DNA of 37,503 bases. Source: an uncultured Bacteroidales bacterium. Its GTDB lineage: Bacteria > Bacteroidota > Bacteroidia > Bacteroidales > Paludibacteraceae. The stretch spans positions 1 to 37,503 of the forward strand of contig CADBYS010000029.1 in assembly GCA_902798965.1 (NCBI GenBank), read 5' to 3'. The translations under genes were made by a program, and so were the position numbers. This document shows, in pieces, positions 1 through 37,503 of the stretch (position 1 is the first letter of the stretch; each line of letters starts with the position of its first letter). The notes beneath the pieces were generated by a model. It was not told the DNA's origin and ran no database searches. It saw only the letters and a program-made list of their open reading frames with translations.

Positions 1-1
1 T

Positions 2-418
2 ATGTATTACAAACTGATACGACATACACTATTGGAAAGTTTCGAAAGCAAGGACGGGAATCGTCATGATGTGGTAATAGGCACCCTATACAAGGTGCAT
101 CATTACTTCAACCACCGCACAGGAGTGACTGTTGAAGTGCTGACGCCTCTTTGCGACACGATGGAGTTTGCCGACTCGATGATTCTGCCGCTCGTGTACA
201 GGGTGGATGTGACTCGCAGCTCACGCTTAGGGCGGCTGACACCTAACCTACAGCAAGTACCCGGACATGACGACATCCGCATCCATACCGGCAGATCGAG
301 ATTATCGGATATATACGTGACGTTGGATGAGGAGCGGAAGTTAACCAAACGCTGGTACCGAGAGAAACTGACAGGCGAAGAGACGCGCCTGGAGATAGGG
401 AACTTATGGCAAAGGTAG
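2..418 (+). CDS. DUF5675-like phage-associated small protein
   Basis: A 138-residue protein whose second half resembles the DUF5675 family found in bacteriophages and mobile elements. The visible signature is a strand around residues 62-75 (LPLVYRVDVTRSSR), then 'LQQVPGHDDIRIHTGR' at about residues 83-98, matching the family pattern of 'VPGF.GIRIH.GN'. The usual following 'DTEGC' segment is not recognisable, so the domain may be divergent. No signal peptide or membrane segment is visible. The ATG lies one base from the window edge, so a longer upstream start cannot be excluded, although the N-terminus aligns reasonably with a complete domain. It overlaps the next gene by 13 bases, which suggests translational coupling. 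The biochemical role of DUF5675 is not established. Confidence 0.6.
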   Translation: MYYKLIRHTLLESFESKDGNRHDVVIGTLYKVHHYFNHRTGVTVEVLTPLCDTMEFADSMILPLVYRVDVTRSSRLGRLTPNLQQVPGHDDIRIHTGRSRLSDIYVTLDEERKLTKRWYREKLTGEETRLEIGNLWQR

Positions 419-669
419 AATTTGACATAGGCATTGATTCGGTGCGGGGGATATTGATGGGGAGCGATCCGTATTATATCCGCCGCTATCCGGACAAGGA
501 CGGGAAGGTGATGCATATCGTGCAAGCACGGCCTGACCGCTCCGGCCATGTGGCTACCCAAGCCGAACGGCAGAACCGCATTGACTTCGCGGAGCGTTAT
601 GGCGCCCAACGCCACGCGGAGTTCATGGAGCGGAAGTGGAAAAACCAACTCGAATTATCATTCGAATAG
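406..669 (+). CDS. Small MAKV-family protein A (unknown function)
   Basis: An 87-residue basic protein I cannot assign to a named family. It starts 'MAKVEFDIGIDSVRGIL', which parallels the start of the gene at 1423 ('MAKVEWSAGIDSVSGAL') and, more loosely, the one at 37502 on the other strand ('MAHFKSSNGINDITGAL'). After a variable middle comes a helical segment, TQAERQNRIDFAERYGA, resembling the 'A..R..F' helix of the other members. There is no signal peptide and no cysteine. The start codon lies inside the 3' end of the preceding DUF5675-like gene, so the two are probably co-translated. The fast-changing middle between conserved ends resembles small phage or mobile-element structural proteins, but this is inference. 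Confidence 0.6.
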   Translation: MAKVEFDIGIDSVRGILMGSDPYYIRRYPDKDGKVMHIVQARPDRSGHVATQAERQNRIDFAERYGAQRHAEFMERKWKNQLELSFE

Positions 670-686
670 ACCGCTGACGCTAAAAG

Positions 687-793
687 AAAAAAGACCGTAG
701 CCTGTGGCTACTCAAAGACAAAAGCCTAAAATGTATTAGTGCTGACAACTATTCGGCTTTGAGCGAAGCGTTCTTTGAACGAAGTGGTCTTTT
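687..793 (+). ncRNA. Candidate structured intergenic RNA, multi-hairpin
   Basis: In the 182-base gap between two small genes, several inverted repeats nest inside one closing stem. AAAAGACC (689-696) pairs with GGTCTTTT (786-793). Inside lie a perfect hairpin GTAGCC-TGT-GGCTAC (697-711), AAAGCC (721-726) facing GGCTTT (755-760), and a perfect hairpin CGTTC-TTT-GAACG (769-781). No open reading frame of note covers the region. It could be an RNA leader for the gene at 852 or a structured DNA site. Assignment rests on base pairing alone. Confidence 0.4.
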
Positions 794-851
794 ATCTTTG
801 AGCGCACGAAGTAAGCGGTCGATATATTAACAACCTAAACCTTAACTATTT

Positions 852-1169
852 ATGGCAAAAATCACATTACATGGAATGTTTGCCCGCGTGAAGGGCAAAT
901 TCAACCGGTCGGAGACCTTGTATTTCAAGGGTTGTCCGTGCAAGAAGGAACAGCTTGGTGTTGACCTGCTGAACCCGAGTAAGTCGAAGCACGCAAAGAA
1001 CGTGCAGGCACAAAACGCGCTGAAAACAGCGGCAGCGGCTGCGAAGACTGCGCTGGCTGATCCATCGGAGCGCGCAACGCTGGAAGCTGCGTTCAACGCG
1101 CAGAAGAAGTACAGCTCGCTGTTCGCTTACACCGTGGCGCAGAAGTACGTGAATCCCTTCGGGGACTAA
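852..1169 (+). CDS. Small MAK-family protein B (unknown function)
   Basis: A 105-residue protein without a recognised domain. It begins 'MAKITLHGMFARVKGKF', a looser version of the family start seen at 406 and 1423, then has a short cysteine pair (CPCKK, about residues 28-32). A strongly helical alanine-rich stretch follows (about residues 52-85), similar in place to the helix of the sister proteins. No signal peptide or transmembrane segment is seen. The 12 bases just before the start (ACCTTAACTATT) are the same as those before the gene at 1423, which supports this start and a common origin of the two units. The function is unknown; relationship to the other MAK proteins is probable rather than certain. 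Confidence 0.6.
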   Translation: MAKITLHGMFARVKGKFNRSETLYFKGCPCKKEQLGVDLLNPSKSKHAKNVQAQNALKTAAAAAKTALADPSERATLEAAFNAQKKYSSLFAYTVAQKYVNPFGD

Positions 1170-1179
1170 GATTTCTGTA

Positions 1180-1374
1180 CGGATTCCACGGATCGAACGG
1201 ATTGCAATGAATCTTGGTGGGTCAAAAATTGCCCAAAATAATCCAAAATTATTACAATGGATTATATAGGTCAACAACTACCAACAACAAACAACAACTA
1301 CAATGGCTCTTTATGGTTCACGAATTAAGCGAATTAAACGAATTACGATGAATCCGTAAGATCCGTGAGATCCG
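1180..1374. repeat. Imperfect inverted repeat with 9-base repeat words between MAK genes
   Basis: Two 24-base arms, 1180-1203 and 1351-1374, are reverse complements with 20 of 24 positions matching (core CACGGATC / GATCCGTG). Next to the right arm, 1321-1347 reads as three 9-base units: CGAATTAAG, CGAATTAAA, CGAATTACG. Between the arms, around 1227-1258, is a degenerate copy of the 'CCCAAAATAATC' word that also follows both long hairpins (2032-2062 and 14000-14034). The region has no gene. It may be a small non-autonomous element or a decayed repeat. Confidence 0.5.
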
Positions 1375-1422
1375 GACAGCTTAACAATTTAACCGTTTAA
1401 CCAATTAAAAACCTTAACTATT

Positions 1423-1806
1423 ATGGCAAAAGTAGAATGGAGTGCCGGTATCGACAGTGTATCCGGCGCACTGAGTAAACCGAGTAAGAGTGGTCAGCAC
1501 TCGTGCAACAAGATGTTGCTTGGCACGCACCGCGTAGCCGCGACCACGAGTAACAAATGTAACCGCTTGTATCTGCGCAAGAAAGTGGAGCGTTCCACCG
1601 AGCCCACCGCGGACGAGCTCGCAGCTCGTACGCGATTCAGCATCGTGTCGGCGCAGGTGGCACAGCGCAAGAAAAACCTGGCAACGATGAACCAGGATCG
1701 CGAGGCGTTCGAGGCGCAGAAGAACACCCCGGGCGGCAAGAAGACCCTGACCTCGTACCTGTGGATGGTTGTTGGTGCTGCCTACGACGCCGAGCACCAA
1801 GGGTAA
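1423..1806 (+). CDS. Small MAKV-family protein C (unknown function)
   Basis: A 127-residue, lysine- and arginine-rich protein. The N-terminus (MAKVEWSAGIDSVSGALSK) is clearly related to the protein at 406 and resembles that at 37502. A basic middle carries two cysteines (near residues 28 and 46). A helical segment follows at about residues 64-100 (ADELAARTRFSIVSAQVAQR...), where the sisters have 'T..E..NRIDF' or 'QGEQAQRGSW'. The C-terminus is more hydrophobic (SYLWMVVGAAYD). Its leader ACCTTAACTATT matches that of the gene at 852. A long hairpin and a small lipoprotein follow directly. I do not recognise a function; the layout suggests a mobile or phage-derived gene cassette. Confidence 0.65.
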   Translation: MAKVEWSAGIDSVSGALSKPSKSGQHSCNKMLLGTHRVAATTSNKCNRLYLRKKVERSTEPTADELAARTRFSIVSAQVAQRKKNLATMNQDREAFEAQKNTPGGKKTLTSYLWMVVGAAYDAEHQG

Positions 1807-1851
1807 GTAATCTGCCTGCGGGTGTGGGTTAGAACAAAAACCTAAAAAACA

Positions 1852-1974
1852 CTGCTTGCGGGTTGCTGTGCTTTGCACGTGAGTCTTAGCTTGCTAAGGT
1901 GCTCTTTCAAGTAAACTTGACGATCCCCTTATCAATCTAATCCTCACCTCTGCGAGGCGCAAACCCGCAAGCAG
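1852..1974. ncRNA. Long imperfect hairpin, copy 1 (candidate structured RNA or hairpin DNA element)
   Basis: A 123-base imperfect palindrome. The base is a perfect 13-bp stem: CTGCTTGCGGGTT (1852-1864) with AACCCGCAAGCAG (1962-1974). Further in, GTGAG (1879-1883) pairs with CTCAC (1943-1947) and TTAG (1886-1889) with CTAA (1937-1940). The apex is TCAAGT-AA-ACTTGA (1907-1920). A second copy at 13818-13942 keeps the fold with paired substitutions: its apex is TCAAGC-GA-GCTTGA. This argues for selection on structure. It lies between small gene C and a lipoprotein. It does not match the integron attC consensus, and I cannot name a known RNA family. Confidence 0.55.
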
Positions 1975-2062
1975 CAATAAACCTAAATAAACCCATTGAT
2001 CAATCCATTGGATTATATTAGTCCAAAATGTCCCAAAATAATCAAAAATTCATTGGGATTTT
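1975..2062. repeat. Dispersed repeat tail following long hairpin, copy 1
   Basis: The bases after the hairpin are nearly identical to 13943-14034 after hairpin copy 2. Shared words include AATAAACC.AAATAAACCC (1977-1995), the palindrome AATCCATTGGATT, and GTCCAAAATGTCCCAAAAT. TCCCAAAAT (2030-2038) can pair with ATTTTGGGA a little downstream. The first word also occurs in exact reverse complement at 14227-14245. Sequence identity here is higher than in the hairpin itself. Confidence 0.6.
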
Positions 2063-2072
2063 GGGATAATTT

Positions 2073-2261
2073 TTGGTAATTGAGCGATTATTTATGATTT
2101 TTGCAGGGCTGTTGTGCGTTGCTGCCTGTGGTGCATTGATAAGCTCCTGCAACGTCACCCGCACCGTGACAACCTCCAGCCAGTACGTCCAGCGCGGCGA
2201 CACAACCGTCCTGATTCAGAGCAAGACGATTGAATCTTACGATGCCAGCAAAAGGCTATGA
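2073..2261 (+). CDS. Small lipoprotein of accessory-region type
   Basis: A tiny predicted lipoprotein. A hydrophobic stretch (MIFAGLLCVAACGALI) ends in the lipobox-like ISSC, after which the mature part is short and rich in threonine, serine and valine (NVTRTVTTSSQYVQRGD), ending YDASKRL. Small proteins with this 'SC.VT.TVTT' start are, from memory, common in Bacteroidales accessory loci, but I know of no assigned function. The coordinate given uses a TTG start that supplies a charged n-region (VIER); an ATG at 2094 giving 55 residues is the alternative. A strong terminator follows at 2302-2331. A possible decayed relative (27 codons from 14094) sits at the same place after hairpin copy 2. 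Confidence 0.55.
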   Translation: MVIERLFMIFAGLLCVAACGALISSCNVTRTVTTSSQYVQRGDTTVLIQSKTIESYDASKRL

Positions 2262-2272
2262 CAAGGGACTAA

Positions 2273-2302
2273 GTGACCAAGTACCAAGTACCAAGTGACA
2301 AA
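2273..2302. repeat. 7-8-base tandem repeat array (GTACCAA type)
   Basis: Units GTGACCAA, GTACCAA, GTACCAA, GTGACAAA follow one another between the lipoprotein stop codon and the terminator stem. The same unit type occurs inside signal-peptide codons at 27597-27618 and 30703-30731. Confidence 0.6.
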
Positions 2303-2331
2303 AAGAGCCGTGTGAGCGGCTTTTTTTGTTA
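2302..2331 (+). terminator. Rho-independent terminator after the small lipoprotein
   Basis: GAGCCG-TGTGAG-CGGC followed by a run of seven T, flanked upstream by A's so it can work on both strands. In reverse orientation the stem and flanks match the terminators at 25081-25110 and 37041-37070. It also serves the convergent end of the clp gene. Confidence 0.75.
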
Positions 2332-2369
2332 AATAATTTGCAAATGTCATTTTTTTTTCGTATATCCCC

Positions 2370-4643
2370 TTATACCTTAATATATTCGTCTTCGGGTTGC
2401 CGGTTGAGTAGGATATCGGTAATCACATCCTCTACGTGCGTTTGTATGGCGCGGCGCAGGGGGCGTGCGCCATAGCGCGGGTCGGAACCTTCCTTGATGA
2501 TGCGTTCGCGTACCTCCGGCGAGATGCTTACCTTATAGCCCATCACGGCGGTGCGTGCCAGCAATCCGCTCAGTTCGATATCCACGATGCGTTCCAAGGC
2601 TTCGCGCTGCAGGGCGTGGAAGAACACCACAGCATCCAGTCGGTTGACGAACTCCGGCGGGAAGGTACGATTCAGTGCCTTGGTAAGGATTGATTGCGAG
2701 GTGCGTGCATCAAGCTGCGAAGCCTCGAAGCCTATACCTGCGCCTTGCTCTGCCAACTGACGCGTGCCTACGTTCGAGGTGAAGATGATGATCGTGTTGC
2801 GGAAATCCACCGTGTGTCCCTGGCGGTCAGTCAGTCTGCCTTCGTCCAGCACTTGCAGCAGCACGTTGAAGATATCCGGGTGGGCTTTCTCTATCTCGTC
2901 GAACAGGATGATCGAGTACGGCTTGCGGCGCACGGCCTCTGTCAGTCGTCCGCCATCCTCGTGTGCCACGTATCCCGGAGGTGCTCCTACCATCAGCGAG
3001 GCGGTATGTTTCTCGCCGTACTCCGACATGTCGAAGCGGATGAGTGCATCCTTCGAGCCGAACATCTCTTCCGCCAGGCATTGTGCCAGGTGCGTCTTGC
3101 CTACGCCCGTCGGCCCCAGGAAGAAGAACGAACCGATAGGTCTGCCCGGGTCAGCCAATCCCAGACGCGAACGGCGTATAGCTTTCACCACTTGGTTGAT
3201 AGCCTCGTCCTGCCCGATGACGCGCGAGCGCAGTTCGCGGTCGAGATGCCGCAAGCGTTCGCTCTCGGCGGTTGCTACACGTTGTACGGGAACGCCAGAC
3301 ATGATACTTACCACTTCCGCCACATCCTCGTCCGTCACTACAGTGGGCGAGTCGGCTGCAGGCTCTTCTTGTCCCTCTGCCGGCTCAGCTTCGGGAGCGG
3401 GCTTGCTGCGTGAAGCAAGCAGGGCACCTACCTCATCCAGCACGTCGATGGCTTTGTCGGGGAAAGCACGATCGGTGATGTAGCGCTCCGACAATCGCAC
3501 GCACGCCTCAATAGCCTCAGGCGAATACTCCACATGGTGGTAATCGCTGTAGTACGGCGCCAGTTGCTGCAATATATCCTTGGTCTCATCGGCTGTGGTA
3601 GGCGGAATGATGATCTTCTGGAAGCGGCGCTCCAGGGCACCGTCCTTCTCTATCGTCTTCTTGTATTCCGCCAGGGTCGTAGCGCCGATGCACTGTATCT
3701 CTCCGCGTGCCAGGGCGGGTTTGAGTATGCCTGCCGCATCTAAGGAGCCGGAGGCGTTGCCTGCACCCATCAGGGTATGTATCTCGTCGATGAAGAGGAT
3801 GATCTCGGGGTGCTTGCGCAGTTCGTTGAGCACGTTTTTCATGCGCTCCTCAAACTGTCCGCGGTATACCGTACCGGCTACCAGCACCGCCAAGTCGAGC
3901 GAGATGATACGTTTGTTCTGCAGTTCGGGGATATCGGCATGTATCAGGCGTTCGGCTAATCCTTCTACGATTGCTGACTTGCCTACACCCGGATCGCCGA
4001 GCAAGATAGGATTGTTCTTTCTGCGGCGAGACAGGATACGCAGCACGCGCGTAATCTCTTGCTCGCGCCCTACTACGGGATCCAGCTTGCCGTCCATGGC
4101 CAGTTTGGTCAGGTCACGACCATAAGCATCCAATGCCGGCGTGTCGGATTTGCTTTTCTCTTTCGACTTCTGACTTTCGACTTTCGACTCTTCTGCGCCA
4201 TCCGCCATCACGCGTTCAGGCTTGGGGTACAGTGCCTCTACGGATTCGTAGGTTACATTATACTCATTGTCCAATATGATAGCGGGGTAGTTGATGCGTT
4301 CGCGCAGGATAGCCAGCAGCAGATGGATAGAGCCGGCAACATCCGCACCATACGCATCCCGCTCGATGCCTACCAGACGGATGATACGCTCGCTGCCGGA
4401 GGAGAGATGAACCGTGGTGTTGTCCACCTGCTCAGGCGGATCTTTGCGCATGTGGTCGTCCAATATCGTTTTGAATCGATGTATATCCACATTGCACTTG
4501 GTCAGGATATCGTAGGCTGTACCTTCACCCACACGGATGATACCGAGCATCAAGTGCTCGGGACAAACCTCTTTGTTGCCAAGACGAACAGTCTCTTGGC
4601 CTGCATACGTGATGATGTTTCGTAGTCGTGTTGTATAATCCAT
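2370..4643 (-). CDS. clpC: Clp-family AAA+ unfoldase (ClpC/ClpA type, lacking the middle domain)
   Basis: A 757-residue Hsp100 unfoldase that should feed substrates to ClpP. Two Clp N-repeats span about residues 1-145. The first ATPase domain has Walker A GDPGVGKS (216-223) and Walker B ILFIDEIH (282-289). The second has Walker A GPTGVGKT (510-517) and Walker B IILFDEIE (578-585). A ClpP-docking tripeptide IGF is at 637-639. The coiled-coil middle domain with UVR motif expected in ClpC is missing; instead an acidic proline/alanine-rich linker (about 411-432) joins the modules, giving the length of ClpA. The linker between the N-domain and ATPase 1 (about 152-166, [13 protein letters not shown]) is encoded by a 7-base tandem repeat. 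It is last in a leftward gene run, 19 bases after the porin gene. Confidence 0.88.
4160..4187. repeat. 7-base tandem repeat array inside the clp gene
   Basis: Four consecutive units CTTTCGA, CTTCTGA, CTTTCGA, CTTTCGA. On the coding strand they encode an SKVESQK-type linker in frame between the N-domain and first ATPase of the Clp protein. The same array type is inside the mannose-1-phosphate guanylyltransferase gene at 11772-11799. Confidence 0.75.
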
Positions 4644-4662
4644 AATAACTATCTTTCGTCTT

Positions 4663-6519
4663 TTATCTGTAAAAATGCCATGCCAAGCCTGCGCGGAACA
4701 TAGGCGGGTTGAGCGGGTAGCCCGGCATGGAGTTGTAGTTGGGTTCCATGAAGTGTCCGTTCAGGTGCTGGTACTCGGCAAAGAACCTGAGCCTAAGCAG
4801 CCGGACATAGAAGTTGGCATACACATTGATGATAGGGTAGTTGCCCACCTTGGTATCGCTCTGCACGCAGAATTGCGACGTGGCGGGGCAAAGCAGCGGC
4901 GCGTAGTATGCCGTGTGATACCGCAGATTCACACCCAACTGTGCATCCATCGCGCGAAACCATAAGCCGTGATAATACAGGTTCGTATAGAGTGCAATAT
5001 CCGGCAAGGGAAGTACGGCTGATGTCGAGTGTTGCCACACCACATGGTTCTCCCAGTTCACCCAAGGCGTAGTCAAGTCAACATGGGCATTCACCGCCAG
5101 CACCTGCACATTGCCGTTGTGTTGTTGTGGCAGTCCCTGGCGGTCGAAGTAGATGAGGCGGGATATATTCTCGAAGCTCACATCCAGCGACGGTTTGATC
5201 CATTGTGTGGGATAAGCTATCGTGCCGCCTACGTAGAAGCGATAAATCTTCGCGAAGTTGTTATCCCAACTGAAATGATTCGACCAGTAGTGCTGAAAGT
5301 AAGGTGACGGTGTCTGGTTGCGGATGAAGGCCTTGGCAAGCAGGGTAAGCGAGTCCTTGCCCAAACGAAAACCTCCGTCGATATGACCGTTGACCTGGAA
5401 CTCGCCTATCTTGTAACCCACCAGACACACCTCGCCGTCAAAGCCGTAGTGGATATACTTCGTGTTGCGCATATACAACGCACCGCCTACAAACACGTTG
5501 TTATGCCAATTCTCGCTTGTGCCCAGTGTATCGTCCTGCCAGGTAAAGCGCTGCGCCTCATGGCGCGCAAACACATCGAATCCGAAGCGCATCAGCCGGT
5601 TGAACTCCTCGTGGAAGGTCACATCCAGCGTGTTGCTGATGGTCAGCACGTTCGCTGTATCCCGGGTCGAGGAATGCACGGTATCGTAGGTATGCGTGTA
5701 GAAGCCTTGCTTGGCTTGTTTCTCTATGTAACGCTTGGTTGCCTCGTGCACATCGAAAGCGTGGCGTATAGTCAGCAGCGGCACGCTGTCCGCCGTGCGG
5801 AACGTGTAGGAGTGGTTGACGTAACCTGCCAGGTATCGCGTGCCGGACATCGCCGTCAGGTTGACATCTATATCCTCGGTGTTAAGCACGCCACCCAGGT
5901 CGGTAGGGTTGGTTATGCCGCCATTCTCGAAGTTTGAGTGCGTTGCAAAGTCAAACGCGCCATGGATAGCATAGTTCTCGCCGCTGTAGGAGAGGAACAT
6001 ATCACCGTTCACCACTTTGGCTTCCTGACTGGCGTAATGCCCGATGGAGTTGAGGTAGTTGATTTGTCCGCCTACGTTCAGGTCTTCGCGGATATTACCG
6101 GTTAGCAACAGTTCCAGGTCATTCTGGTCGCGGTAGGTCTTGAAGCCTTTGCGGTACGAGATGGTGGAGAAAGGCAGGTTCGTTCGGAAGAACCGAGTCT
6201 TCTCGGGTGTTATTATATAAGGTGCGTACGCGTGTACGAACGGATTGTCGGTAGGGTATTGCCGGTCGAAGTACAGTTTGGGCTGAACGGGCGATACCAG
6301 ATTGCCGTTGTACGCCAGGCTCATACTGTAATCGTTGAGCAGCGTTTGCATAGGGTAGTTCAGCTGCAAGGTGTCCGGCAAGTCTTGCAGCGTATCGGGA
6401 GTAATAAGCATAGGAGAGAAATGCCACGTCCGCAGTGCGGGCGTTGGCATTTTCTCCTTACCGACCACCGCAGTGGTCAACAGTAAGATACAAGAGATGA
6501 TAGTCAGTCGTTTAGTCAT
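4663..6519 (-). CDS. Putative outer-membrane porin (Porin_10 / PF14121-like)
   Basis: A 618-residue outer-membrane protein. A Sec signal peptide (about residues 1-19, LTIISCILLLTTAVVG) precedes a mature region dominated by alternating amphipathic strands with aromatic ends, the pattern of a beta-barrel. The last residue is preceded by aromatics (LAWHFYR), as in many outer-membrane proteins. The N-terminal segments 'YNGNLVSPVQPKLYFDR' and 'FRTNLPFSTISYRKG' are recognisable from the large 'putative porin' family that is nearly universal in Bacteroidota and usually single copy. What it transports is unknown. It follows the GH57 gene by 31 bases and precedes clp by 19, so it is probably co-transcribed. 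Confidence 0.7.
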   Translation of the reverse strand: MTKRLTIISCILLLTTAVVGKEKMPTPALRTWHFSPMLITPDTLQDLPDTLQLNYPMQTLLNDYSMSLAYNGNLVSPVQPKLYFDRQYPTDNPFVHAYAPYIITPEKTRFFRTNLPFSTISYRKGFKTYRDQNDLELLLTGNIREDLNVGGQINYLNSIGHYASQEAKVVNGDMFLSYSGENYAIHGAFDFATHSNFENGGITNPTDLGGVLNTEDIDVNLTAMSGTRYLAGYVNHSYTFRTADSVPLLTIRHAFDVHEATKRYIEKQAKQGFYTHTYDTVHSSTRDTANVLTISNTLDVTFHEEFNRLMRFGFDVFARHEAQRFTWQDDTLGTSENWHNNVFVGGALYMRNTKYIHYGFDGEVCLVGYKIGEFQVNGHIDGGFRLGKDSLTLLAKAFIRNQTPSPYFQHYWSNHFSWDNNFAKIYRFYVGGTIAYPTQWIKPSLDVSFENISRLIYFDRQGLPQQHNGNVQVLAVNAHVDLTTPWVNWENHVVWQHSTSAVLPLPDIALYTNLYYHGLWFRAMDAQLGVNLRYHTAYYAPLLCPATSQFCVQSDTKVGNYPIINVYANFYVRLLRLRFFAEYQHLNGHFMEPNYNSMPGYPLNPPMFRAGLAWHFYR

Positions 6520-6550
6520 TCATCGTCTTGTGCTGCTCAAGTGGCAAAGC

Positions 6551-7834
6551 TTATGCCTTTGCAGCCTTGCGTGCACGAAGTTTCTTTACCTCCTCTTGCA
6601 GCTCTTCGATCTCGCGATTCTGGTTGTTGATGGTCTTCAGCAGACCGTTCAACTCCTCGTTCTCGATGGTTGTCGGATACTGTTCCTCTACTCTCTGCAG
6701 GAAGTCCGAAAGGATGTTCATGTAGTTGATGAACGCATCGTAAGCCGACTCATAGTGCGTATTGCCGGCATTGATGTGATTCATGTACAGGAAGTTATCC
6801 GCTACCTGCAGGTGCAGCCAGTCGCGCTTCAGGTTCTTGTCCTGGCACAGATGTACGCGCTCCGATACGGCATACAGCTTGTTCAGCGCCTCTTGCTGCA
6901 GGTCGTTGCCTACGAACGGCGACAGGTCTTTTGCCTCGCCGCACCATGTGTTGGCGAACGGAACAGCCAGCGAGTCAACAGCAGCTTTCTTGCCTGCCTC
7001 CGACGGGGTGAGGAAGCCGATCTCTTTCTCCAGTGCGTAGTACGGTATAGCCTTCAGGAACTCGAAGATACCCGTAGCGGCTTGCTGACGAATACCGAAC
7101 GTCTCGGCGCCCAGCCAGATGTTCACTACATCTTCCTCCTTCGGCAGATCTACGATCTGACGTGTGAACTTCTCGGCATCCATCGGATAGCCTGACCACG
7201 AAGAGTCAGAGAACAAGAATGCCAGCGAGTCGGACATCTGCGTGTTGCGCAGCAACAGTTTGATCTTCGGAGCAGCGGCCGATGAATAAACGTAGTTAGC
7301 CGACTTCCACGACAGCAGGTGCTTCGAGCCCTCGGTCATGCAGGTCTTGTAACCCAACTTCTGAGCCATCAGTGCATACTCGTCATCGAACAGCAGTTCG
7401 GTGTTGAAGATAGCAGTTGATTTCTGACCGAACAGCTGGTCAACCTTCTCGGCATGTAGCTTAACCTGAGCTGCAAACTCATTGGCATCGTACTGCGAAG
7501 CCAGCGAGTAAGCGTACGGCATAGCTACGAACTCAACGCACTTGGTAGCAGCCAAAGCCTTCAGGCTGTCGATCATCTCGGGTACGAACTGCTCGAACAT
7601 CTCAAGCATCTCACCCGATACGGCCATCGCGCAGTGGAACTTGCCATGACTGAGGCGGATCATCTCCTGCAACGTCTGGCACAAGGGCAGATAGGAGGTC
7701 GATGCCAGGTACTGTACCTGATCCTCGCTCTGCATATCCTCGTAGTAGTAGTGGTCGGCACCGATGTCAAAGAAGCGATAACGTTTCATGCGGAACGGTG
7801 CATGCATCTGGAAGCAAAAACATATATTTTTCAT
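6551..7834 (-). CDS. Glycoside hydrolase family 57 alpha-amylase-like enzyme
   Basis: A 427-residue cytoplasmic alpha-glucanase of family GH57. Motif 1 is 'QMHAPFR' with His11. The catalytic nucleophile region 'IFNTELLFDD' places Glu146, and a GH57-like segment 'SDSSW' follows near residues 208-212. The C-terminal 50 residues form a charged coiled coil (IENEELNGLL...REIEELQEEVKKLRARK) that may dimerise the protein. No signal peptide is present, so it acts inside the cell on glycogen or on imported maltodextrin. It follows a glycosyltransferase and a debranching enzyme, a trio conserved in Bacteroides and best explained as glycogen metabolism. The exact product (maltose, maltotriose or transfer product) cannot be read from sequence. 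Confidence 0.88.
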   Translation of the reverse strand: MKNICFCFQMHAPFRMKRYRFFDIGADHYYYEDMQSEDQVQYLASTSYLPLCQTLQEMIRLSHGKFHCAMAVSGEMLEMFEQFVPEMIDSLKALAATKCVEFVAMPYAYSLASQYDANEFAAQVKLHAEKVDQLFGQKSTAIFNTELLFDDEYALMAQKLGYKTCMTEGSKHLLSWKSANYVYSSAAAPKIKLLLRNTQMSDSLAFLFSDSSWSGYPMDAEKFTRQIVDLPKEEDVVNIWLGAETFGIRQQAATGIFEFLKAIPYYALEKEIGFLTPSEAGKKAAVDSLAVPFANTWCGEAKDLSPFVGNDLQQEALNKLYAVSERVHLCQDKNLKRDWLHLQVADNFLYMNHINAGNTHYESAYDAFINYMNILSDFLQRVEEQYPTTIENEELNGLLKTINNQNREIEELQEEVKKLRARKAAKA

Positions 7835-7873
7835 AAGGCAATATATTTAATTCTTTTGTTAATGATTAATTTC

Positions 7874-7913
7874 TCGAAATATCGAAAAGTCGAAATATCG
7901 ATATATCGAAGTA
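7874..7913. repeat. 8-base tandem repeat array directly after a stop codon
   Basis: Five units in a row: TCGAAATA, TCGAAAAG, TCGAAATA, TCGATATA, TCGAAGTA. They fill the gap between the glycosyltransferase stop codon (7914-7916) and the leader of the GH57 gene, a position similar to the GTGAAAG-type arrays in other operon gaps. Confidence 0.75.
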
Positions 7914-9176
7914 TTACAGCGTGTGATTGATCACACCGTCGTAGATGTGACGCACCTTCAGTCCGGCGTCGTACCACTTGATGTTATTCACCTCTTCACG
8001 GCCAAGTTCGCTCAGCGACTTGTACATAGCCGGGTACTTGACTATCGCATAGATAGCATCGGCCATGGCGTCGATATCCCAATAGTCGGTCTTGATGGCG
8101 TGCGTCAGGATCTCTGCGCAACCCGACTGATGGCTGATGATCGACGGACAGCCTACCTGCATGGCTTCCAGCGGCGATATACCGAACGGCTCACTTACCG
8201 ATGGCATAATATATACGTCGCTCTCGCACAGCATCTCTTGTACCTGCTTGCCGCGCATGAAGCCCGGGAAGTGGAACTTGTCGGCTATGCCGCGTTTGGC
8301 TACCAGGTCAATCATCTCCTGCATCTTGTCGCCCGAACCGGCCATCACGAAACGTACGCCGTCGGTCTTGGCCAGCACGCGAGCTGCGGCTTCTACAAAG
8401 AACTCCGGTCCTTTCTGCATCGTGATACGACCCAGGAACGTTACAAGTTTGTCCTTCCTCGGATGTTTCACGAACTCTTCGGGATTAGGCAGCGGCTCAA
8501 CGGCGTTGTGTACCGTGGAAACCTTGTATGCCGGTATGCCGTACTTCTCGATTACCGTTTGACGCGTCAGGTTACTTACGCACATGATATGGTCAGCTTC
8601 CTCCATACCGCGTTTCTCGATCGAGAACACCGTCGGGTTCACATTACCGCGTGAGCGGTCGAAGTCCGTGGCATGTACGTGGATCACCAGCGGCTTGCCG
8701 CTGATGTGCTTGGCGAACACGCCTGCAGGATATGTCAGCCAGTCGTGCGAGTGGATGATATCGAAGTCCAGCGAGTGTGCCAGCACCGAGGCTACTGCCT
8801 CGTAGTTGCTGATCTCCTCAAGCAGGTTGTCGGGGTAGCGACCCGAGAAACCGATGCAACCCAGATCATCCGTACCGATACGTGTGTAATCGTAATGGAT
8901 GCCGTTCCTTAGGTGATAGAACTCCTCGGGTGACATACGTCCCTCCATGCGCTGGCGAACGTAGTTGTAATCCACATCCTTCCATACTACAGGAACACTG
9001 TTGGCACCGATAATGCGCAAGAACGACTGATCCTCGTCACCCCAGGGCTTGGGGATAACGAAGGTGATCTGCATGTCCTCCTGTTGTGCCATACCGCGGG
9101 TCAAGCCGTAACTGGCTGTTCCTAAACCTCCGAGGATATGAGGGGGAAATTCCCATCCAAACATTAATGCTTTCAT
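7914..9176 (-). CDS. GT4-family glycosyltransferase, probable glycogen synthase
   Basis: A 420-residue GT-B fold glycosyltransferase. The N-terminal domain starts 'MKALMFGWEFPPHILGGLGTASYGL', typical of starch/glycogen synthase-like enzymes, with 'IIHSHDWLTYPAG' near residues 140-152. The donor-binding C-domain shows 'VTFLGRITMQKGPEFF' and the GT4 signature 'EPFGISPLEAMQVGCPS' (about 331-347), with its conserved glutamates. It is predicted to be cytosolic and to extend alpha-glucan from a nucleotide sugar. The start is well supported: a GGAGGAG Shine-Dalgarno sits seven bases upstream, one of the strongest in the window. It starts 10 bases after the debranching enzyme, and the three glycogen genes form a unit. 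A role in polysaccharide synthesis using mannose is possible but less likely. Confidence 0.85.
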   Translation of the reverse strand: MKALMFGWEFPPHILGGLGTASYGLTRGMAQQEDMQITFVIPKPWGDEDQSFLRIIGANSVPVVWKDVDYNYVRQRMEGRMSPEEFYHLRNGIHYDYTRIGTDDLGCIGFSGRYPDNLLEEISNYEAVASVLAHSLDFDIIHSHDWLTYPAGVFAKHISGKPLVIHVHATDFDRSRGNVNPTVFSIEKRGMEEADHIMCVSNLTRQTVIEKYGIPAYKVSTVHNAVEPLPNPEEFVKHPRKDKLVTFLGRITMQKGPEFFVEAAARVLAKTDGVRFVMAGSGDKMQEMIDLVAKRGIADKFHFPGFMRGKQVQEMLCESDVYIMPSVSEPFGISPLEAMQVGCPSIISHQSGCAEILTHAIKTDYWDIDAMADAIYAIVKYPAMYKSLSELGREEVNNIKWYDAGLKVRHIYDGVINHTL

Positions 9177-9186
9177 AGTGCTCCTC

Positions 9187-11151
9187 CTATTTTTGTTCGT
9201 TATTCTCTTCCGCTGCCGATTGCTCTTCCAGCTCGCGCAGTTCGTTATATACCGACAGGGCTGCGGCTACGCTCGGAGCGTAACTCATACCGCCGTGTCC
9301 TTTGTACGGCGGGTTGCCGTCGTAAATCTCGTTGAGTGTACCTATGCACAGCTCGCTCATCTCTGCCTCGAATCCTACCAGCAGCCGGCGCATGAAGCTC
9401 TCGCCGCTATGCTGATATACGCGCAGGTAAGCCTTACCGTAAGCCGAAAGGGTCGATGGCCATACGGGTCCGTTGTGGAAGTTACGGTCGCGCTCCAGCT
9501 GGCCGCCACGGTACAGCGGACGGTAGTTGCCGCTCTTCGGCGACAAGGTACGCAAGCCCTTGGGCGTGTACAGCTCCTTCGTGCAAATATCCACAATGGC
9601 TTTCTGCTGACGCTTGTCGAGCGGCGAGTACGGCAGCGATACAGCCCAAATCTGATTCGGACGAACCTCCTTGTCCTGGTAGTTGTCCACTACGTAGTCG
9701 TTCAGGTACAAGCCGTTCCAGAACGTGCGAACGAAAGCATCGCGCGTCAGTTCCGACTGATACTCCATCAGTTCGGCTTTATGCTCTTTGCCGGCAGCCT
9801 TCAGCAGCTCGGTAGCGAAACACATGGCGTTGTACCAGTAAGCGTTGATCTCCACTACATATCCTGTACGCGGGGTGATCGGACGACCGTCCTCCATTGC
9901 GCACATCCAGGTTGCCGGACGCTGTGTGCCGTCCACCCAGAGCAGACCGTTGTGGTGCAACATGGCACGCGGGTGCTTCTGCTGGCGGTAGAAGGCGATG
10001 ATATCCTGTACCAGGTCGCCATACTGCTCTGCTACCTCCTTGATATCCACATAGTGGGTGTATTCCTGTATAGCATAGATGAACCACAGCAGCGAATCGG
10101 GCTCGTCCATATCGGCCAGTTTGATGCCTTCACGCTCGCCGCCCAGGAACGCACGCACCTCGGGTACGGCGGTCTTGTTCATGATCACGTCCCAGTATTC
10201 CGGGCGGTTGATGCCCATCGTGCAGGCACATACGGCGAAGAACTCGCTGCGGGCGTTGGCTTTGTACCACGGGTAGCCGGGCAGCAGGTAGCACTTGTCA
10301 CCCTCGCGTTTGTAGAACTGCGATGCCGAGTTCTTGAGCCATGAGTACATATCGTTCTTGGCCATACGGCGCTCGGCTTCTTTCTCCCACAGCTGTTTCA
10401 GGCCTGCGGGTTTCAGTTCGCTGATGCCGGCACTGAAGATAATCGACTCACCCTTGCGCATCTGTACCTCGAAGTAGCCGGGAACCATCTGATCCTCCTT
10501 GTACTCGAATCCGCGCTCTTTCTCCTTGCGGTAGCGGATGCCCGAATACCAGTGCGGGTCGTGTACGTACTGCACTTGTTTGTTGAACTGCATGTACAGT
10601 TTGGGCAGCGAGCCGTACAGCCCGCATACGCGGCCGTTGGGAATCTCGTCCATGTTAGTGTTTGCCATACCGTTGGCGTGCGTCAACTCGTTGATGTCGC
10701 GGAAAGCCAGGAACGGCTTGAAGCGCATCGTGGTTGCCGAACCTGAATCCAGCAAGGTGTAGCGGATCAGAATACGCGGCTCGAAGCTCACTAACATGTG
10801 CTCCTTGGTTAGTACTACACCACCTACGCGGTAAGTAGTCTTACTGATAGTGATGCAGTCGAACTCGCGAATGTACTTGTGGCCATTCGGCGAGAACTGG
10901 TTCTCTTCATACTCGTGCAACCCCAGGTTGAAGGCTGCGCCGTGCTGAATGATCGTTTCGTCAAGCGACGATAGGAGCACGTAATTATGCTCACCTACCG
11001 GCACGACCAACTGACCATGGTACTTGCGCGTGTTGCACCCCACAAGGGTGGAAGCACAATACGCACCCGCACGGTTGGTCAGAAGTAGCTCTTTGCTCAA
11101 GCTACGCTCGAGGTTAACGAGCAAGGTCTTGTCAAAATTTAAGTAACTCAT
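9187..11151 (-). CDS. Glycogen debranching enzyme (amylo-alpha-1,6-glucosidase)
   Basis: A 654-residue protein with the two domains of bacterial glycogen debranching enzymes. The N-terminal domain (about residues 15-240) starts with 'LLTNRAGAYCASTLVGCNTRKYHGQLV', the signature of GDE_N. The C-terminal (alpha/alpha)6 barrel (about 280-640) belongs to the amylo-alpha-1,6-glucosidase family; a conserved stretch is 'FHNGPVWPSTLSAYGKAYLRVY' near residues 557-578. It removes alpha-1,6-linked glucose stubs during glycogen breakdown and is cytosolic. It lies between the mannose-1-phosphate guanylyltransferase gene (28 bases upstream) and the glycosyltransferase gene (10 bases downstream). The C-terminal 20 residues are acidic and probably disordered. 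Confidence 0.92.
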   Translation of the reverse strand: MSYLNFDKTLLVNLERSLSKELLLTNRAGAYCASTLVGCNTRKYHGQLVVPVGEHNYVLLSSLDETIIQHGAAFNLGLHEYEENQFSPNGHKYIREFDCITISKTTYRVGGVVLTKEHMLVSFEPRILIRYTLLDSGSATTMRFKPFLAFRDINELTHANGMANTNMDEIPNGRVCGLYGSLPKLYMQFNKQVQYVHDPHWYSGIRYRKEKERGFEYKEDQMVPGYFEVQMRKGESIIFSAGISELKPAGLKQLWEKEAERRMAKNDMYSWLKNSASQFYKREGDKCYLLPGYPWYKANARSEFFAVCACTMGINRPEYWDVIMNKTAVPEVRAFLGGEREGIKLADMDEPDSLLWFIYAIQEYTHYVDIKEVAEQYGDLVQDIIAFYRQQKHPRAMLHHNGLLWVDGTQRPATWMCAMEDGRPITPRTGYVVEINAYWYNAMCFATELLKAAGKEHKAELMEYQSELTRDAFVRTFWNGLYLNDYVVDNYQDKEVRPNQIWAVSLPYSPLDKRQQKAIVDICTKELYTPKGLRTLSPKSGNYRPLYRGGQLERDRNFHNGPVWPSTLSAYGKAYLRVYQHSGESFMRRLLVGFEAEMSELCIGTLNEIYDGNPPYKGHGGMSYAPSVAAALSVYNELRELEEQSAAEENNEQK

Positions 11152-11179
11152 ATGTGCGTGTTTTTAACGTATTATTTGC

Positions 11180-12358
11180 TTAGTTGTACTTGCCGCCGAA
11201 CTTCGTCTCCACTTCGGCAACAATGTGGCGGAGGTTCTGCTCATGTTCCTTCTTGCAGATGAGTAGCACATCGCCGTTCTGCGCCACGATCATGTCGTTC
11301 AGTCCCTCAATCACTGCCAGGTGTCCTTCCGGCAGGGTGACCACATTCCCCTCACTCTCGTAGAACAAGGTGTTGCCACGCAGCGGCACGTTCCGGTTCT
11401 CATCTTTCTTGCCCAGGTCGTACAGCGAGCCCCATGTGCCCAGATCGCTCCAACCGAAGTCGGCATAGATCACCCGCACGTCCTGTGCTTTCTCCATGAT
11501 GCCATAGTCCAGACTGATGCTCGGGCAGGTGGGGAACTTCTCCTGTATGAATGCCTCTTCCTTGGGGGTGCTCATCAGTTCGTCACCTTCCCTGAACACA
11601 TCGGCAATCAGCGGCTGATGTGTGCGGAACGCCTTGCGGATAGCGCGGATGTTCCAGAGGAAGATACCACTGTTCCACAGGAACTCGCCGCTCTCGTAGA
11701 ACACTTTTGCCAGCTCCAGGTTCGGCTTCTCGGTGAACGTCTTAACCGGCAGTACGGCATTCTCTGTATCGCTTTCGACTTTCGACTTTTGACTATCGAC
11801 TTGTATATATCCGTAGCCCGTCTCGGGGCGTGTGGGTTTCATGCCCAGGGTGAGCAGACTGTCATGCTCGCTGATATGCTGCAAGCCGACTTTCAGCGTT
11901 TCGATGAACTTGTCCTCTCTGAGGATCAGATGATCGCTCGGCGTCACGATGATGTTCGCATGGCTGCGCGGATCGTTCCAGTCCACATCCGCTATACTCT
12001 TCACGCCCAGTTTCCTGCCCACCATGCCCGAGATGTGCGATATGGCGTACGCCACACAGGGTGCGGTGTTCCGGCGAGCCGGCTCGCATAGTATCTGCTC
12101 GGGCTTCAACTCGGGCAGCTGCTCGAGCATCAGATCCTTGTACAGCACGTTCGTTACGATCAGTATGTGCTCAATGGGCACCAGTTCGCGGAAGCGTTTA
12201 ACGGTCATCTGCAGCAGACTCTCGCCTGTACCGAAAAAGTCCAAAAACTGTTTCGGACGGCTGTTCCTGCTCTCAGGCCAGAAACGACTGCCTATTCCTC
12301 CCGCCATAATCACGCAGTAATTATTCTCGCGGGCAAGTTTGTCAATGGTATTTGTCAT
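11180..12358 (-). CDS. manC: Mannose-1-phosphate guanylyltransferase
   Basis: A 392-residue nucleotidyltransferase making GDP-mannose from mannose-1-phosphate and GTP for surface glycans. The N-terminus shows 'VIMAGGIGSRFWPESR' (about residues 16-31) with 'RPKQFLDFF' just after. Further motifs are 'VTPSDHLIL' (about 138) and 'FTEKPNLELAKVFYESGEFLWNSGIF' around residue 205. The C-terminal isomerase domain of the bifunctional enzymes is absent. An in-frame insertion (VDSQKSKVESDTEN, about 187-200) just before 'FTEKP' is encoded by a 7-base tandem repeat and probably loops out of the surface. It is first in the leftward run, with its own promoter at 12404-12435 facing away from gldD. Confidence 0.9.
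   Translation of the reverse strand: MTNTIDKLARENNYCVIMAGGIGSRFWPESRNSRPKQFLDFFGTGESLLQMTVKRFRELVPIEHILIVTNVLYKDLMLEQLPELKPEQILCEPARRNTAPCVAYAISHISGMVGRKLGVKSIADVDWNDPRSHANIIVTPSDHLILREDKFIETLKVGLQHISEHDSLLTLGMKPTRPETGYGYIQVDSQKSKVESDTENAVLPVKTFTEKPNLELAKVFYESGEFLWNSGIFLWNIRAIRKAFRTHQPLIADVFREGDELMSTPKEEAFIQEKFPTCPSISLDYGIMEKAQDVRVIYADFGWSDLGTWGSLYDLGKKDENRNVPLRGNTLFYESEGNVVTLPEGHLAVIEGLNDMIVAQNGDVLLICKKEHEQNLRHIVAEVETKFGGKYN
11772..11799. repeat. 7-base tandem repeat array inside manC
   Basis: Four units CTTTCGA, CTTTCGA, CTTTTGA, CTATCGA. On the coding strand they give the in-frame SQKSKVES insertion, the same peptide type as in the Clp linker encoded by 4160-4187. Confidence 0.75.
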
Positions 12359-12403
12359 ATAGGATTTTTTGAGTTTCTTTCCTGTTTTTACAAATTTACG
12401 CTA

Positions 12404-12435
12404 CAAAGTTACAAAAAATTTTTCAAATTTGCAAA
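12404..12435 (-). promoter_or_regulatory. Promoter of the manC-glycogen gene run
   Basis: On the - strand, a -33 element TTTGC (12431-12435) and a -7 element TAACTTTG (12404-12411) lie 20 bases apart, matching the Bacteroidota consensus. The predicted leader before manC is about 40 bases. The element is nearly a mirror image of the gldD promoter on the other strand. Confidence 0.8.
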
Positions 12436-12460
12436 TATTATCGCAAAATATGTCAAAATA

Positions 12461-12492
12461 TTTGCATTTTTCCATTTTTTGTAGTAACTTTG
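12461..12492 (+). promoter_or_regulatory. Promoter of gldD
   Basis: On the + strand, TTTGC (12461-12465) and TAACTTTG (12485-12492) are spaced as in the other Bacteroidota promoters here. Transcription would start about 14 bases before the gldD ATG at 12513. This rules out the longer reading frame that opens at 12369. Confidence 0.8.
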
Positions 12493-12512
12493 TAGCCGAT
12501 TTTGGTAAAACT

Positions 12513-13085
12513 ATGCAAAAATTGGTCAATATAGTGCTCGTTTTGGCGGTTGTCGGGTTGTGCTCGTGCATGCGTCCCGCGCAGCCTCGTCCGTACGGAT
12601 ATTATCGTATTGACGTGCCTGCGTACGGCTATCAACCCACCCGCCTGAGCGATTACCCGTATAGCTTTGAGGTTGCCGATATCGCGTATATCGATACCAA
12701 GGTGGACAACAGCGAGCCGTATTGGCTGGATATCGTCTATCCTTCCCTCAACGCGCGCATCCATTGCAGCTACAAGCCCATTAAGGGGAATCTGGGCAAG
12801 CTGACCGACGAATCCATCCGTTTCGTGTTCGATCATGCTATCAAGGCGGATGCTATACCAGAGCAGGGTTATAGCAACCCCGAGCAGCACGTGTATGGCG
12901 TGTATTACGATCTGGAGGGCAACACGGCATCGCCTGTGCAGTTCTTCCTCACCGATTCCACGCATCACTTTTTCCGTGCTGCCTTATATTATAATGCTAT
13001 CCCCAACGCGGACTCCCTTGCTCCCGTCAACTCGATCATGCGCCGTGACATCCATCACCTTATCGAATCCTTCCAATGGCAATAA
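12513..13085 (+). CDS. gldD: GldD-like lipoprotein
   Basis: A 190-residue lipoprotein with a signal sequence ending in the lipobox LCSC (Cys at about 18). The mature protein follows the GldD pattern closely: 'RPYGYYRIDVPAYGY', 'YPYSFEVADIAYID', 'YWLDIVYPSLNARIHCSYKPI', and 'SPVQFFLTDSTHHFFRAALYYNAIPNADSL'. GldD is required for gliding in Flavobacterium and is widely kept in non-gliding Bacteroidales, where its job is unknown; it is linked genetically to the type IX secretion/gliding machinery. The start at 12513 is chosen because the promoter's -7 element lies only 20 bases before it. Its last 10 bases overlap the following gene, so the two are probably coupled. Confidence 0.88.
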   Translation: MQKLVNIVLVLAVVGLCSCMRPAQPRPYGYYRIDVPAYGYQPTRLSDYPYSFEVADIAYIDTKVDNSEPYWLDIVYPSLNARIHCSYKPIKGNLGKLTDESIRFVFDHAIKADAIPEQGYSNPEQHVYGVYYDLEGNTASPVQFFLTDSTHHFFRAALYYNAIPNADSLAPVNSIMRRDIHHLIESFQWQ

Positions 13086-13786
13086 TCTCACATATAGTAA
13101 ATTGCGCTAAGGCGGGCAAAAAAATGTTGGTTCGCCTGATCGATCCCGACAAGTTCGATGCCTCCACGCTGTGCCCGGGCTTCGACTTCTACTTCGTAGG
13201 CGGCTCTACGGCTACGGACTGCACCGCCGTTGTCCGTGCTATCCATGCGGCCTGCAGCACACCCGTCATCCTCTTCCCCGGTAGCCCTACGCAGTTCACC
13301 CCCGAGGCGGATGCCTTGCTCTTCCTCACCCTGATGAACAGCCGCGACCCGCGCTTCCTGATCGACATGCATCTGCTCAGTGCTGATGCCATCGCTGCCT
13401 CCGGGATAGAGAGCATACCGATGGGCTATATCCTCATTGACGGTGGCCGCGAGAGTACCACGCAACGCATCACCTCGGCGCAACCGCTTTGTCCCGAAAA
13501 TCCCGATGAGATCGTTCGCTACGCCCGTACAGCCGAACTATTGGGCAAGCAACTCATCTATCTCGAGGCAGGCAGCGGAGCTAATAACCCTGTGCCACAA
13601 GCAGTTATCAGTTCAGTCAAGCAGGCTGTTAGCATCCCCGTCATTGTAGGCGGAGGTATCTGCAGCCCCGAGCAAATGTCCGATGCCTTCGTAGCCGGTG
13701 CCGACCTCGTAGTCATCGGTAACCATTTCGAGCACCACCCCGAACAAATACCCCTGTTTCTTGACCGCTTGGCAACTAAACGTTGA
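13076..13786 (+). CDS. Geranylgeranylglyceryl phosphate synthase-like protein (PcrB/GGGPS family)
   Basis: A 236-residue TIM-barrel prenyltransferase homologue. Phosphate-binding and catalytic motifs are visible: 'RLIDPDK' (about 20-26), 'FVGGSTATD' (about 40-48), 'ILFPGSPTQF' (about 65-74), 'YLEAGSGANNPV' (about 162-173), 'IVGGGICSPEQ' (about 190-200) and 'GADLVVIGNHFE' near 210-221. Family members join a prenyl chain to sn-glycerol-1-phosphate. In archaea this starts ether-lipid synthesis, and Bacteroidota carry a group II form whose lipid product in the cell is unsettled. The start overlaps gldD by 10 bases. No terminator follows; the next 480 bases are a repeat-rich gap. Confidence 0.88.
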   Translation: MAIISHIVNCAKAGKKMLVRLIDPDKFDASTLCPGFDFYFVGGSTATDCTAVVRAIHAACSTPVILFPGSPTQFTPEADALLFLTLMNSRDPRFLIDMHLLSADAIAASGIESIPMGYILIDGGRESTTQRITSAQPLCPENPDEIVRYARTAELLGKQLIYLEAGSGANNPVPQAVISSVKQAVSIPVIVGGGICSPEQMSDAFVAGADLVVIGNHFEHHPEQIPLFLDRLATKR

Positions 13787-13817
13787 AGTATATTTAGAAA
13801 ATAAACATATATAAACA

Positions 13818-13942
13818 CTGCTTTATGTGTTTGCCGTGCTACGTACGTGAGTATTAGCTTGTTAAGGTATCCATTCAAGCGAGCTTGACGGCTACCTTAT
13901 CAATCTGATCCTCACCTCTGCGAGGCGCAAACCCACAAGCAG
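13818..13942. ncRNA. Long imperfect hairpin, copy 2 (candidate structured RNA or hairpin DNA element)
   Basis: Second copy of the element at 1852-1974. The closing arms (CTGCTT at 13818, AAGCAG at 13937-13942) and the inner GTGAG (13847-13851) / CTCAC (13911-13915) pairing are kept. The apical arm is AAGGTA (13864-13869) with TACCTT (13893-13898), then TCAAGC-GA-GCTTGA (13875-13888). Relative to copy 1 the apex changes U-A to C-G as a pair, and a separate GTGC/GCAC hairpin becomes GTGC/GTAC, still pairable by a wobble. Orientation is the same as copy 1. It begins 31 bases after the GGGP synthase stop codon. Confidence 0.55.
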
Positions 13943-14266
13943 CAATAAACCCAAATAAACCCGTTGATCAATCCATTGGATTAGATTAGTCCAAAATGTC
14001 CCAAAATTAATCAAAAATTCAATGGAATATTGGGCAATTTTTTAGTAATTTTTGACTAACAAGAATCATCGTATTGGATTCATTGAAATTTATTTATGTT
14101 TATGGCTGATGTTGGCTGTTACTCGGAGAGTTATGGATTTGACTGCTACGGCACACGTCAAATTTATTTGAAAGGGTGACGTAGCAGACAAAGACATAAG
14201 TCAGGAACGGACAACAGACAACAGCAGGGTTTATTTAGGTTTATTTTCAAAAAAACATACAACATT
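13943..14266. repeat. Repeat tail after hairpin copy 2 and remaining gap before tadA
   Basis: 13943-14034 nearly matches 1975-2062 (shared AATCCATTGGATT palindrome and GTCCAAAATGTCCCAAAAT). After it, 14094-14177 contains a 27-codon reading frame (MFMADVGCYSESYGFDC...) at the position where copy 1 has its lipoprotein; it has no lipobox and may be a decayed remnant. 14227-14245 is the reverse complement of 1977-1995 and, with one mismatch, of 13944-13962, so the gap is bounded by inverted repeats. No convincing gene or promoter is seen in it. Confidence 0.5.
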
Positions 14267-14704
14267 ATGAACACGGATGAGAAATTTATGACCATGGCGC
14301 TGCACGAAGCGCAGCTGGCCTTCGACCAGGGCGAGATACCCGTGGGTTGCGTGATCGTTGCCGACAATCAGATCATCGGTCGCGGCCATAACCTCACGCA
14401 GCTGCTCCACGACGTTACCGCTCACGCCGAGATGCAGGCCATCACCGCTGCAGCCGAGGCACTCAACGGCAAGTACCTGCAGGGTTGCACCCTCTACGTC
14501 ACCGTCGAGCCGTGTATCATGTGTGCCGGCGCTATAGGCTGGGCGCAGATATCTCGGGTTGTCTATGGAGCAGCTGACCCTAAGCGAGGATTTCAAACCT
14601 TCGCGCCGCAAGCCTTGCACCCCAAATGTACGGTTACAGCAGGTGTCCTTGCCGACGACTGCCAAGCACTCATGCAACAGTTCTTCCAACTTAAACGCAA
14701 GTAA
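14267..14704 (+). CDS. tadA: tRNA-specific adenosine deaminase
   Basis: A 145-residue cytidine/deoxycytidylate-deaminase-fold enzyme that converts the wobble adenosine of tRNA-Arg(ACG) to inosine. The zinc site is complete: HAE at residues 53-55 (catalytic Glu55) and PCIMC at 82-86 (Cys83, Cys86). 'IPVGCVIV' and 'GAADPKRG' are as in TadA rather than in guanine or cytosine deaminases. Length is normal. It follows the repeat-rich gap and is separated by one base from the DUF1460 gene, so the two are co-transcribed. No consensus promoter is obvious just upstream, although transcription could enter from gldD-GGGPS through the hairpin element. Confidence 0.92.
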   Translation: MNTDEKFMTMALHEAQLAFDQGEIPVGCVIVADNQIIGRGHNLTQLLHDVTAHAEMQAITAAAEALNGKYLQGCTLYVTVEPCIMCAGAIGWAQISRVVYGAADPKRGFQTFAPQALHPKCTVTAGVLADDCQALMQQFFQLKRK

Positions 14705-14705
14705 C

Positions 14706-15653
14706 ATGGCACAAATCCGCATTCTTATACTCAGTATGCTGCTCGGTTGTTTTGCCGTTGACACCGTAGCACAGGATGTCAACGTCTCTACCGCCGACAC
14801 CACGCATCAGCGTGAAAAGAACATCGCGGTATATGAGCGTGTAGCGGCAGCCTTGCAGCCTAAGGCACAAGAATTATCCATGCCTGAGCTGGTCGTACAA
14901 GTGGCATTGCAGTTACTGGAGACTCCCTACCTCTGGGCATCGCTGGAGATGGAACCCGAGGCACTGCAGGTATTTCTGGATAAGACCGATTGTATCCTGT
15001 TTGTCGAACTGTCCTGTTGCATGGCGCTGACACTCAAGGGCAAACGGATCGTGCAAGCCGGTGACGGTACGCACTTTGCCATTCGCGACACACCCTCTCT
15101 AACCGATGCTACGCCATCCTACGACCTGCTATGCGACAATATACGCAACATGCGTTATAGGCTTGGAGTAGTTGATGGTTACGCCTCGCGAATCCATTAC
15201 ACTTCCGAGTGGCTGCTGCAGAACCAAACCAACGGTATCTTGCGCGAATATACGAGTGAGTTGGGGCAGGAGTTCGTGCAGACCTTCAGCTACATGTCCA
15301 TGCATCCCAAGACCTATTACCAGCTCTCGCACGACGAGTGCGCCTTGGGCAAGATCCGCATGATTGAGGAACATCTCAGTGAACAGAAACCGTACTACCT
15401 TATCCCGCAGTCGGAATTACAAAAGAAAGAGGTAATAACGCAGATTCACAGCGGGGATATCATTACCTTCATCTCCCCGCGCGAAGGTTTGGATCTGGCA
15501 CATGTGGCGATAGCTTATGAGCAGAACGGCGAGATGCATTTCATCCACGCCTCGTACGCTGCCAAGAAGGTCATCATCGAACCCCGCACCCTTGCCGACT
15601 ATGCCACTCATGGCATTCGCATCTCCCGCCTCAGCCAAGTATCATCGCGGTAG
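14706..15653 (+). CDS. DUF1460 protein (N-acetylmuramoyl-L-alanine amidase-like, NlpC/P60 fold)
   Basis: A 315-residue exported protein. A signal peptide (about residues 1-22, ILILSMLLGCFAVDTVAQ) is followed by the DUF1460 domain (PF07313), which belongs to the NlpC/P60-like peptidase superfamily and is classed as amidase-like. The likely catalytic cysteine is Cys96 in 'KTDCILFVELS'. The histidine is in 'DLAHVAIAY', followed by 'MHFIHAS'. The family is thought to act on peptidoglycan fragments in the periplasm; no substrate can be assigned here. The ATG at 14706 comes one base after the tadA stop; an upstream in-frame extension to 14559 is only overlap with tadA. Its 3' end faces the MATE gene 22 bases away. 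Confidence 0.85.
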   Translation: MAQIRILILSMLLGCFAVDTVAQDVNVSTADTTHQREKNIAVYERVAAALQPKAQELSMPELVVQVALQLLETPYLWASLEMEPEALQVFLDKTDCILFVELSCCMALTLKGKRIVQAGDGTHFAIRDTPSLTDATPSYDLLCDNIRNMRYRLGVVDGYASRIHYTSEWLLQNQTNGILREYTSELGQEFVQTFSYMSMHPKTYYQLSHDECALGKIRMIEEHLSEQKPYYLIPQSELQKKEVITQIHSGDIITFISPREGLDLAHVAIAYEQNGEMHFIHASYAAKKVIIEPRTLADYATHGIRISRLSQVSSR

Positions 15654-15675
15654 GATAGCAACATTTCCCGGCTTG

Positions 15676-17043
15676 TTAACGACTGATAATACGCTTATTG
15701 GTCAGTAGTATCACGCCCAGTGTCATGCATTCTGCAACGGGGACGGCAAGCCACAGGCCTTGCGGGAAGATGAAGACAGGCATTAGAATAAATGCCGGAA
15801 TAAGGAAGATCAGTCCTCGGAGCAACATATAGATCGTTGCCCGGGCGTTCTGCTCGGTGGCCTGGTAATAACCGATAATCGCCACATTCATGGCAAAGAA
15901 GATCGCCGAATACGCGAACAAGGGAAGGCCGTTGATAGCGATATCATAGGCTCTGGTGCCTGTTTGCAGGAAAAGGCCGACAAGGGGCTTGGCGCACAGG
16001 GTGAGGAAGGCTGTTGCCAGCACGCCGCAGACGGTAGCAGTGCTGAGGCTGATGCGGAAAGCTCGCTGCACGCGGTAGCGATTGCCTGCACCGTGATTGA
16101 AACTGATGATTGGTTGTGCCGACTGCGCCACCGCATTATTGACCATGAACACAATCGGATACAGATAGCAGGCAACACTGAAAGCGGCTACACCGTCTTC
16201 GCCTAATTCGCGGAGGAACACGTAGTTACCGGTCAGCAGCATCACAGACATGGTCAACTCGCCTAACATCGAAGGCACACCGCTGCGCGCCATATTACCC
16301 ACGTTGCGGACGGTCTCCACCAAAGCCTCACGACTGAACTCCGGCCGGAGAAGCTTCACTTTCTCGGCTCGGAAGAAAAGATACCATAACACCATAGCCG
16401 CAGCCAACGCACAGCTGATCGACGAGGCGATTCCTACACCCGCGATACCCATCTGCATCGGGAACACGAACAGCCAATCCAAGAAGATATTCAGCAAGCC
16501 GGGAAAGATCTCCAAGGATGCGGCGAACTTGGGCGAGCCGTCCAAGCGGATGACGAAGGTGCCAATCAATTGGATGACGATGCAGATACAGCCCGGAAGG
16601 ATTGCAAGCAGATAATCCTGACAGAAAGGCAAGAGCACATCGCTGCTTCCCAACAGTCGCAAGAACGGTATTCGAAACGCCAATACAGCCAGCGCCACAA
16701 CAATCATCAGTAGCGTCGCTACCGCGAAGGCTTGGGTGATGTGGGTATTGGCTTCTTTGATGTTGTTTTGCGCCAGATGGATACTGGCGACAACAGATAC
16801 CCCCGCACCGAACATCAGCGCAATGCCCGTTGTGATCAAAAACAAAGGCGCAACAATATTGATCGCTGCCAAGGCATTGCTTCCCACTCCCTGACCGACA
16901 AAGATACCGTCGGCCACCGTGAAGAGGGAGGCAAACACCATGGACAGCAACGTAGGATAGAACAGACTGTTAAACAGCGGACTAATCCTCGTCTTGCCAA
17001 AATCAATACTGTCTCTTCCTTTGTCTTTGAACTTGTTTGTCAT
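15676..17043 (-). CDS. MATE-family multidrug/metabolite exporter
   Basis: A 455-residue polytopic membrane protein with about 12 hydrophobic segments and the MATE (MatE) repeat pattern. The N-terminal half shows 'LFYPTLLSMVFASLFTVADGIFVGQGVGSNALAAINIVAPLF', a standard MATE signature; the second half has 'MVNNAVAQSAQPIISFNHGAGN'. Members use Na+ or H+ gradients to expel small organic molecules. A longer frame exists, but the ATG at 17043 is preferred because it falls after the upstream amidohydrolase stop (17060). It is the last gene in a run of esterases and amidohydrolases, so it may export a toxic substrate or product of that pathway. That link is inference. Confidence 0.9.
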   Translation of the reverse strand: MTNKFKDKGRDSIDFGKTRISPLFNSLFYPTLLSMVFASLFTVADGIFVGQGVGSNALAAINIVAPLFLITTGIALMFGAGVSVVASIHLAQNNIKEANTHITQAFAVATLLMIVVALAVLAFRIPFLRLLGSSDVLLPFCQDYLLAILPGCICIVIQLIGTFVIRLDGSPKFAASLEIFPGLLNIFLDWLFVFPMQMGIAGVGIASSISCALAAAMVLWYLFFRAEKVKLLRPEFSREALVETVRNVGNMARSGVPSMLGELTMSVMLLTGNYVFLRELGEDGVAAFSVACYLYPIVFMVNNAVAQSAQPIISFNHGAGNRYRVQRAFRISLSTATVCGVLATAFLTLCAKPLVGLFLQTGTRAYDIAINGLPLFAYSAIFFAMNVAIIGYYQATEQNARATIYMLLRGLIFLIPAFILMPVFIFPQGLWLAVPVAECMTLGVILLTNKRIISR

Positions 17044-17059
17044 CTGATTGTGAATATGC

Positions 17060-18727
17060 TTAATTGATCTTCTTGCCGCAGGCATAGACCTCTTGCGGTT
17101 GTGTGTGACTGATGCCGGATGGTTCTGCTGTCAGCAGGTCCTTGTCGAAGACGAGGAAGTCAGCGTCCTTGCCCACCTCTATTGAGCCTTTGCGGGCTTC
17201 GATACCGAGTTGCTTGGCGCCGTTTATGGTATAACCGATAAGCATCTCTTCTATGTTCATCCGCTCACTATCCGACGGGTACGGAGCGATGGTTCGTCCT
17301 ACTTCATCGAAGCGGGTATGCTCATTGATCCAGCGGGTCATGCCCACCTCCATAGCGAGGTACGGACTCCAGTTCTTAAAATCGCCGTAGAACACTTCGT
17401 CGCTTGACCAGGTCACGTTAGCTCCGGTATTCCAAAGGGTCTTACAACGGTACATTTCATGCGCGCGTTTCTCGCCCAACAAAGCGGTATAGAGTTCAAT
17501 CGGATTGCCGCCTATGTTGCCGCTGTGCCACCATGGGGTAAAATTGGCTGTTACGCCAAGCTTTGCAAAACGATCCAGATCGGCATCGTCCTGACTCCAC
17601 AGGTGGGCGCATGTGACTTTCACACGGTATTGGTCGCCCAACTCTTTTCTGGCCATTTCTACGCCGTCCAACACCACGCGAGACGCTGCCTCACCGACGG
17701 TGTGAACATGCAGATCCAGTCCTGCCTCATTGAGTTCTTTGAGGATCTCAGCAACCTGCTGCGCATTGAACGCAGTAGCCCCCATTACACCGTCCGTATA
17801 TGGTGTAACCATGGCCGCGGTCTCGATCTTCATCGTGCCGTCCATGAAGATCTTGAGCGTGTGTACCTTCATATGCTCCGTGTCGAACTCACGTTGGAAG
17901 CGTTTCACGCCCTCCATCGCCTCGCGAAGTTTCGCCGGTTGGGTGAGCACATAGCAGCCATCGACATAAATAGGCAGTTTACCCTCGATGTCCAATTGAC
18001 GTAATTGCGCGTATATACGCTCCAAGATATCGTTGTGCTCCGGGAAACCGGCATCGAACACAGCGCTGACGCCATAAGCCGTACTGGATTCGATCCAGCG
18101 TGAGAGGGCTGCGCGGATCTGATCATCGGTTAGGCTCTCACGCAGTCCGTCAAACAAGAACGGCCAACTTGCTGTCTCGTAGGACTCACCGGTCAGATGT
18201 CCGTCCTTACGCACGAAATAGGCCAGTTCAGGCACCGGATCCGGCGTAGCATCGGTAATGCCGTGCGCGGCGAGAACCTTGGAGTTCACCCAGTTGCTGT
18301 GACAACCGATTTCCAGGACGATGAGTTCGTGGTCCGGACAGATGGCGTCGAGGTCGGCTATAGTGAGGTCCTCTCCGTTCAAGGCGGATTTCTCCAGCGC
18401 GAAGCGGTACCGATTCAGCCCGGGATTCTTTTGGATATAGTCTGCCATGAAATCCAGGCTTTCCTGCTTGGAGGGGCATAGTACGAGCACGCCTAAATCG
18501 ACATACTCAAAGGCCGTTCCGGTGGACACATGCACATGGCTGTCGATGATACCCGGCATAATGAACTTACCAACCAAGTCGATGGTCGGTCCTTCATAGG
18601 CTGACAAGCCGGCCTCATCGCCTACATAAATGAACTTGCCGTCTTTTACAACAAGCGCTGTCGCCTGCGGATATTCTTGGTTAGAAGTGAAGATTCTTGC
18701 GTTTTTGATAATCTGATCTGCTTTCAT
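17060..18727 (-). CDS. YtcJ-like metal-dependent amidohydrolase 2
   Basis: A 555-residue member of the Amidohydro_3 group of the amidohydrolase superfamily. The metal-binding 'IDSHVHVSTG' gives His64 and His66. Further ligands are likely in 'LDLHVHTVGEA', 'VTCAHLWSQDD' and the aspartate of 'WSSDEVFYGD'. The C-terminus has the usual composite sandwich ('GSIEVGKDADFLVFDKDLL'). No signal peptide is visible, so it is cytosolic. The family hydrolyses C-N bonds in amides, N-acyl amino acids, formamides or cyclic compounds; the substrate is not predictable. It lies 24 bases after the related gene 18752-20383, from which it has diverged considerably, so the pair may take different substrates. Confidence 0.87.
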   Translation of the reverse strand: MKADQIIKNARIFTSNQEYPQATALVVKDGKFIYVGDEAGLSAYEGPTIDLVGKFIMPGIIDSHVHVSTGTAFEYVDLGVLVLCPSKQESLDFMADYIQKNPGLNRYRFALEKSALNGEDLTIADLDAICPDHELIVLEIGCHSNWVNSKVLAAHGITDATPDPVPELAYFVRKDGHLTGESYETASWPFLFDGLRESLTDDQIRAALSRWIESSTAYGVSAVFDAGFPEHNDILERIYAQLRQLDIEGKLPIYVDGCYVLTQPAKLREAMEGVKRFQREFDTEHMKVHTLKIFMDGTMKIETAAMVTPYTDGVMGATAFNAQQVAEILKELNEAGLDLHVHTVGEAASRVVLDGVEMARKELGDQYRVKVTCAHLWSQDDADLDRFAKLGVTANFTPWWHSGNIGGNPIELYTALLGEKRAHEMYRCKTLWNTGANVTWSSDEVFYGDFKNWSPYLAMEVGMTRWINEHTRFDEVGRTIAPYPSDSERMNIEEMLIGYTINGAKQLGIEARKGSIEVGKDADFLVFDKDLLTAEPSGISHTQPQEVYACGKKIN

Positions 18728-18751
18728 ACTATTATGATTTATTTTAAATGT

Positions 18752-20383
18752 TTATGCTTTAAAAACTTCTTCGCCATCCACGATGGTGGCAATGAGGTTG
18801 GCTTGAGCTACTTTCTCGATGTCGTCGTGCAGGAAGTCGCAGTCAAAGACCGTCATGTTGGCTATCTTGCCGTACTCGATAGAGCCCATCCGATGCTCCT
18901 GACGGAACTGATGAGCCACGTTGATAGTCATCGCACGCAGCGACTGCTCGCGCGTGATAGCCTCTTTGAGGTTACGCGGAGAATCGCCAAGCTGCAGCGC
19001 GGCAGGGTAGCAACGTTTCTCGGCGGTATAGAAGCTGAGTTTGATATCAAATAGCGGTGAAACAGGATAGTCGGAGTGGAACACCACATTGGCTCCTGCA
19101 TCACAGAACGACTTAATAGGATAAGCTTGGTTGGTCAGTTCTTCGCCCACATATGACACTTCCTGCTCGTAGTTGCCCGGCAGTTTGGCGGTCCATAGAG
19201 GCGGAACGGCAGGTACAGAACGCGTTGCAGCCATGCGGTGGACATCTTCGTCGGTCACAAAATGCAGATGAGCCAATACGTTGCGTTGGTCGAGATCGCC
19301 GGTAATCTTCTCCGCATCCTCGATGCAGCCAAGCATGAAATGCGTAGCACCGCCCCCTTCGGAGTGGACGTGTACGGAGAGTCCTTCTTTGTCGGCTTCT
19401 ACTATCAGTTGTACCATCTTGTCGTGGTCATTGAATCGCTCTGCACCGTGGTAGCCCGGCTCGTCGAGGTAGTCCTGGTTTTGCCAAGCTGTATGCGCCT
19501 CGGTCACGCCGTCGAGGAAGGCTTTGATACCGATAATTCGGAAGTATTCGCCGTCCAGTTCTGCGCGTTTGGCAACGACCTCCGCCACTTCCGCTTTGGG
19601 GTCAGCGACATTGTCGGGCGTCAGCGAATAGGCGTATGTGCGCAGTTTCAGTTTTCCTTCCTTTTCGAGTTCATAATAGGCTTGGGGCGAATCTTTATAG
19701 ATGCCTTCTGCTCCGGCATCTCCTACGGCAGTATATCCGTTTCTGAGGGCGAAATCCTGCCAAACGAGCAGATAGTCCTTGGCATCCTGAAGTGTAACAG
19801 GAATCTTGGGCATCAGTTCCATCACGGGATTCTCACAGATGTATCCGTTCGGTTCTCCGTTCTCATCCACGTGCACCAGATCATAGCCCATATTCTTTGC
19901 GTATGCCGCATCGATACCTGCCCATTCCAATGCTTTGGTATTGAGCAACATAGAGTGTCCTCCGCTCGTTTGCATGAGAAGTGGTTTATCCGCACAAATC
20001 TCATCCAGATAAGCCTTGGTTACCTGTTCCTCATTCTCCACCCATCCCGCTGCCACGTAGAAATCGCGGTGTGGGTTCTTGGCGATGAATTCCCGAATGA
20101 TCCTGCGATACCTCTCGTAGTCGGTGGTTAGTCCTCCGTCCATCAAGTTCGCCTGTCCGATAAAACGTAGTCCGGCGAAGTGCCCATGACAGTGTGACTC
20201 CATGAACCCCGGGTAGATGAAGTTGTCACCGTAGTCCAACACCTCTGCGTCGGGTGCGAGTCGCTTGGCTTCTTCGGCGCTACCGATATAGGCAAAGATG
20301 CCGTTCTTTACTAATGCGGCCTTGGCAAAGGGTCGCTTATCATCCACCGTGATGATGTTGCCGAGAATAATAGTCTGTTTCAT
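18752..20383 (-). CDS. YtcJ-like metal-dependent amidohydrolase 1
   Basis: A 543-residue cytosolic amidohydrolase of the same Amidohydro_3 family as its downstream neighbour. Metal ligands: 'MESHCHGHFAG' (His64, His66), 'LSVHVHSEGGGATHF', 'LAHLHFVTDEDV' and 'VFHSDYPVSP' with the conserved aspartate. The C-terminal 'MGSIEYGKIANMTVFDCDFL' closes the domain. Length is normal. It starts 34 bases after the second esterase, behind a run of five 7-base repeats. The order esterase-esterase-amidohydrolase-amidohydrolase-exporter suggests stepwise hydrolysis of a compound carrying both ester and amide bonds, but this is inference. Confidence 0.87.
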   Translation of the reverse strand: MKQTIILGNIITVDDKRPFAKAALVKNGIFAYIGSAEEAKRLAPDAEVLDYGDNFIYPGFMESHCHGHFAGLRFIGQANLMDGGLTTDYERYRRIIREFIAKNPHRDFYVAAGWVENEEQVTKAYLDEICADKPLLMQTSGGHSMLLNTKALEWAGIDAAYAKNMGYDLVHVDENGEPNGYICENPVMELMPKIPVTLQDAKDYLLVWQDFALRNGYTAVGDAGAEGIYKDSPQAYYELEKEGKLKLRTYAYSLTPDNVADPKAEVAEVVAKRAELDGEYFRIIGIKAFLDGVTEAHTAWQNQDYLDEPGYHGAERFNDHDKMVQLIVEADKEGLSVHVHSEGGGATHFMLGCIEDAEKITGDLDQRNVLAHLHFVTDEDVHRMAATRSVPAVPPLWTAKLPGNYEQEVSYVGEELTNQAYPIKSFCDAGANVVFHSDYPVSPLFDIKLSFYTAEKRCYPAALQLGDSPRNLKEAITREQSLRAMTINVAHQFRQEHRMGSIEYGKIANMTVFDCDFLHDDIEKVAQANLIATIVDGEEVFKA

Positions 20384-20386
20384 ATC

Positions 20387-20421
20387 CTTTTACCTTTCAT
20401 TTTTCACATTTCGCCTTTCAA
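20387..20421. repeat. 7-base tandem repeat array in operon gap (esterase 2 to amidohydrolase 1)
   Basis: Five units CTTTTAC, CTTTCAT, TTTTCAC, ATTTCGC, CTTTCAA. On the transcribed (-) strand they read as GTGAAAG-like purine words. The last unit contains the stop codon of the upstream esterase, and the array fills the gap to the next start codon, just as at 22016-22050. Confidence 0.7.
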
Positions 20422-22004
20422 GGCATATAATAATTGGTTAGGAAGTACGTGCGCTCCCAATCCACAATTTTGACATCGGCTTCCTTGGCTGGGTGGATGT
20501 CATGCTCGTCGAGGACCATGACCTGCTTGTCTTTGAGGTCGTAGAGCGGCCACTGTTTTGCCTTGCCGTCCGGCGATTCGGCGGCGCTTAGGGAAGGATT
20601 GCCGGTCTTGGCGAATTGTACCCACATCTTGCGCATGGTCTTACAGAACTTCTCATCGTAGGCTCTGCCTGTGAAGTCCTGCAACTCCGGATGAGCAAAG
20701 ACTACCGACAACTCGGATGCATGTCCGGCTTTAATCAGCGGAAGGGAGGATTCCACGGTGTAGTAGAAGGTGTACGACTTGCCGCCGGCTTTGGTCTGCT
20801 CCTCCGACAGACGAATCTGCGGAGCGATGAACATGATCTGGCTGAACAGACGTACGGTCGCTTCGTAACTCTCGCCCGGGATATCGTGGCAGTAGCTCTC
20901 TACCTTTTTCTTCTCATCCTCCGTCAGTTGCGCGAGTTTCTCCTCCAGGCGTCCGCCAGCCCAGGCGTTCCAAACATCCACACCGGTGACACCGAGGAAG
21001 GTGTTCATCTCGTCCTTGTTGCAGCCCATCAGGAACTCTATATCCTTGGCTGCGCCGTTGGCGTACGCTTCCCACGTATTCAGGGGCAGGTGAATGCCGT
21101 CGCGCTCCGGCATAGTACGTATGCCGAGTACCTGGTAGAAGCCGAACAGAGGTGTCCATGCGTTCGTTATCTCCTCGGCACTCCGTTTCATCAGATCGGC
21201 TACGGTCTTGCAGCCAAGCGCCTCCATCACCCTGTCGGTGACGGCTATAGCCTGCTCTGCACTTCTCGTCTGGGCGGGCGCGCCGCTCTGTAAGATGACG
21301 CGATGGAAATACTGATGCGAACCCTTGAGCAGTGGCAGCAGGCTGCAGCTTGCTGCGCCGGCTGACTCACCCCAGATGGTCACGTTGTCGGGGTCGCCGC
21401 CAAAGCCTGCAATATTCTCATGTACCCACTTCAGCGCCTTGAGCTGATCCAGCAGTCCTAAGTTCTGGGCATCTGCATAATCCTTGCCGTCCGGCAGGTG
21501 CGACAGGTGGAAGAAGCCGAAGAAACTGACGCGATACGTGATGGTTATAACAATCACTTCCGGATGTTCTTGGATAAGCCTATGGCAATCGTACTGCGGG
21601 TCGGTTGTTCCGCCCACATCGAAGGCGCCACCGTAGATCCACACGATCACGGGTTTCTTCGTTGCTGCATCGTCCGCCTTCCAAAGGTTCAGATACAGGC
21701 AGTCCTCACCCGTAGGATATAAGGCTGCAGGATCGCCGGACGCTTGAACAGGCGATTTGCCATAGTAATAGGCCTCATATACGCCATCGTCGGGCGTAAC
21801 ATCCACAGGCGCCTTCCAACGCAACTCGCCGACAGGTTGCTGACCTACAAAAGGAATACCTTTATAGGAAATAATGTTCTCCGCCTTCTTCCCGACGAAC
21901 GTTCCATTGACGCACTTCACGGCAAGCGAACGGTCGTAATTGCCATCGGTGATCTTTTGGTTATCACCGTACTGAGGCATCAGTTGTTTTTCCGTTTCAT
22001 TCAT
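20418..22004 (-). CDS. Type-B carboxylesterase 2 (PF00135)
   Basis: A 528-residue alpha/beta-hydrolase of the carboxylesterase type-B (para-nitrobenzyl esterase-like) family. The oxyanion loop is 'VWIYGGAFDVGG' (about 121-132; the usual histidine of HGG is tyrosine). The nucleophile elbow is GESAGA with Ser214. The acid is expected in 'MGCNKDEMNTFLG' and the histidine in 'KAGHASELSVVFAHPE'. No signal peptide is visible, so it is probably cytosolic. A start 18 bases further upstream is possible, but the ATG at 22004 is preceded by AAAGGAGAAACGAAC and aligns with the sister esterase. The sister (22047-23618) is very similar, especially in the last 60 residues, which points to tandem duplication or gene conversion. 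Confidence 0.87.
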   Translation of the reverse strand: MNETEKQLMPQYGDNQKITDGNYDRSLAVKCVNGTFVGKKAENIISYKGIPFVGQQPVGELRWKAPVDVTPDDGVYEAYYYGKSPVQASGDPAALYPTGEDCLYLNLWKADDAATKKPVIVWIYGGAFDVGGTTDPQYDCHRLIQEHPEVIVITITYRVSFFGFFHLSHLPDGKDYADAQNLGLLDQLKALKWVHENIAGFGGDPDNVTIWGESAGAASCSLLPLLKGSHQYFHRVILQSGAPAQTRSAEQAIAVTDRVMEALGCKTVADLMKRSAEEITNAWTPLFGFYQVLGIRTMPERDGIHLPLNTWEAYANGAAKDIEFLMGCNKDEMNTFLGVTGVDVWNAWAGGRLEEKLAQLTEDEKKKVESYCHDIPGESYEATVRLFSQIMFIAPQIRLSEEQTKAGGKSYTFYYTVESSLPLIKAGHASELSVVFAHPELQDFTGRAYDEKFCKTMRKMWVQFAKTGNPSLSAAESPDGKAKQWPLYDLKDKQVMVLDEHDIHPAKEADVKIVDWERTYFLTNYYMP

Positions 22005-22015
22005 GTTCGTTTCTC

Positions 22016-22050
22016 CTTTCACCTTTCACTTTTCATCTTTCACCTTTCAA
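22016..22050. repeat. 7-base tandem repeat array in operon gap (esterase 1 to esterase 2)
   Basis: Five units CTTTCAC, CTTTCAC, TTTTCAT, CTTTCAC, CTTTCAA. The last one holds the stop codon of esterase 1. On the - strand the GTGAAAG units run directly into the Shine-Dalgarno GAAAGGAG of esterase 2, so the array may have arisen from, or supply, ribosome-binding sequence. Confidence 0.75.
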
Positions 22051-23618
22051 AGCGTATAATACTTTGTCAAGAAATACGTTCGCTCCCAGTCCACGATCTT
22101 GACATCAGCCTCCTTGGCAGGATGGATGTCGAACTCATCGAGCACCATCACCTGCTTGTCTTTCCGATCGTAGAGCGGCCACTGTTTTGCCTTTCCGTCA
22201 GGCGATTCGGTGGCGCTGAGGGACGGACAACCGGTCTTGGCGAACTGTACCCACATAGCACGCATGGTCTTGCAGAAAGTCTCGTCAAAAGCTCTGCCGG
22301 TATCTGCGGTGAACTCCGGATGATTAAATACCACCGCCAACTCAATAGCATGTCCGCACTTCATGATCGGATCGGGTGACTCGGGCGTAAAGTAATAGGT
22401 GTAACATTTGCCGCCGGCTTTGGACTGCTCCTCAGAGATGCGGATGGTCGGCGCAATAAACCAACTCTGGCTGAACACGCGGCTGTCGGCCTCGTAGTAG
22501 TCGCCCTTCACATCGCGCATGTAACTCTCCACCAGCGCTTTTTCGTCAGCAGGCAAATGGGCAAACTTCTCCTGCTTGCGAGCGGCAACCCAGTTGTCCC
22601 AACCTTCCTTTCCGAAACTGGACACGAAGAAGTCCATCTCATCCTTGTTGCAACCCACCAGAATCGTGATATCCTTCGCCGCGCCGTTGGCATATGCAGC
22701 CCAAGTATCGGTAGGCAGAATGCGTCCGTCCCGTTCGGGGAACTGATGACAGAAGTTAACCGCCGAAGCATCCAAGAGTTTTTCGCCATCCACCTTCAGC
22801 AGGTCGGCAACGGTCTTGCAGCCGAGCACTTCCATAAGTTTATTCGTGCATGCCATACCTTCTTCCGGCGTTCGCGTCTGGTTCACGGAACCGCTCTCCG
22901 CTATCAGCCGCTTGAAATACTGCTGCGAACCCGGAACTATCGGCTGCATACTGCAACTTGCTCCACCTGCCGACTCACCCCAGATGGTCACGTTGTCCGG
23001 ATCACCACCAAAGGCCGCGATGTTCTCGTGTACCCATTTCAGTGCCTTCTGCTGGTCAAGGAGTCCCAGGTTCTGCGAGTCAGGATAATCCGCGCCGTCC
23101 GACAGGTGGGACAGGTGCAGGAAACCCATTACGCCCAAGCGATAAGCAATCGTCACAACGATGACATCGGGATGCTCCTGTACGAACGGAACGCAATCGA
23201 ACATTGGGTCGATCGTTCCGCCGGCCTCGAAGGCTCCGCCATGAATCCAAACCATCACCGGTTTCTTCGCCGTCGTGTCGTCCGACCGGAAGACGTTCAG
23301 ATACAGGCAGTCCTCGCTCCAATAATACATCGAGCCAACCTCAAACGATGCATTGCCGTAGGCACTCTTCGCATTGTAATATGCCTCATAAACGCCGTCG
23401 TCGGGCGTAATATCCACCGGAGCTTTCCAACGCAGATCGCCCACGGGCTGCTTGCCGACATACGGAATACCCCGGAACACCGTTATATTGTCCGTCTTAC
23501 GGCCGACGAACGTTCCGTTGATACACTTTACGGCTAACGAGTGGTCGTACTTGCCGTCGGTAATCGGCTTGTTCTCACCGCCGTACATCTCTCTGAGTTT
23601 CTCTCTGATTTCGTTCAT
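22047..23618 (-). CDS. Type-B carboxylesterase 1 (PF00135)
   Basis: A 523-residue carboxylesterase paralogous to the next gene. The oxyanion loop 'VWIHGGAFEAGG' (about 123-134) has the standard histidine. The nucleophile is Ser216 in GESAGGAS. The acid lies in 'VGCNKDEMDFFVS', and the histidine in 'KCGHAIELAVVFNHPE'. No export signal is visible. It starts 13 bases after the secreted C1 peptidase gene and is followed 42 bases later by its paralogue. Differences between the two are concentrated in the acyl-pocket half (about residues 225-420), while both ends are nearly the same, as expected if the copies now have different acyl preferences. Confidence 0.87.
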   Translation of the reverse strand: MNEIREKLREMYGGENKPITDGKYDHSLAVKCINGTFVGRKTDNITVFRGIPYVGKQPVGDLRWKAPVDITPDDGVYEAYYNAKSAYGNASFEVGSMYYWSEDCLYLNVFRSDDTTAKKPVMVWIHGGAFEAGGTIDPMFDCVPFVQEHPDVIVVTIAYRLGVMGFLHLSHLSDGADYPDSQNLGLLDQQKALKWVHENIAAFGGDPDNVTIWGESAGGASCSMQPIVPGSQQYFKRLIAESGSVNQTRTPEEGMACTNKLMEVLGCKTVADLLKVDGEKLLDASAVNFCHQFPERDGRILPTDTWAAYANGAAKDITILVGCNKDEMDFFVSSFGKEGWDNWVAARKQEKFAHLPADEKALVESYMRDVKGDYYEADSRVFSQSWFIAPTIRISEEQSKAGGKCYTYYFTPESPDPIMKCGHAIELAVVFNHPEFTADTGRAFDETFCKTMRAMWVQFAKTGCPSLSATESPDGKAKQWPLYDRKDKQVMVLDEFDIHPAKEADVKIVDWERTYFLTKYYTL

Positions 23619-23631
23619 AGGAGTTATATTT

Positions 23632-24744
23632 TTAATAATTAGTAGTCATTTGGGGTGCAAGATCCTTTGGCAGCGCATGGCGATTAAGGAACAGATAGGT
23701 GGTGTTGAGCAGCATATAGTCGCGCGACATGTACCAGATACCTTTGTAGTCGCCCTGCGGTCCCCAGGAATTTTTCACCTTATAGTAGGGCTTTCCCTGC
23801 TCATCCACCGCCTTGCCGTAGATGAGCATCACATGGTCGTAGGTGAACCGCCAATCGTCCCATTGCTCCTGCCGCAACTGTTGTGTGGGTGTCACGCTAT
23901 CCGGCAGCATAGCCAGTCCGGTGCGCATGAAGTTTCCCGACACGTCGCCACCCCAAGCCACCGTATAACCTGCATCCAGCGCTTGGTCGAGGATATCCAT
24001 CAGTTGCTCGATAGGGATATTGTAGCTGGGTTTCAACCGCCATTTGTACAGTGCTTCGATCACGAACCATTGCCCAAACGGATGATGCGTAAAGCTCGTC
24101 AGACTCACATAATCATCGAGGTTCAGCCCCAGGCTTGCTGCAAACGATTGAGGCGTGTATGTCTTGCCTTCATATTCGAACGATTCGGGGCAACGACCGA
24201 TATATCGCTCGATGATACCGAGCACGCTATCCTGCCAGTGCTGCATGGGTGCCTTGGCATCTTTGCGGGCAATCTTGCTTACCATCTGCTCCAGTTCGGG
24301 CATGAACTCCTTAAAGTTAGCCAACACATCCCCCACCAACGATCCGGGAGCGGGCATAGCCTCCTCCGGACATATACCGTAGCGCCGAATCACCTCCAGC
24401 ACATCATCGCACGAGCCGCCTTGTGAAAACTGGCTGTAGCCGTGCATGCGCACATAATGCTCGGCGCAATCCATATAGTCCCTGTTCGCCACGAACATCT
24501 CGCACAGGTCATACACCTTGCCTTTCTGCCTAAGGATTTCAGCCTCGAAGAATCCCAACGTCCCGTAGTCCCAGCACGTGCCGCTCTTGTATTGGTTCTT
24601 GACACTTGTTATGGGTACTTCTTTTATAACCGTAAACGTTTTCTGTTCCCCCCACGGTTCTCCACCTTTCTGCAGATCCTCCTGCGCCCTTGCCATTGGC
24701 GTTAGCAGCATAAGTACTATAATAAAAGATAGTAGTTTTCTCAT
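23632..24744 (-). CDS. Secreted C1-family (bleomycin hydrolase-like) cysteine peptidase
   Basis: A 370-residue papain-fold peptidase of the C1B/PepC-bleomycin hydrolase type. A signal peptide (MRKLLSFIIVLMLLTPMARA) sends it to the periplasm or beyond. Catalytic residues are in place: Gln51 and Cys57 in 'VKNQYKSGTCWDYGTL', His in 'TYDHVMLIYGKAV' and Asn in 'KVKNSWGPQG'. Family members are mostly aminopeptidases that form hexamers; intracellular forms have no signal peptide, so the exported version here is a Bacteroidota variant. The start at 24744 is preferred over an ATG at 24768, which lies within the -7 element of the promoter. It is first in the esterase-amidohydrolase-MATE run. Confidence 0.88.
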   Translation of the reverse strand: MRKLLSFIIVLMLLTPMARAQEDLQKGGEPWGEQKTFTVIKEVPITSVKNQYKSGTCWDYGTLGFFEAEILRQKGKVYDLCEMFVANRDYMDCAEHYVRMHGYSQFSQGGSCDDVLEVIRRYGICPEEAMPAPGSLVGDVLANFKEFMPELEQMVSKIARKDAKAPMQHWQDSVLGIIERYIGRCPESFEYEGKTYTPQSFAASLGLNLDDYVSLTSFTHHPFGQWFVIEALYKWRLKPSYNIPIEQLMDILDQALDAGYTVAWGGDVSGNFMRTGLAMLPDSVTPTQQLRQEQWDDWRFTYDHVMLIYGKAVDEQGKPYYKVKNSWGPQGDYKGIWYMSRDYMLLNTTYLFLNRHALPKDLAPQMTTNY

Positions 24745-24765
24745 ATTTTTGCGGGGAATTTGGCA

Positions 24766-24797
24766 CAAAGATACAAAAAAAATCTGACATTTGCAAA
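24766..24797 (-). promoter_or_regulatory. Promoter of the peptidase-esterase-amidohydrolase-MATE run
   Basis: On the - strand, -33 TTTG (24794-24797) and -7 TATCTTTG (24766-24773) are 20 bases apart. The stretch TTTGCAAATGTCA just around the -33 box also occurs in the promoter at 36969-37000 and, in the other orientation, at 2338-2350. Confidence 0.8.
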
Positions 24798-24800
24798 TTT

Positions 24801-25042
24801 TCAGCAGAAAAAATCGTATTTGCGAAGTAAAAAGAAATTTTCAGCAGAAAAAATCGTATTTGCGAAGTAAAAAGAAATTTTCAGCAGAAAAAATCGTATT
24901 TGCGAAGCAAAAAGAAATTTTCAGCAGAAAAAATCGTATTTGCGAAGCAAAAAGAAATTTTCAGCAGAAAAAATCGTATTTGCGAAGCAAAAAGAAATTT
25001 TTACCATGTAAAAAATCGTATTTGCGAAGCAAAAAGAAATTT
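24801..25042. repeat. 40-bp tandem repeat (five copies plus one divergent)
   Basis: Five exact-length 40-base units begin at 24801, 24841, 24881, 24921 and 24961; a sixth, 42-base divergent unit ends at 25042. Each contains TCAGCAGAAAAAATCG and the near-palindrome TTTGCGAAGCAAA (TTTGCGAAGTAAA in the first two). Units are almost identical, so the expansion is recent. The period is not a multiple of three and there are no variable spacers, so it is neither coding nor CRISPR. It separates the PUL terminator from the peptidase promoter. Confidence 0.92.
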
Positions 25043-25052
25043 CTGCTAAAAA

Positions 25053-25114
25053 TTTTTGCAAAATTTCTGAATAACGCACAAAAAAAGCCGCATGAGCGGC
25101 TCTTTTTGTTAAGA
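25053..25114. repeat. Dispersed 62-base terminator repeat, copy at the PUL end
   Basis: This stretch matches 37013-37074 at 59 of 62 positions. All three differences are in the loop of the terminator hairpin. See the terminator entries inside each copy. Confidence 0.85.
25081..25110 (-). terminator. Rho-independent terminator of the fructan PUL
   Basis: AAAAAAGCCGC-ATGA-GCGGCTCTTTTT. Read on the - strand, the GC stem is followed by a seven-base T run 35 bases after the last PUL gene. The A/T runs on both sides make it usable in both directions. Confidence 0.85.
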
Positions 25115-25144
25115 TTTCTGATCTATTCCTCAATCGTCAAACGA

Positions 25145-26008
25145 CTATTTTACCTCAGTGCCTGTAAGGTTGTAGAGGCGTTCACCGCGACGGATAAGAA
25201 CTTGTCCGTTGCGGATAATCTTAGTAACCTTACCCTCAGATGTAGTCTGCTCCACAGCTGTTGTGTCGCCCGGTTCCGTAGCAGGAACAACAAGCACGAT
25301 ATCGGTTACATTGAAGGCATTGAGTGCTTCTTTGTTGAACTGAACCATCCAGTGGCTTGCCTCCGACATCTTGGTGCGAAGGTCGTCGGTCATAGCCAGT
25401 TCGGCATAGCCCTCGCCATCGGTCATGTCGGATTTGCTTGCGATAAGTCCGGCATCATCCCAACTGCTCATGAATTTGAGTACATAGTCGGTACCCGCTG
25501 CCTCGCTGTAGAAACGGATGGCTGTTACTTCACTGAAATCCACGTAGTTATATCCTTCGCGATAGAGCTCGAGCGTTTTCCAGTCATCAGCCCAGAAGAA
25601 GCCCGTCCAAACGGTGATGCCTTCCTTGAGTTCCTTGCCGTCAAGCAGTTCGACTTGACTAACCGTGAAGTTAGCACCGATAATCTCCAAGCCGTGTGCT
25701 TTGAGGCTATCTACAGCTGCGGCTGTCAAGAACTGCTCGTACGTACCGTCACCGCTGATCCAGGCGGCCTCGCGCGAACCTGCCAGATGGTCGAAATGCT
25801 CGTTCATCACTTTGAACTCAATACCATCGCTGGCTTCGGTGAAGTGCACAACAATCTTCTGTCCTGCTTGTGCAGCGGCAAAATCGCCTGCAGCAATCTG
25901 CAAACCGCCGTCTGACCAGGATACATGCTTGCTACCTGTCCACAGGTCAGTAGCGTTAACACTCATTACGATGGCTGCAAAAAGAGCCAAAAGAGAAAGT
26001 TTTTTCAT
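25145..26008 (-). CDS. Secreted protein with two tandem beta-type domains and a sorting-like C-terminal tail
   Basis: A 287-residue exported protein at the end of the PUL operon. A signal peptide (MKKLSLLALFAAIVMSVNA) is followed by two similar stretches starting 'LWTGSKHVSWSDGG' (about 22) and 'VWTGFFWADDWKTL' (about 134). Each is followed by a 'V.F....IRF/IVHF' strand and a 'W' strand about 65 residues on, which suggests tandem carbohydrate-binding-like domains. After a threonine/glutamate-rich linker, the last 28 residues (VTKIIRNGQVLIRRGE...) resemble the short C-terminal tails of secreted Bacteroidales proteins, possibly a type IX-type signal. It starts 12 bases after the GH32 gene. I propose an accessory fructan-binding role, by context only. 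Confidence 0.7.
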   Translation of the reverse strand: MKKLSLLALFAAIVMSVNATDLWTGSKHVSWSDGGLQIAAGDFAAAQAGQKIVVHFTEASDGIEFKVMNEHFDHLAGSREAAWISGDGTYEQFLTAAAVDSLKAHGLEIIGANFTVSQVELLDGKELKEGITVWTGFFWADDWKTLELYREGYNYVDFSEVTAIRFYSEAAGTDYVLKFMSSWDDAGLIASKSDMTDGEGYAELAMTDDLRTKMSEASHWMVQFNKEALNAFNVTDIVLVVPATEPGDTTAVEQTTSEGKVTKIIRNGQVLIRRGERLYNLTGTEVK

Positions 26009-26020
26009 AATTTTAATATT

Positions 26021-27643
26021 TTAATATTGTGTTAGTTTGATATCTTTGGCGGTGATAGCACCTTCGTAGCAGTTGACAGACCAGCAGTTGCGCTGTATGC
26101 CGTAGATACGCTGGGTATAAGTAAGCACGTCGTTGATATAGAGCACCAAAACCGAGTTGTCGGTATAGATGTCGATATGGTAGGTGCGATCTGTCGGAAT
26201 GGGGAACTGGTAACTTCCGCCGCCCTTGAGTTCCCATTTGCCCTGCTCTTCCTCGAAGCGGATATAGTTGTTGTTTCCGTCGGGGCAGATCATGATGCTA
26301 TAGTATTTCTCGTACGTGTCATCCCCGTCTTTGCGTTCACCGCGCACGAAGGAGATACCGAATCGGTCAGCCTTGTCGGAGGTGGTGACGGTCATAGCGA
26401 TATGGTTGTGGTAACCGAGTGTATTGAACATGACGGAGCTATAAGCCTTCATGTCATAGGTGCCATCACTTACAGTCAGGTTTCCTTCCTCTACGCCCCA
26501 TGTTTTGACAGCTTTGCAAACGGCCGTTTGGCTGTACTTATTGCGTATAGCCGGTACTTCTGCGGTATAGAGGGTACCGTCCTCGCGTTGGAGCAGACGA
26601 TGTACAACGAGCGTACCACCCCATTTGGGCTCGGCATCGGCACTGATGTCTGTGTTGTCATTGCCGCGACGCTCGGGGCACCATCCCCACATGTAACGTT
26701 CCGTTCCGTCGGAAGCGGTGTTGCCGGCATAGAAAGCACGGCTGTCGAGTGCACCTTCTTTGCTATCCGGCCATGCGGGGCTGGTAGCGGCTTTGAGTTC
26801 GTCGATAGTACGGCCTTTGAGATAGTGAACACGACGCTCGAAAGCACTCATGTCGCTATAGGTCAGGTACCACCAGTCGCCCATCTTGAACACGTTCGGG
26901 CACTCGAGGAAACGATCCCAAATCATCTTGGAGAAACGTCCTTTGTGTTCCCAGGTCTTGAGGTCGGCAGAGAAGAACTCGGCAAAGCAACCGTCTTTGT
27001 CTTCGGCACGCGAACCCGCAGGCATTGGTTTGGTAGCGACAATCATGTGATAGCCGTCTTCCATTTTCCAAATAAACGGATCGCGGAAATTGAGCGTGCT
27101 ATAGCCGTAGTCCCCTCCGCGCAGACGGAAGAGCTGATCCTTAGTCCAGGTCTTGAAGTCCGGAGAAGTGGCACGCATAACAACCTGACGGTCTTCGTCA
27201 GCCGTGGGTTTGTAACGCTCACCGGTGTAATAGATGTAATACAGTTTCGCTGTTTCGTCATAGACCACACAACCGGTACCGAGGGCTGCATCTTGTTCGC
27301 CGGCACGACCGGTAGGCAGCACCTCGCCCATGGAGGTGTACGTAGCGGCATCGGTGGTTCGTATGCCCCACAGCGGGTGGAAAGTCTCCTCCATGTTCTG
27401 CTCGAAGTTATGGAGATAGAGAATCTTGTACTCCTTAGCCACCGGATCATAGAACGGCAGCGGGTCGCCTACGGAGCCTGCTGAGGGCTTGTAGTAGGTG
27501 TTACTGCTCACCTCATCCGATGCGTTGAAATAGGCGGTTGTACTCTCCCAGTCTTTCTGCTCTACGGGGATGTTCTCGTGGCAAGATGCCAGAAGGGTAC
27601 AAAGGGACAAAGTACCAAGTACTATTTTATTTAGTGTTGTCAT
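26021..27643 (-). CDS. Glycoside hydrolase family 32 lipoprotein (probable surface fructanase)
   Basis: A 540-residue lipoprotein (lipobox LASC, Cys21). The five-bladed propeller carries the GH32 catalytic triad: nucleophile Asp60 in 'GSVGDPLPFYDP' (replacing the usual WMNDPNG form), transition-state stabiliser Asp188 in 'NFRDPFIW', and acid/base Glu247 in 'LECPNVFKMGDWWYL'. A C-terminal beta-sandwich (about 395-540) resembles DUF4975/GH32_C. GH32 enzymes cut beta-fructans (levan, inulin) or sucrose. Lipoprotein export and the DUF4960/SusCD neighbours suggest a cell-surface endo-fructanase like BT1760 of B. thetaiotaomicron. Part of the signal peptide (LGTLSLCTLLAS) is written by a GTACAAA-type tandem repeat at 27597-27618. 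Confidence 0.88.
   Translation of the reverse strand: MTTLNKIVLGTLSLCTLLASCHENIPVEQKDWESTTAYFNASDEVSSNTYYKPSAGSVGDPLPFYDPVAKEYKILYLHNFEQNMEETFHPLWGIRTTDAATYTSMGEVLPTGRAGEQDAALGTGCVVYDETAKLYYIYYTGERYKPTADEDRQVVMRATSPDFKTWTKDQLFRLRGGDYGYSTLNFRDPFIWKMEDGYHMIVATKPMPAGSRAEDKDGCFAEFFSADLKTWEHKGRFSKMIWDRFLECPNVFKMGDWWYLTYSDMSAFERRVHYLKGRTIDELKAATSPAWPDSKEGALDSRAFYAGNTASDGTERYMWGWCPERRGNDNTDISADAEPKWGGTLVVHRLLQREDGTLYTAEVPAIRNKYSQTAVCKAVKTWGVEEGNLTVSDGTYDMKAYSSVMFNTLGYHNHIAMTVTTSDKADRFGISFVRGERKDGDDTYEKYYSIMICPDGNNNYIRFEEEQGKWELKGGGSYQFPIPTDRTYHIDIYTDNSVLVLYINDVLTYTQRIYGIQRNCWSVNCYEGAITAKDIKLTQY
27597..27618. repeat. 7-8-base tandem repeat in the GH32 signal-peptide codons
   Basis: Units GTACAAA, GGGACAAA, GTACCAA. 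On the - strand they encode the LGTLSLCTL core of the lipoprotein signal peptide, the same peptide core as in the SusD protein. Confidence 0.65.
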
Positions 27644-27649
27644 AAGGCA

Positions 27650-29026
27650 TTATTGCTTTAGATAGTTAAACGCATTTTCGGTTATCTTAGCCACGTTCGC
27701 ATGGTAATACGAGGTGTACTCGGACGGCTCTGCGACGGTGTACCAGTCGTAGCAACCTGAACCGATACAGATGATTGCTCCGTGATCGGCAGTGCGCTGG
27801 AACTCCCATGCTACCACGGCATCGCTGCCTCCGGCTATATCGACTGCACCAGTCTTCTCGTGGAACACGTCACGGTTGTCGTAGCCTCCCCAGTCAGTAC
27901 CGATATGGTATTGGGCGGTGGAGTTGGTGATGCGATAGCCCTCGTCGCAGGTATAGACATGATCCGAAACAGAAGGATTCATGGTGAGGTTCTGCCAAAG
28001 TGCGTGATCTGTATGTCCGGTGATGGCAAACTCCCACGGCGAGTTGACGCGTTCCGCCTCAGTTTCTTTGCCACCCCAAGCGTTGTTCGGGAAGCACTCT
28101 GCTTCGCCCAGGAAGAACGGGTAGTTCACGGCATAGCGTGTGAGCAGGAAGGATCCTCCGGCTTGATAGAACTCTTTGAGTTTGTCGAGCACGGTGTAAT
28201 CCACGGCTTCGGGTGCGTTGGCTTCGAACGATGCTTTGCCTTCAAGACCTCCGTCTTTATGGAAATGCCACCAGATGACTTTGCAGTCGGTCATCACTAC
28301 GCGTCCGGCAGCCAGGTCGGCGAACGAAGCATAGTCGGAGTTCTCGATGTTCGCGAGCATCCAGTTTACGGCTTCCTGCTCTTCGGGGTTGAGTTGCGAT
28401 ACGGTTTCAGCCAATCCAAGATAGAGGATGACGGGGTTGCCTTTCTCTTTGACGGTTACCTTATAGGTCGTTGTAGCGGTGCCGTAGGTAACGGTGAAAT
28501 CAACGGGGTTGGTGAAGTCACAGGGTATACCGGCAGCCGGTGTGAGGGTTGCACCTTCGGTAGTTTTGATGTTCGGGATGAGGGTCTTCAGATCTGTTCC
28601 GACCGGCACCGATACGTTAATGGTATGCGCCACCTGGTCGATGATACCGACATACAGGTCGTTGAGCGTGAACGAGAGGATACGTGCCTCATCGTGCTTG
28701 ACGCTCAGCTTATAATCCTGATACACATTCCCGTTTTCTACGTGGATGACGATAGGCGAGGTCATATTGACCTTGGCGCCTTGTGCGGGGGTAGCGGTTG
28801 CTCCGGCTGAGAGCTTGAGTGTAGTGATGGTCATCAGTTGATCATCGTGTACCTCGGGTACACCTACGACTACCGTGCGGGCTGCATGGTTCACTACGCC
28901 CGGGTAGATATCATCCAGCACCAAAGAATCAATCTTGCAATCGCCGTCTACGCTGAAAGTACTGTCTTTCTTGTCGCAAGCCGTCAAGCCTACAAGCAAT
29001 GCAAATATATAAATAATCTTTTTCAT
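27650..29026 (-). CDS. DUF4960 surface glycan-binding lipoprotein (levan-PUL type)
   Basis: A 458-residue lipoprotein (lipobox LTAC, Cys17). Two tandem Ig-like repeats, about 25-110 and 112-192, share 'VP.......I.TLKLS.GA..TPA.G' and end in '.YK(L/V)(S/T)VK', like DUF5018-type domains. A larger C-terminal domain (about 195-458) follows ('GNPVILYLGLAETVSQL...', 'GGSFLLTRYAVNYPFFLGEA', 'AIICIGSGCYDWY') and matches what I know of DUF4960. In the B. thetaiotaomicron levan locus the equivalent, BT1761, is a surface levan-binding protein placed between SusD and the GH32 endo-levanase, exactly as here. It starts one base after the susD stop codon. Confidence 0.8.
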   Translation of the reverse strand: MKKIIYIFALLVGLTACDKKDSTFSVDGDCKIDSLVLDDIYPGVVNHAARTVVVGVPEVHDDQLMTITTLKLSAGATATPAQGAKVNMTSPIVIHVENGNVYQDYKLSVKHDEARILSFTLNDLYVGIIDQVAHTINVSVPVGTDLKTLIPNIKTTEGATLTPAAGIPCDFTNPVDFTVTYGTATTTYKVTVKEKGNPVILYLGLAETVSQLNPEEQEAVNWMLANIENSDYASFADLAAGRVVMTDCKVIWWHFHKDGGLEGKASFEANAPEAVDYTVLDKLKEFYQAGGSFLLTRYAVNYPFFLGEAECFPNNAWGGKETEAERVNSPWEFAITGHTDHALWQNLTMNPSVSDHVYTCDEGYRITNSTAQYHIGTDWGGYDNRDVFHEKTGAVDIAGGSDAVVAWEFQRTADHGAIICIGSGCYDWYTVAEPSEYTSYYHANVAKITENAFNYLKQ

Positions 29027-29027
29027 C

Positions 29028-30752
29028 TTACCATCCTCCTATATTTTGTTTATAATGACCGTTAGATGCCGCAATCTGCTCGTGCGGGATAGGCAAATAC
29101 TCGTTCTTATTGGCTGTGAAGTGAGCAGTAGTGTAGATACGGCAGTCGTTAGCCTCCTCTACATAGTACTTATTGAGCACTTGTTCTGCTTCACCCCAGC
29201 GCACGAGGTCGAAGAAGCGTTCGCTCTCCATGGCCAGTTCCAATCGGCGCTCCATCTTGACGCGTGCAAGGGCGTTGCTGTTGTCTGTATAAGGTTTGAC
29301 GCGAATCTTGGCACCGTAGTTGGTGTCGTAGCCTGCCAACATGCCCAAGCTGCGCGATGCGCGGTTACGGATGCGGTTAACGAGTTCGATGGCCTCGTCA
29401 TCGCGACCTAATTGTGCCAACGCCTCAGCACGCATAAGCAGTACATCGGCATAGCGAACGACGATACGATTCATCGGTGTACCGAACCACAGGGCGGAAC
29501 GGATGAGGTAACCGCTCTCGGGATCGACATTATGCTTGAGGGTGACATGATAGCCGTACAAACCGTTGGAACGACTCCAGTTATGGGTACGACTCATCAT
29601 CAGTTTTGGGTTGAACTCATACGGGAAACCGGCTATACCAACTGTGAGCCATAGGCGCGGATCAGCAGCATCGGTGGAAGCATCAAAATCTTTTGAGTTG
29701 AAATCATCGATGAACGGCAGTCCGTCGGCATTGGTGCGGAAAGCATTGACGAGGTTCTGACTCGGTTTGTAGAAGTCGCAACCGCCGTCGGTTACACCTT
29801 CGATACCCGGTACCATCAAGCCATACGACCAGTTGCAGTTACCGAGGTTCGTTCCGTCGTTGGTGGAGTACTGCATTGCCCAAAGGCTCTCTTTGCCGTT
29901 CTCGTATTGCGGTTCGGGACGGAAGTTATTATGGAAATCATCTTCCAATCCGTATTTGCCGGCTGCATAGATAGCCTCGTCGGTGTACGTAAGCACTTTC
30001 TGCAGGTCATCACGGTTAATCTCCGTCACCTGATGGGTGTTGGGATCATCCTGACGATAGGCCTTGTACAGATAAACCTTAGCCAACAGACCGGCTGCGG
30101 CACCTTGGGTAACACGACCTTTCTCTACCTGCGTTGCCGGCAACACAGAATATGCATATTCCAAGTCATCGGCAATGATCTGCCACCCCTGGTCATTGGT
30201 GAACTCGGTGTTCGACAGTTGCGAATATTCCTCTTGTGTCATGTCCGGTCGGATGACGAAGGGGATATTTTTGTACAGACGCTTCAACAGGAAATGCGTG
30301 TACGCACGCAAGAATCTCATCTCGCCCAGACGCTGCTCTTTGAGTTGGTAACTATCGTCCATGGCATTGAGTGCGTTGATGGCGGCATTAACACGTCCGA
30401 GGCAGTTGTACAGACGCACCCACATGTCGTTCAGGTTCCAGTTGGTGGTCAGGATGCCCTGCGAGATCTCCAGTTGGTGGAACACGTCACCGTCATTCTC
30501 GCTGATTCCGCCTTTGTAAGCATCGTCGCTTCGCACATCGAAGTTCCACATCGAGAACGATGAGTTAACATCCTCGGCAGAGATAAAGATGGCGTAAGCC
30601 GAGATGCAAATATTGTCGATGTACAGCGGGTCGTTCACTTGCTCTCCGCTCAAGGTACCTTGCGGCACATCCTGATTCAGGAAATCGTTGCAAGCGGTAA
30701 ATGTACAAAGTGACAAAGTACAAAGTACAAAATATAATAATTGCTTTTTCAT
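29028..30752 (-). CDS. susD: SusD-like outer-membrane nutrient-binding lipoprotein
   Basis: A 574-residue RagB/SusD-family lipoprotein that caps the SusC channel and binds oligosaccharide at the cell surface. The signal peptide MKKQLLYFVLCTLSLCTFTAC ends in the lipidated Cys21. Tetratricopeptide-like helices follow, with family segments 'YNCLGRVNAAINAL', 'LGEMRFLRAYTHFLLKRLYKNIPFV' and the C-terminal 'RVKMERRLELAMESERFFDLVRWGEAE'. The longer frame from 30785 is rejected: its first 11 codons are 7-base repeats, and AAAGGAG lies eight bases before the ATG at 30752. The susC stop codon is 42 bases upstream. Confidence 0.92.
   Translation of the reverse strand: MKKQLLYFVLCTLSLCTFTACNDFLNQDVPQGTLSGEQVNDPLYIDNICISAYAIFISAEDVNSSFSMWNFDVRSDDAYKGGISENDGDVFHQLEISQGILTTNWNLNDMWVRLYNCLGRVNAAINALNAMDDSYQLKEQRLGEMRFLRAYTHFLLKRLYKNIPFVIRPDMTQEEYSQLSNTEFTNDQGWQIIADDLEYAYSVLPATQVEKGRVTQGAAAGLLAKVYLYKAYRQDDPNTHQVTEINRDDLQKVLTYTDEAIYAAGKYGLEDDFHNNFRPEPQYENGKESLWAMQYSTNDGTNLGNCNWSYGLMVPGIEGVTDGGCDFYKPSQNLVNAFRTNADGLPFIDDFNSKDFDASTDAADPRLWLTVGIAGFPYEFNPKLMMSRTHNWSRSNGLYGYHVTLKHNVDPESGYLIRSALWFGTPMNRIVVRYADVLLMRAEALAQLGRDDEAIELVNRIRNRASRSLGMLAGYDTNYGAKIRVKPYTDNSNALARVKMERRLELAMESERFFDLVRWGEAEQVLNKYYVEEANDCRIYTTAHFTANKNEYLPIPHEQIAASNGHYKQNIGGW
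30703..30731. repeat. 7-8-base tandem repeat in the susD signal-peptide codons
   Basis: Units GTACAAA, GTGACAAA, GTACAAA, GTACAAA. On the - strand they encode the YFVLCTLSLCTF part of the SusD signal peptide. Confidence 0.75.
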
Positions 30753-30763
30753 AACTTTTTCTC

Positions 30764-30792
30764 CTTTCAATTTTTCACCTTTCACTTTTCAC
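30764..30792. repeat. 7-8-base tandem repeat in operon gap (susC to susD)
   Basis: Units CTTTCAA, TTTTTCAC, CTTTCAC, TTTTCAC. On the - strand the GTGAAAG words start just after the susC stop codon and lead into the susD Shine-Dalgarno, the same arrangement as at 22016-22050. Confidence 0.75.
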
Positions 30793-30794
30793 TT

Positions 30795-33700
30795 TTAGAA
30801 CGTTACTTTAGTTCCGAGTGTTACGGTCAGCGGAATAGGATAGCCGAAGGTCGGGTTCTCAGGATCTACTCCGGTGAACTTAGCCGAGTGGATTGTGAAT
30901 ACGTTCTGTGCCGACAGATACCAGCGCCAGTTCTGCATCATCATCTTGCTGCACGCACTCTGTGGGAGGTTGTATCCCAACTGCAGGTTACGCAGCTTGA
31001 GGAACGAACCGTCTTCCACGAAATACGTGCTGACACGCGTCTCATTGTTGTTATTGTTCGTCGAAAGCGCGGGTATATTGCTATCGGGATTGGCAGGACT
31101 CCAGGCATCCAACACGCGCGTACCTTTATTCAGGTTAGCCACGTTCACGCCGCTCCAGAGGTCGGTCTGCTCCTTGTAGTCCTTGGTGATGACCTGCACG
31201 CCTCCTACACCTTGGAAGAATATGGTGAGGTCGAAGCCTTTGTACTCGAAATAGAAGTTCGCACCGAACGAAACGGCAGGTACCGGAGAATAAATCCAAT
31301 CCTGGTCAGCTTCGGTGATGATACCGTCGCCGTTCAAGTCACGATAGCGAATACGACCGAGGCCTGCACCTTCCTGAATAGCGTGGTTGTCAATCTCCTC
31401 TTGCGACTTGAATATACCATCTGCGATGTAACCCACCTGCGAACCGATTGCATGTCCGATTACAGACTTAACGCCGTTACCGCCGAAGGTACCACGGGCA
31501 GCTACTGTTGCCGGCAGATCGACGACGGTGTTGCTGTAATGTGAGAGGTTGCCCGTGATGTCGTACTTGAAGCCGGTCTTGGTCTGGTTGCGGTAGCCGA
31601 GGCTGAGCTCAACACCCATGTTATCTACAGCACCGGCGTTCACCCATTGTGAAGCGCCTTCGCCCATTACACCGATACCGTCCATTAGTACAAGGATATC
31701 CTTGGTCTGCTTGTAGAACCAGTCGAACGAACCATATAAACTTTGCTTAAAGAACGCGAAGTCAAGACCGGCATTGGTCTGTGTAGTCGTTTCCCACTTG
31801 ATATCATCGTTACCAATCTGAATACGGCGGAAACCCGAAGGCAGGATGCTACCGCCGTTCGTGCCGGCGATATCATACGACGTACCGTAACTCTGACCAC
31901 CGTTCTCGTTCACACCGTAGTTGGATTCATAGATCGTATAACGCGCGGTAGAAGCGATATCCTGATTACCCGTCTGTCCCCATGACGCACGGATCTTAAG
32001 ATCATCGAGCCAGGACGAAGCCTCGCTCATGAACTTCTCTTGCGAGATACGCCAACCGGCAGACACGGAGGGGAAGAACGCAAAACGGTTGTTCTTACCG
32101 AATCGGCTCGAGCCGTCATAGCGGGCGGTGAACGATATCAGATAACGATTATCGTAGGTGTAGTTTGCTTTGCCGAAGAACGAGATGAGCGAGAAGCTGC
32201 CCGCACCGCCGTACGACTGCGCTTTGCCCGTACCGGCAGAAGGCCACATATAGGTCGGGTTGAGCACGATGAAGTCCTCTTTGTATGCAGAGAACCATTC
32301 GTCCGTCTGATGGTTCAACTCCGTACCGAGCATGAAGTCCGCACGGTGCTTGCCGATCTCCAGATTGTAAGTAGCCACAGCGTTCCACATCCATTTTGTC
32401 CAATGCTCTTGCTTGGCTTCAACGGCGTTCTTGTCGTTGGCCACCACACCATCGGTGATAGGATAGGTGAAGAAACGTTGACGCTTCTGTGCGTAGTCAA
32501 TACCCGCTGTGGTGCGGATATGCAGACCTTTGACGGGGTTGATATCCAGGAATACATTACCGAACACACGCCAATAGACGTAGCGGTTGTCTTTGTTGCG
32601 CGTCAGGATCGAAAGGGGATTCTCACGTTGCGGAAAACCGCTGGACGAGGGAGCTTGCGCCAGTTCGCCATTGGTGTTATACACGGGCAGCAAGGGGTGA
32701 TACTGCAGCACACTGTTGATGAATCCGCCCGGTGCACCTACTTCCGAAGTACGGCTGAAGGTGAAGTTCTCACCGATTGTCACCTTGTCATTGAGCATCT
32801 TGTAATCGCTGTTGATACGTCCGGAGAAACGGTCGAAATCGGTCATCTTGATGATGCCGTCGTTGCGGTAGTAACCGAGCGAGAAGAAACTGCTTCCTTT
32901 CTGACTGCCACGGGATACGGAAACATTGTAGTTCTGAATCATTCCGGGGCGTGTCGTCTCTGCAAACCAGTCAGTATTGCCTACTGGTACGGTACCGGCA
33001 TCATCCAGATATTTGTTGAGCATGATGTTATTGAGCACCGGTTGTCCTTGTGCATTATAGCCCCAGTTGTAGCGGTAGCCTAACACGTTGGTGTTCGGAT
33101 CAGATGTGCCGTCATTGATGTATGCTTGCCAGAGTGCACGACCGTACTCCTCGGAGTTGAGAACCTTCATCCGATTAACGTACGACTGCACGGCTACCGA
33201 CGCATCAAGCGAAACACTGAGGGCACCTTCTTTTCCGCGCTTGGTGGTGATAATGATTACACCGTTCGCCGCGCGCGAACCGTATATACTCGCGCTCGCG
33301 GCATCTTTCAGAATCTGAATGCTCTCGATATCGTTCGGGTTGAGCTCGTGCATGCCGGATTTGGTAGGCACACCGTCGATGATGTACAGCGGGTCGTTGT
33401 CGTTCAGCGTGCCCACGCCGCGGATACGAACTGTTGCTGCACCGGAGGGGTTACCGTCGGCAGCGATGTTCAGTCCCGGCACCTTACCTTGCAAGGCTTT
33501 CATCGGGTTGTTCTCCTGTTGTTTCTCCAGATCCGCCGAGCTGACGGCACTCACAGCACCGGTGAGGTCAGCCTTACGCTGAGCGGTATAACCTGTCACG
33601 ATGACCTCTTCCAATATTTCACTGTCTTCCGACAGACTAACCATCATTCCTTTGGCAGCTGCCAAGGTCTGTGATTTGAATCCGACATAGGATATGGTAA

Positions 33701-33914
33701 CCTGCGCATCTGCGTTAACCGTAAGCGTGAAGTTTCCGTCGAAGTCGGTAATCGTACCGTTCGTTGTGCCTTCCTCCAGCACCGACGCACCGATGATAGG
33801 CTCGCCGGTTGATGCCTCAACAACCGTACCTGAGGCTACGTTCTGCGCAGCTGCCGATACGATGCCGAGTAACATTAGTAGAAAGGCTACGATTAGTGAT
33901 TTGTTTTTCTTCAT
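30795..33914 (-). CDS. susC: SusC-like TonB-dependent outer-membrane transporter
   Basis: A 1039-residue TonB-dependent transporter of the SusC/RagA type. A signal peptide (about 1-24, LIVAFLLMLLGIVSAAAQ) is followed by a carboxypeptidase D regulatory-like domain ('GEPIIGASVLEEGTTNGTITDFDGNFTL'). The plug has the SusC signatures 'MKALQGKVPGLNI', 'VRIRGVGTLNDNDPLYIIDGVP' and 'DAASASIYGSRAANGVIIITTK', then a long barrel ending GTKVTF. It imports oligosaccharides with energy from TonB-ExbBD. The frame is open to 34031, but the promoter's -7 element at 33965-33972 falls inside that extension, so the ATG at 33914 is the start. First gene of the PUL operon. Confidence 0.93.
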   Translation of the reverse strand: MKKNKSLIVAFLLMLLGIVSAAAQNVASGTVVEASTGEPIIGASVLEEGTTNGTITDFDGNFTLTVNADAQVTISYVGFKSQTLAAAKGMMVSLSEDSEILEEVIVTGYTAQRKADLTGAVSAVSSADLEKQQENNPMKALQGKVPGLNIAADGNPSGAATVRIRGVGTLNDNDPLYIIDGVPTKSGMHELNPNDIESIQILKDAASASIYGSRAANGVIIITTKRGKEGALSVSLDASVAVQSYVNRMKVLNSEEYGRALWQAYINDGTSDPNTNVLGYRYNWGYNAQGQPVLNNIMLNKYLDDAGTVPVGNTDWFAETTRPGMIQNYNVSVSRGSQKGSSFFSLGYYRNDGIIKMTDFDRFSGRINSDYKMLNDKVTIGENFTFSRTSEVGAPGGFINSVLQYHPLLPVYNTNGELAQAPSSSGFPQRENPLSILTRNKDNRYVYWRVFGNVFLDINPVKGLHIRTTAGIDYAQKRQRFFTYPITDGVVANDKNAVEAKQEHWTKWMWNAVATYNLEIGKHRADFMLGTELNHQTDEWFSAYKEDFIVLNPTYMWPSAGTGKAQSYGGAGSFSLISFFGKANYTYDNRYLISFTARYDGSSRFGKNNRFAFFPSVSAGWRISQEKFMSEASSWLDDLKIRASWGQTGNQDIASTARYTIYESNYGVNENGGQSYGTSYDIAGTNGGSILPSGFRRIQIGNDDIKWETTTQTNAGLDFAFFKQSLYGSFDWFYKQTKDILVLMDGIGVMGEGASQWVNAGAVDNMGVELSLGYRNQTKTGFKYDITGNLSHYSNTVVDLPATVAARGTFGGNGVKSVIGHAIGSQVGYIADGIFKSQEEIDNHAIQEGAGLGRIRYRDLNGDGIITEADQDWIYSPVPAVSFGANFYFEYKGFDLTIFFQGVGGVQVITKDYKEQTDLWSGVNVANLNKGTRVLDAWSPANPDSNIPALSTNNNNNETRVSTYFVEDGSFLKLRNLQLGYNLPQSACSKMMMQNWRWYLSAQNVFTIHSAKFTGVDPENPTFGYPIPLTVTLGTKVTF

Positions 33915-33964
33915 GATTGTGTATGATTTGGTATTTGTTTGCATTGCTTTACCGAATGCGACTG

Positions 33965-33996
33965 CAAAGGTACAACAATTTTTGCATATATACAAA
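33965..33996 (-). promoter_or_regulatory. Promoter of the susC operon
   Basis: On the - strand, -33 TTTG (33993-33996) and -7 TACCTTTG (33965-33972) are 20 bases apart. TGCATATATA (33983-33992) lies between the two boxes; TGCATATAT also sits next to the -33 boxes at 35598-35608 and 35687-35698. Confidence 0.8.
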
Positions 33997-34002
33997 AAAT
34001 AA

Positions 34003-34071
34003 TGTTGCAAAATGTACCACTCGTGTTTCATTCAACAAAGTGGATACACTTTACAACATTTTTGCAACATT
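34003..34071. promoter_or_regulatory. Inverted repeat upstream of susC, candidate operator
   Basis: AATGTTGCAAAATGT (34003-34017) faces ACATTTTTGCAACATT (34056-34071) with one extra T, centred in the gap between the regulator gene and the susC promoter. It is the right place for an activator such as the upstream AraC-type regulator. Binding is not shown. Confidence 0.45.
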
Positions 34072-34082
34072 TTTGATATGTT

Positions 34083-35555
34083 TTACCGCTGCCCGGGCAG
34101 GTGCCCGAAGTAATCGTTGTAGTATTTGCTGAAATACCCGGGATTGGAGAATCCGAGTTCTCTGGCAATCTGCTTCACTGTTTTGTCGGTTGTTCGCAGC
34201 ATCTCATCGGCACGTATCAGTCGTCGCTCTCGGATATATTCCATCGGTCCTTTGCCGGTGATAGCCTTCACGCGTCGGAACAGTTGTGTTCTGTCCATCT
34301 GCAACGCGTCAGCCAGATACTCCACGTTCAGACGGGAGTCCGTCAGGTTGTCATCCACAATCTGCCTCATCCGCTCGGCAAACGCCACATCGCGTGTATT
34401 GAGTTGGATGGCTTCCTGTACCTCTTCCAGTTGCGGTAGAATCTTGCGGTCAATCTCCTTTTGCAAGCGGTGTTGCATATATACCACAAATAGGATGGCC
34501 AGCACCAGCAGTAGTCCCACAATCACGATGATAACGATCATGAGCGTTCTTTCTGAGCGCATCGTCTGCAAATCGCTATTGGCTTGCATTCGAACAATCT
34601 TCAGTGTTTCCAAATCGTGCAAACGTGCCTGATAATGCTTGAGTAGCGGATAGGCGGATGTAGCATCGATCATTATCGTTTCCAGTACCGAATCCCGTGC
34701 ATAAGGTTCATTGGCTATGATTTGTGCAGCCGTCTGAATCAGCAAGTCACCTCTCGAAGGATAGAGTGCTGTACATTCGATGTCACCGTCCACAATAGCT
34801 TGCAAACCTACGATGATACCGTCCACGCCCATTATATGCACACTGCCCTTACCGTAACCTTTCGTGTCACGTACTGCCTGCGCGGCACTGATAGCCATCA
34901 GATCGTTCTGAGCCACTATCGCTTCTACATCCATATGTGTACGTAGGTACTCGCGAACCGTTTTGTAGGCATCTTGCCAACCGGGTAATGACACTATTAT
35001 CGGCTGCTCTCCCTTACCATCCATCATTTGCAAACCGTCGGTTAGTCCTTGATGTCGTTGTTTCTCCGGCATCGAACCGGGCATACCACACACCTCTATC
35101 ACGTGTAGCGGATGATCAGAGTTGCGCTGAATGCTTTGTACCCATTCTGCCATCAACGTGCCTACGTGGTAATTGTCGCCGCCTATGAAAGCAGTCCACT
35201 CATTGCCCGATACTCTGCGGTCGGCTATAATAACAGGTATGCCTGCGCGGAATGCGCGTGTGATAGCGGGACGAACCTCCTCAGCCTCGTTCGGACTAAC
35301 GATAAGCACATCCACGCGCTCCTTGATGAAGCTGTCGATCTGAGCACACTGCAATATGCTGTTACCGTACGCCACGCGGCGATGCAGCGATATGTCGGGG
35401 TGTAACAGGATCTCACGATCCATCTCCGCATTCATCTTCTGCCGCCATGCGTCGTCCAAACATTGGCTCATACCCACTTTATATCTGCCTTGATGAGACG
35501 TACAACCCGTCAGTATTATAAGCAATACACATGTGCAAAAAAATATATTTCGCAT
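34083..35555 (-). CDS. Membrane-spanning sugar-binding/AraC hybrid regulator of the PUL
   Basis: A 490-residue regulator. An N-terminal hydrophobic segment with a lipobox-like LTGC (Cys18) is followed by a periplasmic-binding-protein type 1 domain (about 25-305, Peripla_BP_4-like; 'PVIIADRRV', 'AFIGGDNYHVG', 'VAQNDLMAISA', 'IMGVDG'). One transmembrane helix follows (about 338-360), then a short coiled coil and a C-terminal AraC domain (about 392-490; 'LADALQMDRTQLFRRVKAI', 'IARELGFSNPGYFSKYYNDYFG'). There is no histidine kinase or receiver domain, unlike the hybrid two-component sensors usual for fructan PULs. It presumably senses a periplasmic sugar and activates susC 168 bases downstream. 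The ATG at 35555 is chosen because that at 35579 overlaps the promoter. Confidence 0.87.
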   Translation of the reverse strand: MRNIFFCTCVLLIILTGCTSHQGRYKVGMSQCLDDAWRQKMNAEMDREILLHPDISLHRRVAYGNSILQCAQIDSFIKERVDVLIVSPNEAEEVRPAITRAFRAGIPVIIADRRVSGNEWTAFIGGDNYHVGTLMAEWVQSIQRNSDHPLHVIEVCGMPGSMPEKQRHQGLTDGLQMMDGKGEQPIIVSLPGWQDAYKTVREYLRTHMDVEAIVAQNDLMAISAAQAVRDTKGYGKGSVHIMGVDGIIVGLQAIVDGDIECTALYPSRGDLLIQTAAQIIANEPYARDSVLETIMIDATSAYPLLKHYQARLHDLETLKIVRMQANSDLQTMRSERTLMIVIIVIVGLLLVLAILFVVYMQHRLQKEIDRKILPQLEEVQEAIQLNTRDVAFAERMRQIVDDNLTDSRLNVEYLADALQMDRTQLFRRVKAITGKGPMEYIRERRLIRADEMLRTTDKTVKQIARELGFSNPGYFSKYYNDYFGHLPGQR

Positions 35556-35576
35556 GATACAACATTTTTCAGCATG

Positions 35577-35608
35577 CAAAGTTACGAAAAAAATTTCATA
35601 TATGCAAG
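35577..35608 (-). promoter_or_regulatory. Promoter of the PUL regulator gene
   Basis: On the - strand, -33 CTTG (35605-35608) and -7 TAACTTTG (35577-35584) are 20 bases apart, with TGCATATATG beside the -33 box. The predicted leader is only about 15 bases. Confidence 0.75.
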
Positions 35609-35686
35609 AGGAAAGTGCATTTTTCTGGAAAAATAAAAGAGAAAAATGCAGAATTTCGTAGAAAGATACATTTTATTGCTAAAATA

Positions 35687-35718
35687 CTTGCATATATCAA
35701 ATAACGGTCATACCTTTG
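35687..35718 (+). promoter_or_regulatory. Consensus promoter on the + strand directed antisense to xpt
   Basis: On the + strand, CTTG (35687-35690) and TACCTTTG (35711-35718) are 20 bases apart and share CTTGCATATAT with the regulator promoter. The predicted start, about 35725, falls in the palindrome GTTTTTACGTAAAAAAC (35723-35739). There is no credible + strand gene downstream, only the antisense of xpt. Confidence 0.55.
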
Positions 35719-35760
35719 TGCAGTTTTTACGTAAAAAACCGAACAATAGAAATGAGTGTG

Positions 35761-36333
35761 TTATTCAACAACGAGGGAATTATCGGTATTGATGCGGATG
35801 ATCTTGGCCAGGGAGTGGTACTCGATGTTGTGGTCGCGAAGGAATTGTCCGCCTTTTGCGAAGGTTTTCTCCACCAGGAAGCCCATGCCGATGATCTCGG
35901 CGCCGGATTGACGGCAGAAGTCAATTACGCTACCGGAGGCGTGTCCGTCAGCCAGGAAATCATCGATAAAAATGATCTTATCGTCTCTGGTGAGGAACTC
36001 TTTGGCGATGCAGACGGTTGTGGTGTCGGCTTTGGTGAACGAGTACACCCACGACTTAAAGGACTCGTCCACGTTCTTCGGGTTGTGCTTCTTGATGAAC
36101 ACGACCGGCAGATTCATCAGATATCCGAGCATGATTGCCGGAGCGATGCCTGATGCTTCGATCGTTACGATCCGTGTAGCGCCTTTGTCCCTAAATATCC
36201 GTTCGAACTCCTTGGCGCAGCGCATAGTGAGTTGCGGATCGATCTGATGATTGATGAATCGTCCTACCAGCACGACATTGCCTTCGGCTTTGCCGATGCC
36301 ATCACGGAGTATACGTTGTTTTAGTTCTTCCAT
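35761..36333 (-). CDS. xpt: Xanthine phosphoribosyltransferase
   Basis: A 190-residue type I phosphoribosyltransferase that makes XMP from xanthine and PRPP in purine salvage. The PRPP-binding loop is 'KIIFIDDFLADGHA' (about 119-132). 'IEASGIAPA' (58-66) and the N-terminal 'LVGRFINHQIDP' match Xpt, and 190 residues is the normal length. It is cytosolic. It stands alone, between the PUL regulator (182 bases downstream of its stop) and a 230-base gap. No purine riboswitch or consensus promoter is apparent in that gap. A + strand promoter just beyond its 3' end could produce antisense RNA to it. Confidence 0.92.
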   Translation of the reverse strand: MEELKQRILRDGIGKAEGNVVLVGRFINHQIDPQLTMRCAKEFERIFRDKGATRIVTIEASGIAPAIMLGYLMNLPVVFIKKHNPKNVDESFKSWVYSFTKADTTTVCIAKEFLTRDDKIIFIDDFLADGHASGSVIDFCRQSGAEIIGMGFLVEKTFAKGGQFLRDHNIEYHSLAKIIRINTDNSLVVE

Positions 36334-36565
36334 TATTGTTTGATTTTATATGAATTATTTTATATTTCCCATTCTATCCCTCTCAAGCAAGCGGGGAGTT
36401 TTGTGCCGGCGGATAGGATATGTTATTAACAATCATAGTAAGCTGGTCATATATACCGGTACAAGCAGAGTTTCTCTGTCTTTGCGGAAATCTTTTGTAT
36501 AAACCAAGTATCGATTACTAATTATTGATGAGTATTTCTCACAAAAAGCATCCAACGAGCATATG
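36334..36565. other. Gap between xpt and BRO-like gene, no feature recognised
   Basis: The 232 bases are AT-rich near xpt and contain no reading frame, strong hairpin or TAnnTTTG promoter that I can defend. They may include the missing 3' part of the truncated BRO-type gene in decayed form. Confidence 0.4.
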
Positions 36566-36898
36566 TCAAAAACTTTGTGCTATCCCCAAAATCTTCAAGG
36601 AGACATTCTGATTGATTTGGTTGAGCGTTGCTACGCCTCCAAGCATCTCCGCTTTACGCATTTTGCCGTCAGGCGCTTCAAACTTGAAGTGGTTAGTGTC
36701 ACTAACCAGTTGAATTCCTTCTTTTGCGAATTTGCCTTTTAGATACTTCCAATAGTTTCGACATTTCGTGTAGTCTTCCTCGTTGTTGATGGCGCGCACC
36801 ACGTCCGTAGCGGAAAAATACCACTTGCTGTCGGTATCGCTCCACACCGCACGAACCTTTTGGTCGTTAAAGAATCGTATCGATTTTTTTGTGCTCAT
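36566..36898 (-). CDS. Truncated BRO-family antirepressor-like protein
   Basis: A 110-residue protein matching the N-terminal BRO/antirepressor domain of phage origin (PF02498). The visible pattern is 'IRFFNDQKVRAVWSDTDSKWYFSATDVVRAI' (about 7-37), then 'DYTKCRNYWKYLKGKF' and 'EGIQLVSDTNHFKFEAPDGKMRKAEML'. Full-length relatives of this type in Bacteroidales are, from memory, around 250-300 residues with a second domain. Here the sequence ends soon after the first domain with an unrelated tail (VSLKILGIAQSF), so the gene looks truncated or frameshifted, yet it keeps a good promoter. Members bind DNA or antagonise repressors. The placement next to a MAK-family gene suggests mobile-element remnants. 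Confidence 0.7.
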   Translation of the reverse strand: MSTKKSIRFFNDQKVRAVWSDTDSKWYFSATDVVRAINNEEDYTKCRNYWKYLKGKFAKEGIQLVSDTNHFKFEAPDGKMRKAEMLGGVATLNQINQNVSLKILGIAQSF

Positions 36899-36968
36899 AA
36901 ACGCCTTTTATATGTCATTGGTATTATCTTCGCAGACGGAAAAAATTCCTATACGGAGAAATACGCTA

Positions 36969-37000
36969 CAAAGTTACGAAAAAAAAATGACATTTGCAAA
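36969..37000 (-). promoter_or_regulatory. Promoter of the BRO-like gene
   Basis: On the - strand, -33 TTTG (36997-37000) and -7 TAACTTTG (36969-36976) are 20 bases apart; the leader to the ATG at 36898 is about 65 bases. The spacer sequence is the same as a promoter-like stretch on the + strand at 2336-2363, which has lost its -7 box (TATATCCC). Confidence 0.8.
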
Positions 37001-37012
37001 TAATTTGCTGTA

Positions 37013-37074
37013 TTTTTGCAAAATTTCTGAATAACGCACAAAAAAAGCCGCAACCGCGGCTCTTTTTGTTAAGA
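37013..37074. repeat. Dispersed 62-base terminator repeat, copy after the MAK-family gene
   Basis: Matches 25053-25114 at 59 of 62 positions. The differences (TGA versus ACC) are confined to the hairpin loop. Confidence 0.85.
37041..37070 (-). terminator. Rho-independent terminator after the MAK-family gene D
   Basis: GCCGC-AACC-GCGGC stem with A and T runs on either side. On the - strand the stem is followed by a T run about 40 bases after the stop codon at 37110, and directly ahead of the BRO gene's promoter. Confidence 0.85.
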
Positions 37075-37109
37075 ATTAAGATGTAAGATCAATTCAACTT
37101 TTTACTCAT

Positions 37110-37502
37110 TCATCCATTTTCCCTTTCCCGAATCAATACTGCTCGGACGAAAGCGGGGAATTGCTTGTAAGGATCGGGGTCGGAGAGTTGTGCTCGCCAA
37201 CGTTGGTAGAGCTCCATGAAGCGGGGATGCGACTTGTCGCGGATGATGACTTGTGCGTCGCGGCAGGCTTGTTGCCAACTGCCTCGCTGGGCTTGTTCAC
37301 CTTGGGTGAGCGGGTGCTTGTCGTAGTCACGTTTGTTCTGCATGAAGAGTTCATTCGGGCCTGTACCGATCTCTTCCCCCGTGAGGGGGTCATGGAAATG
37401 TTTCTTCTTGGTGACCGTGATGTGATTCACACCTTGTTCTGTAGTTTTCTTTAATGCACCGGTGATGTCGTTTATCCCGTTGCTGGATTTGAAATGAGCC
37501 AT
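37110..37502 (-). CDS. Small MAK-family protein D (unknown function)
   Basis: A 130-residue basic protein whose start, 'MAHFKSSNGINDITGALKK', parallels those of the genes at 406 and 1423. A threonine/lysine-rich middle is followed by 'LTGEEIGTGPNELFMQNKRDYDKHPLT' and a helical segment 'QGEQAQRGSWQQACRDAQ', in the place of the family's helix. A further segment 'PRFMELYQRWRAQLSDPDPYKQF' completes it. No signal peptide or transmembrane segment is seen. Its start codon is one base from the window edge, so upstream context is missing. It is followed by a terminator and a truncated phage-type BRO gene. The function is unknown. Confidence 0.65.
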   Translation of the reverse strand: MAHFKSSNGINDITGALKKTTEQGVNHITVTKKKHFHDPLTGEEIGTGPNELFMQNKRDYDKHPLTQGEQAQRGSWQQACRDAQVIIRDKSHPRFMELYQRWRAQLSDPDPYKQFPAFVRAVLIRERENG

Positions 37503-37503
37503 G

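Follow-up and report, generated by a model that had tools for sequence, protein, structure and literature searches.

What kind of sequence forms a long, imperfect hairpin between bacterial genes, recurs together with its tail, and differs between copies on both sides of its stem at once? The question is raised by a stretch of 37,503 nucleotides from an uncultured Bacteroidales bacterium of the Paludibacteraceae (GenBank contig CADBYS010000029.1), here called, at its full length, the window. An earlier note described two such hairpins, both outside genes and in the same orientation, and ascribed their paired differences to selection on a folded form, either RNA or single-stranded DNA. The hairpins and their near-identical tails are present as described, and their intergenic position and common orientation are confirmed. 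Both copies are real, but a third unit in the window was overlooked, as were the other units of the genome (G000, 2.85 Mb), which number at least 34 in all; a relative, G001, has 11. Overlooked also were the mobile nature of the element and its gene-bearing form.

Anatomy, copies and surroundings of the unit

The repeat unit of about 145 bp is bracketed by direct repeats of the GTTTAT type and folds as a four-arm cloverleaf, i.e., a four-way junction. On the strand favoured by selection the order is GTTTAT flank, outer stem P1, mini-hairpin P4, long arm P3, mini-hairpin P2, the second side of P1 and GTTTAT flank. The long arm displays regularly spaced mismatches. The segment that spans copy 1 and its tail (window 1830-2070) has a predicted fold of -83.2 kcal/mol (z -9.3), and none of 200 shuffled sequences folds as low. 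In locus L104 (minus strand, around 1771), the P1 stem of an A unit contains an additional stem-loop of about 38 nt.

Units were picked as pairs of flank motifs 130-185 bp apart that bracket hairpins. Four of 43 stretches found automatically were discarded as false and six were added by hand, which gives 45 units, 34 from G000 and 11 from G001. By sequence, 18 are of type A, 18 of type B, 6 of type T and 3 of other types. A scan of the own genome with the flank motif ATAAACNYANATAAAY, one mismatch at most being allowed, yields 36 and 37 sites, versus 6 and 7 for a reversed control pattern.

Units are often found in convergent pairs. As the third unit of the window lies on the other strand, the second locus is one such pair (Table 1). 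In pairs with clear open reading frames (seven of nine in G000 and G001, frames being taken by a longest-frame script), the A unit lies beyond one gene's stop codon and the B unit ahead of the next gene's start codon. The tails are part of a separate dispersed repeat, with genomic matches that cover only the tail. Several units are situated at the ends of contigs and may thus be where such assemblies break.

Table 1. Positions of the units, their flanks and the adjoining genes in the window
Feature	Position	Strand	Remarks
PcrB-family host gene adjoining insertion	13076-13786	+	Pfam PcrB
tadA, host gene adjoining insertion	14267-14704	+	Pfam dCMP_cyt_deam_1
Cloverleaf unit, A type, copy 1 (solo)	1852-1974	- (favoured folded strand)	model match 1845-1984 minus, 142 bits; unit in training set
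Arms of copy 1	P1 1852-1864/1962-1974; P2 mini-hairpin 1868-1878; P4 mini-hairpin 1947-1957		P4 is CCTC-TGC-GAGG
5' flank-motif copy of copy 1	about 1833-1851		degenerate
3' direct flank motif of copy 1	1977-1992	+	ATAAACCTAAATAAAC
Tail of copy 1	1993-2080	no strand	AT-rich inverted-repeat sequence, second repeat family; tail-alone matches in genome
Gap from pcrB-like stop to tadA start	13787-14266	+	480 bp
Convergent pair, A> tail <B	13797-14250		read as a non-autonomous (gene-less) element copy
Outer flank motif, unit A	13801-13816	+	
Cloverleaf unit, A type, copy 2	13818-13942	- (favoured)	model match 13811-13952 minus, 133 bits
Inner flank motif, unit A	13945-13960	+	
Tail between the two units	13961-14087	no strand	
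Inner flank motif, unit B	14088-14103	-	
Cloverleaf unit, B type	14096-14234	+ (favoured)	model match, 145 bits; absent from the earlier note
Outer flank motif, unit B	14229-14244	-	

Other genes recur near the units. A module of small genes (open reading frames of 87-137 amino acids, many starting MAK, and a small lipoprotein) is found at window 1-2270 and at L095, L097, L100 and L101, in many cases close to a contig end and next to a unit. Toxin-antitoxin-like pairs of open reading frames, seen by eye, adjoin units at L077 (1566-2283) and L079 (1910-2387) and are possible other cargo. Toxin-antitoxin-like and ATPase-like frames, also named by eye, lie near units at L077, L079, L085 and L093.

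Selection on the fold and the favoured strand

Covariation was assessed with a named structure in 29 of the 45 units, all of A or B type; the 16 outside this training alignment comprise 9 of T or other types and 7 with insertions or odd lengths. Standard pairs are found in 94.3% of paired cells, and 23 of 36 pairs are altered on both sides. Cells changed on both sides number 154, versus 51 in shuffles, and the covariation score is 0.409 versus 0.152. None of 500 shuffles reaches any of five fold measures, and sliding the partners abolishes the signal; the relatedness of the units inflates these shuffle tests, but the contrast is nevertheless very large. Selection on the folded form, as the earlier note had proposed, is strongly supported. 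Of the two paired changes that it had cited, the one in the apex (TCAAGT/ACTTGA to TCAAGC/GCTTGA) is borne out by the sequence. The change of GTGC/GCAC to GTGC/GTAC is likewise present, but what was taken for a wobble is G.T on the strand then folded and A.C on the favoured strand, so that this lone example lends the fold no support.

The unpaired positions of the long arm are also conserved in kind. They are kept purine-purine in 129 of 174 cells at six column pairs, and in all 29 units at columns 49/96. At columns 43-44/101-102 a tandem G.A/A.G is the commonest state.

Mismatch and wobble patterns mark one strand as favoured, which is the opposite of the strand folded in the earlier note and is the same regardless of the direction of neighbouring genes. 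With G.U disallowed in folding, most single mismatches of the unit strand are pyrimidine-pyrimidine or A.C, which read as purine-purine and G.T on its complement; on the unit strand the ratio of A.C to G.T is 12:2 in A units and 13:0 in B units. Forty-nine units of other species agree. On the favoured strand, which is the complement, these have 160 purine-purine, 5 pyrimidine-pyrimidine, 37 G.T and 4 A.C mismatches (G.T against A.C, binomial 1e-7). Thirty-six of them are from 51 found by the covariance model (11 of the close relative G174 and 4 weak or cut ones being omitted) and 13 are from GxxExxY gene loci; a slight lean from finding units by the model is possible, yet all lie outside its training.

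The strand bears on whether RNA or DNA is the selected form. A structured RNA, i.e., a 5' or 3' UTR element or a dedicated small RNA, would be in keeping with units that abut start and stop codons and covary as RNA does. With A after a stop codon and B before a start codon, however, the favoured strand is the antisense one in A units and the sense one in B units, and no single mRNA reading fits. Wobble pairs, G.U in an RNA, are rare (30 of 980 standard pairs are G.T), and the same site can be filled or empty among relatives (see below). The failure of the earlier note to place the hairpin in a known RNA family also stands. A search of the whole window against Rfam gave no match, and one of 13780-14270 at E up to 10 gave seven, all far below thresholds, so that none exceeds a gathering threshold. 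A structured RNA is the least probable of the explanations weighed here.

The choice that had been left open thus leans to selection on single-stranded DNA, on the basis of loop type, the few G.T pairs and the strand logic, A and B units having the same element strand favoured despite opposite orientation to adjoining genes. With respect to the loops, those of P4 are GNA or GNNA in 35 of the 49 units and those of P2 in 23 of the 49. Loops of this kind on G-C stems form extremely stable DNA mini-hairpins, according to the available part of the source (PMC4686876).

Filled and empty sites and the linked GxxExxY gene

Comparison of relatives at the same sites, which the earlier note had recommended, reveals filled and empty sites at both tadA and recG. 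The pcrB-like gene overlaps tadA at ATGA in three genomes (G066, G096 and G195; junctions by eye), and in G000 the 480 bp with the unit pair are in between. Among 29 relatives with tadA, only G002 has an adjoining unit, there beside a different upstream gene. Of 10 genomes searched for the gap between recG and the next gene, 6 permit a comparison; in G157, G194 and G144 the downstream gene is not the same, and the match in G002 is a different protein. The gap has no unit in G096 (about 65 bp), G066 (about 57 bp) and G195 (about 135 bp). It holds an A><B pair in G000, a T-like unit in G001 and G174, and a sister-clade GxxExxY gene in G160, with flanks that lack a model match. The recG gap can therefore be empty, hold gene-less units or hold a GxxExxY gene. 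Filled and empty sites between relatives indicate that the units move. By eye, no target duplication was found at these sites, where flanks are too diverged for base-level alignment.

The units are largely confined to one genus. The covariance model, of 140 positions, was built on units of two genomes; with this, and with strict filters and a limited number of candidates scored per genome in both model searches, genome counts are lower bounds that favour the types of those two genomes. At E up to 0.01, at least 84 of the 178 genomes in the genus (Paludibacteraceae metagenome-assembled genomes, mostly from the ruminant gut) contain units. The homologues that the earlier note had asked for among Bacteroidales are thus many in the own genus and near absent beyond it: of 295 genomes sampled across the order, at least 3 have units, namely G000 itself, a second genome of its genus and a borderline case elsewhere (G368, E 0.003). 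A pattern scan of named genomes matched 20 contigs, all from Paludibacteraceae or uncultured Bacteroidales metagenome-assembled genomes, most with isolate names that refer to rumen, goat, sheep or deer.

The gene found between inverted units encodes a GxxExxY protein of about 146 amino acids, of the PD-(D/E)XK nuclease family. TIGR04256 is matched by four of four proteins at 104.8-150.3 bits (cut-off 35), and PF13366 is also matched. Residues D83, E93 and K95, a D...E-x-K motif, are invariant in 41 of 41 GxxExxY sequences, which is consistent with a place in the PD-(D/E)XK superfamily as judged by motif. A phmmer search against the PDB found no relative. G000 has two gene-bearing copies with proteins 78% identical, and A><B pairs without a gene and the A>GxxExxY<B arrangement are both found in one genome. 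Among clade-I pairs, 44 of 45 are synonymous-saturated or unusable for dN/dS, and the sole usable pair gives 0.057.

The units are linked to one GxxExxY clade, clade I. A first set of 30 loci from 17 genomes has a model match at 17 loci. In a tree of 54 proteins, all 14 match-bearing genes fall in one supported group of 17, the other 3 having no adjoining match; two truncated genes were omitted, and long branches meet inside the group, the halves of which may not be sisters. None of the other 9 GxxExxY genes of the genus has an adjoining unit, nor does any of 30 GxxExxY loci across the order. A clade-I profile gave 30 loci from 30 genomes (9 seen before, 21 new), and a unit lies within 150 bp at all 30 (E up to 0.02), on both sides at 14, with a median distance of 27.5 bp. 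The 3' end of the unit faces the gene in 35 of 44 adjoining units and the 5' end in 9, e.g., at L363, which is flanked by whole pairs. Units occur in 28 of 31 clade-I genomes versus 56 of 147 others (Fisher 5.6e-8, a value inflated by the shared ancestry of the species); the 31 result from a cut set by us in the score list, and two have fragments only. The three clade-I genomes counted as unit-free have a weaker unit at the gene's own locus. Scored unit matches per genome average about 8.2 with clade I and 1.8 without.

GxxExxY genes are found more widely, in 110 of 198 sampled Bacteroidales genomes, two of which have 12 copies. Their flanks often show CACAGAG-type inverted repeats (L289-L318). 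At L241, L243 and L256, in three genomes, a GxxExxY gene of another clade is seen by eye next to one and the same transporter-like gene; the repeats that surround it differ, and its flanks seem to change more rapidly than the gene does. Also by eye, the tail at window 1993-2080 is similar to inverted flanks at certain other GxxExxY genes (e.g., L258). Three more AT-rich stretches at window 1170-1420 (GTCAAAAATTGCCCAAAATAATCC, GGTCAACAACTACCAACAAC and GGTTCACGAATTAAGCGAATTAAACG) are like inverted flanks of other clades (L239, L242, L258; by eye), and the intergenic region around them looks like a stack of remnants.

The GxxExxY gene might be a mere passenger on hairpins mobilized by an unrecognized host or phage enzyme. 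The gene is small and has no known function, many units carry no gene, and no clade-I gene was detected in 56 of the 84 genomes with units, although some of these may have the sister clade, have lost the gene or be incomplete. Against this are the units at 30 of 30 clade-I loci, with their clade specificity, and the order-wide position of GxxExxY genes between inverted repeats, which exceeds control pairings at the 95% level in 14 of 28 usable order loci (28 of 30 loci were used in the genus and 28 of 30 in the order). GxxExxY is thus the constant gene, and a passenger role is unlikely.

The first hypothesis for a mobilizer was a different one, that the units are giant REP/BIME elements and that RAYT (TnpAREP) HUH transposases encoded in the genus move them. 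A RAYT-like family is present in 128 of the 178 genomes and co-occurs with units (Fisher 2.5e-5). REPs are likewise strand-marked imperfect single-stranded DNA hairpins in inverted pairs (PMC8266576, available part), and a Bacteroidetes TnpAREP subclass, 2.6, has atypical flanking structures that are also found elsewhere in the genome (PMC6006769, available part). Despite the significant co-occurrence, RAYT failed the adjacency test. At E up to 1, no unit lies beside any of 43 distinct genes (46 stretches; a 47th source, L238, is not a RAYT locus); L235 has a match at a distance of about 1 kb, and L224/L192, which hold the same gene, have one of chance level more than 1 kb away. By eye, several RAYT genes have short repeats of a different kind, and 11 of the 84 unit-bearing genomes have no RAYT match, including G029 with 15 units and a clade-I GxxExxY gene. 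RAYT-driven movement is accordingly very unlikely. As to the RAYT-like genes themselves, full-length proteins from L187 and L188 (G000:C16 and G000:C1) and L189-L191 have 338-418 amino acids with a conserved C-terminal extension, and their matches to NF047646 are below cut-off. The genes at L188, L231 and L232 have their own short palindromic repeats in their flanks.

It is therefore hypothesized, with somewhat better than even confidence, that the full element consists of a cloverleaf unit, one GxxExxY gene and an inverted cloverleaf unit, about 0.8-0.9 kb in all, that empty pairs and solo units are its non-autonomous derivatives, and that GxxExxY drives the movement. The element DNA would become single-stranded, and the marked strand of each end would fold into the junction-like cloverleaf. 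GxxExxY would bind the folded ends and cut at the GTTTAT repeats that bracket them, and the element would be copied or moved into another intergenic site; gene-less copies would be moved by GxxExxY in trans. The PD-(D/E)XK superfamily includes junction resolvases, of which a four-way-junction end and a protein of that superfamily are reminiscent.

A broader proposal is more tentative and falls a little short of even confidence. GxxExxY proteins, which many Bacteroidales have, may be the mobility nucleases of unrecognized single-gene elements with folded single-stranded DNA ends; in the present genus the ends would have become 140-nt four-way-junction cloverleaves, and gene-less copies would colonize gene boundaries. 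GxxExxY is common, and no assigned role was found for it; a role as mover of structured DNA repeats would give the family a function and add another nuclease type to the DNA mobilizers. It would also provide a case of DNA folds selected as strongly as RNA folds. In the open-licence literature no description of GxxExxY-linked repeats and no mention of PDDEXK_3 were found; one passage there that mentions GxxExxY concerns a gene beside a reverse transcriptase.

Comparison with known systems

REP/BIME sequences with their RAYT genes are similar in being intergenic, multicopy, imperfect, strand-marked hairpins of two subtypes in inverted pairs, with a linked resident nuclease gene. A REP is a palindrome of 20-50 nt that follows a conserved tetranucleotide, usually GTAG (PMC8266576, available part). 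In contrast, the unit described here is of about 145 bp with four arms, its flank is GTTTAT-like, and the linked family is GxxExxY PD-(D/E)XK, not HUH. By palindrome size and tetranucleotide, and by cognate flanks, the units do not belong with REP/RAYT.

Intervening sequences of 23S rRNA with an S23p open reading frame are selfish, with stem-forming ends around one small frame of unassigned function (PMC4990558, available part). The elements here are also small and selfish in appearance, with stem-forming ends and one small open reading frame. Unlike the S23p sequences, they are located between protein genes, have four-arm ends and a nuclease-family frame, and are accompanied by dispersed gene-less copies.

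The attC site of integrons, systems characterized by inverted core sites and a tyrosine recombinase (IntI), is a long imperfect hairpin with one favoured strand and conserved unpaired bases. The units share all three properties; they differ in being inverted around a gene and in having flank motifs that are direct rather than inverted.

MITEs and the IS200-IS605 elements are comparable in that gene-less pairs with terminal inverted structures are found alongside a gene-bearing form, and the ends of IS200/605 fold as single-stranded DNA hairpins. In the loci examined here, however, no DDE or HUH gene lies between the ends, each end consists of a whole cloverleaf between direct repeats, and target duplications, sought by eye in flanks that are too diverged, are not seen. 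As in MITEs, the two ends are common to gene-less copies and a gene-bearing form. Should GxxExxY be a passenger, the units would represent a novel variety of MITE-like repeats; if it has the mobility role proposed here, they form a class of their own.
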